Assembly (NCBI GenBank): GCA_021324675.1
Contig: JAJPIR010000261.1
Coordinates: 1 to 42,436, forward strand
Length of the DNA: 42,436 nucleotides
Origin: Actinomycetota bacterium
Lineage (GTDB): Bacteria > Actinomycetota > Actinomycetes > Mycobacteriales > Pseudonocardiaceae
Reading direction: 5' to 3'
Shown here: positions 1-42,436 of the stretch, piece after piece
How positions within the stretch are numbered: the first letter of the stretch is position 1
Layout of the letters: each line of letters opens with the position of its first letter
The notes under the pieces: model-generated
Told to the model about the DNA's origin: nothing
Seen by the model: only the letters and a program-made list of their open reading frames with translations
Database searches by the model: none
Made by a program: the position numbers and the translations under genes

Positions 1-21
1 CGATACGCATGTGAGTTCAGG

Positions 22-507
22 CTAGGGTCTAAACCAGTCAGCGGTTTGGCGGTGACAGCCAAGTCCAGCGACGACGAATTCATCGCGGTGTCCGGACGCG
101 ACCACACCGAGATACCGTAGGGCCTCACAGATCGGGCTGTTGCTGCCAGCCGGAAAGGGCTCGTTGCGACTGAGGATCCGGGGACCGTAGATGGTCATAC
201 CGTATTGCCAGACCACTGCGGTCTGACGCCCTTCACGACCGAAGTAGTCGGCTTCCAGGTATGCGATCCGCCCGCGGGTCGACGCAGTCACCAGTAGCGC
301 CTGCACACCGATCGACAGCTGCCAAAAGCCGGTTTCGAGCGAGACGCGACCGGCATGTGGATCCAGTTCGAGCACCAGGTCCTCGATGACCGGAATCAGC
401 GCGAGATTCCCGGCGGCGAGGGAGACGAGATGAGCACTCCGGTGGTGCGCGCAGATCGGCCCTAGCACCTGCGGAGTCGAGATCATCGCACTCAGCTCGT
501 AGCGCAT
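22..507 (-). CDS. Hypothetical protein, last gene of the tubulin-like cluster
   Basis: The 161-residue product is one I do not recognise. It has no signal peptide or membrane segment. Its middle is hydrophobic and strand-rich (around residues 28-75) and its C-terminal third contains scattered Cys and His, including a GLGCHRQ stretch. It starts 20 bases after the stop of the preceding small gene on the same strand, so it is very probably the distal gene of the tubulin-like transcript. The start at MRYELS is the first one after that stop. Only position supports a shared role with the tubulin-like proteins; no function can be read from the sequence. Confidence 0.6.
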   Translation of the reverse strand: MRYELSAMISTPQVLGPICAHHRSAHLVSLAAGNLALIPVIEDLVLELDPHAGRVSLETGFWQLSIGVQALLVTASTRGRIAYLEADYFGREGRQTAVVWQYGMTIYGPRILSRNEPFPAGSNSPICEALRYLGVVASGHRDEFVVAGLGCHRQTADWFRP

Positions 508-527
508 CGCTGCTCAGCGCCGCGGAT

Positions 528-827
528 CTACTCGAGAAAGCCTAGGTGCTTGAGCACATGCGCCGCTGATGTTGCTCGCACATCGGCTACCTCGACGCGG
601 TACTCCTCGGCGAACAGACCAGCGTGGCGGGTGATCCGACCTTGCTCGATCAACTCCGCGGCCTTCTCCAAGTGTTCCCGAGACAGCGCGTCGGTCCACA
701 GCCGATGCCGGATGTAGATCTTGTCGTTGTCCACCGACATGATCTCTAGCATCTTGCCGCCAGCCACTGTGGGGATCAACGCGCCTGCCCCGTACCTACG
801 CTGTACTTCCGACCAGTCCAACGGCAT
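528..827 (-). CDS. Small partner protein A of the tubulin-like cluster
   Basis: This 99-residue soluble protein is a clear paralogue of the one encoded at 3078-3377. Both start M-x-L-D-W and share (Y/R)(V/I)(K/R)HRLW, a central helix rich in LEKA and LLEQG-like residues, and an identical last five residues (LGFLE). I do not recognise the family. Its start lies 5 bases after the stop of the sigma-like gene, consistent with one transcript. Two tubulin-like paralogues and two small paralogues in one cluster suggest matched pairs, for example a cofactor or assembly protein for each tubulin-like chain. That pairing is inferred from gene order and paralogy only. Confidence 0.7.
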   Translation of the reverse strand: MPLDWSEVQRRYGAGALIPTVAGGKMLEIMSVDNDKIYIRHRLWTDALSREHLEKAAELIEQGRITRHAGLFAEEYRVEVADVRATSAAHVLKHLGFLE

Positions 828-832
828 GTCGC

Positions 833-1276
833 CTACTCCTCATCCTCGGGGAGGCCATCTGACGGCAGGGCGCACGCCGCCAGGCCGCGCATGTACTCCA
901 TGGTGCGGTGCCGGCGAAGGCTCGCTATCTGCGTATCGCAGCCCAGCGTCGAGGCCAGCTGCCCATCGTCGTCGCCCCGGACGCACGTGAGCACGAACAC
1001 CTCCTGGTGCTCGAGCGGGAGCCCAGTCAACGCCTGGAGCAAGTGCGGCCAGCTGGCCACCTGGGCCAGGCGACCCTCTCGAGCCTCGGCGAGACGGGCT
1101 TCGGCCAGCCGGGCGATGCGCCCGGAATAGGGCAGCCCGAAGTACCGGAAGACCTTGGGTTTAGCCAGCAGACCCGCCAGCACCTGCGTGCCGACTTGTT
1201 CTGCGAGCTGGCGGTTACCCAGGCGGTGCTGGCAGGTGTAGGTGATCGCGTCATAAGTGGCGCAGACCCGTGTCAT
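833..1276 (-). CDS. Sigma-factor region-4-like helix-turn-helix protein
   Basis: The 147-residue product has a C-terminal segment (about residues 88-137) resembling sigma-70 region 4: a LPLEHQEVFVL helix, a short acidic turn, a GQLASTLGC helix, then a recognition-like helix with RRHRTMEYMR. No region 2 is present, so it is not a complete sigma factor. The N-terminal half is Leu/Ala/Arg-rich and probably helical. It sits between tubulin-like gene A and small gene A. The same frame stays open upstream of the ATG across the 95-base gap and into the end of the preceding gene, so the true start may lie further upstream. It could be a DNA-binding regulator of this locus or a protein that only shares the fold. 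Confidence 0.55.
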   Translation of the reverse strand: MTRVCATYDAITYTCQHRLGNRQLAEQVGTQVLAGLLAKPKVFRYFGLPYSGRIARLAEARLAEAREGRLAQVASWPHLLQALTGLPLEHQEVFVLTCVRGDDDGQLASTLGCDTQIASLRRHRTMEYMRGLAACALPSDGLPEDEE

Positions 1277-1371
1277 CCAGGCCTGGTATTCCGGCAGCAG
1301 GGAGGCCGGCGGGCAATCGGTTTGGCCGCCGGCCCCATCCTCTGGGCGACCCGGTTGGTGAAACGGCCCGG

Positions 1372-3027
1372 TCAGGGTGTCGTCACCACTGTCTTGACCA
1401 TGGGAGCAATATGGGCTCCCTGCACTGCGGTGATGTCCTCCGACGCCGGTGCGTCACCCCGGATTGCCGCATGCGGTACGACGACCCAGCAGGCGCAACC
1501 CCAGATGCATTCCCCGGCCATGCCCTCGAAACGGATCGACGGCTCGCTCATCATCACACCGAGATCGAGAATCCACGAATGCATAAGCAGTTTATCATCC
1601 CACGACTCAATCTGGTCGTAGGCATCCCTAGCTTCGTAGAACGCGGTGAAATCGGTCTTGGCGACACCTGGGATGATGATATTGGCGTAGGCGGTGAGCT
1701 CGTCAAAGAATTCGCCATGCTCGGTGTAAAGCGTGCCGTCCTCCCCGGGCAGCAGATAGGTTCGCAGCGTTTCGTTCAGCTTGTTCTGCAGAGTGTCGTT
1801 CCACAATTCGCGGGGAGCTACTGAATGAACTTCGATGTAGTCAGTCTTGAACCCCTCCTTGAGGCCGGACCACTTCGGTATGTAGCCGATCCACTTGCTG
1901 ACGACCTCCCGCCATTTACTCCGCGGCTCGCCGGGAAGTACCTCCACGCCGGGGTGGGTGAATTTGGCGACATCCAGCACGGTCCATGCGCGGTCGCCGG
2001 AAGTGTTCCGCTCGTGTGGGGCCCCGGTGAAGCCCGCCGGCCGTAGCAGCTTGAACAGCAGCCGGCCGTAGTCCTGCACGACGAATCGGCAGAAGGAGTC
2101 ATCGATGAATTTCCGCGTGACGCCCTTGCGCAACGCGTCCCGGATCGCCGGTTGACCGGTCTTGGTGTAGGAGCCGAGCCGCTGCCAGGAATGTTCCTGG
2201 GGCAGCGCGAAGAATCCGCCAGTGAACGGGTTCTTGTACAGGTCACCCCAGACGGCCATGACACCCTGGTTCTTCTGCTCATCGAGCATGCAGTCCAGCT
2301 CGTTGATCGTCGGGTACAGCGCAGCTTTGCCGCCAGCGTGCTCCTCGTCGCCGGAGAAGGGCATGGTCGCGATACCGACGACAGGGATTCGCCGGCCCAA
2401 CTTCACATTGGACAGGTGTCGAGCGAGGTCGACCACCATGCCGCTACCAGTACCACCGGCCATCGAGAAGAAAACGAGCACGATCGACGGAAGCTTCGTG
2501 TCGTTGATGCTTTGCACGAACGCATCGAGCTCTTTTTCTAAAGACCTCGGCTCAGAGTAGTAGTAGTGCCCATAAATGGCCTTGGAGATGGCCCGTGGGA
2601 ACGTGTCACCGGCCTTGGGTAGTTCGAGATCAGCGGGCAGCCACGGCTCGTAGTTGGGGTTCCAGTAGTAGCGTGGGTATTCCATCTTGAGGAACTCCCG
2701 CCACCGGTTGAGGCTGGTCTGGAGTTCGTCACGATCCGGGACCTCAAGGCCGACCGTGCGGATCTGGGCACGTTCGCGAGGAATCCCTCGCTCGTCGAGC
2801 CTCGCATTGAAGCCGCTGGCGTATTCGCGCAGCTCATGCATGTCCTGGTCGCCGATGTCGATCGCTAGGCCGGTGAAACGCGCCCGCGGGTCTTCGAGCA
2901 GATCCTCAATCTCACCGGTGCGCAGGAGGGCCTCGACCATATAGGCGCCGGTCTTACCGACGCCGATCGCATGAATGCAGTGGGGCGACTGGTTTCCCGT
3001 CGCGCTGTGGTACATAGACAGTCCCAT
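1372..3027 (-). CDS. Tubulin/FtsZ-like protein A
   Basis: The 551-residue soluble protein has tubulin-superfamily hallmarks: a glycine-rich loop near residues 21-28 (IGVGKTG), an AIDIGD strand end near 55-60, and a T4-like loop near 189-196 (MAGGTGSG) followed by a helix and a VVGIATMPF strand. The C-terminal part differs from FtsZ and ends in a Trp/Cys-rich motif (CIWGCACW, about 507-514). I see no FtsZ-type NxDxxD T7 loop, so hydrolysis is uncertain. It is a close paralogue of the protein at 3458-5008, sharing the blocks YYWNPNYEPWLP, GDLYKNPFTGGFFA and WDDKLL-HSW. The chosen ATG follows an AGGAGAGG site; a GTG overlapping the previous stop at 3081 is the alternative. Members of the Tubulin_2-type families are mostly uncharacterised. 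Confidence 0.75.
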   Translation of the reverse strand: MGLSMYHSATGNQSPHCIHAIGVGKTGAYMVEALLRTGEIEDLLEDPRARFTGLAIDIGDQDMHELREYASGFNARLDERGIPRERAQIRTVGLEVPDRDELQTSLNRWREFLKMEYPRYYWNPNYEPWLPADLELPKAGDTFPRAISKAIYGHYYYSEPRSLEKELDAFVQSINDTKLPSIVLVFFSMAGGTGSGMVVDLARHLSNVKLGRRIPVVGIATMPFSGDEEHAGGKAALYPTINELDCMLDEQKNQGVMAVWGDLYKNPFTGGFFALPQEHSWQRLGSYTKTGQPAIRDALRKGVTRKFIDDSFCRFVVQDYGRLLFKLLRPAGFTGAPHERNTSGDRAWTVLDVAKFTHPGVEVLPGEPRSKWREVVSKWIGYIPKWSGLKEGFKTDYIEVHSVAPRELWNDTLQNKLNETLRTYLLPGEDGTLYTEHGEFFDELTAYANIIIPGVAKTDFTAFYEARDAYDQIESWDDKLLMHSWILDLGVMMSEPSIRFEGMAGECIWGCACWVVVPHAAIRGDAPASEDITAVQGAHIAPMVKTVVTTP

Positions 3028-3077
3028 GACTCTGGGTTCCTCTCCTCTTGAAACTGCGCGTACTTTCGCCTGCCACC

Positions 3078-3377
3078 TCACTCGAGGAAGCCAAGGTCTT
3101 TCAATACGGTGGCCGCGGTTGTCGGTCGTTCGTCGGCGACGAAGGTGCGGTACTGGTCGACGAAATCGCCGGAGCGCCGGGTCATCTTTCCCTGCTCAAG
3201 CAGCGCCACCGCCTTTTCTAAATTGGTCCGCGAAAGGCTGTCCTTCCACAGCCGGTGCTTGACGTAGACCTTCGTTTCATCGGCACCGGTTACCGCGAGC
3301 GTGGAGGCTCCGGGGATCGGCGCGACCTCGGCGCCGTCCTTGTACCGCGCGACAACTGCGTCCCAATCCAGCGCCAT
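3078..3377 (-). CDS. Small partner protein B of the tubulin-like cluster
   Basis: The 99-residue product is the paralogue of the protein at 528-827, with the same MxLDW start, VKHRLW block, LEKAVALLEQGK-type helix and LGFLE end. It lies between the two tubulin-like genes, about 80 bases after gene B and some 50 bases before gene A. An AGGAGAAC ribosome binding site precedes the ATG. The family is unknown to me. There is no signal peptide, cysteine or membrane segment, which favours a cytosolic accessory protein. Confidence 0.75.
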   Translation of the reverse strand: MALDWDAVVARYKDGAEVAPIPGASTLAVTGADETKVYVKHRLWKDSLSRTNLEKAVALLEQGKMTRRSGDFVDQYRTFVADERPTTAATVLKDLGFLE

Positions 3378-3457
3378 CGCAGTTCTCCTTTCTCGATCTG
3401 CAGTCAGCTGGCGGCGATCTGATTGCCGGCTCAGCTCGCGGCGATCTGATTGCCGGC

Positions 3458-5008
3458 TCAGCCGGCGACCGTCACCGGTGACTCGACAGGCGCTGGTGCC
3501 TCCTCACCGCGGATGGCGGCATAGGGCACGACCACCCAGCAGGCGCAGCCCCAGATGCACTCGCCACCCATGCCGTCGAAGCGGATCGAAGGCTCGCACA
3601 GCATCACCCCCAGATCCAGCAACCACGAATGCTTGAGCAGCTTGTCGTCCCAGCTCAACGTGTCGTAGGTGTCCCGAGCGGCGAAGAACATCTCCAGATC
3701 GAGCTTGCTGGCGCGCGGGACAACCACCGTGACCACCGGCTTGCCTGGACTGTCCACCTGCAACACTGTGGGTTCCACAGTGGTGCCTGCAATCTGCCCG
3801 ATCTGCTCACGTAACCTCGTGCCAGCCTGGGCGTCGAATGCGTCACCCGACCCCAAGGTGCGCGCTTCGATGTATTCGGTACTGAAGCCCTTCACCAGAC
3901 CGCAACTGCCCAGTGTGCCGATATCGGCCGCCTCACGGGTCGCCAGTACGTTGATCCAGCGGGCGTTCGGCTCGCCACGGATCGCCGGGTGCCAGGCATC
4001 CGCCGGCACCGACAGCCAGTTCAGCGCCTTGAGCGTTTCGTACAGGTGGACCGAGTCGTCGCGGGCCAGGAAGGCCGCGATTCCAGAATCCACATACGCA
4101 TGCGTATCGGCGAGGTTGCCTTTCATCGCGAACGCATCGTCCTGCGGCACGGCGAAGAATCCGCCAGTGAACGGGTTTTTGTACAGGTCACCCCAAACCG
4201 CCATGACACCCTTGTTCTTCTCGGTGTCGATCATGCAGTCCAACTCATTGATCACCGGGAAGAGCGACCCGTCGAAGACTTCCGGGGGGTCACCCGCGCA
4301 GGGCAGCACGCCAACGCCGATCACCCACGGTCGGCGCCCGAGCTTGATGGTCGACAGGTGCCGGGCGATCTCGACGACGATGCCGCTGCCAACCCCGCCT
4401 GCCAGACTGAAGACCACTACGACCAGTGGGGTGGCTTGGCTGGTCAACACACTGTCGGCGAACGCATCCAGCGCCCTGGTGATCTCGCGGTTCTGGTAAT
4501 ACTCCGAGCCATACACCGCTTTGGCGAGTGCCCGGGGGAAGTGTTCACCCGGGCCGGGCAGCTCCACGTCTGCGGGTAGCCACGGCTCGTAATTGGGGTT
4601 CCAGTAATACCGGGGGAACTCCATTTTTAAGAATTCGCGGTAACGGTTGAGACTGGTCCGCAGCTCATCGCCGGTGGGGATGGGCAATGCAACAGTCTGG
4701 ACGTAGCTGCGTTCGGCTGGCAGACCTTCCGCCGCTGCACGGACTTGACTCAAGTCCTCGTCACCGATGTCCACTGCCAATGCTGAAAAGCGGGTAGTGG
4801 GGTCGACGAGAAAACCCTCGGGACGTTCGCGCAGCAACGTCGTGATGACTGCCGCCCCGGTGCCACCCAGGCCGAGAACGTGCAGCGAGAACGGGCCCTC
4901 GTGCTCACCTGCGCGATGGACGCCCTCGGTGCGCAACGCCTCTATGCGGGCCTGATCGTCGTGGTCATGATCATGGCCATGTTCATGTTCATGCTTGTCA
5001 GTAGCCAT
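3458..5008 (-). CDS. Tubulin/FtsZ-like protein B with His-rich N-terminus
   Basis: The 516-residue paralogue of protein A carries a glycine loop at about residues 45-51 (LGLGGTG) and a T4-like loop at about 201-209 in which the usual Thr is Val (LAGGVGSG). It shares A's blocks YYWNPNYEPWLP and GVMAVWGDLYKNPFTGGFFA and the C-terminal CIWGCACW motif (about 484-491). It begins with a His/Asp/Glu run (residues 6-18, HEHEHGHDHDHDD) that A lacks, a likely metal-binding tail. It is the promoter-proximal gene of the tubulin-like group, about 330 bases downstream of amiE. The Val substitution suggests altered or absent nucleotide hydrolysis, as in a subunit of a heteromer; that is inference. Confidence 0.75.
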   Translation of the reverse strand: MATDKHEHEHGHDHDHDDQARIEALRTEGVHRAGEHEGPFSLHVLGLGGTGAAVITTLLRERPEGFLVDPTTRFSALAVDIGDEDLSQVRAAAEGLPAERSYVQTVALPIPTGDELRTSLNRYREFLKMEFPRYYWNPNYEPWLPADVELPGPGEHFPRALAKAVYGSEYYQNREITRALDAFADSVLTSQATPLVVVVFSLAGGVGSGIVVEIARHLSTIKLGRRPWVIGVGVLPCAGDPPEVFDGSLFPVINELDCMIDTEKNKGVMAVWGDLYKNPFTGGFFAVPQDDAFAMKGNLADTHAYVDSGIAAFLARDDSVHLYETLKALNWLSVPADAWHPAIRGEPNARWINVLATREAADIGTLGSCGLVKGFSTEYIEARTLGSGDAFDAQAGTRLREQIGQIAGTTVEPTVLQVDSPGKPVVTVVVPRASKLDLEMFFAARDTYDTLSWDDKLLKHSWLLDLGVMLCEPSIRFDGMGGECIWGCACWVVVPYAAIRGEEAPAPVESPVTVAG

Positions 5009-5337
5009 GCCTCAATTCTTCTCTCTAAGTTGGGTCTGGCAGGGCTTACACTTCCCGGCCGTTGCTCAGTTAACAACGCCTTAAATCAGGCGCCGCCGCC
5101 GTCTTTCGGGCGTCCTGCCATTGCTTCGGGTCGGTCATGTCGGGCGGATCGTCGGAGCTCTTTCCAAGGGTGGCTGAATGGTCCTCATGCTGCTCATCGA
5201 CCTCGGCCTGATTAGGAGGACTAGGGGGTGTTTGACCGCCCGGTGGAATCGCTCATAATTTGCCCGGTGGAATCGCTCATAATTTTCCTTTTCGGTGTGT
5301 CGTGCGACCTGCAAACCAATCCCTCGGTCGCTCCGGC
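5009..5337. other. Intergenic region between amiE and tubulin-like gene B
   Basis: I see no convincing gene here. The stretch holds the 24-base tandem duplication described separately. It presumably also carries a ribosome binding site and perhaps a promoter for tubulin-like gene B; an AGAGAGAAG stretch precedes that gene's ATG on the minus strand. No terminator-like hairpin with a T run is evident. Confidence 0.4.
5238..5285. repeat. Perfect 24-bp tandem duplication downstream of amiE
   Basis: Two adjacent identical 24-base copies (5238-5261 and 5262-5285) lie between the amiE stop and tubulin-like gene B. The unit starts GCCCGGTGGAATCGC and ends in an AT-rich tail. It may be a replication-slippage duplication or a paired binding site. 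No known operator is recognised. Confidence 0.85.
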
Positions 5338-6453
5338 TCAGGTGCGAGCCGGTGACGGTTGGTCGGCCTGCCGATCGGACGGCTCGTCGGGGAGGCGACC
5401 GCCGTCAACGTCGCCGGTTGCACCGTTCGATTTTTGATTCGGCAGACCCGGTATGGGACTTTCCGCGGTGCCGATCGTTGGGCGGGTGAAAGATTCCACT
5501 TGCCGCTGGGCGGCTGCCGGGTCGGTGACCCAGGTGCGGTAGAAGTCGAAGGGGCACTCCGCCACACCTTTATCCCCGTCTCCGGAGGCCAGCACACCGG
5601 TGTAACCGCGGTGCAGCAGCTTGAACATTTGGTTTTGTGACTGCCAGTTGGCGCGCGCGTCGCGGATCAACGAAACCGACAGCTCGGCGTACTGAATCCC
5701 GTACTCTTCTTCGCCGGTTTCGCCCAGCGTGCGGCCGTCGAACCCGATGATCGACGAATGGCCGAAGTAGGAGTAGACGCCATCGAACCCGGCTGCATTG
5801 GCAACCGCGACGTAGCAGTTGTTCATCCAGGCCATCGCCTTGGCGACGATGATCTGCTGATCCTTGGCCGGGTACATATAGCCCTGGCAACGCACGATAA
5901 GTTCGGCGCCTTTCATCGCGCAGTCTCGCCAAATTTCCGGGTAATTTCCGTCGTCACAAATAATGAGGCTGACCTTGAGCCCCTTAGGTCCATCCACCAC
6001 GTAGGTCTTGTCCCCGGGATACCACCCCTCGATTGGGACCCAGGGCAGGATCTTGCGGTAGCGCTGCACGATCTCGCCCTCGGCGTTCATCAAGATCAGG
6101 GTGTTATATGGGTTTTTGTGCGGGTGCTCCTCGTGCTGCTCGCCGGTCAGCGAAAAGACACCCCAGGTCTTGGCCGCGCGACACGCCTCGGCGAAGATCT
6201 TCGTCTCCTCACCCGGGATGACCGATGCGGTGGCAAACATCTCCTCGCGGTCGTACATGATCCCGTGCGTGCTGTACTCCGGGAAGACGATCAAGTCCAT
6301 TCCCGGCAGGCCCTGCTTGATCCCGACCACCATGTCGGCGATCTTCATGCAGTTGTCCCTGACGTCCTCGCGGGTATGCAGGCGGGGCATCTTGTAGTTG
6401 ACGACCGCGACGCCCACCGCATCGTTGCTGCTGCTGATGTCTCCGTGCCGCAT
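5338..6453 (-). CDS. amiE: Aliphatic amidase (nitrilase superfamily)
   Basis: Aliphatic amidase, EC 3.5.1.4, hydrolyses short amides to the carboxylic acid and ammonia in the cytosol. The 371-residue protein matches the AmiE family almost throughout, starting [11 protein letters not shown]. The catalytic triad is intact: Glu59 (VFPEYSTHG), Lys134 (YRKILPWVP) and Cys166 ([10 protein letters not shown]). It is about 25 residues longer than the usual 345-348 because of a Pro/Asp-rich tail. The chosen ATG follows GGGAGGAG, and an upstream in-frame start would lack a site. It lies downstream of an AmiC-like sensor, as expected for amide-induced expression. If formamide is a substrate, the product formate would feed the formate genes at 25-34 kb; that link is inference. 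Confidence 0.95.
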
Positions 6454-6572
6454 GGGCTGACTCCTCCCGCAGCGCTGTAGTGGATCAGTCTTGAGTGTTC
6501 CGACCCACAAATCTTTCCAAATGAAACTATTCTGCTAGGAAACAGCGCTGTCAAGGGTCCGGCTAGCCGGTG
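6454..6572 (-). promoter_or_regulatory. amiE promoter with repeated palindrome
   Basis: Read on the minus strand, a perfect TTGACA (6549-6554) is followed after about 17-19 bases by AATAGTTT, a plausible -10 region. A perfect 10-base palindrome ACAGCGCTGT (6542-6551) overlaps the -35, and a second copy of its core (CAGCGCTG, 6470-6477) lies just upstream of the ribosome binding site, about 72 bases away. Paired palindromes around a promoter are what a dimeric regulator would use. A 12-base palindrome CCGGCTAGCCGG next to the amiC-like stop could end that upstream transcript. Confidence 0.5.
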
Positions 6573-7640
6573 TTAGAGGGTGGAGACGATGTCGAAATCC
6601 ATGCCGGCCGCACGCGCCAGGTAGATGCGTTGCTCGACGTGCGCATCCCGCAAGCCCAGCTCGCCGCGCGGGCCGCCGTAGTGCGCGGCCTGTGCCACGG
6701 CGCAGATCTGACGCACGTCGCATGAACCCGCTCGCCGGACGAGCTCCGCGAGCAGTAACAGTCCCTCGTAGCAGGACTCTCCCAGGCTGTTGAGCATCGG
6801 AGCGTCCACACCGAAGCGCCGGCAATAACGGGCGTTGAAGTCCAGACTCTCCGCAGTGGGCAGGCACTCGAAGTATCCTGCCGCCACGAACAGCCCTGCC
6901 GTGTTGTCGGCACCCGTGGCCAGCAGCATGTTCTCGTCCATCAGCGGGCTTAGGCGCGTGCACCGCCGGTCTAGCTCAGCGTGCGCGAACTGGCGGTTGA
7001 AATGCACCGCGTCTTGGCCCACGAGGAACATCAGCACGCCCTCGCATTCGCTGCGTTCGATCCGCCTGATCGACGCGCGGAAATCGTGCGTGCCCAGCTT
7101 CACGAAGATCTCGTCGCGGATTTCGGCGCCACAGATGCGGGCGAATCCGCGGCTCACGGCAGCCGAGCGGCGCGGCCAGATGTAGTCGTTGCCGACGATG
7201 CACCACCGCCGCACACCCATCTCGTGCGCCATCCAGCGTAGCGACGGCAGGATCTGGTGCCGCGGTGTCTCACCGGTCAGGAACACGCCGGGACTGCGCT
7301 CGCCACCTTCATACAACGCGGTGTACACGTATGGCACCCGTTGGGCGATGCGGGGTGCCAGCACCTCCCGCACCGCGGAGATGTGCCACCCGACCACCGC
7401 GTGCACCCGCCCAGCCGAGATCAACCGATCGACCTCGTCGGCGACCCGGACTGGCGGCGCTCCGCCGTCCACGGTCAGCAGGCGAAGTTCGCGGCCGAGT
7501 ACGCCGCCAGCTGCGTTGACTTCCTCCATCGCCAGCTGGGCGCACAGCTCGCAGGATGGTCCGAAAATGCCGGCCGGGCCCTGGATCGGGACCACCAAGC
7601 CAACTATGAACATTCCTCGATGCCCTTGATGCCTTGGCAT
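6573..7640 (-). CDS. AmiC-like amide-sensing periplasmic-binding-fold protein (cytosolic)
   Basis: The roughly 355-residue protein has the type I periplasmic-binding fold of the AmiC/UrtA family: an N-terminal VGLVVPIQGPAGIFG strand-loop, AMEEVNAAGGVLGRELRL, a central GNDYIWPRRS hinge region and a C-terminal YGGPRGELGLRD. There is no signal peptide, which fits a cytosolic ligand sensor rather than a transport protein. In Pseudomonas AmiC senses amides for amiE; in Rhodococcus rhodochrous J1 an AmiC-like protein acts with a MarR-type protein in amide-induced nitrile hydratase expression. Both partners occur here, with amiE downstream and a MarR gene divergent. The start is uncertain: ATG 7640 follows a GGGGGG stretch, ATG 7613 is the alternative. 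Confidence 0.8.
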   Translation of the reverse strand: MPRHQGHRGMFIVGLVVPIQGPAGIFGPSCELCAQLAMEEVNAAGGVLGRELRLLTVDGGAPPVRVADEVDRLISAGRVHAVVGWHISAVREVLAPRIAQRVPYVYTALYEGGERSPGVFLTGETPRHQILPSLRWMAHEMGVRRWCIVGNDYIWPRRSAAVSRGFARICGAEIRDEIFVKLGTHDFRASIRRIERSECEGVLMFLVGQDAVHFNRQFAHAELDRRCTRLSPLMDENMLLATGADNTAGLFVAAGYFECLPTAESLDFNARYCRRFGVDAPMLNSLGESCYEGLLLLAELVRRAGSCDVRQICAVAQAAHYGGPRGELGLRDAHVEQRIYLARAAGMDFDIVSTL

Positions 7641-7760
7641 CGCCGCCCCCCGGGTCGGGATCGCGTATATCGCCAGATGCTCAAATGGCGGCCCGTCGTT
7701 CGACATCGTAGGCGGGCATCGGCTATTCAGACAGCCCCGCTGCTGACGTCGTGTTATTTT

Positions 7761-7772
7761 CTGGTTAATCAG
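7761..7772. promoter_or_regulatory. MarR-type operator-like dyad in the divergent control region
   Basis: CTGGTTAATCAG differs from a perfect palindrome at only one symmetric pair of positions. It lies between the divergent AmiC-like and MarR genes, about 30 bases before the likely MarR start. MarR-family operators often have this size and AT-rich centre, so autoregulation is likely but unproven. Confidence 0.4.
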
Positions 7773-7802
7773 TTCCGGATGACACTGCCTGGGGAGTCAC
7801 GG

Positions 7803-8228
7803 GTGACAGTAGGCTCCGAGCTGGGCTTGGCCCACCTGCTCAGCCAAGTGGAGAGTCGGGTGACTCGACGCTTGGTTACGGTACTGCGCGCCAACGACTG
7901 CGAACTTGCGGAGTGGCGAGTGCTGCGTCTTCTCGCGGACGGGCGAGGCAGGCCGATGAACGAGATCAAGGATTTCGTCCTGCTGCCGGGTCCGACTCTC
8001 ACCAAGCTGATCGACCGGATGGTTGCTGACAATCTGGTCCACCGGCGCGGTGACCTCGAGGATCGCCGCCGCGTGCTGGTGTTCCCGGCGCCGCGCGGCC
8101 TCGCGAAGTACGAGGCAATCCGCACCGCCGTGGACTCCGCCCAGATGGAGCTGGCTGAGCGGATTGGCGACAAGCAGGTGGGCGAGCTGACCCGCGTGCT
8201 GTCCGAAGTCGCCGAAGCCCTGCGCTAA
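7803..8228 (+). CDS. MarR-family transcriptional regulator
   Basis: The 141-residue protein has the MarR winged-helix core: LLADGRGRPMNEIKDFVLLPGPTL as helix-turn-helix, then LIDRMVADNLVHRRGDLEDRRRVLV with the DxRxR wing. It lies divergent to the AmiC-like gene, the arrangement of the AmiC-like/MarR-like pair that controls high-molecular-mass nitrile hydratase in Rhodococcus rhodochrous J1. I place the start at GTG 7803 because GGGGAG sits six bases upstream; ATG 7779 is possible but has no clear site. It likely controls the amiC-like-amiE genes, and perhaps the tubulin-like genes, in response to an amide or acid. Confidence 0.85.
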   Translation: MTVGSELGLAHLLSQVESRVTRRLVTVLRANDCELAEWRVLRLLADGRGRPMNEIKDFVLLPGPTLTKLIDRMVADNLVHRRGDLEDRRRVLVFPAPRGLAKYEAIRTAVDSAQMELAERIGDKQVGELTRVLSEVAEALR

Positions 8229-8499
8229 GCACTGGTGCTATCTGGGCAGGCCATGCTCACTGCCAGTCGCCGCACTGTGGCTTACTGCAGCGCTCGGCCG
8301 TTCTTGACTGACCGTTCGGCGCCAGCCGTCTAGACGTCGTTGCGCAGGGGTGTCACGATACCTGCTTGTCTGATCAGATTTTTCAAACGGAACAATGTCT
8401 GCCGGAAGGATTTTCTCGGAGCTCGGGGCGGTGGGAGGCCCAGCACGTGGGAAGGCCGACCGCAGTGCACATGCGCCGAGATGCACGAGGAGCCGGATC
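8229..8499. other. Leader upstream of the cobalt transporter operon
   Basis: The 271-base stretch has no convincing gene; reading frames upstream of cbiM lack homology. I looked for a cobalamin riboswitch and saw no recognisable B12 box. AT-rich sequence around 8370-8395 could hold the promoter. Control may instead come from the ArsR-type sensor encoded after cbiO. Confidence 0.4.
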
Positions 8500-9213
8500 A
8501 TGCACATCGCCGAGGGATATCTCCCACCGCTGCACGCTGCAGCCTGGACAGTGGCTGCCGCACCGTTCGTCGTCCACGGTTGCCGCGCACTGGTGCGGCA
8601 GGTTCGAACCGATCCGGAGTCGAAACTCTTGCTTGGGGCGGCAGGAGCATTCAGCTTCGTGCTGTCCGCACTCAAGCTGCCCTCAGTGACCGGCTCGTGT
8701 TCGCACCCCACCGGAACCGGACTCGGGGCGATATTGTTCAAACCCCCGATCATGAGTGTGCTCGGTTGTATCGTGCTGTTCTTCCAGGCGGTGATCCTGG
8801 CTCACGGCGGCCTGACCACGCTCGGCGCGAACACGTTCTCGATGGCGATCGTAGGTCCATGGGTCGGATACGGGATATATGCTCTGATACGCAAGCTCGG
8901 CGGCGGCCTCGGGGTCGCAGTATTCCTGGCCGCCGCGTTAGCTGACTTATCCACCTACTGCGTAACCAGCATTCAGCTTGCGTTAGCTTTCCCAGATGCC
9001 GATTCCGGGGTGTTCGGTGCGGCAGTCAAGTTCGGGTCCATCTTCGCAATTACGCAGGTCCCGCTGGCGATCAGCGAAGGTTTTCTCACCGTGCTGGTGA
9101 TCCGCCTGCTGATCAAGGCGAGCCCAGGCGAATTGAGTCGTCTCGGAGTGGTTCGCGACTCGGTCCGGCGCAGCGGGGCGTCCGCTGCGAGCGTAGGGGA
9201 GGTAGCGGCGTGA
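8500..9213 (+). CDS. cbiM: Cobalt ECF transporter S component CbiM
   Basis: CbiM is the substrate-binding membrane component of the cobalt energy-coupling-factor transporter. The 237-residue protein starts [10 protein letters not shown], matching the family's MHIMEGFLPP; Met1-His2 form part of the metal site, which fixes the start at 8500 rather than at upstream in-frame ATGs. About six hydrophobic helices follow, with the family blocks [41 protein letters not shown] and [11 protein letters not shown]. It overlaps cbiN by GTGA and begins the cbiMNQO operon. Ni2+ cannot be excluded from sequence, but the presence of CbiN and the amidase context favour Co2+. Confidence 0.95.
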
Positions 9214-9620
9214 GCAGGTTCAGTGCCATCAACATGCTGTTGTTTCTGGGCGTCATCACGCTGGTCGCGGTGCCGCTCATCTTCGTGTCGGGTGAATTCG
9301 CGGGCTCGGACGATCAGGGCCAGGCGCAGATCGAGAAGAGTCATCCCAACTACAAACCGTGGTTTCACTCGGTCTATGAACCGCCCTCCGGGGAGGTATC
9401 CAGCGGGCTTTTCGCCATACAGGCCGCCATCGGCGGCGGTGCCCTCGGCTACTACTTCGGCGTGGCCCGGACTCGTCGACGCATAACCGGCGGTGGACCT
9501 GACAGCGGCTGGTCGTCACCTGGTCTCCCGGCAGGTGACGGGTCGGGGAATCGCAAGCGGGCGGATGCCGGAGGGCGGGCTGCTGGGGGCAGCGGGTCCG
9601 GCGGGAGCCGGCATAACTGA
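9210..9620 (+). CDS. cbiN: Cobalt transport protein CbiN
   Basis: CbiN is the small auxiliary membrane protein that enables metal loading of CbiM. The 136-residue product has an N-terminal helix ([19 protein letters not shown]), an extracytoplasmic segment with [19 protein letters not shown], and a second helix ([19 protein letters not shown]), the classic two-helix layout. A Gly/Ser/Arg-rich tail of about 45 residues extends beyond the usual end. The GTG start overlaps the cbiM stop, and its TGA overlaps the ATG of cbiQ, so translation is coupled. Confidence 0.92.
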
Positions 9621-10366
9621 TGCTCCCCCTGGATACGATCGCCTATACGAATCGGTGGCGGCCTCGGCACCCCGGTGAAAAGGCACTGTTATCGCTCGGA
9701 TTGCTGGTTTGCGCGGTCGCTTTGCCAGTGTGGCCGGGGGCTCTGGTGGTTGGTGCAGTCGCCACAGTCATCCTGTTTGGGCCGGCTGGCCTTAGCGTGG
9801 GGCAGGCAGCGCATGCGCTGCGGGTTCCACTGGGTTTTGTCGTCGCCGGTTCGCTGCCGTTGTTATTCGCTGTCGGGGGGTCGACCGGCGTGCGAATTGA
9901 CCTCCACGGGCTCACCCTTGCGGCCCAACTCGCCGGTCGGTCTACCGCGGCATTGCTGTGCCTGCTGCTGTTCGCGGCCACCACCCCGCTGGCTGACGTA
10001 CTGCCCAGACTGGCGAATCTCGGTGTCCCCCCGGCCGTCACCGAAATTACCGCACTCATGTATCGGATGCTGTTCCTCCTGCTCGACACGGTGCGTGCTA
10101 TCCGCGAGGCCCAGGCCAGCCGACTCGGCTTCCGCAATTGGTCCACCAGTTACCGCTCGCTGGCCGGGCAAGGAGCGGCTGTTTTCGTGCGAGCCTTCGA
10201 CCGGGCCCGCCGGATGGACGAGGGCCTAGCGCTGCGCGGCTACACCGGGTCATTGCGGGTAGATGTCGAGTCCCGACCGGTTTCCCGATCGTTCGTCCTG
10301 CTTTCCGCGGCGGTGCTGGTAGCCGTGGTCACGGTCACCCTGACGATCCGGCTGGCACTGCAATGA
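9620..10366 (+). CDS. cbiQ: Cobalt ECF transporter T component CbiQ
   Basis: CbiQ is the transmembrane coupling protein between CbiM/N and the ATPase. The 248-residue protein has several hydrophobic helices and a cytosolic loop with the ARG-type coupling helices: REAQASRLGFRNW near residue 160 and DRARRMDEGLALRGYTG near residue 195. It starts at the ATG overlapping the cbiN stop and ends 10 bases before cbiO. Confidence 0.93.
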   Translation: MLPLDTIAYTNRWRPRHPGEKALLSLGLLVCAVALPVWPGALVVGAVATVILFGPAGLSVGQAAHALRVPLGFVVAGSLPLLFAVGGSTGVRIDLHGLTLAAQLAGRSTAALLCLLLFAATTPLADVLPRLANLGVPPAVTEITALMYRMLFLLLDTVRAIREAQASRLGFRNWSTSYRSLAGQGAAVFVRAFDRARRMDEGLALRGYTGSLRVDVESRPVSRSFVLLSAAVLVAVVTVTLTIRLALQ

Positions 10367-10376
10367 TCGAGTCACC

Positions 10377-11279
10377 ATGAGCGGTCACCATGATCCGGCG
10401 GCGGTGCCTGTCGTATCGGTACACGACCTGTATTTCGCCTACGAGCCAGGGCGTCCAGTGCTTGCCGGTGCCGAGCTCGCCCTCTATGCCCGGCATCGTC
10501 TCGCCGTGCTCGGCCCCAACGGGGGCGGAAAGACCACGCTATTCCGGCTGATCGTAGGTGCGCTGAAACCGGATGCTGGGGAAATCCGACTTGATGGCCG
10601 GCCGCTGCGCCATACTCGCAAGGGCCTGCTCGAGCTGCGTCAGCAGGTCCAGCTTGTGGTGCAAGATCCCGATGATCAGCTCTTCGCCGCGAGCGTGTAC
10701 CAGGACGTGTCCTTCGGTCCGGTTAACCTTGGCCTGCCCGCACCTGAGGTGCGAGCCCGGGTCGATGCCGCGCTCGGTGCGCTTGGCATTACCGAACTCG
10801 CCGACCGTCCTACCCATCTCTTGTCGTTCGGGCAGAAAAAACGCACCGCAATCGCGGGTGCGATCGCGATGTGCCCTCGAGTTCTGGTGCTTGACGAACC
10901 CACCGCCGGTCTCGATCCCGTTGGTGTCGAAGCTTTGCTGGCCACCCTGCACGATCTGCACGTCGCCGGGACCACGTTGGTGATTTCGACCCACGACGTG
11001 GACCTCGCCTACCGCTGGTCTGACGAGGTGGCCATCGTCGCTGACGGCACGATCCACCGTGCCCCCGTCGACGTCGCTCTCGCCGACCATGACCTGCTTA
11101 CCCGGGCACGGCTGGGGCCGGCCTGGGCGCCCACCGTACACACCCTGTTAGAGCGCAGAGGCGGGCTCTCAGGCGCGCGCCCACAGACGGCCGCTGAACT
11201 CTACGCCCTGCTTGACACGGCAACCCGGACCATCCAGCCATCCTCGCACCACACTGGTGGTGCGGGCGCAGGGGCTTGA
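10377..11279 (+). CDS. cbiO: Cobalt ECF transporter ATPase CbiO
   Basis: ATP-binding subunit of the cobalt importer, 300 residues. Visible motifs are Walker A GPNGGGKTTL (46-55), the Q-loop at VVQDPDDQLF (about 94-103), signature LSFGQKKR (149-156), Walker B VLVLDEPTAGLD (about 169-180) and the switch His in ISTHDVDLAYRWSD. The C-terminal 70 residues are a family-specific extension with no known motif. It is the last gene of cbiMNQO; the metal sensor follows 43 bases later. Confidence 0.95.
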   Translation: MSGHHDPAAVPVVSVHDLYFAYEPGRPVLAGAELALYARHRLAVLGPNGGGKTTLFRLIVGALKPDAGEIRLDGRPLRHTRKGLLELRQQVQLVVQDPDDQLFAASVYQDVSFGPVNLGLPAPEVRARVDAALGALGITELADRPTHLLSFGQKKRTAIAGAIAMCPRVLVLDEPTAGLDPVGVEALLATLHDLHVAGTTLVISTHDVDLAYRWSDEVAIVADGTIHRAPVDVALADHDLLTRARLGPAWAPTVHTLLERRGGLSGARPQTAAELYALLDTATRTIQPSSHHTGGAGAGA

Positions 11280-11322
11280 ACTGGTAAACCCAAAACGATT
11301 GACACCGAGCCAAGATAGAGTC

Positions 11323-11730
11323 ATGCATCTGGTGCAGGGTGACCTGAACGGTCGCCGGATCATCGACGAGGACCACCGCGTCTGCGACGCCATTGCCGCG
11401 ATGAGCGATCAGCCGGCTCTCGAACGCTGGGCGCAGGTGTTCGCTCTGCTCGGCGACCCAAGCAGGCTTGCGCTGCTCGTATCCATTCGCCACGCCGGCC
11501 CCATCTGTGTCTCGGACCTCGCAGCTGCTACCGCACTCAAGGAAGCGACCGTGTCCCAGGCTCTGCGCCTGCTGCGTAGCCGGGATGCTGTGGTGGCGGA
11601 TCGGGACGGTCGGCGGGTGCGCTACGCACTGGCCGATGACCGCTTGGCGGCGCTCATCGATCAGGTGATTGAGAGCGCCCCATGCAGCAGCTCGGGGCAG
11701 GTGGGACGAGATCACCAAGCGAGAGGTTGA
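11323..11730 (+). CDS. ArsR/SmtB-family metal-responsive repressor
   Basis: The 135-residue protein has an ArsR winged helix: WAQVFALLGDPSRLALLVSI, CVSDLAAATALKEATVSQALRLLRS as helix-turn-helix, and DGRRVRYALADDRL as the wing. The N-terminal EDHRVCD and the Cys near the C-terminus (SAPCSS) are candidate metal ligands, as in nickel/cobalt sensors of the NmtR/KmtR type. It directly follows cbiO, so control of cobalt or nickel uptake and perhaps of the downstream efflux gene is likely. ATG 11323 gives the full N-terminal ligand segment; ATG 11401 would remove it. Confidence 0.85.
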   Translation: MHLVQGDLNGRRIIDEDHRVCDAIAAMSDQPALERWAQVFALLGDPSRLALLVSIRHAGPICVSDLAAATALKEATVSQALRLLRSRDAVVADRDGRRVRYALADDRLAALIDQVIESAPCSSSGQVGRDHQARG

Positions 11731-11896
11731 CGCGTCCTGCCTCGCCGCCAAGTCGGGGCACACCGGGTACCTTCAGATACGAAGGGCGATGACTGCTGCT
11801 CGACCGAACACGGAAGAATTTTCCTGCCCCAGGTAGGCCCACGGACTGCTACGCCAGGCCTCGTCCAGCGAGCCGAGTGCTGGGCACGAAACAGTG

Positions 11897-12700
11897 TTAG
11901 TCGCGTGTTGCTGTATGGCCGAGTAGCCAGGAGCACCACTCCGCGATGCCCTCACCGGTGCGTGCGCTGGCGCGGATGGTGGTCGCCTGGGGGTTGACGG
12001 CCCGGAGGTTGGCCAGGAACTTGTGCAAGTCGAAATCGAGATAGGGCAATAAGTCGACCTTGTTGATCACGACCACGTCCACGGCCCGGAACATCACCGG
12101 GTACTTCAGCGGCTTCTCCTCCCCCTCGGTCACGGCGTAGACCATGGCTTTGGCGTGTTCACCAACCCGGAACTCCGCCGGGCAGACCAGGTTGCCCACG
12201 TTCTCGATCAGCAGCAGGTCAAGCTCGGGCAGTGGCAACCGGGATAGGCCGGAACGGACCATCACCGCGTCCAGGTGGCACTCGCCACCGAAGCCAGCGC
12301 TGGTGTTGACCAGCGACACGGCGGCACCGTAACCATTGAGCTGTTCTGCGTCGATGCTGGTGGCGATATCGCCTTCTAGGATGCCGATCCGGGTCTGCGT
12401 TCTGAGGGCGGCCAGAGTCCGCTTGAGCAGCGCAGTTTTCCCCGCGCCCGGCGAGGACATGATGTTGACGACCCGGACACCGGCCTCTGCAAAAGCTTTT
12501 TGATTGGCATCGGCCACTCGGTCGTTCTCGGACAGGATGTCCTCCAGGACCTTCACCCGCGCCGTCCCCGTCTCCGGATAGCCGCTGTGGTTTCCGACGT
12601 CCCTTCCAGTCACATCGTCGTGAGCACGATCCTGGTCGTGAGCGTGATCCTGGTCGTGAGTGTGCATCGTCTCGTCAGCATGGCGGTGGAAGCGGCCCAT
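11897..12700 (-). CDS. hypB: Hydrogenase/urease nickel incorporation GTPase HypB
   Basis: HypB is a SIMIBI GTPase that delivers Ni2+ during [NiFe]-hydrogenase maturation. The 267-residue protein has a His/Asp-rich N-terminus (residues 5-29) for metal storage, P-loop PGAGKTAL (84-91), Cys141-His142 at the dimer-interface metal site, ENVGNLVCP (166-174) and NKVD (213-216). The ATG lies four bases after the hypA relic's stop, fixing the start. No hydrogenase or urease gene is in the window, and hypA beside it is broken, so this copy may be residual or serve another metalloenzyme. Confidence 0.93.
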   Translation of the reverse strand: MGRFHRHADETMHTHDQDHAHDQDRAHDDVTGRDVGNHSGYPETGTARVKVLEDILSENDRVADANQKAFAEAGVRVVNIMSSPGAGKTALLKRTLAALRTQTRIGILEGDIATSIDAEQLNGYGAAVSLVNTSAGFGGECHLDAVMVRSGLSRLPLPELDLLLIENVGNLVCPAEFRVGEHAKAMVYAVTEGEEKPLKYPVMFRAVDVVVINKVDLLPYLDFDLHKFLANLRAVNPQATTIRASARTGEGIAEWCSWLLGHTATRD

Positions 12701-12704
12701 TCGA

Positions 12705-12975
12705 TCAAACCTCCACAATCTCGAGTGAGACGACGAGGAACTCCTTACCGGTCAGCAGAGTCACTGTAGAACGCTCGCATGACCCGTACGCCAGAAGAGG
12801 GACATCAAGCGTACTGATCGCGTCGCAGCCCTGGCACGCTACCGTGGCCGGCACCTTCTCGATCTCTAGCCCCGGCAACCTTGCAATGCGGTGCCATCGG
12901 TTGCCATGGTCCAGCAGAACTCCAAGGCGTCGGGAACGACCTGGCGGAAGTGCCGGCCAGGATGGACACGTGCAG
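12705..12975 (-). pseudogene. hypA: hypA relic (nickel chaperone), frameshifted and N-terminally truncated
   Basis: Directly upstream of hypB the minus strand encodes clear HypA pieces in two frames. The first reads GRHFRQVVPDALEFCW followed by TMATDGTALQG. After a one-base shift near 12870-12880 comes LEIEKVPATVACQGCD and, further on, LLTGKEFLVVSLEIVEV with a stop just before hypB. The N-terminal third, including the Met-His nickel site, is not recognisable. A sequencing error could explain the shift but not the missing N-terminus. Confidence 0.8.
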
Positions 12976-13359
12976 CACTCGGTAAAAGAATTCCGATCAG
13001 GATAGTGATCCTCAGTAAGCCTTTGTAACGTTGATCTTTAATGAGGCGGCATCCTTCGGGAGCAAGAAATGAACGTGAACCTCGCATAAATTAACGATGT
13101 GGTCGTAGAGTCGAAGTGCCCGAATCCGGCCCCGAGTCGGCGGATCCGTGTCAATCGCGTAACGGGCAGAGTGGTATGCAATCGGGATGCCGGTTATGAA
13201 CATCACCGCTCGATCCCGCCCAGCGCAGTCAAAGCCACGGAGAGGTGCCCAGCGGCGGATTTGCCGGGGACAACATAGGTGCCTCCTGCTCAATGCACGT
13301 GGAGGGTACGGAGTTTGTCTCCGTTCATTCATCGAAATCGACCCATGTTGGCGCGGGAG
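12976..13359. other. Non-coding stretch between hypA relic and the efflux gene
   Basis: I see no supportable gene. A minus-strand reading frame (13012-13332) has no recognisable domain and no clear ribosome binding site. The stretch probably contains decayed sequence upstream of hypA. Confidence 0.35.
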
Positions 13360-14298
13360 TCAGGGTGGTGGGGGCATGGCGCGCGGAGTGAAGGTGATGA
13401 TGCGCGCTTCCGGAACGGCCTGATGAATGGCGTTACTGACACGGCAGCTGAGTTCGTCGGCGTGGTGAACGGACAGCGTGGGATCGACCCATCCTTCGAC
13501 CTCGATGCGCAGGGTGCGTCCGGTCCAGCGCGCGTAGGCGTGGGCATGTCCGATACCCGGGATACTGGCCGCGGCGTTTTCGACGGCCATCAGAAGCCCG
13601 TCGTCGACGCCGTCGAGTAGGCGGCGGGAGACATCGGTGGTGACCTCGTAGCCGACGTGGCAGATGAACAAGGTGACCGCTAGCCCGGCCATCGGATCGC
13701 CCCAGCGTAGACCCAGTGCAACCGCGATGAGCCCGACGAGGGCGCCGGCCGAGGACAACGCGTCTAGCCAGGAGTGTTTCGCATCGCTGATCAGGGTGGC
13801 CGACTGGATCCGCCGACCTATGCGCAGTTTGTAGCTGGCGACGAGTTGGTTACCCACGATGCCCAGCGCAGCCGCGGCGATACCGGCTGCGATGTGGCTG
13901 GTGCCTTGGTGGGTGACCAGTTTGTGAATGCTTTCGATGCCGGCGAACAGAGCACTGGCCCAGATCACCACGGCGACACCGAGTCCAGCTAGGTCCTCGG
14001 CGCGCTCCAGACCGTAGGGGTAGCGCTCGCAGGCGGCGCGGCGGCTGACGCGAAAGCCGAGGAACACCGCCAGGCTGGTGGACACGTCCGACAGGTTGTG
14101 CAGCGCGTCGCCGAGCAGACCAACCGAGCTGGTGATCAACGCAATGATCAGCTCGATGATGCCGGTGACGGCTAAACCAAGCGCACTGACGGCAATTGCC
14201 CGGTTCGCTTGCCGACGCTCGTCGGTGTCATCGAAGCAGCCACGGATAATACCGGTGGGTGTGCGCAATCCGGTGATCTCATGCACGAAGCTGAGCAT
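13360..14298 (-). CDS. Cation diffusion facilitator (divalent metal efflux)
   Basis: The 312-residue CDF-family antiporter exports Zn2+, Co2+, Ni2+ or similar ions. It has about six transmembrane helices; helix II carries the metal motif DALHNLSD (64-71) and helix V carries DAKHSWLD. The cytosolic C-terminal domain begins around residue 215 (RRLLDGVDDGLL) and includes VHHADEL. Location beside cobalt uptake, an ArsR sensor and HypB suggests Co/Ni homeostasis. Substrate cannot be assigned from motifs alone. The start is the first ATG; its ribosome binding site is weak. Confidence 0.88.
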   Translation of the reverse strand: MLSFVHEITGLRTPTGIIRGCFDDTDERRQANRAIAVSALGLAVTGIIELIIALITSSVGLLGDALHNLSDVSTSLAVFLGFRVSRRAACERYPYGLERAEDLAGLGVAVVIWASALFAGIESIHKLVTHQGTSHIAAGIAAAALGIVGNQLVASYKLRIGRRIQSATLISDAKHSWLDALSSAGALVGLIAVALGLRWGDPMAGLAVTLFICHVGYEVTTDVSRRLLDGVDDGLLMAVENAAASIPGIGHAHAYARWTGRTLRIEVEGWVDPTLSVHHADELSCRVSNAIHQAVPEARIITFTPRAMPPPP

Positions 14299-14374
14299 CC
14301 CCAGGCCGACCTGAATTTAACACCCGAGCCGACAACGTGAACCTGGGCGATATTGCAGGTCTTCAGGGTTGTCA

Positions 14375-15185
<811 letters not shown>

Positions 15186-15729
15186 GAGGTGTCGATGGGT
15201 TGCCGCGAGGACCAGTCGATGTCATTGCAGCCTACCGCCGTGGGTGCCCATTCCCCTCACCGAGGAACTGATACAGATTATAGGTAAACAGTCATAGTCA
15301 TGCGCCAAGGGTTCGCGCTGCAACCAAGCTTTCAGGTCGAAACTTTGATGCTGATTGGCGGGCTCACTGAACGAATCTCGGTGGAGATTAACGGCATCGC
15401 ATCCACTCCTCTGGGTGGGCATCATCAGCACCAGAATCACAATTGGAAAGCCGAGCTGAATGCCGCCTACCGCTAGTGAGATGACTCACCGGCGGAGGCA
15501 AGACTACCCGGGAACGGTGGGCGGTACGCTACCTCGGCTGTGGATGAGCGGCTGTCGAGTCCGGGAGGTATCCATCGGCGCGGTGCGCCTTTACTGCTTG
15601 TGCAGTGGCCACAAATTCGACGGTTGGAGTTTCGTGCGGCTAGCGGGTTGTTTCACCGCACGTCCAACTGTTGACTAGAGGTGTGGTCAGGCTCACAGCT
15701 GTGGCCACACGGCGTCGGGAGGCTTCAAG
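15186..15729. other. Intergenic region upstream of the methyl-cycle operon
   Basis: No gene can be supported over this 544-base stretch. It contains a hairpin with perfect 7-bp arms, CGTGCGG (15633-15639) and CCGCACG (15656-15662), with a 16-base loop. A TTGACT (15671-15676) follows that could be a -35, though no good -10 is seen at 17 bases. I did not recognise a SAM or SAH riboswitch, but covariance searching would be needed to exclude one. Confidence 0.35.
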
Positions 15730-15927
15730 ATGACGCACGAGCTCAACTGTCCGCACTCTGGATGCCCGCTGCTTGGCATCCAGAACATGTCTCGGGTACC
15801 CGAGCTGGACATTATCGAGGTGCTCCACCGAGAGATTGAGCATTTGCGCGCGACGGTCGCGCGGCTGCGTGGGGCAGGTTTTCACCCGCTCTACCAGGTT
15901 CATGGTCCCGGCCCAGCGACATTTTGA
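15730..15927 (+). CDS. Small putative protein with CPHSGC motif and coiled coil
   Basis: The 65-residue frame has a good ribosome binding site (GGGAGG, about 7 bases before the ATG). It starts with NCPHSGCPL, a possible metal or redox motif, followed by an amphipathic helix (LDIIEVLHREIEHLRATVARLR) and a short tail. It lies 58 bases before the methyltransferase gene on the same strand and could be the first gene of that operon. I know no family. The reading frame could still be fortuitous. Confidence 0.45.
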   Translation: MTHELNCPHSGCPLLGIQNMSRVPELDIIEVLHREIEHLRATVARLRGAGFHPLYQVHGPGPATF

Positions 15928-15985
15928 ATTCGGTCAGCGCGCGTTCGTCCCGGTAATGATGGTCCAACAACGATGATAGAGGGTA

Positions 15986-17494
15986 ATGGCCGTGCTGGTT
16001 GATTTTCGTCCTACTGGCAAGCTCCGCGGTAAGAAGCCTGTGGACGCAACGGCTGCTCTAGGGCCGGTGATCGACGCGCTTGTCGAGGACTCGGTGGATT
16101 TATCACGCGCGCGGGTGGTGTGTGATTGGGTCCAGTATCGTAATAACTTCCGCGATGTCGTTGATATTCGGCCGATTCTGGCTAGCCATGATCGTAACTC
16201 GGAAGTGACGCCGGTCGCTTTGGCTGCGGTGGTGACTGAGGAACAGATGGAGGTGGCTATTGATCTCCGTCGTAGCGGTGAGGTTGAGCTTAAGGACTTC
16301 ACCAGGGAATTGATGCGTGCCGGCGGTGCCAGTGGCGATCCGTCTCGGGTCTACCTGGAGCCGTGGCTGGTCACCAGCGCCAGTATCATCTGGGATTTCA
16401 ATGCGTTGTATTGGAAGGCCCTAGACGTATGGGAGCAGGCCACCGGTCAGCCCTATGAGAAGACGCTGCCAGGCGGGGAAAGCGATGCGCGAAACCGCGA
16501 CGCAGTCCGCGAGATGATCACTAGTTTATTTGCGCTGTGGGATTCGCTGGCGGCGCGCAATGCGCTGCCTGAGGAGTTGTATGTTGTTGAGTTGGGGCCG
16601 GGTAACGGCAACCAGGCAAAGGCCTGGCTGGACGAGTTCGTCGCGCTAGATCAAGAGCACGGCAGTGACTACTACCGGCGGTTGCATTACCTGATGGGTG
16701 ATTACTCACCGCATGTTGTCGAATTGGCTCGAGCTGCGGTCGCTGATCACGCACAGCACGTCAGCGCTTTTGTGTTGGACGCAACCCAGCCGCTCACAGC
16801 GCTGGGCTTCCTGCGTTACAAGATCTTCCTGGTGTACATTTCCAACGTATACGACAACCTGCCAGCTGATGAGGTCGCACAGATCGGCGGACGCACCTAC
16901 ATCGTTGAGACCAGGGCTTATCTGACCCGGCAGGCAGCCGCTGAGATCGCGCATACGGTATCCGCGCAACCCGATGAGATACCGGGCTTGATCCGTAAGT
17001 TGATCCGGCTGGGTCCCGCCCTGCTCGCAGAGGCGCTACCAGCGCACTTTCCTTCGGTGCAGGTGGCTGCTGAGTTCTGGCAGCGCTGTTGGGCGGCGCT
17101 GCGCCTGGAGGAGCGTTACCAACCGTTGGCTGGGTTGGACCTATACCAGATCGCGCCCGGCGTGAGCGGCGAGATGCTGCGTCCTTTGCTGGAGTCCGGC
17201 GCCGATATCCGGATGCACGTGAGCAACGGCGCGGTGGCCAGCTTTGTGGACACAGTTCCGCTGCTGCACCCTTTCGGCCGCTTAATCTGCTACGACTTGT
17301 TCGTCACCGACCTGCATAATTACCGCACCAGTTTCCGTGGGCCAGGCAAGTACGACGGCTCGGTCGTCAATTGGCTCAACGGGCCGCTGCTGGCCCATAT
17401 CGGTCGTCGCAAGGGATTCGATGTGGATTACCAGCGGTTCGCCCACCGGACTGGTACCAATATCGTAACCATGACCGCCCAAGTGAGGGATTAG
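15986..17494 (+). CDS. SAM-dependent methyltransferase, COG1565/MidA-like
   Basis: The 502-residue protein has a class I methyltransferase core starting near residue 197: VVELGPGNGN as motif I, then YLMGDYSPHVVELARAA as motif II and KIFLVYISNVYDNLPADEV, the pattern of the COG1565/NDUFAF7 (MidA) branch. The N-terminal 190 residues and C-terminal 150 are not recognised. Family members methylate proteins or small molecules; no substrate can be read. It sits two bases upstream of a methionine synthase and begins the metK-adoK-ahcY group, so this methyltransferase is the likely consumer of the SAM regenerated here. GAGGG just before the ATG supports the start. Confidence 0.75.
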   Translation: MAVLVDFRPTGKLRGKKPVDATAALGPVIDALVEDSVDLSRARVVCDWVQYRNNFRDVVDIRPILASHDRNSEVTPVALAAVVTEEQMEVAIDLRRSGEVELKDFTRELMRAGGASGDPSRVYLEPWLVTSASIIWDFNALYWKALDVWEQATGQPYEKTLPGGESDARNRDAVREMITSLFALWDSLAARNALPEELYVVELGPGNGNQAKAWLDEFVALDQEHGSDYYRRLHYLMGDYSPHVVELARAAVADHAQHVSAFVLDATQPLTALGFLRYKIFLVYISNVYDNLPADEVAQIGGRTYIVETRAYLTRQAAAEIAHTVSAQPDEIPGLIRKLIRLGPALLAEALPAHFPSVQVAAEFWQRCWAALRLEERYQPLAGLDLYQIAPGVSGEMLRPLLESGADIRMHVSNGAVASFVDTVPLLHPFGRLICYDLFVTDLHNYRTSFRGPGKYDGSVVNWLNGPLLAHIGRRKGFDVDYQRFAHRTGTNIVTMTAQVRD

Positions 17495-17496
17495 CG

Positions 17497-18630
17497 ATGA
17501 TCCCAGTATTGCCCACGACAGTCGTGGGATCGTACTCGGTCCCGGAGTGGCTGGAGCGGCTGAAAACTGATTACTATCGCAACCGGATCAGCGGTGGCCA
17601 TCTCCGCGAGATTCACGACATGGCGATTAAAGCGGCACTCAAGGACCAAGAAAAAGTCGGGATCGACATCGTCTCCGATGGTGAACTGCGCCGGGATAAC
17701 GACATTGATTATTTCCTGGCTCGGATACCGGGGGTGCATATACCGGTCACCGTGAAGTCGTACTACTTCGATTACTACGATAATCCGCTTGTCGCTGGGT
17801 CTCTACCTATCGGCGAGTCGCCTGCGCTGGGCCTTGCCGAGGATTACGAGTTCACCCGGCAGTACACGGACCGTCCGATCAAGTTCTCATTTACCGGTCC
17901 TTTTTCGCTCTCCCGTCGGATCCAAAACAAGGCGTATGCGGAATCTGCGGATCTGGTGCGGGCGCTGGCATACGTGCTCAACGCCGAGGCCCGGGCGCTG
18001 GCCCAGGCGGGCGCTGAGTTATTGCAAATCGATGAACCTCTTCTTGCCGGCTATCGCGACGACGTGACTGTTGCGGTGGAGGCCATCAACATCGTGACTA
18101 AGGGCGTGGATGTGACCTGGGGGTTGCATGTCTGCTATGGCAACCGCTATGCCCGCCCTTCGTGGGAAGGGCATTACGACTTTTTGTTCCCTGCGGTACT
18201 GGACGCAAACGTCGATCAGCTCGTTCTCGAGTTCGGCCGTAAAGGACATGAGGATTTGCATATGATCGCACAGCTCGGTTGGGATCGCACGCTGGGATTG
18301 GGCGTGCTTGATGTCAAAACCGAGCAGATCGAATCCCCGGAACTCGTCGCTGCGCGCATCCGTGCGGCATTAAAAACATTCCCCGCCGAAAAGCTGATTA
18401 TTAATCCCGACTGCGGTTTGCGTCATCTTCCCGCTCATGTCGCGAGAGCGAAGCTGGCCGCGATGGTTGAGGGAACTTTGGCGGTCCGCCGTACCTTGCC
18501 CTCTCAATCTGAGCCTACTCAAGTTGGGTCCAACGAAGAAGCAGGGCCTGACACAGGGCAGGCGGTCGAGCCAGACGAACATGAGCGAACAGCGGCCTCG
18601 CCGGAGCCGACCGTACAGCAAGGAGTGTGA
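17497..18630 (+). CDS. Core MetE-like methionine synthase (C-terminal catalytic domain only)
   Basis: The 377-residue protein corresponds to the catalytic barrel of cobalamin-independent methionine synthase, lacking the N-terminal half of the ~760-residue MetE. The zinc ligands are visible: His211 and Cys213 (HVC), Glu245 (LVLEF) and Cys306 ([10 protein letters not shown]). SDGE near 60-64 and DEPLL near 179-183 match the homocysteine site. Core forms may use a methyl donor other than methyl-tetrahydrofolate polyglutamate. Tight linkage to a methyltransferase, metK, adoK and ahcY supports remethylation of homocysteine. The last ~40 residues are a Glu/Ser/Pro-rich tail. ATG 17497 follows GAGGGA. 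Confidence 0.85.
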
Positions 18631-18634
18631 TCCC

Positions 18635-19873
18635 GTGTCCCAGCTGGACAGCATTGAGTACCTATTTACGTCTGAGTCAGTGACTGAGGGTCACCCGGAC
18701 AAGATCGCCGATCAGATTTCCGATGCGGTGTTGGACGCGGCGCTGACGGCGGATCCGAATTCCCGGGTGGCCTGCGAGACGTTGGTGACCACCGGGCTGG
18801 TCGTGTTGGCGGGGGAGATCACTACTCCGGGCATGCTGGATTACACACAAATCGTGCGTGAGGTGATTTGTCGCATCGGGTACGACGACGGCAGTTACGG
18901 CTTTGATGGGCACAGCTGCGCTGTGATCACCACGTTGGATAAGCAGTCACCCGATATCGCCCAAGGTGTGGATATGGCGCATGAGCGGCGCGGGAAGCTG
19001 TCCGAGGATGAACTCGATAGTGCCGGAGCGGGCGATCAGGGGATGATGTTCGGGTACGCCACGAATGAGACTCCTGAGCTGATGCCGATGCCGATTGCCT
19101 TGGCGCACCGATTGTCCGCGCGGTTGGCGCAGGTACGCAAGGATGGCATTTTGCCATATCTGCGGCCCGACGGAAAAACGCAGGTAACCGTCCGCTATCG
19201 GGACAATGTTCCGGTCGCGGTGGAGAAGGTGCTGATCTCTACCCAACATGCTGAAGAGGTCAGTTCCGAGCAGATTCAGCGCGATCTGTGGGACCACGTT
19301 GTGCTTACGGTATTACCCGCGGACTTCTACGACGAGGCGCAGCTTTCGCGTAACTTATACGTCAACCCGACCGGAAGGTTTGTCATTGGTGGCCCGGTCG
19401 GTGATGCAGGGCTGACCGGTCGAAAGATTATCGTAGATACCTATGGTGGATTTGCTCGCCACGGGGGTGGTGCATTTTCCGGTAAGGATCCGTCAAAGGT
19501 TGACCGTTCCGCGGCGTACGCGGCCCGTTACGTAGCCAAAAATGTTGTAGCGGCTGGTTTGGCCGACCGCGTCGAGGTACAGGTGGCCTATGCGATCGGT
19601 GTCGCTCGGCCGCTGTCGCTGCTGGTGGAAACCTTCGGCACCGAACAGGTGCCGCGCAGGACAATCGAAAAATTGGTGAGCGAACACTTCGACCTGCGCC
19701 CCGCGGCATTCCGCAGCTATCTCGGATTGCACAGACCGATCTACGCTAAGACGGCTGCCTATGGCCATTTCGGGCGCAACGATCCCGACTTCACCTGGGA
19801 ACGTACCGACAAGGCAGCAGAATTGCGTGAAGCGGCCGGTTTGCCCGCCAAAATTCAGCCGGTCGCCGTGTAA
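18635..19873 (+). CDS. metK: S-adenosylmethionine synthetase
   Basis: Makes SAM from methionine and ATP (EC 2.5.1.6). The 412-residue protein carries EGHPDK near the N-terminus, the [12 protein letters not shown] loop and the [19 protein letters not shown] motif, all intact. I choose GTG 18635, preceded by AAGGAG at nine bases; upstream in-frame starts lie inside the MetE-like gene. Only four bases separate it from that gene's stop, so translation is probably coupled. As this enzyme is usually encoded elsewhere as a housekeeping gene, the copy here is likely dedicated to the local methyl cycle. Confidence 0.97.
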
Positions 19874-19893
19874 CGCTCTAAGGGAGGCTAGGC

Positions 19894-20871
19894 GTGAGCA
19901 TCATCGTCACAGGGTCGATTGCCACCGATTATCTGACCGCCTTCCAGGGCCGTTTTGCCGAGCAAATATTGCCCGATCAGCTTGATAGCCTGTCGGTGTC
20001 CTTCCTGGTTGAGGAGTTGGCGATCCACCGTGGCGGGGCGGGGGCCAACATTGCCTTCAATCTTGGTTGCCTTGGGCTGGCGCCGGTACTGGTCGGCGCG
20101 GTCGGCGCGGACTTCGCCGAGTACGGAGAATGGCTTTCCACGCATGGCGTGGACATCAGCGCAGTGCGCGTCTCACAAACTAAGCATACCGCCCGGTTTA
20201 TGTGCATCACCGATGCCGACTCGAACCAGATCGCGTCGTTCTACGCCGGTGCCATGAGCGAGTCCCGCGATATCGAACTGAAGCCGATCGTGGACCGGTT
20301 GTACAGGACCGACCTCGTGGTGGTTGGTCCGAACGATCCTGCGGCGATGCTGCGGCATACCCAGGAATGCCGGGACCGTGGCTACCCGTTCGCTGCAGAT
20401 CCCTCTCAGCAGCTCGCCACGCTCGAGGGCGACCAGATCAAGCCCCTGGTAGAGGGGGCTGCTTACCTGTTCACCAATGTCTATGAGCGAGGCCTGCTAC
20501 AACACAAGACCGGCTGGAGCGACGAGGACATCCTGGCCCGAGTGGGCGTTTCGGTGATGACCCGAGGCGCGAAGGGGGTGACCGTGCAGCGTCCGGACGA
20601 ACCCGTCATCTCGGTGACTCCGCCTCAGGAGCGAGTCAAGGCGGATCCCACCGGCGTAGGTGACGCATTCCGGGCCGGCTTTTTGGCCGGTATTGGGTGG
20701 GGCGTCAGTGACGAGCGGGCCGCCCAGCTCGGTTGCGTGCTGGCCACGCTGGTGATCGAATCGGTCGGAACCCAGGAACACAAGTTTGAGCCGGAAATGT
20801 TCCTGGAACGGTTTAGCGAAGCATACGGCCCTGATAGCGCCGCGGAAGTGGGCTACCACCTGCGCGGGTAA
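19894..20871 (+). CDS. adoK: Adenosine kinase (PfkB family, mycobacterial type)
   Basis: Phosphorylates adenosine to AMP, removing the product of SAH hydrolysis. The 325-residue protein resembles Mycobacterium AdoK throughout: MSIIVTGSIATDYL, FLVEELAIHRGGAGANIAFN, ADPSQQLA, and the catalytic DPTGVGDAFRAGF with anion hole and base. GTG start preceded by GGGAGG. It lies between metK and ahcY, which fits its role in pulling the SAH hydrolase reaction forward. Confidence 0.92.
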   Translation: MSIIVTGSIATDYLTAFQGRFAEQILPDQLDSLSVSFLVEELAIHRGGAGANIAFNLGCLGLAPVLVGAVGADFAEYGEWLSTHGVDISAVRVSQTKHTARFMCITDADSNQIASFYAGAMSESRDIELKPIVDRLYRTDLVVVGPNDPAAMLRHTQECRDRGYPFAADPSQQLATLEGDQIKPLVEGAAYLFTNVYERGLLQHKTGWSDEDILARVGVSVMTRGAKGVTVQRPDEPVISVTPPQERVKADPTGVGDAFRAGFLAGIGWGVSDERAAQLGCVLATLVIESVGTQEHKFEPEMFLERFSEAYGPDSAAEVGYHLRG

Positions 20872-20895
20872 CCTCGACCTCATCAGAAGGAGTGC

Positions 20896-22380
20896 ATGTT
20901 CATGCCTGTGGCGACCGCCGCCAATGCAAAGCTACAGAGCCGTGGTGGTATCGATTTTGCTGTTGCCGATCTGGGTCTGGCTGATTACGGGCGTAACGAG
21001 ATCCGCTTGGCGCAGCACGAGATGCCGGGTTTAATGGCGCTGCGCAGGGAGTATGCGGATGTGTTCCCTTTACGTGGTGCACAGATTTCCGGTTCATTGC
21101 ATATGACGGTGCAGACGGCAGTACTCATCGAGACCCTTGTGAGCCTGGGTGCGGAGGTCCGGTGGGCGTCATGCAACATTTTCTCCACTCAGGATCATGC
21201 TGCGGCGGCGGTGGTGGTGGGCCCGTATGGCAGCCCGGATGACCCGAAGGGAGTGCCCGTTTTTGCCTGGAAGGGCGAGACGCTGGCCGACTACTGGTGG
21301 TGCACAGAGCGGATGCTGACGTGGCCCGACGGGGCGGGACCGAACATGATCCTCGATGACGGAGGCGATGCCACCCTGATGCTGCACAAGGGCGTCGCCT
21401 ACGAAAGGGCCGGGGTCGTGCCCAATCCAGACGACGAAGATTCAGATGAGTGGAAGATATTCCTCGAGGTCTTGCGGAATTCCTTGGCGAATTTTCCAGG
21501 GAAATGGAGCCGGGTCGCCGAGGGTATCCGCGGTGTAACCGAGGAGACCACTACCGGTGTTCACCGTTTGTATCAATTGGCGGCGGCCGGTGAGCTACTG
21601 TTTCCAGCGATCAACGTCAACGATTCGGTGACGAAGTCAAAGTTCGACAACAAGTACGGATGCCGGCATTCCCTGGTGGATGGCATCAATCGGGCGGTCG
21701 ATGTATTGATTTCTGGTAAATTGTGCCTCATCTGTGGATACGGAGACGTTGGTAAGGGGTGCGCGGAGTCACTGCGGGGCCAAGGCGCTCGCGTGGTCGT
21801 GGCCGAAGTTGATCCAATCTGCGCACTGCAAGCGATGATGGATGGTTTTACCGTCGATACTCTAGAAAATGTGGTCGACCGCGCAGACATCATCATTACC
21901 GCCACCGGAAACAAAGATATCGTTACTGTCGACCATATGAAGAGGATGAAGCATCAGTCAATCCTCGGTAACATCGGGCACTTCGACAATGAGATCGATA
22001 TTTCCGGGCTGGAGCGCCGCTCAGGGGCCCGCCGCTTAAACATCAAGCCCCAGGTAGATGAATGGATGTTCGAAGATGGGCACTCAATCATTGTGCTCTC
22101 TGAAGGTCGGCTGCTGAACCTCGGCAACGCCACCGGACACCCGAGCTTCGTGATGTCAAATTCATTTTCTAACCAGGTGATCGCACAGATCGAGCTATTC
22201 ACCAAGTATCAGGAATACAACCGAGAAGTCTACACGCTCCCGAAAATACTCGACGAGAAGGTCGCTCGTATCCATGTCGAAGCCCTGGGCGGTCAACTCA
22301 CCGAACTGACCAAAGAGCAGGCTGAGTACATCGGCGTGGACGTCGAGGGGCCCTATAAACCACCGCACTACCGGTACTGA
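20896..22380 (+). CDS. ahcY: S-adenosylhomocysteine hydrolase
   Basis: Splits S-adenosylhomocysteine to homocysteine and adenosine (EC 3.13.2.1). The 494-residue protein has [13 protein letters not shown] with the substrate-binding region, [19 protein letters not shown] with the catalytic Lys/Asp, the NAD motif [20 protein letters not shown], and the C-terminal KPPHYRY tail reaching into the neighbour's NAD site. Length and the insert near residues 145-185 match the actinobacterial form. AAGGAG precedes ATG 20896. It ends the methyl-cycle group; an inverted repeat starts right at its stop. Confidence 0.97.
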
Positions 22381-22432
22381 GTCATGGCATTTCCCAGCAA
22401 TCCGTAGACTTCGTGTGCGGCCATGCCATGAC
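22381..22432. promoter_or_regulatory. Perfect 10-bp inverted repeat abutting the ahcY stop
   Basis: GTCATGGCAT (22381-22390) and ATGCCATGAC (22423-22432) are exact reverse complements separated by 32 bases, and the first arm begins directly after the ahcY TGA. As RNA this would close a large hairpin. There is no T run, so it may be a processing or attenuation element, or a DNA site for a regulator. Confidence 0.5.
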
Positions 22433-22960
22433 CACTGCACTGGCGGAGGCTTGGCGTGGTGATGAAGCTGGACGCAGACCTGCCCCAATCATGGGTAGGG
22501 ATCGCTGGGCGGTGCCGCGAGTATTTCAGATGTTGTTGTGCTGTGGGTACAACAACATGGCCTCTCGAACTGTGGTCGCTCACGCTGCTGCGAGTAGAGC
22601 AGACTGTTTACAATAAGGTGACTGGAAATGGGATAAGCGACTTACGATAAGTTGGCTGGGAATAGGAACTACGGCGGATCCTGGGGTATGGCCGACCGTT
22701 TATGCGGCGCCGGCGTGAGGAAGGCAGATCGTCATGAGCAGTACGTACGGTCTGTCTCCATCGCAGCTTTCTGAGCCTTTACCCGTGCAGTGGCGCTGCT
22801 CGGTTCCCGACTCTTGCGGCGGCAGTGGTTGTGATTAGCGAACATTCCGTCCTGCGGCCTGGTGGTCCCGGGTTGCCGTGTTTTCACGACGCCGACCACC
22901 GCTTGAGGCGGTCCAGCGATCGCACGCTCGTATTCCTGTTGCTGTTGAGGAGGTTGGCCA
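22433..22960. other. Intergenic region between ahcY and folD
   Basis: About 530 bases without a recognisable gene family. It holds a pair of imperfect 21-base direct repeats (22613-22633 and 22647-22667, 17 of 21 identical, unit starting ATAAG and ending GGA) and a Cys-rich 34-codon frame described separately. The folD ribosome binding site (GAGGAGG) ends it. Confidence 0.45.
22734..22838 (+). CDS. Putative 34-residue Cys-rich peptide upstream of folD
   Basis: The frame starts MSSTYGLSPSQL and ends in a Cys/Gly-rich tail (RCSVPDSCGGSGCD). A purine-rich GAGGAAGG lies about 10 bases before the ATG. It could be a leader peptide or small metal-binding peptide, or chance. No relatives are known to me. 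Confidence 0.3.
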   Translation: MSSTYGLSPSQLSEPLPVQWRCSVPDSCGGSGCD

Positions 22961-23875
22961 GTGACGGCTGAGGTGATTGATGGGCAGGCCTATGCGAAGA
23001 TACTCAAGGATGAGGTGCAGCTCGCTATAACACAAATCCTTGAGAATGGCGTGAACTGTGGGCTGGCTACCGTGATGGTTGGCTCAGACTACGCGGCGCT
23101 GGCATATGAGCGGAGACTTCGCCGGCTGGCAGGGCAGCTTGGTGTCGATTACCGGCACTATTGGTTGGGGCCTGAGGTGACGTTAGATGCCGTCGTGCGG
23201 GTAGTTCGGCAGCTCAACACCGACCCGGCCGTACACGGGATTCTGGTGCTACGTCCGCTGCCAGCGCACGTGTCCGAGGCGGAGGTTTTTCAGGCGTTGG
23301 ACCCATGCAAGGACATCGAGTCGGTGCACCCCGAGAATGCCGGTCTACTCGCATTGGGCACACCGCGTTTTGTGCCGTCCACCCCCGCGTCCGTCTTCCA
23401 TATCTTGGACGGCTGGCTAGATGCGGTAGGAGAAGACCGCGCCGATTTCTACCGGCGATCGACGATCGTGGTTGTCGGCCGATCGAACAACGTAGGTAAA
23501 CCGACTGTGTCCCTTGGATATGCGCGCAACGCCGTTGTGGTGTCCTGCGATGAGTGGGCTAGCCGCACCGGGCGGCTAGCTGAACACACACGGTTGGCCG
23601 ACGTACTTGTAGTGGCGACCGGAGTTGTCGGACTGATCCGAGGCGAGCATGTCTGCGACGGCGCAGTCGTTCTCGATGTTGGAATCAATCCGGTGACTGA
23701 CGAAGCGACCGGGAAGGTACACATGGTGGGTGACGTTGACTTCACCACCGTCGCGGCTAAGGCCCGGGCGATCACGCCGGTGCCGGGCGGAATTGGTCCC
23801 GTCACCGATGTATGGTTGATGCGCAACACCGCTGCCGCCGCCGCTGGCAGTTTACAATCTGCATCGGGCCGTTAG
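22961..23875 (+). CDS. folD: FolD-like methylene-THF dehydrogenase with substituted cyclohydrolase residues
   Basis: The 304-residue protein aligns with FolD along its length: LATVMVGSD, the nucleotide-site VVVGRSNNVGKP and ITPVPGGIGPVT. FolD is normally bifunctional (methylene-THF dehydrogenase and methenyl-THF cyclohydrolase). Here the catalytic Lys of the YxxxK motif is Leu53 (AYERRLRR), the Gln of VQLPLP is Leu97 (VLRPLP), and the Asp of DKDVDG is Glu120 (CKDIES), while Tyr49 remains. Loss of all three predicts little or no cyclohydrolase activity but possible dehydrogenase. A separate cyclohydrolase, fchA, is encoded at 33254. GTG start with GAGGAGG eight bases upstream. Confidence 0.9.
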   Translation: MTAEVIDGQAYAKILKDEVQLAITQILENGVNCGLATVMVGSDYAALAYERRLRRLAGQLGVDYRHYWLGPEVTLDAVVRVVRQLNTDPAVHGILVLRPLPAHVSEAEVFQALDPCKDIESVHPENAGLLALGTPRFVPSTPASVFHILDGWLDAVGEDRADFYRRSTIVVVGRSNNVGKPTVSLGYARNAVVVSCDEWASRTGRLAEHTRLADVLVVATGVVGLIRGEHVCDGAVVLDVGINPVTDEATGKVHMVGDVDFTTVAAKARAITPVPGGIGPVTDVWLMRNTAAAAAGSLQSASGR

Positions 23876-24067
23876 AAGCTGATAAAATAAGCAAAGCTTC
23901 AGCGCAAAATATGATGAGTTGAGCACCTGATCGATTCGCTTGAGGGTGTGGCCACGAATCAAGGTACCGAGCCGTAGTAGCTTGTGCGTGCTGGAGATAT
24001 GAGGAATGTCAGCCGAGCCGTCACAGCCGCTGCGGCGATACCGGGGCGGTGAACGGAGTTTCTGAGG

Positions 24068-24913
24068 TTGGTGACGCAGGGGCTGGTGAGATGCGATAGT
24101 CGAGGCGTGGATAAGGGTGCGTCTGACGGCGAGTCCGTCCGACCTGAAATGCCCTACGGGCATCGGTGGGAGCCAATCCCTCAGGGTAAGGCTAGGCTAG
24201 CTGACCAGGAGCGGGTGCTCGGCATCGATCACCCGGATACATTGACCTCCCGTCACGAACTCGCCGGCGCCTACCGGACCGCGGGCCGGCTCACCGAGGC
24301 CATCGTGCTGCTTGAGCAGACGCTGGCCGGCCGGGCGCGGGTGCTCGGCAACGACCATCCCGACACCCTGACCTCCCGTCACGAACTCGCCGGTGCCTAC
24401 CAAGTCATGAGGCGGTTGGCCGAGGCCATTCTGCTCTACAAGATGACGCTGGCCGGCCGGGCGCGGGTGCTCGGCATCGATCACCCGGATACATTGACCT
24501 CCCGTCACGAACTCGCCGGCGCCTGTTGGTTGGTGGGGCGGCTCACCGAGGCCGTCGTGCTGTTTGAGCAGACGCTGGCCGGCCGGGTGCGGGTGCTCGG
24601 CAACGACCATCCCGACACCCTGATCTCGAGCAACAACCTTGCCGGCGTTTATTGGTTGATGGGGCAGCTGGATAAGGCAATACCGCTGTTTGAGGCGACA
24701 CTCGCCGGCCGTGAGCATGCTCTTGGCGAAGACCACCTCGACACGCTGACTTCGGGCAACAACCTCGCCGGTGCTTACCGGGCGGCGGGACAGATAGATA
24801 AGGCCATCGTGCTGTACCGAGCTACGCTGGCCGGTTGCGAGCGGATACTCGGCGGTAACCATCCGACAACGCTCACCGTGCGGGAGAATTTTCGCCTGGC
24901 AAGGGGTGACTAA
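24068..24913 (+). CDS. TPR-repeat protein (kinesin-light-chain-like 42-residue repeats)
   Basis: Six tandem 42-residue TPR units fill most of the protein, each built as RVLGxDHPDTLTSRHELAGAYxxxGRLxEAIxLxEQTLAGR. In actinomycetes such repeats usually follow a large NB-ARC or signalling domain; none is present here, so this is either a short scaffold or the C-terminal remnant of a larger gene. The start is uncertain: TTG 24068, GTG 24071 and GTG 24107 are all possible, and the first ~40 residues match nothing. TPRs mediate protein-protein contacts. Confidence 0.7.
   Translation: MVTQGLVRCDSRGVDKGASDGESVRPEMPYGHRWEPIPQGKARLADQERVLGIDHPDTLTSRHELAGAYRTAGRLTEAIVLLEQTLAGRARVLGNDHPDTLTSRHELAGAYQVMRRLAEAILLYKMTLAGRARVLGIDHPDTLTSRHELAGACWLVGRLTEAVVLFEQTLAGRVRVLGNDHPDTLISSNNLAGVYWLMGQLDKAIPLFEATLAGREHALGEDHLDTLTSGNNLAGAYRAAGQIDKAIVLYRATLAGCERILGGNHPTTLTVRENFRLARGD
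24212..24887 (+). repeat. 126-bp tandem repeats with 252-bp higher-order duplication
   Basis: DNA units of 126 bases start near 24212, 24338, 24464, 24590, 24716 and 24842. Units 1 and 3 are almost identical over their first ~60 bases, as are units 2 and 4, so a 252-bp block (two TPRs) was duplicated recently. Confidence 0.85.
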
Positions 24914-25085
24914 ACGAATGATGTGGCGCAGCATCCGTACAGTCCAACCTGGCCGCTCTTGAGTGGGTTGGGTCTGACTGTTGTTGCAGATCATCGAATC
25001 AACCGGCAATGGGGGGTCAAGCTTGCTCAGCTCACTGACGGACGACCCTATCGACCCCCGTTCGACGCAGCTGATCTGAATCTTC

Positions 25086-25673
25086 ATGGCCATCCGCGAT
25101 ACGCCCAAATGGCGCATGCGCCAGCGGCTTGCAGCGGCGCGGCGGGCAGTGCCCGCGGCGGTGCGGGAGGCGGAGGCAGCAGCCCTCGCGGCGGCGCTCA
25201 TAACAGCGCCACTACCGCCAGGACTACCCGGCACGGTCTGCGGGTACTGGCCAGTTGGCAGCGAGCCGGGTTCGCCGGAATTGCTTGACGGTCTGGCGCG
25301 CCGCGGATGCCGGGTCCTTCTACCTGTCGTCGATGTGCCGCTAGATTGGGCGGAATACACGGGTCGGGACTCGTTGCGCGCTGGGCCGCTGGGGTTGCTG
25401 GAGCCGGCTGGGCCGCGGCTGGGCTCTAGGGCAATCGCTTGCGCGGCTCTGGTACTGGTGCCGGCGCTCGCTGTCGACCGGAACGGAATCCGTCTCGGCC
25501 GCGGCGGTGGCCACTACGACCGGACGCTGCCGCTGGCCACGCCGGGTACTCCGCTGGTGGCCATCGTCCGTGACGAGGAGCTAGTTCCCTCGCTACCGGT
25601 GGAGGCCCACGACGTTCCCGTCACAGCGGTGTTGACCCCCGGACGCGGTCTTTTAGCGTTGGGTACCTCCTGA
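25086..25673 (+). CDS. 5-formyltetrahydrofolate cyclo-ligase
   Basis: Converts 5-formyl-THF to 5,10-methenyl-THF with ATP (EC 6.3.3.2), rescuing the inhibitory by-product of one-carbon metabolism. The 195-residue protein has the family layout: an N-terminal Arg/Ala-rich helix, GYWPVGSEPGS with the folate-site residues, LLPVVD, ALAVDRNGIRLGRGGGHYDRTLP with the ATP-site glycines, and a C-terminal VPVTAVLTPGRGL. It is encoded after folD and the TPR gene, in line with fhs and fchA nearby. No strong ribosome binding site is seen. Confidence 0.93.
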   Translation: MAIRDTPKWRMRQRLAAARRAVPAAVREAEAAALAAALITAPLPPGLPGTVCGYWPVGSEPGSPELLDGLARRGCRVLLPVVDVPLDWAEYTGRDSLRAGPLGLLEPAGPRLGSRAIACAALVLVPALAVDRNGIRLGRGGGHYDRTLPLATPGTPLVAIVRDEELVPSLPVEAHDVPVTAVLTPGRGLLALGTS

Positions 25674-25815
25674 CCGGCGCATTTGCATTATTCGTGCGCT
25701 GAAGTACCAGGGCATGAGCACTCTGTGCGCCGAGTACCAGCAGGCAGAAACCAGGCGTGCCGAGCTAGTCCAACGGGTGCTCGCGTAACCGCCGAGGTCA
25801 TCGGGTGGAGCTCAA

Positions 25816-26769
25816 TCAGGCCTGATCCGGGAGATTTTGGACGTGTTGAAATCCGAAGCGGCCTTTAATGCAAAGGTGACCGTGTGTGACGCTGTGGTCT
25901 GATGGCGAGGTTACGTTGACGATCTGCGCGTGCTGCACGTGAAGTTCGAGGTTGCATCCCACGCCGCAGAATGAGCAGATCGTGGTGGTGATGGTTTCCG
26001 CGGCTGGGTCCCATTGCCCGGATTCTCGGAGTTCGTGCTCGCGGACGGATTTCAATGCGCCGGTTGGACAGACGCCGATGCAGTTGCCGCAGTAGACGCA
26101 GGCGGAGTCGGGGAGTTCGACGTTGTATTCGGTTGCGATGCGGGTGTCGAAGCCGCGGCCGGCAGCAGTGATCGCGAAGGTGAATTGAGCGTCGGTGCCG
26201 CAGGCTTTGACGCACTTGTAGCACATGATGCAGCGGGAGTAGTCACGCACGTAGAGCTCGTTGTCGATTTTGATCGGCTGCGCGACGGTCTCCGCGGTAG
26301 AGCCGTCTGGATGGTGGTGGTGCCCTGCGTGGCGGCGGTCGCGGTCACCGGCCACATTGGCAGGCGGGCCGTAGCGCTGGGGATCAACCCCGTAGGAGGC
26401 CATCCACCGCTGCACGTCGTCGCCTGCCTGGGACAGGTCGACCGACGAGGCGAGCAGTTCCAGCACCATGCGTCTGCTATGGCGCACCCGCTCGGTGTTG
26501 GTGCGCACCTGCATGCCGTTCTCGACCTTGCGGGCACAGGACGGAACGAGTACCCGGGAGCCTTCAAGCTCGACGACGCAAACCCGGCAAGCATTGACGG
26601 GATTGAGGTTCGGCGCCCAGCACAGCGTGGGCGTGTCAGCCTGCGTGGCGTCGCCGGCAGCATGCAGCGCTTCCAAGATCGTATAGCCCTCAGGGACGCG
26701 GACCTCGCGGCCATCGAGGGTGATCGTCATCAGGCGGCGGATCGCGCCGAGCATCACCGGGGTCGTCAC
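25816..26769 (-). CDS. Formate dehydrogenase iron-sulfur chain (N-terminal part of split alpha subunit)
   Basis: The 317-residue protein carries a 2Fe-2S ferredoxin domain (Cys50, Cys61, Cys64, Cys78), a two-cluster 4Fe-4S region (CIMCYKCVKAC and CVYCGNCIGVCP), and finally the Fe4S4 domain that normally opens the molybdopterin part (CSFCGVGC at 265-272, Cys300 in HGHLCIKGRFGF). It stops there. The remaining molybdopterin domain is encoded separately at 28615-30525, so the FdhA/FdsA chain is split at the Fe4S4 boundary. The GTG start overlaps the preceding stop (GTGA). It should relay electrons from the active site to the NuoE/F-like chain. Confidence 0.92.
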   Translation of the reverse strand: MTTPVMLGAIRRLMTITLDGREVRVPEGYTILEALHAAGDATQADTPTLCWAPNLNPVNACRVCVVELEGSRVLVPSCARKVENGMQVRTNTERVRHSRRMVLELLASSVDLSQAGDDVQRWMASYGVDPQRYGPPANVAGDRDRRHAGHHHHPDGSTAETVAQPIKIDNELYVRDYSRCIMCYKCVKACGTDAQFTFAITAAGRGFDTRIATEYNVELPDSACVYCGNCIGVCPTGALKSVREHELRESGQWDPAAETITTTICSFCGVGCNLELHVQHAQIVNVTSPSDHSVTHGHLCIKGRFGFQHVQNLPDQA

Positions 26770-28604
26770 GGGCGCACCTTTCCACTGGTCGAGCCGTTGC
26801 GCGAAGGATCAGGTGTCACCGCCAGCAGGCCGAGCGCGATCGCCGACTGCACGGCGGCCGGCGCGGTATGCCCCAGCCCGCAGATCGACGCGTCCTGCAT
26901 GACCCGGGCCAGGTCGGAAAGCAGCGCCAGCTCGGTCTCCCAGGATCCTCGCGGCGCGCCGCGGGTCAGCCGGGCAAGCGCCTCTTCCTGCCGGACCGTT
27001 CCCACCCGGCACGGGACGCACTGGCCGCAGGACTCGTCCCGGAAAAACGCTGCAATCCGGCGCAGGACTGCGGGTATATCAGCTGCGGTGTCGAGGACCA
27101 GCACCACTCCTGAGCCCAGCGTGGCCCCGATGTCCCGGGTGCCTTCCAGCGTCAGCGGTGTATCGAGCTGGGAAGGCAACACGAACCCGCCAGCAGCACC
27201 GCCGAGCAACACGGCCCGCAGTTGGCCGGTCACCCCACCAGCCAACTCCAGCAGCTCACGCAGGGTAGCTCCGAACGCCACCTCATACACCCCGGGCACC
27301 GCGATCGCTCCGGAAACGCAAAACAATTTGGTGCCGGTGCTCCGGCCGGCGCCGATCTCGGCGAAACCCGGCCCTCCGATCTGAAGGATCTCCAGCACGT
27401 TGTACAGCGTCTCTACGTTGTTGATCACGGTAGGCTTGCCGAACAGTCCCGAGACGCTGGGAAACGGTGGCTTGTTGCGCGGCTCGCCTCGGTAGCCCTC
27501 GATCGAGTTCAGCAGCGCGGTTTCCTCGCCACAGATGTATGCGCCTGCGCCACGGCGTAGCTCGATGTCGAAGGCGAAGCCTTCCCCCATCACATCCGGG
27601 CCGAGGTACCCACGGCGGTAGGCGGCCTCGATGGCGGCTTGGAGGCGTCGGGTCGCCAGTGGGTACTCGCCGCGGATGTAGAGGTAGCCGAGCTCGCATC
27701 CGGTCGCGTATCCGGCGATTGTCATCGCCTCGATCAAGCCGAAGGGGTCAAGTTCCATGAGGACGCGGTCTTTGAAGGTACCTGGTTCAGACTCGTCGGC
27801 GTTGCAGATCAGGTAATGCGGTCGCTGCGGTGCGGTCGCGACGCCGTCCCACTTCACCCCGGTGGGAAATGCCGCACCGCCGCGCCCGGTCAACCCGGAG
27901 TCACGCACCTCTTCGATCACCCTGCTGGGTCCGAGCTGGATTGCGCGGCGCAAGGCGCTGTACCCGCCATGCGCGCGGTAGTCGTCTAGGCTGGTCGGAT
28001 CCACCACGCCGACCCGGCGCAGCAGTCGAAGCCCGGCCTGACCAGCTTGTGGTGCACTGACCCGAGGATCCGCGAATACCTGATCCGCCCTGCTCGCGTC
28101 GGTTGCAGCCAGCACAGCGGCGGCGCTCGCGGGGGCCTGGCTGAAGTCTGGTTCCCCGGCGCGCTGATGCAGCACGGCGGGGGCGCGCTCGCACAGCCCC
28201 AGGCAGGGGCTGGATAGCCAACAGACATCCTCAGCGGCCAGCGCGGTCGCGATCGCCTCGCTCCCGGCCGCACTGCACACGATGTCATCGCAGACGTGCA
28301 CCACCCGTGGGGCTCGGGGCTCGGTGGAAAAAAGTGCGTAGAACGTGGCGACGCCATAGACCTCGGCGGCCGGGACGGACAGCCGCCGTGCGATGTGATT
28401 CAGCGCTCCCGGACTGATCCACCCCACCGCGTCGGACACCGCGTGCAACGCTGGAAGCAGCAGGTGCCGGCGACCGCGAGCGTTGTGGCCGGCATCGAGG
28501 AAGGGCTGGCTGTCGCTCGGCGCACCCAGCATCCTGGACACGGCGTTGTCCACCGCATTGCGCTCGGCCGCAGTGGGCTCGGCCGAGGACAGCCGCAAAT
28601 CCAC
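26766..28604 (-). CDS. Formate dehydrogenase NuoE-NuoF fusion (NADH-oxidising chain)
   Basis: A 612-residue fusion. The N-terminal ~165 residues are a NuoE-type 2Fe-2S thioredoxin-like domain (VCDDIVC and CLGLCERAP ligands). The rest is NuoF: GLTGRGGAAFPTGVKW with the FMN/NAD glycine loop, CNADESEPGTFKDR, EETALLNSIEG, and the 4Fe-4S motif ESCGQCVPCRVGT with a later ICGLG. This is the diaphorase unit of soluble NAD-dependent formate dehydrogenases. GTG start with AAAGGAG, 10 bases after the catalytic gene. It overlaps the next gene by GTGA, so the three chains are one operon. Confidence 0.93.
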   Translation of the reverse strand: MDLRLSSAEPTAAERNAVDNAVSRMLGAPSDSQPFLDAGHNARGRRHLLLPALHAVSDAVGWISPGALNHIARRLSVPAAEVYGVATFYALFSTEPRAPRVVHVCDDIVCSAAGSEAIATALAAEDVCWLSSPCLGLCERAPAVLHQRAGEPDFSQAPASAAAVLAATDASRADQVFADPRVSAPQAGQAGLRLLRRVGVVDPTSLDDYRAHGGYSALRRAIQLGPSRVIEEVRDSGLTGRGGAAFPTGVKWDGVATAPQRPHYLICNADESEPGTFKDRVLMELDPFGLIEAMTIAGYATGCELGYLYIRGEYPLATRRLQAAIEAAYRRGYLGPDVMGEGFAFDIELRRGAGAYICGEETALLNSIEGYRGEPRNKPPFPSVSGLFGKPTVINNVETLYNVLEILQIGGPGFAEIGAGRSTGTKLFCVSGAIAVPGVYEVAFGATLRELLELAGGVTGQLRAVLLGGAAGGFVLPSQLDTPLTLEGTRDIGATLGSGVVLVLDTAADIPAVLRRIAAFFRDESCGQCVPCRVGTVRQEEALARLTRGAPRGSWETELALLSDLARVMQDASICGLGHTAPAAVQSAIALGLLAVTPDPSRNGSTSGKVRP

Positions 28605-28614
28605 GTACGCTCCT

Positions 28615-30525
28615 TTACCCGCTCGCCACCGCCGGCGTCAGCTTGTCGATCCGGATTGCGGTGGCCTTGAACTCCGAGGTCCCCGACTTTGGGTCCCATG
28701 CGTCGTTGGTGATCAGATTGGTGTCTACTTCCTCCGAGAAGTGTGGAGTGAACGACGCCAGCCCGGGTCGCAGCGACGGGTCGAACGCCACCGGCGCCTC
28801 AACCGACCCGCGGCGCGAGGTCACGCGCACGCGCTCGCCGTCGCGGATGCCCAGCTTCGCGGCATCCGTCGCGTCCATCCGCAGCGCTTCCCGGCGGCGC
28901 ATTGGCGACATGTACCCGCCGGTTTGCACCCCGGAGTTGTAGGCGTCCAGCAACCGGACGGTGGTCAGCCGGATCGGGAACTCGTCGGTCAACTCATCGA
29001 CCGGTGGCACATGCTCCACCGGCACGAACGGCGCAGCCGGTCCGCGCAGCTCCGGGTCGGTTTCCCATAGCCGGGCGTGCATAAGCGGTGTGCCCGGGTG
29101 GTCCTCGGACGGGCAGGGCCACTGCAGCCCGCCCAGCGCCTCCAGGCGCGGGTAGGACATGCCGTGGTGCCATTTCAGCGACAGCGAGCGCAGCTCATCC
29201 CATACCTGCTCGGCGCTTGGGCGGCCCCAGGCATGGCCCAACCGCTCGGCGAGCGCGCAGAGGATGTGGCTGTCCGGCCACGCCTGGCCTGGCGGGTCAA
29301 TCGCCTTGCGCACCCGCTGCACCCGCCGCTCGCTGTTGGTGACAGTGCCCTCGTATTCGCACCAGTCAGCAGCGGCGGGCAGCACTACATCGGCAAGTTC
29401 GGCGGTCGCGGTCCGGAAGATGTCCTGCACGACCAGGATATCTAGGCTACCCAGCAGGTGACGAGCGTGCCCGGCGTTGGCCTCTGACTCGGCGGGGTTT
29501 TCCCCGATGCAGTACAGCGCTCGCAGCTCACCGCGCTCCATCGCCTCGAACATCTGCGATAAATGCATCCCCGGCTGCGCCGAGATCGCGGCACTCCAGG
29601 CCTGCTCGAAGCGTGCCCGGGCATCGTCGTCGCCCAGGTCGTACCCCCCGGGGAGCTTGGCCGGGATGGCACCCATGTCCCCGCCGCCCTGGACGTTGTT
29701 CTGTCCGCGTAGCGGACATAGACCCGAGCCGTAGCGTCCGACATGCCCGGTCAACAATGCGAGGTTAATCAGCGCGTAGACGTAGTCCGCGGCGTTGTGG
29801 TGCTCGGTGATCCCGAGTGTCCAGCACAGCTGCGCCCGGTCAGCCCGCGCGTAGGCATGTGCCAGCTGTTTGATCAACGCCGCGGGAACCTTGGTGATCT
29901 CCTCAGCGCGCTGCAGCGTGTACGGCTCGACGGTGTGCCGGTAGGCCGCGAAACCAGTGGTCGCCCGATCAATAAACGTCCGGTTCTCCAATCCGGCCGC
30001 GATGATCTCCCGGCCGATCGCGTTGGCCAGCGCGATGTCGGTCCCCACGTCAAGGCCCAGCCAACCATCAGCCCACTGAGCTGTGCTGGTCCGCCGGGGA
30101 TCCACCGAGTACAGCCGCGCGCCGCGCTTGAGTCCCTGCAGCACGTGATGGAAAAAGATCGGGTGCGTCTCACGCGCGTTGGAACCCCACAGCACGATGA
30201 GGTCGGCGTGCTCCGCCTCGAGATAACTACTGGTGCCGCCACCGGCACCAAAGACTGTCGTCAGACCGACGACGCTGGGAGCGTGTCAAGTGCGGTTGCA
30301 GCTGTCGACATTGTTGCTGCCCATCACCACCCGGGTGAACTTCTGCGCGGTGTAGTTCATTTCATTAGTGGCCTTAGAGCAGCTGAACATCCCGAAGGCA
30401 TTCCCGCGGTGACGCGCGAAACCTGCTGCGGCTCGCCCCAGCGCCTCATCCCAGCTCGCCGGTCGCAGCCGCCCTCCGTCCCGGACTAGAGGCTCGGTCA
30501 GGCGCACATGTCGGATCTTCCGCAT
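28615..30525 (-). CDS. fdhA: Formate dehydrogenase catalytic chain with selenocysteine (UGA at 30286-30288)
   Basis: Molybdo/tungsto-bis-MGD catalytic domain, 636 residues if the in-frame TGA is read as selenocysteine (residue 80). The reading frame continues unchanged across it: VDSCNRT-U-HAPSVVGL, the exact context of the active-site Sec/Cys in formate dehydrogenases, with the essential His next to it. Downstream are GAGGGTSSYLEAEHAD, LWGSNARETHP and a C-terminal cofactor domain (YMSPMRRREALRMD, FKATAIRID). The N-terminal Fe4S4 domain is absent and found in the chain at 25816-26769. ATG 30525 follows AGAAAGG. Sec insertion needs SelA, SelB, SelC and SelD, none of which is in the window. Confidence 0.95.
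30257..30288 (-). promoter_or_regulatory. Bacterial SECIS element of fdhA
   Basis: Directly after the TGA (30286-30288) come 12 bases, then perfect 6-bp arms GTCGTC (30273-30268) and GACGAC (30262-30257) around the loop GGTCT. Both the GGUCU loop and its distance from UGA (18 bases) equal those of E. coli fdhF, where SelB recognises this loop. This makes recoding the natural reading. Confidence 0.9.
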
Positions 30526-31559
30526 TGCAGTGCCTTTCTGAGATATGTCAAAATGCCCAAATGGTTGCCATTGTCGTCACCTGCTGGATGGCACCGCCGC
30601 GCCCGGAAGTCTAATGGTCTGATAACTTTCCTCGAGTCGAGTGGGTGATTCTTGCGATGAAGCGCTGGTAAAAGGCGGCCCGATCATTTTCCACCGCGTC
30701 CATCCAGCCACCTCTCTAGAACATCGCGGCCGGCATCGCAGGCCGCGATCATCATTACCCTCGCCTCCTCTGTCTTCATGCTGAGCTGACTTATTCTGGA
30801 CATGCTAGTGTATCTGAGGCATCCCTGCGTGACCACAGTTATAGAAGCCGCGTCTTTGTGTCTGTCGCACAAGGACCGGCGAACCACTGGGATGGACGTG
30901 TCGGCTCGATCCTCACCGCACTGACCTACTACCGCACTGACCTATTGGCGTTGCCACCGCTACCGTTTGAGCTGACACTACCTCAGTCGCTTGATCACCT
31001 GGCTGAGTCTTCCACGACTACGGTGGTGTCTGCTGATTGATCTTCAAGCTTGTTAGACCTCAGCCTGTACTATCCTTCTGGTCTTGGGGGCAAAGCTTAC
31101 TAGCCATCTTCCGCCGGTGTGTTTGTGGCGTGGCTATAAATCGGCGGCGCATAATTTCGTGTTGATATCCAATTGTTCTACCCGTGGTCCAGTCGTTGAC
31201 TATTGCTGTGTTCCTGCTCACGTCGGTGTCGCCGTGGAGGCGACCCAATCGTCGTGGGGAGCATAAAATGTCGCATGCGCTCGAACTCCTGTGCTGCGGA
31301 AGCCAGCTGCTCGCCTTTCCGGCGACCATCAGAACGCCTTCCTGGAGGCCGTATAGATGCTCTGCCGGGATATTTGTACAACTCCGCGGAACGGTCGTTC
31401 GGCTGGGTGGGAGAATTTCCAGGCGATACGGCAGCTCGCAAATGCGACCTAGTCCTATCCTGCCGATTGGCCTGTTAGGCATCAAGCAGATTTATCGTGT
31501 TGCCCTGGTTGGGCTTGGTCTTTGCCGGTATTGATCCGGGTATGTGAAGGGAGCCGGTG
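30526..31559. other. Divergent control region between fdhA and fhs
   Basis: More than 1 kb without a firm gene. It contains a hairpin with perfect 9-bp arms ATCGCGGCC (30723-30731) and GGCCGCGAT (30741-30749), a possible 30-codon minus-strand frame (30611-30703), and a plus-strand 88-codon frame (31268-31534) with a GGGGAG site but no recognisable domain. Promoters for both operons must lie here. I could not fix them. Confidence 0.4.
30611..30703 (-). CDS. Putative 30-residue peptide upstream of fdhA
   Basis: The frame reads MDAVENDRAAFYQRF and onward and is preceded at five bases by GAGAGGTGG, a good ribosome binding site. It ends about 85 bases before the fdhA start on the same strand. It could be a leader peptide or chance. 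Confidence 0.22.
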   Translation of the reverse strand: MDAVENDRAAFYQRFIARITHSTRGKLSDH

Positions 31560-33257
31560 ATGGCTTTTCCCAGTGATTTGGAGATTGCTCGTTCGGCGAC
31601 ATTGACGCCGCTGGTGGATATCGCCGCATCGATGGGGCTGGGTGCGCATCTGCTGGAGCCGTATGGCGAGCATGTGGTGAAGGTGAAGCCGGCTGCGATC
31701 GATGAGCTAACGCAGGCGCCGAGGGCAAAGTATGTGGTGGTTACGGCGGTGACTCCGACGCCGTTGGGGGAGGGCAAGACGACCACGACAGTGGGGTTGG
31801 GTCAGGGATTTGCGCAGATTGGCAAGCGGGCCACGGTGGCGATCCGGCAGCCGTCGATGGGTCCGACGTTTGGCATCAAGGGCGGCGCGGCGGGTGGCGG
31901 CTATAGCCAGGTGGTGCCGATGGAGACGCTGAATCTGCACCTGACGGGGGATATGCATGCGGTGACTGCAGCGCACAACCTGCTGGCTGCCATGATTGAC
32001 AACCAGCTGCAGCACCGCAATGGGTTGGATCTTGATCCGCATAGCATTACGTGGAACCGGGTGCTGGATGTCAATGACCGCTCGTTGCGCAACATCGTGA
32101 TCGGTTTGGGATCCAAGGCTGATGGCACTCCCCGGCAAAGCGGGTTTGACATCACTGCAGCCAGTGAGGTGATGGCGGTCCTCGCGCTGTCCACCTCGCT
32201 GCAGGATATGCGGTCTCGGCTGGGCCGGATCGTGGTGGGCCACAGCCGTGAGGGGCAGCCGGTGACTGCCGAAGATCTGCATGCGGCCGGGGCGATGACG
32301 GTGATCATGCGCGAGGCGATCAAGCCGAATCTGTTGCAGACGTTGGAGGGCACGCCGGTGTTGGTGCACGCCGGCCCGTTTGGCAACATTGCGCACGGTA
32401 ACTCATCGGTGATCGCTGACCTGATCGGCATCCGCTGCGGTGACTATTTGGTCACCGAGGCGGGTTTTGGCGCCGACATGGGCGCTGAGCGTTTTTTCAA
32501 TATCAAGTGCCGGGCGTCGGGGTTGCAGCCCGATGCGGCGGTGTTGGTGGTCACGGTGCGCGCGCTCAAGACCCACTCGGGCCGGTTTAAGGTGATTGCT
32601 GGGCGTGCGTTGCCCGAGCAGATGCTGGCGGAAAACCCCGACGATGTGCATGCAGGTGCGGCCAATTTGCGCAAGCAGATCGACAACGTGCGTATCCACG
32701 GGGTGTCCCCGGTGGTGGCGATCAATGCCTTTCCCACCGATCACCCGTCCGAACACGCCGCCATCCGGGAGATCGCCGAGACCATGGGGGTGCGGTCGGC
32801 GCTGTGCACGCATTTCGCCGAAGGTGGCAAGGGGGCAGCGGAACTGGCCACCGCGGTGGCCGAGGCCGCCGACGAACCGTCCAACTTCAGCTTCCTTTAT
32901 CCCGATGACGCCACTTTGCGGGAAAAGATCCTGACCGTGGCGCTGCGGGTCTACGGCGCACAGGCGGTGGACTACGACTATAAAGCGGCTCGGCAGCTGG
33001 ACAGCTATGAGCGCAACGGCTTTGGCAAGCTGCCGGTGTGTATCGCCAAGACCCACCTGTCGATCTCCTCGGACCCGGCGCTCAAGGGCGCGCCCACCGG
33101 CTGGGTGCTGCCGGTGCGCGAGGCTCGGGCCTCGGTGGGGGCCGGGTTTATATACCCGATCTGCGGGGACATGCGCACGATGCCCGGGCTCAGCGCCAAC
33201 CCTGCCGCCACCCGCATCGACATCGACTCCCACGGTGAAATCGTCGGCCTGTCATGA
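31560..33257 (+). CDS. fhs: Formate-tetrahydrofolate ligase
   Basis: Activates formate to 10-formyl-THF with ATP (EC 6.3.4.3). The 565-residue protein is full length, with ATP-site TPTPLGEGKTTTTVGL, QPSMGPTFGIKGGAAGGGYSQV, EAGFGADMGAERF and the C-terminal PICGDMRTMPGL. AAGGGAG precedes ATG 31560; an adjacent GTG at 31557 is an alternative. It is divergent to the formate dehydrogenase operon and overlaps fchA by four bases, so formate can be either oxidised to CO2 or pulled into the folate pool. Confidence 0.97.
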   Translation: MAFPSDLEIARSATLTPLVDIAASMGLGAHLLEPYGEHVVKVKPAAIDELTQAPRAKYVVVTAVTPTPLGEGKTTTTVGLGQGFAQIGKRATVAIRQPSMGPTFGIKGGAAGGGYSQVVPMETLNLHLTGDMHAVTAAHNLLAAMIDNQLQHRNGLDLDPHSITWNRVLDVNDRSLRNIVIGLGSKADGTPRQSGFDITAASEVMAVLALSTSLQDMRSRLGRIVVGHSREGQPVTAEDLHAAGAMTVIMREAIKPNLLQTLEGTPVLVHAGPFGNIAHGNSSVIADLIGIRCGDYLVTEAGFGADMGAERFFNIKCRASGLQPDAAVLVVTVRALKTHSGRFKVIAGRALPEQMLAENPDDVHAGAANLRKQIDNVRIHGVSPVVAINAFPTDHPSEHAAIREIAETMGVRSALCTHFAEGGKGAAELATAVAEAADEPSNFSFLYPDDATLREKILTVALRVYGAQAVDYDYKAARQLDSYERNGFGKLPVCIAKTHLSISSDPALKGAPTGWVLPVREARASVGAGFIYPICGDMRTMPGLSANPAATRIDIDSHGEIVGLS

Positions 33258-33850
33258 CTCCTGCACCGACTACGCCCGTGCTCGACTGCTCGGTCACCGA
33301 GTTTCTGGATCGCCTTGCCGCCAAACAACCCACCCCCGGAGGTGGCGGCGCCGCCGCGATCACCGCCGCGATTGCCGCCGGGTTGCTCGGGATGGCGACC
33401 CGGTTTTCCACCGCACAGCTGCCTGACGCAGCCCCCCGTGCCGCACACGCCGACCGGATGCGCACCGAGGTCGCTGCCCTGGCCGAACAGGACGCCCAGG
33501 CCTACCAAGCCGTCCTCGCCGCCTATGCGCTACCCCGCGACCCTGATCCGCAGGCCCGTCGACGGCAAATCCGGCGCAGCCTGCAACGGGCCACCGAGGT
33601 ACCGGCGCGCATCGCCGAGATAGCCAGCAACATTGCCACCGAGGCGATCGAGCTCGCCCACAGAGGCAACTCCAACCTGCGCGGGGACGCCTTCGCCGCG
33701 GCCACCCTGGCCGCCGCGGCCGCCCGCGCAGCCGCCGAACTGGTCCGGCTTAACGTCGAACTCGGCAGCCTCGACAACGAACTCGCCCAACACGCAACCC
33801 AAGCTGCTGACACTGCCGCCACGGCAGTAGCCGCAATGAGCAGCTTATGA
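33254..33850 (+). CDS. fchA: Methenyl-THF cyclohydrolase (FTCD_C family)
   Basis: The 198-residue helical protein matches the formiminotransferase-cyclodeaminase C-terminal family: FLDRLAAKQPTPGGGGAAAITAAIAAGLLGM, the DAQAYQAVLAAY helix, and a GNSNLRGDAFAAA segment. Stand-alone FchA interconverts 10-formyl-THF and 5,10-methenyl-THF. It overlaps the end of fhs (ATGA) and therefore continues directly from that enzyme's product. It supplies the activity that the local FolD seems to have lost. Confidence 0.92.
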   Translation: MTPAPTTPVLDCSVTEFLDRLAAKQPTPGGGGAAAITAAIAAGLLGMATRFSTAQLPDAAPRAAHADRMRTEVAALAEQDAQAYQAVLAAYALPRDPDPQARRRQIRRSLQRATEVPARIAEIASNIATEAIELAHRGNSNLRGDAFAAATLAAAAARAAAELVRLNVELGSLDNELAQHATQAADTAATAVAAMSSL

Positions 33851-33877
33851 GATGGTCGCGTAATCATTGCGCTTACA

Positions 33878-35263
33878 TCACTGCGGCTCAGTACCATGGC
33901 TTTGGTGGCTCACCGAAGTGGGAACTAGCGAAGCAGTAAACTGCCGGGTGAGAAAAGCAGTGAGCAGTGGACCGGTCATCGCAGTGGCGATCAAAGCCAT
34001 GAGGACGACTCCGGCCTGCATCGCAGGCGTGATCACGCCGTTTTGGACTCCGACCAGGGCTACCACTAACACGATCATCCCCGGGCAGTTCATCAGGATT
34101 CCGAGGACGTTGCTCTCTGGCCAAGACAGCCCTGATGCTCGAGCTAGGACGGCTCCGCCGCCCCATTTGCTCACCATCCCGCAACCCAGCAGCAATACCA
34201 GTCCACCGTATGCGGTGACAGGCACCGCCGTCAGGTCGGTCTGTAAGCCGGAAAAGGCAAGGAAGATGGGGAGCAGCACTGAGCGGGTAAGTTCGCCTAG
34301 CCGTTGCTCTAGCGCACAATGCACCGCCGTATGGGCTGGCAGTATCAGGCCCGCCAGAAAGCCGCCGACGATCACCGTCAGCCCGGCAAGGTGCGCAGCT
34401 AAGCCAGACATGAGAAGTAGCACAAGGACCGCAACGAACTGACTTACGCCCCCGGGATCGTGACCCGGGGACATCGGTTTGCCAGCCATCTTCGTGAGCA
34501 GTGGTCGAACCATGAGCAACATCAGCCCGAGGTATCCAACGGCCAAACCTAGAGAGCGAAGGACAGCCTCAACACCTCCTACGCCGTTCATGCCGGCTGT
34601 GTCAGCTGTGTCGGCAATCGACAAGGCGATCGACGCCACTATAAATAAGACGACGGTAGCCACTGCGGAGGCTGCGATGCCGGTACATCCTAATGGGGAT
34701 TGCGACAGGCCCCGTTCCTGTAAAATTCGTACCATGACAGGCAACGCTGTGGCGGCCAGCATCACGCCGACGAAAAGCGTGAATCCGGTCGTCGAGGCCG
34801 ACGCCGGCTTGAACACCGGAGTCACGAGGATTGGCTCCAGCGGGACTACAACTATGATCGGCAGCAACACTGAGCCTGAACCGATCAATGCGATGCGTCC
34901 AATTCGGTTACTCAGCAAAGCTCGGTCCAATTCGACCCCGGTGAGAAAGCTGAACAGCAACAGTCCAAGCTGGCCAAGCTGCCCGATCACTGCTCGGGCT
35001 GCGGCCGGGAAAAGGCACGAGGTAGGACTCTGCGGGATTCCTGGTGGGATGATGCAGTGCAGGAACGCCGGCACAGTGAACTGCGGCCAGAGCGCAGGAC
35101 CCAGCAATGTTGGTCCCAGTAGTACACCTGCGACGATTTCGCCCACCACTCGGGGCTGACCGAGCCGAGTAAACAGTGTGCCGACCGATCGGGTCAGCAC
35201 GAGGATTACGGTGAGATCGAGTAAAACGAGGCCGAGCAACGCATGGGTAGACTCCGCTGGCAC
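33878..35263 (-). CDS. CPA2-family cation/proton antiporter-like protein without the canonical Asp pair
   Basis: The 461-residue membrane protein has 12-13 hydrophobic segments of the monovalent cation:proton antiporter-2 fold: TRLGQPRVVGEIVAGVLLGPTLLG in the N-terminal part and ATALPVMVRILQERGLSQSPLG before the core helix. In active antiporters that core helix reads like AAVVDDV (or QD in KefC); here it is ASAVATVV, so the ion-binding acidic residues are missing. It may be non-transporting, use another mechanism, or handle an uncommon substrate. It lies 15 bases after a PucR regulator on the same strand. Confidence 0.85.
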   Translation of the reverse strand: MPAESTHALLGLVLLDLTVILVLTRSVGTLFTRLGQPRVVGEIVAGVLLGPTLLGPALWPQFTVPAFLHCIIPPGIPQSPTSCLFPAAARAVIGQLGQLGLLLFSFLTGVELDRALLSNRIGRIALIGSGSVLLPIIVVVPLEPILVTPVFKPASASTTGFTLFVGVMLAATALPVMVRILQERGLSQSPLGCTGIAASAVATVVLFIVASIALSIADTADTAGMNGVGGVEAVLRSLGLAVGYLGLMLLMVRPLLTKMAGKPMSPGHDPGGVSQFVAVLVLLLMSGLAAHLAGLTVIVGGFLAGLILPAHTAVHCALEQRLGELTRSVLLPIFLAFSGLQTDLTAVPVTAYGGLVLLLGCGMVSKWGGGAVLARASGLSWPESNVLGILMNCPGMIVLVVALVGVQNGVITPAMQAGVVLMALIATAMTGPLLTAFLTRQFTASLVPTSVSHQSHGTEPQ

Positions 35264-35278
35264 GTTGTCAACTCACCG

Positions 35279-36688
35279 TCAGCGGACATCGCTTGGCTGA
35301 TCGAACCCTCGAGTATTGGTGCGTTGGGCCTCGATAATCTTTATTGAGATGTGAGCAAGAAGCTGGTCGTCCGGGTTGGTAAGGTCTAGTTGGCTGAGCT
35401 GTTCGATCCTCTGTATCCGGTAGGATACGGTGTTGGTATGTACTTGCAGCCTATGTGCGGTACGTTTGAGGCTTTCGCGTTGGCTAAGATAGACCGACAA
35501 TGTACGCACTAGATCAACCTTGTGGTTGGCGTCATAGTTAATGATTGGTCCGAGTACCTCGTCGGCAAACTGGCGGAGCTGCTGGAGGTCACCAATCTGA
35601 AGCAGAAGCTTGTAAATTCCTAGCGAGTCGTAAGGGACGACCTGCCCGGCACGACCGATCCGGGTGCCGATCTCAATGGCGGTCTCGGCCTGCTGGAGTA
35701 ACAGTGGTGCTCTGTCGGGCGACCGGGCCGGCTCGCTTAGCCCGCAGGTCGGCCAGGCGCCGTTCGACCATGACTGCCGCGTTTTGACTTTGGTCATCGC
35801 GGCCCGCATCCCGGCCACAATGTGATCTTTATTTGTAGTTCCGTCTGGATGCTCCGGTAGAATTATGACCAGGCTTGACCTCTGCGCACTACCAACTGCA
35901 CCTGCGACCGAGCCGGTAATCACTCCGATCAGTTCATCGACCTCATCTGGCGTGAGTGAATGTGACTGCAGTTGTTCAACCTGGGCGCGGATCACGCCAA
36001 TCCGGAAACGCTGATGGCGCCCGAGTCCAAGAATATGTGTCTTCCGCCGGGCATCCTCGAGGTCGAGAAAGTGCCCAGAGACCAGCGAGTCGACGATCGC
36101 AGCCTGGTAGCGTCGCCCAAGGTCGGTGCTGGTTCGTTCGTGCGCCAGAGTCAGCGCGAAGAGCGTTGCAACATAGCTTGCGATGACCAAGTTGACATCA
36201 TCTGCGCTGCCGCTTTCCATGATCAACAGATAGCCTAGTGTGGTCTCCCCGAGCGTGATCGGTGTTGCAAGGCAACCATGGGTGAGGCTCGAGCCAGGAA
36301 TGGCCGGAACACGAAGTGGTAGATGTTCGGTTGCCAGGGAATCAAGTAGCCGGGCGATGACTCGGTCACTGGGGTCCCACGCAGGGTTGCCTGTTGATGG
36401 GCCAGGGCCAACCGCGTGGCAATGGAGTTCGAATGCCGGGTTCAAAAGGACGATGGTCTTCCGAATGATCCGCGCGAGCGCGGAGGTCAGCTCTCGGACG
36501 TCAGCACCCTGGAGAGCGACTGCTGCGACCTCCTCACAGATGCCAATTATTCGCCGATGCGCGGAGTTCTGCGGTGAAAGTCCTGTGATCGTCTCAGACG
36601 ACCGACGTGTGTCGTTGGCGCGTTCACCGGCGATGGTCATTCCGCCAGTTCGAACAGGTGGACTTATGTCCTCGAACATCATCATCAC
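35279..36688 (-). CDS. PucR/CdaR-family transcriptional regulator
   Basis: The 469-residue protein has an N-terminal GAF-like sensory region (about residues 45-195), a central GGDEF-related linker, and the C-terminal PucR helix-turn-helix: LVRTLSVYLSQRESLKRTAHRLQVHTNTVSYRIQRIEQLS. Such regulators respond to small metabolites. It is encoded just ahead of the antiporter-like gene and divergent, across about 700 bases, from moeA. The most likely targets are its own operon and perhaps the formate or molybdenum genes. Confidence 0.9.
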   Translation of the reverse strand: MMMMFEDISPPVRTGGMTIAGERANDTRRSSETITGLSPQNSAHRRIIGICEEVAAVALQGADVRELTSALARIIRKTIVLLNPAFELHCHAVGPGPSTGNPAWDPSDRVIARLLDSLATEHLPLRVPAIPGSSLTHGCLATPITLGETTLGYLLIMESGSADDVNLVIASYVATLFALTLAHERTSTDLGRRYQAAIVDSLVSGHFLDLEDARRKTHILGLGRHQRFRIGVIRAQVEQLQSHSLTPDEVDELIGVITGSVAGAVGSAQRSSLVIILPEHPDGTTNKDHIVAGMRAAMTKVKTRQSWSNGAWPTCGLSEPARSPDRAPLLLQQAETAIEIGTRIGRAGQVVPYDSLGIYKLLLQIGDLQQLRQFADEVLGPIINYDANHKVDLVRTLSVYLSQRESLKRTAHRLQVHTNTVSYRIQRIEQLSQLDLTNPDDQLLAHISIKIIEAQRTNTRGFDQPSDVR

Positions 36689-37400
36689 CTGCCCGCTGGC
36701 TTAGGAAACTCGTTATTGGGTGGTCTTACTAACTGTCCACCCACGGATGGTAACTAGGGGACGGCTGCGACAGCTTCGCCCCGCTCGCAGGATGCTGGAC
36801 AAACCGAGCGCGAGTCATGCGTGCCACAGATGGTGCAGGAGAGCACCCACCGCTGTGCGGATCAACTCACTGGTGGGACACCGCAATGGCTTCTCGTTCC
36901 CGGCAGGACACACGACAGTAGTGAACGGGGGGTATGCATGCAAAACAACCGTGCCCTGGCACGAACTCGTTACCCGCGCATTTGTGGAGAAGCCACAAGC
37001 AGCGCTGCGCCTGTGACTCCAACACCGGGTGTGCGTGAAGACTTAGCGCGCAGTGGCGGTCGTGCCCGCTACCAGATCCCCGAGTTGCTATGCGCACTTT
37101 CTTTGTGGCACAAGCACAAAAAGAGGGACAAAAATTTGGTGCGCCGACGGGTGTTCCGCCATCTCAAGCAATCTTACCATTTTGTTGGTTTCCCCGCGCT
37201 ACGTTCATCGGAGAACTGATGAACCCACCGTTCGCGACATGCGCTGACTCGTACGTATGGCTGCCACGGCGGCTTCCCACAGATACTGTCCGGTCCGCCG
37301 TTTCGCGAGTAGCGGTGGCCGTTGCATCACTTTCCTGCCCACAGCGGGTCAACGTTGAGGAACGGACGCTGTGGATTAACGCTCGCGCCTGAGGTGATCC
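36689..37400. other. Intergenic region between pucR and moeA
   Basis: Over 700 bases without a supportable gene. A plus-strand frame from about 36938 to 37219 (starting MQNNRALART) has no family and a weak ribosome binding site. The end carries the strong moeA site GAGGTGATCC. Decayed coding sequence is possible but I cannot name it. Confidence 0.35.
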
Positions 37401-38591
37401 ATGCTCATTCGCGGCCGTGGTGAACGCACGGCATCAGAGGCCTGCCCGCGCGCACTGGACCGCCCGTCGGCTTGGGACGACGCCCGCGCCGCCGCGTACC
37501 TGGCTGTCAATCCGCTGCCGCCTGTCCAGGTGGCGCTTGCCGACGCGCTGGGTGGTGTGCTGGCCGAACCGCTGCGCGCAGCCATTTCGCTGCCACCATT
37601 CAACTGCTCGGCAATGGACGGTTACGCGGTGTGTGGGCCGCCCCCGTGGTCTGTGATTGCCCACCCCCGTGCCGGGAAAGTGGTGCCTCTGCCGTTAGGG
37701 CCGGGAACCGCATGTGAGGTGGCGACCGGGACTGCGGTCCCGCCAAACACGGTCGGGGTGCTGCCTTACGAGCAAGCATGGCGCACAGGCAAGTCAGTCA
37801 ACGGGCCGGTCAATCCGGGCCAGCATGTCCGGCAAGCAGGCGAGGAATGCGCGGCCGGCGAGGAGGTGCTGCCTACCGGCACCGTGGTCGGACCTACGGT
37901 GCTCGGCCTCGCCGCCGCTGCCGGACATGACACGTTGCGCGTGCGGCGCACGCCGCGGGTGTTCGCCCTCATCACAGGAAATGAGCTACTCGACGCCGGG
38001 CTTCCGTCCCCCGGGCGCGTGCGCGATGCGATCGGACCGATGCTTCCTGGGCTGGTGGCCTGGGCCGGAGGCCACTTCGAGGGCGCTACCCGGCTGGCCG
38101 ACTCCGCCGCGCTGCTCATTTCTGCTTTGCACGCTGCAGAGGGCGACATAATCCTCGTGTCGGGATCATCGTCGCGGGGTCCGGCCGATCACCTGCACTC
38201 CGCCCTCACCGATCTGCGCGCCGAGTTGATCGTCGACGGGGTGGCATGCCGGCCTGGGGGCCCGCAGGCGCTAGCCCGGCTGGCCACGGGCCAGCTCGTG
38301 GTCGGGCTGCCTGGAAATCCGCTGGCCGCTTTCGTCGCGTTCCTGACCCTGGCTCTCCCGGCAATTACCGGCCTGCGTGGGCGGCCACTTCCGGCTCTGG
38401 CTCCCGCGACGGCCCTCCCAAAATCTTCCGGGCTTACCCGACTTGTACCCGTACAGATGCGTCGCGGCGACATCACCGAGCTGCCGTATACCCGCAGCGC
38501 GATGCTCCGCGGCGTCGCGGCAGCTGACGCGCTCGCCATAGTTGCGCCGTCCGGCGAGGTACGGCTGCACTCCGTTCCTGGATCAGTCTGA
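37401..38591 (+). CDS. moeA: Molybdopterin molybdenumtransferase MoeA
   Basis: Inserts molybdate into adenylated molybdopterin (EC 2.10.1.1), needed for formate dehydrogenase. The 396-residue protein has the MoeA blocks: CSAMDGYAV near residue 72, ATGTAVPPNT, PGQHVRQAGEEC, the MoaB-like ALITGNELLD and VSGSSSRGPADH, and VVGLPGNPLAAFVAF near the C-terminal domain. The near-perfect anti-16S site GAGGTGATC sits directly before the ATG. Its stop overlaps the start of the fdhD relic (TGATG). Confidence 0.95.
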   Translation: MLIRGRGERTASEACPRALDRPSAWDDARAAAYLAVNPLPPVQVALADALGGVLAEPLRAAISLPPFNCSAMDGYAVCGPPPWSVIAHPRAGKVVPLPLGPGTACEVATGTAVPPNTVGVLPYEQAWRTGKSVNGPVNPGQHVRQAGEECAAGEEVLPTGTVVGPTVLGLAAAAGHDTLRVRRTPRVFALITGNELLDAGLPSPGRVRDAIGPMLPGLVAWAGGHFEGATRLADSAALLISALHAAEGDIILVSGSSSRGPADHLHSALTDLRAELIVDGVACRPGGPQALARLATGQLVVGLPGNPLAAFVAFLTLALPAITGLRGRPLPALAPATALPKSSGLTRLVPVQMRRGDITELPYTRSAMLRGVAAADALAIVAPSGEVRLHSVPGSV

Positions 38592-38880
38592 TGGGGCGGC
38601 TCACCATGCGGCGTTCCGTCGTGTCGCCGGAGACATTCGTCGCGCTACCTGGCTGTCCGCGGGCGGCGCAGCATGTGTTCGGCACCACCGGAGGGTTACC
38701 TGTCGCTGGGCTCTTCGCCGCTGACGGTTCGCTGCCGGCTCGCCGGGAGGACGTCGGGTGGCACAGCGCTGTGGACAAGGTACTCGGACGGGCGATATTC
38801 GACGGCAGAGTGCCGGCCACGGGTTGCGTCCTCACGGTGTCTGGGCGCACGCCGAACGGGTCCGTACCGGCGATTGACCG
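38591..38880 (+). pseudogene. fdhD: fdhD relic (formate dehydrogenase sulfurtransferase), internally deleted
   Basis: Translation starts MGRLTMRRSVV, like the FdhD N-terminus, then jumps to the C-terminal half: RAAQHVFGTTGGLPVAGLF and REDVGWHSAVDKVLG, then VLTVSGR. About 120 residues are missing between, including the CxxC motif that carries sulfur, and everything after VSGR is replaced by unrelated sequence to a stop at 39031. FdhD transfers sulfur to the molybdenum cofactor of formate dehydrogenase; this copy cannot work, so an intact one is needed elsewhere. Confidence 0.85.
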
Positions 38881-38959
38881 CCCGAACTCGTCCCGGGCTC
38901 AGGTGGATGCGGAGCCTGCAATCGTCGGCCGGCCCCTGGCGCCGCCGAATGCGCCAATA

Positions 38960-39001
38960 GATCACTATGGCGATCTAGTTGATCACTATGGCGATCTAGT
39001 T
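38960..39001. repeat. Perfect 21-bp tandem duplication before the second metE-like promoter
   Basis: Two adjacent identical copies (38960-38980, 38981-39001) of a unit that begins GATCACTATGGC and ends CTAGTT. They end exactly where the promoter dyad starts, so they may be a paired activator site or a slippage product. Confidence 0.85.
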
Positions 39002-39061
39002 GTTGACCAAATCATTGTCAACTTACTATGATACAACTCACAGTGGACAGACCTGTCTGTC
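39002..39061 (+). promoter_or_regulatory. Promoter with two operator-like dyads upstream of the second MetE-like gene
   Basis: TTGACC (39004-39009), a 17-base spacer and TATGAT (39027-39032) form a near-consensus housekeeping promoter. Dyad 1, GTTGAC-N9-GTCAAC (39002-39022), covers the -35 and spacer. Dyad 2, GACAGACCTGTCTGTC (39046-39061), lies just past the expected start site. Both positions suit repressor binding. The MarR protein encoded at 41281 is one candidate regulator. Confidence 0.7.
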
Positions 39062-39172
39062 TCGTACAGTCGTAGACAATCCTTCGTTCCAGGTGGGTGA
39101 AGTCTGCGCAGATGAGGAGTCCGCAAGTAACACAATCACTGTTTCCGCTACTCAATCTCTGGGAGAGCGATC

Positions 39173-40345
39173 ATGGCTGATTACGATCCGAGAACGGTCA
39201 CCGGAATTCCCACCGAGCCCGTTGGTTCGTTGCCTCGTACAGCGAAGTTGCAGGCCGCCTATGCTGCCTACGACGAAGGAAAGATCGATCTAGCGACACT
39301 GGAAGCTGAGCAGGAAGCCGCCGTCAAAGACACGATCGAGCGGTTGGAGGCCACCGGATCGCCCATCATTTCCGACGGCGAGCAGCGTTGGTCAAGCTTC
39401 GCCACCTACCCTTTGACCGACACCCTCAACGGCACCGGGCTGGCCAATAACCTCGGCCCAGGTGGTCAATTCTTCGCAATCTTCGCCGACGGCCACGGGC
39501 GCCAGCTGCCCCGCCTTACTGGTGGGCCGTTCCGCTACAAGTACTACGCGGCTGACGCACTGAAGAAGTCCATCCGGTACGCACATGTGCCGATGAAGCA
39601 GGCTGTCATTGCGCCGTCCATGCTGGCCCTGCTGTATCCGCTTAAGGATAAGGTGCCCGGCTACAGCCGGGAGGCATTCGAGGAAGACATTGTCAAGGAA
39701 TGCGTCAAAGACATTCGCCAAGCATTCGCTGCTGGCGCTGCCCGGGTCTCGGTGGACTTCACCGAGGGGCGGCTGGCTACCCGGGAAGACCCCCGCAACC
39801 CATGGACCGGCGCTGGCTTGCTGCCGCATTTCATCGAGCTCAACAACCGGGTGATGGCTCACTTCACCGCGGACGAACGCAAGAACATCGGCATCCACAC
39901 CTGCCCGGGTGGCGACCGCGACTCGGTGCACAGCGCCGATGTGCCCTACAACAACCTGCTGCCAAGCATGTTCAAGATCAACGCTGGCTACTTCCTCATC
40001 CAGCTGGCCAGCGAGCGCGACAAGGACACCGTGTACCGGTCCATCGGAGAAAACCTGCAAGACGACGCCGACGGTGTCGCCCAGATGGCCTACATCGGCG
40101 TGTGTGTAACCCAGAGTCCACGGCCCGAAAGCGCCGAGGAGATCAGCGATCAGTTGATCAGGGCCGCCAATTTCATCGACAAGCAGCGGATCGGATCCAC
40201 CGACGACTGCGGCTTCTCACCGTTTAGCATCGATGAGAAACCCAACCACGGTTCCCCTGACTACGCCAGGGAAATCGCCTTCCAGAAGATCAAGAGCCGG
40301 GTCGAGGGAACCCGGATGGCCGCCGAGAAACTAGGCGTCAGCTAA
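39173..40345 (+). CDS. MetE-like methyltransferase (second cobalamin-independent methionine synthase homologue)
   Basis: The 390-residue single-barrel protein belongs to the MetE C-terminal superfamily but differs from the copy at 17497. Zinc ligands are His242-x-Cys244 (IHTC) and Cys346 (GSTDDCGFSPF). The usual Glu between them is not in its standard LEF context; Glu281 in LASERDKD is the candidate. This branch includes methionine synthases and epoxyalkane:coenzyme-M-type transferases, so the thiol acceptor is not certain. GGGAGAG precedes the ATG. It is monocistronic behind a strong regulated promoter, which suggests conditional use. Confidence 0.85.
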   Translation: MADYDPRTVTGIPTEPVGSLPRTAKLQAAYAAYDEGKIDLATLEAEQEAAVKDTIERLEATGSPIISDGEQRWSSFATYPLTDTLNGTGLANNLGPGGQFFAIFADGHGRQLPRLTGGPFRYKYYAADALKKSIRYAHVPMKQAVIAPSMLALLYPLKDKVPGYSREAFEEDIVKECVKDIRQAFAAGAARVSVDFTEGRLATREDPRNPWTGAGLLPHFIELNNRVMAHFTADERKNIGIHTCPGGDRDSVHSADVPYNNLLPSMFKINAGYFLIQLASERDKDTVYRSIGENLQDDADGVAQMAYIGVCVTQSPRPESAEEISDQLIRAANFIDKQRIGSTDDCGFSPFSIDEKPNHGSPDYAREIAFQKIKSRVEGTRMAAEKLGVS

Positions 40346-41280
40346 ATTAATTTAGGCCGGAATGAACGACGACAACCTCGCCGGCCGGGCCCTTGCGCGC
40401 ACCACGTTCGGAGCGCAGACGGTACTGAGTCAAGGCTATACCGCAGCCTGCTTACCGAACGCGGGTGCGCGCAACTTTGCAAGTGGGCCCAAGGAAGCGC
40501 GAGTGCTTTCGCATCGTAGATGAGGAAGTTTCCTGCCGTGAGCATTCCAGTGCACTGATGGCTTGCTGAGAAAGCTTGTTCGAGCTGCCATGCGCGATAG
40601 CGCAAGAATTCGCGCGAAGCGCGCGGCGTGGACTCACGGGAGACTGGCACCGTGTTGGACGAGCTGTGAAGCGGTCGGATGCCCGAGGCAATAGAGCGAA
40701 GAGCACTATGCTGCATGCGGCCCTGGATTTCCCTGTATGGTGCGCTGGCCAAGTTGAACGGGTCGCGCCCGGTGTTGGTCCGGGATTTGCATGCGGGGTG
40801 TGTCAGTGCTGGTGCCCGGATCGGTGCGGACCAATACGCCGTCGAGGTGGCCAACTCGGAAGTCGTCTGCCGGTGGTTGGCTTGGGCGCGCGGTTACACT
40901 GTCGGCCCCGCGACGCTGGTTAGCGTGTTGCCGAACTGGCCTGCCACACGCAGGTGCCCGGTGTCTGTGCAAGCCCAATGCGGGAGTGTCCCCACACGGC
41001 TGTGGCCAGGTGCGCTGCGCGGGCAACGCGGCGGTATTTCGTTGAGGTTGTGCACGGTTTGTCACCGCCGGGGCCACGCTGCCGGGTGCCTTGAACAGGC
41101 GGCCGCGCGCGGCCGGTGTGGTGTGTTGGCTATTTTCGAAGCGGCGCCCCCGGACGCGTGGATCAGGCCCTGGTGGAATGTGAAGATGCGCGCCATTTAG
41201 TCTTTGCAGAAATCCAGGCTAGATTTCTCGTGCAGGATTGGTTCGACGCATAGCGGACAGGCTGACACTCGAGTGCGTGG
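40346..41280. other. Long stretch without a supportable gene
   Basis: Several frames are open here on both strands (for example 40679-41200 plus and 40706-41077 minus), but none shows a recognisable domain, a consistent ribosome binding site or clear coding bias. It may be decayed sequence. A short frame just after the MetE-like gene (starting MNDDNLAGRAL, 40363) is also unassignable. Confidence 0.4.
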
Positions 41281-41763
41281 TTATAGGCAAGAGGATGATT
41301 GCATGGGTTGGTCGGCAGATCGTCGTACGGTTTCCCTGAGCACATCGATAAGATGGTAACGAACCTGCGAGCCCATACCGTTGAGCGCTGCCTGGATACG
41401 TTTGGCAGTATGCAGGTCGACGTGGCCGACCATTGGTTTGGCGCGGGCGGCGATGGTGAGCTGGATGCGTCGACGGTTCTGCGGATCCGGTACGCTGCAC
41501 ACCAAACCGATACTGCTCAGTCGATTGACCATCGCGCTGGTTGCTGGCAGACCAGTGTCTAGTGCCTGCGCTAGGTCAGTGAGGGTAACCGGTTCCTGCG
41601 CGGCGATTAGATGTAGAGCGGTGAGCTGCGACAGCGTCATACCCTTGCCCGCCCAAGCGGCAGGGCTGGCGGTAACCACCTCCCGCAGGTGGGAGACGAG
41701 CCAGCTAAATTCCTCTGCTGATACCGCCATGGTGCAAGTAGCGGCCGCGCACGGTTTACTCAA
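41281..41763 (-). CDS. MarR-family transcriptional regulator
   Basis: The 160-residue protein has a MarR winged helix: MTLSQLTALHLIAAQEPVTLTDLAQALDTGLPATSAMVNRL as the DNA-binding part, then GLVCSVPDPQNRRRIQLTI with the DxxxRR wing. A TTG start at 41763 is supported by GAGGTGAG about seven bases upstream; ATG 41730 lacks a site. N-terminal Cys5 and Cys10 could make it redox-sensitive, as in some MarR proteins. The likely target is nearby, perhaps the dyad promoter at 39002. Confidence 0.85.
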   Translation of the reverse strand: MSKPCAAATCTMAVSAEEFSWLVSHLREVVTASPAAWAGKGMTLSQLTALHLIAAQEPVTLTDLAQALDTGLPATSAMVNRLSSIGLVCSVPDPQNRRRIQLTIAARAKPMVGHVDLHTAKRIQAALNGMGSQVRYHLIDVLRETVRRSADQPMQSSSCL

Positions 41764-41992
41764 CGAGTCTCACCTCGCCGTTCCGGGCAAGTTGGTCGTA
41801 TGGCTTTATCGGTCATGTGAGAGAAGCCACCCTTGCTTGTAGATGTTAAGCGCTATGCTCCGATGTGCTCCTCAACCAAGAGGTGCGAGTCGGCAACCTT
41901 ATAAAAGCCAGGAAAGTGGCTCGGCAGATGCCGATCGTTCATGACTTCGGGAAGATGGTTATCGCGTGGCCACTTGTGCGCTTGATACAAAA
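41764..41992. other. Intergenic region
   Basis: I see no gene or clear regulatory site in this 229-base stretch apart from the ribosome binding site of the MarR gene at its left end. Confidence 0.4.
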
Positions 41993-42436
41993 TTAATTGC
42001 CACCAAGCAGACGACTGAGGAAATCACGCAAACCGCTGCTGATGGACTTTGGCTTGCGGGCATGCCTCGCACCTGACTCCTGTATTACCGCGGCTCCGGT
42101 GATAGCGGCGCCGTACTGTGGGTCAGAAGAGCCGTATGCCGGGTCGGCGAGTGCTGGTGCTGGTTTCGCCGTGTACTCGCTGACTTTCCCTACCCGTGGA
42201 GTCGTAACAACGGCCGGTGACCACGGTCTGACGTTGCTTACTCTCGCAGGTACGCGGGTGTCGCGGGGAAGGTTCTGGTCGCCGGAGTGCGGTGCTGTGG
42301 TGGGGCGGGTGGTGTGTTTGCGGTAAGCGGCGGCGGATTCGGCGGCTGCGGCTGCTGCGCGTTGTGCGGGGGATAGGGCCGTGGGGCGGGTGGTGTGTTT
42401 GCGGTAGGCCGCGGCGGATTCGGCGGCTGCGGCTGC
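41993..42436 (-). CDS. Repeat-containing protein, C-terminal part (cut by the window end)
   Basis: The minus-strand frame is open from the last base of the window to a TAA at 41993-41995, giving 148 residues. It starts with two near-identical copies of an Ala-rich unit, AAAAESAAAYRKHTTRPT, separated by ALSPAQRA. A Pro/Thr-rich linker follows, and the end is basic (KPKSISSGLRDFLSRLLGGN). Ala-rich helices with YRKH look nucleic-acid-binding or structural; I cannot name the family. The N-terminus lies outside. Confidence 0.6.
   Translation of the reverse strand, partial: AAAAAESAAAYRKHTTRPTALSPAQRAAAAAAESAAAYRKHTTRPTTAPHSGDQNLPRDTRVPARVSNVRPWSPAVVTTPRVGKVSEYTAKPAPALADPAYGSSDPQYGAAITGAAVIQESGARHARKPKSISSGLRDFLSRLLGGN
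42298..42436. repeat. 83-bp-period direct repeat at the window end
   Basis: A 56-base block beginning GTGGGGCGGGTGGTG (42298-42353) recurs at 42381-42436 with three differences. The array may continue beyond the window. It encodes the Ala-rich repeat on the minus strand. Confidence 0.8.

Follow-up and report, generated by a model that had tools for sequence, protein, structure and literature searches.

Tubulin-like paralogues of an actinobacterial gene set as subunits of a putative ANHase-type cobalt nitrile hydratase

Tubulin relatives are generally regarded as filament formers. Classical cobalt or iron nitrile hydratases combine a cysteine-rich metal motif with an amidase partner and a small activator protein. 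According to the available portions of the published reports, the acetonitrile hydratase (ANHase) of Rhodococcus jostii RHA1 acts on small aliphatic nitriles, its genes follow the order alpha subunit, metallochaperone AnhE, and beta subunit, AnhE is essential for maturation of the enzyme, and cobalt, copper, and zinc have been reported with the nitrile hydratase of R. jostii. Makarova and Koonin (2010; PMC2875224, in the portion available) assigned a bacterial and archaeal FtsZ-like/Tubulin_2 group to membrane remodelling from genome context; the words nitrile, amidase, and Rhodococcus do not appear in that portion of the text. Searches of open-licence full texts brought up no paper that could be recognized as linking nitrile hydratase with tubulin; four of the hits share the words.

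The window analyzed here is the whole stretch of 42,436 nucleotides. An earlier note on this DNA had described, between positions 528 and 5008, two tubulin-like paralogues with paired proteins of about 99 residues, a region-4-like protein, and an unknown protein. The list of open reading frames and the translations confirmed the presence of all these parts on the minus strand. The gene set is wider than 528 to 5008; it takes in at least an amidase gene ending at 6453, a gene for an AmiC-like protein ending at 7706, and a MarR gene. The genes considered are the following.

22..507, minus strand: 161-aa protein, function not assigned, same direction as the A and B genes
528..827, minus strand: E2, second AnhE paralogue, 99 aa
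833..1276, minus strand: sigma-like (region-4-like) protein, 147 aa as called, possible operon regulator
1372..3027, minus strand: B, tubulin-like subunit related to AnhB, 551 aa when started at the ATG at 3027
3078..3377, minus strand: E1, putative metallochaperone of the AnhE type, 99 aa, encoded between the A and B genes
3458..5008, minus strand: A, AnhA-like subunit with a predicted tubulin fold, 516 aa, His-rich N-terminus
5338..6453, minus strand: aliphatic amidase (AmiE type), predicted next pathway step
6573..7706, minus strand: AmiC-like/UrtA-like ligand-binding protein, probable amide sensor
7257..8228, plus strand: open reading frame with a MarR regulator as its C-terminal part, the true start probably lying inside the frame
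8395..11279, plus strand: CbiMNQO-type cobalt/nickel importer (CbiM, CbiN, CbiQ, ABC_tran), possible metal supply
11897..12718, minus strand: HypB-like GTPase, possible metal-insertion helper that may serve hydrogenases instead

The reading frame of B (1372-3081) is open to a GTG at 3081, which would give 569 aa, but the ATG at 3027 is a better fit to the homologues. The small proteins are paralogous, as had been claimed, with 52% identity between E1 and E2 over the 99-aa proteins. The His-rich stretch described as a tail does occur in A but sits at its N-terminus, and the Cys/Trp motif GECIWGCACWVVVP is identical in A and B, as stated, but lies near the C-termini rather than at the very end.

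Comparison with plasmid pRHL2 of R. jostii RHA1 revealed 58.6% identity over 94% of the length of A, 57% identity between B and its counterpart, 68% identity over 99 aa between E1 and the protein in the same position, and 74% identity between the window amidase and the neighbouring amidase. The pRHL2 genes are ordered amidase-A-E-B, as in the window. The pRHL2 locus is probably the source of the genes of the purified RHA1 enzyme, a link drawn from gene order and context rather than from an accession; pRHL2 contains no match to the classical nitrile hydratase alpha subunit, with a model that does find one in the genome of the window. The identities of A, E, and B and the gene order thus indicate that the window set is not an undescribed system: the absence of a described function, assumed in the earlier note, gives way to a match with the AnhA-AnhE-AnhB order of the RHA1 acetonitrile hydratase.

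A genome scan retrieved 61 related loci from several phyla. The order A-E-B was found in 53 of the 54 loci in which both subunits exceed 450 aa, and an AnhE-type small protein was present in 59 of the 61 loci, the two misses (L037 and L076) holding an A fragment only. The small proteins therefore do co-occur with A and B, and the suggestion of a heteromeric enzyme with dedicated chaperones is upheld on this side as well as by the predicted fold (see below). With bit-score thresholds picked after the scores had been viewed, the 61 loci included 17 with a pair of E proteins that each scored 90 bits or more, 25 with sigma-like relatives (at least 60 bits), 16 with relatives of the 161-aa protein (at least 50 bits), 35 with AmiC-like relatives (at least 75 bits), 21 with MarR relatives (at least 35 bits), and 28 with a cobalt/nickel transporter (at least 120 bits). 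Where at least 6 kb was available on both sides (29 loci), an AmiE-type amidase was found in 15, an AmiC-like protein in 22, either of these in 24, a cobalt/nickel transporter in 18, and a CobW/HypB GTPase in 11. Some of the proteobacterial relatives repeatedly have a VWA protein as a neighbour. A VWA/OmpA membrane-remodelling system was rejected for the window, since no such Pfam match was obtained among the 29 open reading frames scanned.

The kinship of A and B with tubulin is above chance. In the profile search against tubulin families that had been suggested, Pfam Tubulin_2 matched both A (E = 1.2e-6) and B (E = 4.1e-7), and PF00091 matched B (E = 8.7e-8) and stayed below the cut-off for A (E = 0.11); among 54 aligned A and B sequences, the two families were detected at E ≤ 0.01 in 47 and 42, respectively. 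With the AF2 model of A (pLDDT 92.4; pTM 0.92), Foldseek retrieved 658 PDB chains at E ≤ 1e-3, and the 50 matches listed of these were tubulin-superfamily entries or complexes of these, with TM-scores by query of 0.33 to 0.48 and rmsd values of 5.7 to 11.9. As modelled, A matches tubulin as a rearranged fold, which supports the tubulin/FtsZ fold of the earlier proposal rather than a non-tubulin one; the assignment was made for A by AF2 and Foldseek and for B by homology and Pfam only. A PDB sequence search found no relative of the A/B enzyme class. A tubulin of phage or plasmid-partition origin was discarded, as A has no relative among viral contigs and B no match in phage records.

The T4-type nucleotide loop GG[TV]GSG is present in both subunits, in the two versions previously reported.

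4382..4399, minus strand: T4-type loop GGVGSG of A, read in the sequence
2440..2457, minus strand: T4-type loop GGTGSG of B, read in the sequence

The catalytic T7 signature of the FtsZ/tubulin superfamily is NxDxx[DE]. This pattern, searched in the stretch after T4, was absent from A and B of the window and positive in 3 of 95 sequences, the other 26 of the 121 having been left out because the T4 pattern missed them. A and B might have formed a cytoskeletal heteropolymer similar to BtubAB or TubZ, with E1 and E2 as assembly factors, as the tubulin fold, the T4 loops, and the pairing of paralogues, also known from BtubAB (structure 2btq, one of the Foldseek matches), would allow. We regard this as very improbable, because A, B, and E1 are orthologous to an ANHase-type operon, their neighbours are an amidase, an amide sensor, and cobalt transport genes, the T7 pattern is this rare, and what is conserved in the subunits in its place is a Cys motif. 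Thus, of the heteromeric polymer or enzyme envisaged at the outset, the enzyme holds, whereas no test result points to the polymer, conceivable as it is.

Two further motifs are present in both window subunits.

3536..3562, minus strand: Cys motif of A, E-C-I-W-G-C-A-C-W, with Cys484, Cys488, and Cys490 as proposed cobalt ligands
1486..1512, minus strand: Cys motif of B, E-C-I-W-G-C-A-C-W, same as in A, read in the sequence
4586..4639, minus strand: REFLKMEFPRYYWNPNYE motif of A, residues 124-141, which decays along with the Cys motif
2647..2700, minus strand: REFLKMEYPRYYWNPNYE motif of B, residues 128-145 of the 569-aa reading frame

Both A and B of the window thus contain C-x3-C-x-C. In 61 readable subunit pairs, this motif was found in both subunits in 37, in A only in 10, in B only in 14, and in neither in 0, once L013, L037, L047, L075, and L076 had been set aside as incomplete and L014 and L015, which duplicate L030 and L027, had been removed, and with some A rows N-terminally partial (L021, L050, L056, and L057). 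The distribution corresponds to about three changes, among the groups listed, on a tree built without L075_B, rows that were short after trimming, and L017_A, L017_B, and L050_B, which are near-copies, so that the observation that the motif is never lost in both subunits is suggestive and does not amount to strong statistics. The retention of C-x3-C-x-C by both window subunits and its distribution in A only, B only, or both are new here.

The subunits in which the Cys motif is lost also show decay of the second motif, REFLKxEYPRYYWNPNxE. Arg124, Tyr135, Asn139, Trp453, Glu483, Ala489, and Val493 were conserved at ≥95% in 95 Cys-plus subunits and kept at <30% in Cys-minus A and likewise in Cys-minus B, in a comparison with 26 Cys-minus rows (the incomplete L075_B among them) that excluded sequences of <440 aa and the third tubulin-like protein at each of L052, L053, and L058, and in which the Cys columns are circular because the motif itself defines the two classes. 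The T1/T4 loop glycines, His217, His340, and Trp351 were kept in Cys-plus and Cys-minus subunits alike. From these patterns, each motif-bearing subunit probably holds one composite cobalt site, and the window enzyme would have two active sites per heterodimer, since both subunits keep both motifs.

The metals reported with the R. jostii nitrile hydratase in the portions available imply that the Cys motif may bind copper or zinc rather than cobalt. A variant of the preferred explanation, in which C-x3-C-x-C binds zinc or copper in a structural role while catalysis takes place elsewhere, e.g., in the nucleotide-type pocket, draws on these metals and on the pocket residues retained in both subunit classes. 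It appears doubtful to us: loss from one subunit only, with loss from both in none of the readable pairs, and the concomitant decay of the second motif in the N-terminal part are not predicted by a plain structural site.

According to the catalytic reading that we prefer, A and B, both with a tubulin/FtsZ fold, would assemble into a heteromer, as suggested by that fold and by the RHA1 enzyme, which also has two subunits. The enzyme would hydrate a small aliphatic nitrile such as acetonitrile to the amide at a cobalt centre held by C-x3-C-x-C and completed by the REFLKxEYPRYYWNPNxE segment, a role suggested by its loss together with the Cys motif. AnhE, as published for RHA1, may aid cobalt entry in the window as well. 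An alignment of 55 AnhE sequences shows no Cys or His that is invariant, and the AnhE model, of moderate quality (pLDDT 85.6; pTM 0.73), gave no match at E ≤ 1e-3 in the fold search. The loops of the nucleotide pocket probably serve structure or assembly and would not drive a GTPase polymer cycle.

The adjoining amidase, judged by its family (NCBIfam PRK13286, aliphatic amidase, 697.7 bits for a cut-off of 427), would hydrolyse the amide to the acid and ammonia; its one other match in the genome is weak (26% identity; E = 2e-7). The AmiC-like protein (Peripla_BP_6, E = 1.8e-78) and the MarR regulator (MarR_2, E = 2.4e-9 at residues 217 to 272) may sense the amide and control expression. The relatives of the sigma-like protein run longer at the N-terminus than the 147-aa call, and of the 23 members aligned, 8 match Sigma70_r4_2 at E ≤ 0.05, the window member itself not among them. 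For the 161-aa protein, neither Pfam nor NCBIfam gave a match at E ≤ 1. The HypB-like GTPase passed TIGR00073 (252.8 bits; cut-off, 121.2), and dedicated cobalt insertion is only one possible function because the genome also contains NiFe hydrogenase matches. The genome encodes in addition a classical nitrile hydratase with the motif CSLCSC; thus, neither nitrile use nor metal genes are unique to the locus. A classical nitrile hydratase was rejected for the locus itself, given that A and B have no nitrile hydratase Pfam match and that A has no BLASTP similarity to the alpha subunit encoded by the genome.

With the fold and operon logic unchanged, the substrate could differ from acetonitrile (e.g., cyanide, an aliphatic nitrile with a longer chain, or some other small C-N compound), a variant of the preferred explanation that we hold to be unlikely, if less so than a structural metal site. 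Formate dehydrogenase and formate-tetrahydrofolate ligase genes do occur in the window, A and B differ by about 40% from their RHA1 counterparts, and the second site is retained, but other genes lie between the amidase and these C1 genes, which start roughly 10 kb past it, and the amidase, which passes the aliphatic amidase model, fails the formamidase model (280.8 bits; cut-off, 406).

Taken as a whole, the best explanation, in which we have considerable confidence, is that the locus encodes a putative cobalt nitrile hydratase of the ANHase type. Points that weigh against it are the presence of an AmiE-type amidase in only 15 of the 29 wide loci, the lack of an invariant Cys or His in AnhE, the high rmsd of the Foldseek matches, and the classical nitrile hydratase and hydrogenase matches elsewhere in the genome. 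With less assurance, we favour the broader proposal that a tubulin/FtsZ fold was turned into a cobalt enzyme, a pseudo-symmetric heterodimer with one or two Cys-cobalt nitrile hydratase sites, either of which may be lost independently by lineage, the nucleotide pocket being retained for assembly or metal loading. If true, nitriles would be attacked by a third structural route, in addition to nitrilases and the classical nitrile hydratases, and a tubulin relative would have a function outside the cytoskeleton. Tying a branch of Tubulin_2-matching proteins to cobalt nitrile hydratase would give annotations a testable biochemical meaning, and the likely active-site residues are named for an enzyme class without a PDB relative by sequence search. 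The natural series of loci with the site in both subunits, in A only, or in B only offers a basis for asking whether the two sites function independently of each other. Provided that the assignment is correct, candidate nitrile hydratases extend to cyanobacteria, proteobacteria, and Bacillota.

Among known systems, the FtsZ-like/Tubulin_2 families of PMC2875224 have in common with A and B the Tubulin_2 match and, in some proteobacterial relatives, the VWA neighbour, but membrane remodelling was proposed for these families in the available text, whereas the context of the window is nitrile and amide use. BtubA/BtubB, TubZ, CetZ, and FtsZ share the overall fold and the T4 glycine loop, from which A and B depart by high rmsd, the lack of the T7 pattern, an additional C-terminal Cys motif, and a metabolic operon. 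Classical nitrile hydratase (alpha/beta, PF02979) is similar in the expected reaction, the Cys-rich motif, the amidase partner, and the small helper, but has C-x2-C-x-C, as in the genome's own enzyme, in place of C-x3-C-x-C, whereas A and B have a predicted tubulin-like fold without the NHase_alpha domain. The ANHase of R. jostii RHA1 (AnhA, AnhE, and AnhB) shares the order A-E-B, 57 to 68% identity per protein, and the amidase neighbour with the window, which adds a second AnhE, the sigma-like protein, and the 161-aa protein and carries the Cys motif in both A and B, whereas the pRHL2 locus has it in A only.

The earlier note had described a tubulin-like pair accompanied by two proteins of about 99 residues, a sigma-like protein, and an unknown protein, and this description was accurate, since all of these were present in the window.

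22 to 7706, minus strand, from 7706 downward: AmiC/UrtA-like binding protein, aliphatic amidase, A, 99-residue protein (E1), B, sigma-like protein, second 99-residue protein (E2), 161-residue protein (22 to 507)
A, minus strand: tubulin/FtsZ-like large subunit of 516 residues
B, minus strand: tubulin/FtsZ-like large subunit of 551-569 residues
Beyond the minus-strand set, plus strand: MarR gene, then CbiMNQO importer

The window also contained a dense block of one-carbon genes, which may specify a pathway of methyl-group oxidation via the SAM cycle.

15986 to 40345, first part: SAM-dependent methyltransferase-like, two MetE-like, SAM synthetase, PfkB kinase, SAH hydrolase, FolD
15986 to 40345, rest: formate-dehydrogenase-like subunits, formate-THF ligase, FchA-like cyclohydrolase, PucR-type regulator, MoeA, FdhD-like

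A tblastn search of plasmid records with A retrieved 15 records (12 from Rhodococcus, two from Shinella, and one from Agrobacterium). In plasmid pRHL2 of Rhodococcus jostii RHA1, the gene order was MarR, binding protein, aliphatic amidase, A, 99-residue protein, B, small HTH protein, and nickel-type transporter. Identity between the window and pRHL2 products was 58.6% for A (over 94% of its length), 57% for B, 68% for the 99-residue protein, and 74% for the amidase. The only other match to the window amidase in the window's 5.63-Mb genome was weak, with 26% identity and an E-value of 2e-7. A profile search of pRHL2 revealed no classical nitrile hydratase alpha subunit, the same model finding one in the window's genome. 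Genes anhA and anhB are presumably located on pRHL2, and we infer from matching gene order and context that this locus encodes the purified acetonitrile hydratase (ANHase). According to the literature (PMC3680314, PMC3511329, PMC7193024), ANHase is a cobalt nitrile hydratase acting on small aliphatic nitriles, its genes are in the order alpha-AnhE-beta, and AnhE is a metallochaperone required for its maturation. In published accounts, the R. jostii enzyme contains Co, Cu, and Zn (PMC7193024), the nitriles used by RHA1 are treated (PMC6941271), and ANHase is listed among subunit-swapping enzymes (PMC7329996), the opposite being stated in PMC3680314 and PMC3511329. The window locus is a predicted ANHase-type nitrile hydratase with a two-site architecture, adjoining its amidase and amide-sensing regulators.

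Two degenerate peptide patterns were used to scan a collection with one genome per species, a search that loci without these patterns escape. It identified 61 loci, assigned by record title to Pseudonocardiaceae and other Actinomycetota, Rubrobacter, cyanobacteria, alpha-, beta-, gamma-, and deltaproteobacteria, Paenibacillus, Alicyclobacillaceae, and Thermincola. Of 396 genomes sampled separately from the window's phylum, 3 carried the locus, including the window's own. The nearest relative found was L016, from a Pseudonocardiales MAG (90% for A, 94% for B). The order A, E, B was conserved in 53 of the 54 loci with both subunits above 450 residues, the exception being Thermincola (B-A-E-E). 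An E protein (AnhE-like) was encoded by 59 of 61 loci, and in the other two A itself is no more than a fragment. In the 29 loci flanked on both sides by 6 kb or more, neighbors included an AmiC-like protein (22), a cobalt/nickel transporter (18), an AmiE-type amidase (15), MarR (15), a CobW/HypB GTPase (11), CbbQ (5), VWA (5), and AmiR (4).

E1 and E2 are paralogues (52% identity), and two strong E proteins occurred in 17 of 61 loci, all from Pseudonocardiales by record title. In an alignment of 55 E sequences, five columns were invariant (Trp5, Gly23, Trp44, Arg50, and Tyr76), none of them Cys or His, so that the metal ligands of E, if conserved, are not obvious. The model of E had no PDB match at E≤1e-3. 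In two genomes (L054, 17345-19151; L065, 707-2450), AnhE-like proteins adjoin a 463- to 473-residue protein with DGLNS near its start, possibly another enzyme served by an AnhE-type chaperone. The sigma-like family shares the stretch RPxVFRYFGLPYSGRIAxLAE and retains a region-4-like terminus (Sigma70_r4_2 matched 8 of the 23 members, the window member not among them); the simplest guess is that it is an operon-specific regulator. The 161-residue protein had no Pfam or NCBIfam match, and its relatives were found in 16 of 61 loci, by record title all from Pseudonocardiales.

Both A and B passed the Pfam cutoff for Tubulin_2, and B but not A passed that for PF00091. The predicted model of A was of high confidence (pLDDT 92.4, pTM 0.92), and Foldseek returned 658 chains at E≤1e-3. 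The best 50 of these 658 were CetZ, FtsZ, TubZ, tubulin, and BtubAB entries or complexes of these. Their TM-scores were 0.42-0.63 when taken by target and 0.33-0.48 when taken by query, and their rmsd values were 5.7-11.9, indicating that the modeled fold of A is shared with these tubulin-type entries but rearranged. Homology to A and the Pfam matches argue for the same fold in B. Some of these proteins are already labeled tubulin-like in public annotation, so the fold link itself was not hidden. Tubulin_2 proteins are regarded as divergent, FtsZ-like outliers in a survey of the FtsZ/tubulin family from 2023, whose accessible text does not contain the word nitrile (PMC9871819).

Some proteobacterial anh loci encode a third tubulin-like protein, which is shorter and lacks the Cys motif.

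L012, 16610 to 17758: third tubulin-like protein
L013, 11968 to 13116: third tubulin-like protein
L052, 16204 to 17460: third tubulin-like protein
L053, 16221 to 17483: third tubulin-like protein
L058, 16184 to 17539: third tubulin-like protein

In L012 and L013 its gene lies directly 3' of CbbQ and VWA genes, a MoxR/VWA pair that might aid metal loading. L013 (Shinella plasmid pfSHIWSC3) is apparently a decayed anh locus, retaining ahead of CbbQ/VWA a 111-residue C-terminal remnant of B with the Cys motif (8696-9031).

The motif C-x3-C-x-C reads ECIWGCACW in the window subunits. After five incomplete loci were set aside, 61 pairs were kept (57 from the scan, three from plasmids, and that of the window). 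The motif was present in both subunits of 37 pairs, only in A in 10 (eight Actinomycetota and two Bacillota), and only in B in 14 (alpha- and betaproteobacteria); none of the 61 readable pairs lacked it in both. In a quick-search, midpoint-rooted tree of 116 rows, A and B split as old paralogues, except for Thermincola A, whose long branch lay on the B side. The motif-less rows fell into three groups, one of A (14 rows, 99*) and two of B (8 rows, 100*; 2 rows, 100*), which we read as about three changes of motif state, taken as losses. Comparison of 95 Cys-plus with 26 Cys-minus sequences, in which the Cys columns differ by definition, revealed that Arg124, Tyr135, Asn139, Trp453, Glu483, Ala489, and Val493 were present in at least 95% of the former and in less than 30% of both Cys-minus classes. 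Several further residues of REFLKxEYPRYYWNPNxE decay in one Cys-minus class; the T1/T4 glycines, His217, Asn265, His340, and Trp351 were retained in Cys-plus and Cys-minus sequences alike. We read this pattern as one putative functional site built from two separate segments and dispensable in one subunit if the other retains it. The co-decay of two far-apart segments is the stronger point; three losses are too few to give strong statistical backing to the observation that the motif is never lost in both subunits.

Although the ANHase family is already known, its tubulin fold, two-site state, and reciprocal losses appear to be undescribed in the literature searched, no description being identified in open-licence full texts, which leave out most subscription journals and the original RHA1 papers. 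The window's genome also encodes a classical nitrile hydratase on another contig, C53 (L077, 3088-4781), its alpha subunit identified by Pfam and its beta subunit and small activator-like protein assigned by visual inspection of adjoining open reading frames; two unrelated types of nitrile hydratase therefore coexist in this genome. The C-x3-C-x-C motif of A and B resembles the CSLCSC motif of classical enzymes, as read in that alpha subunit, and this resemblance, together with the RHA1 literature, suggests that the putative Cys site would bind cobalt.
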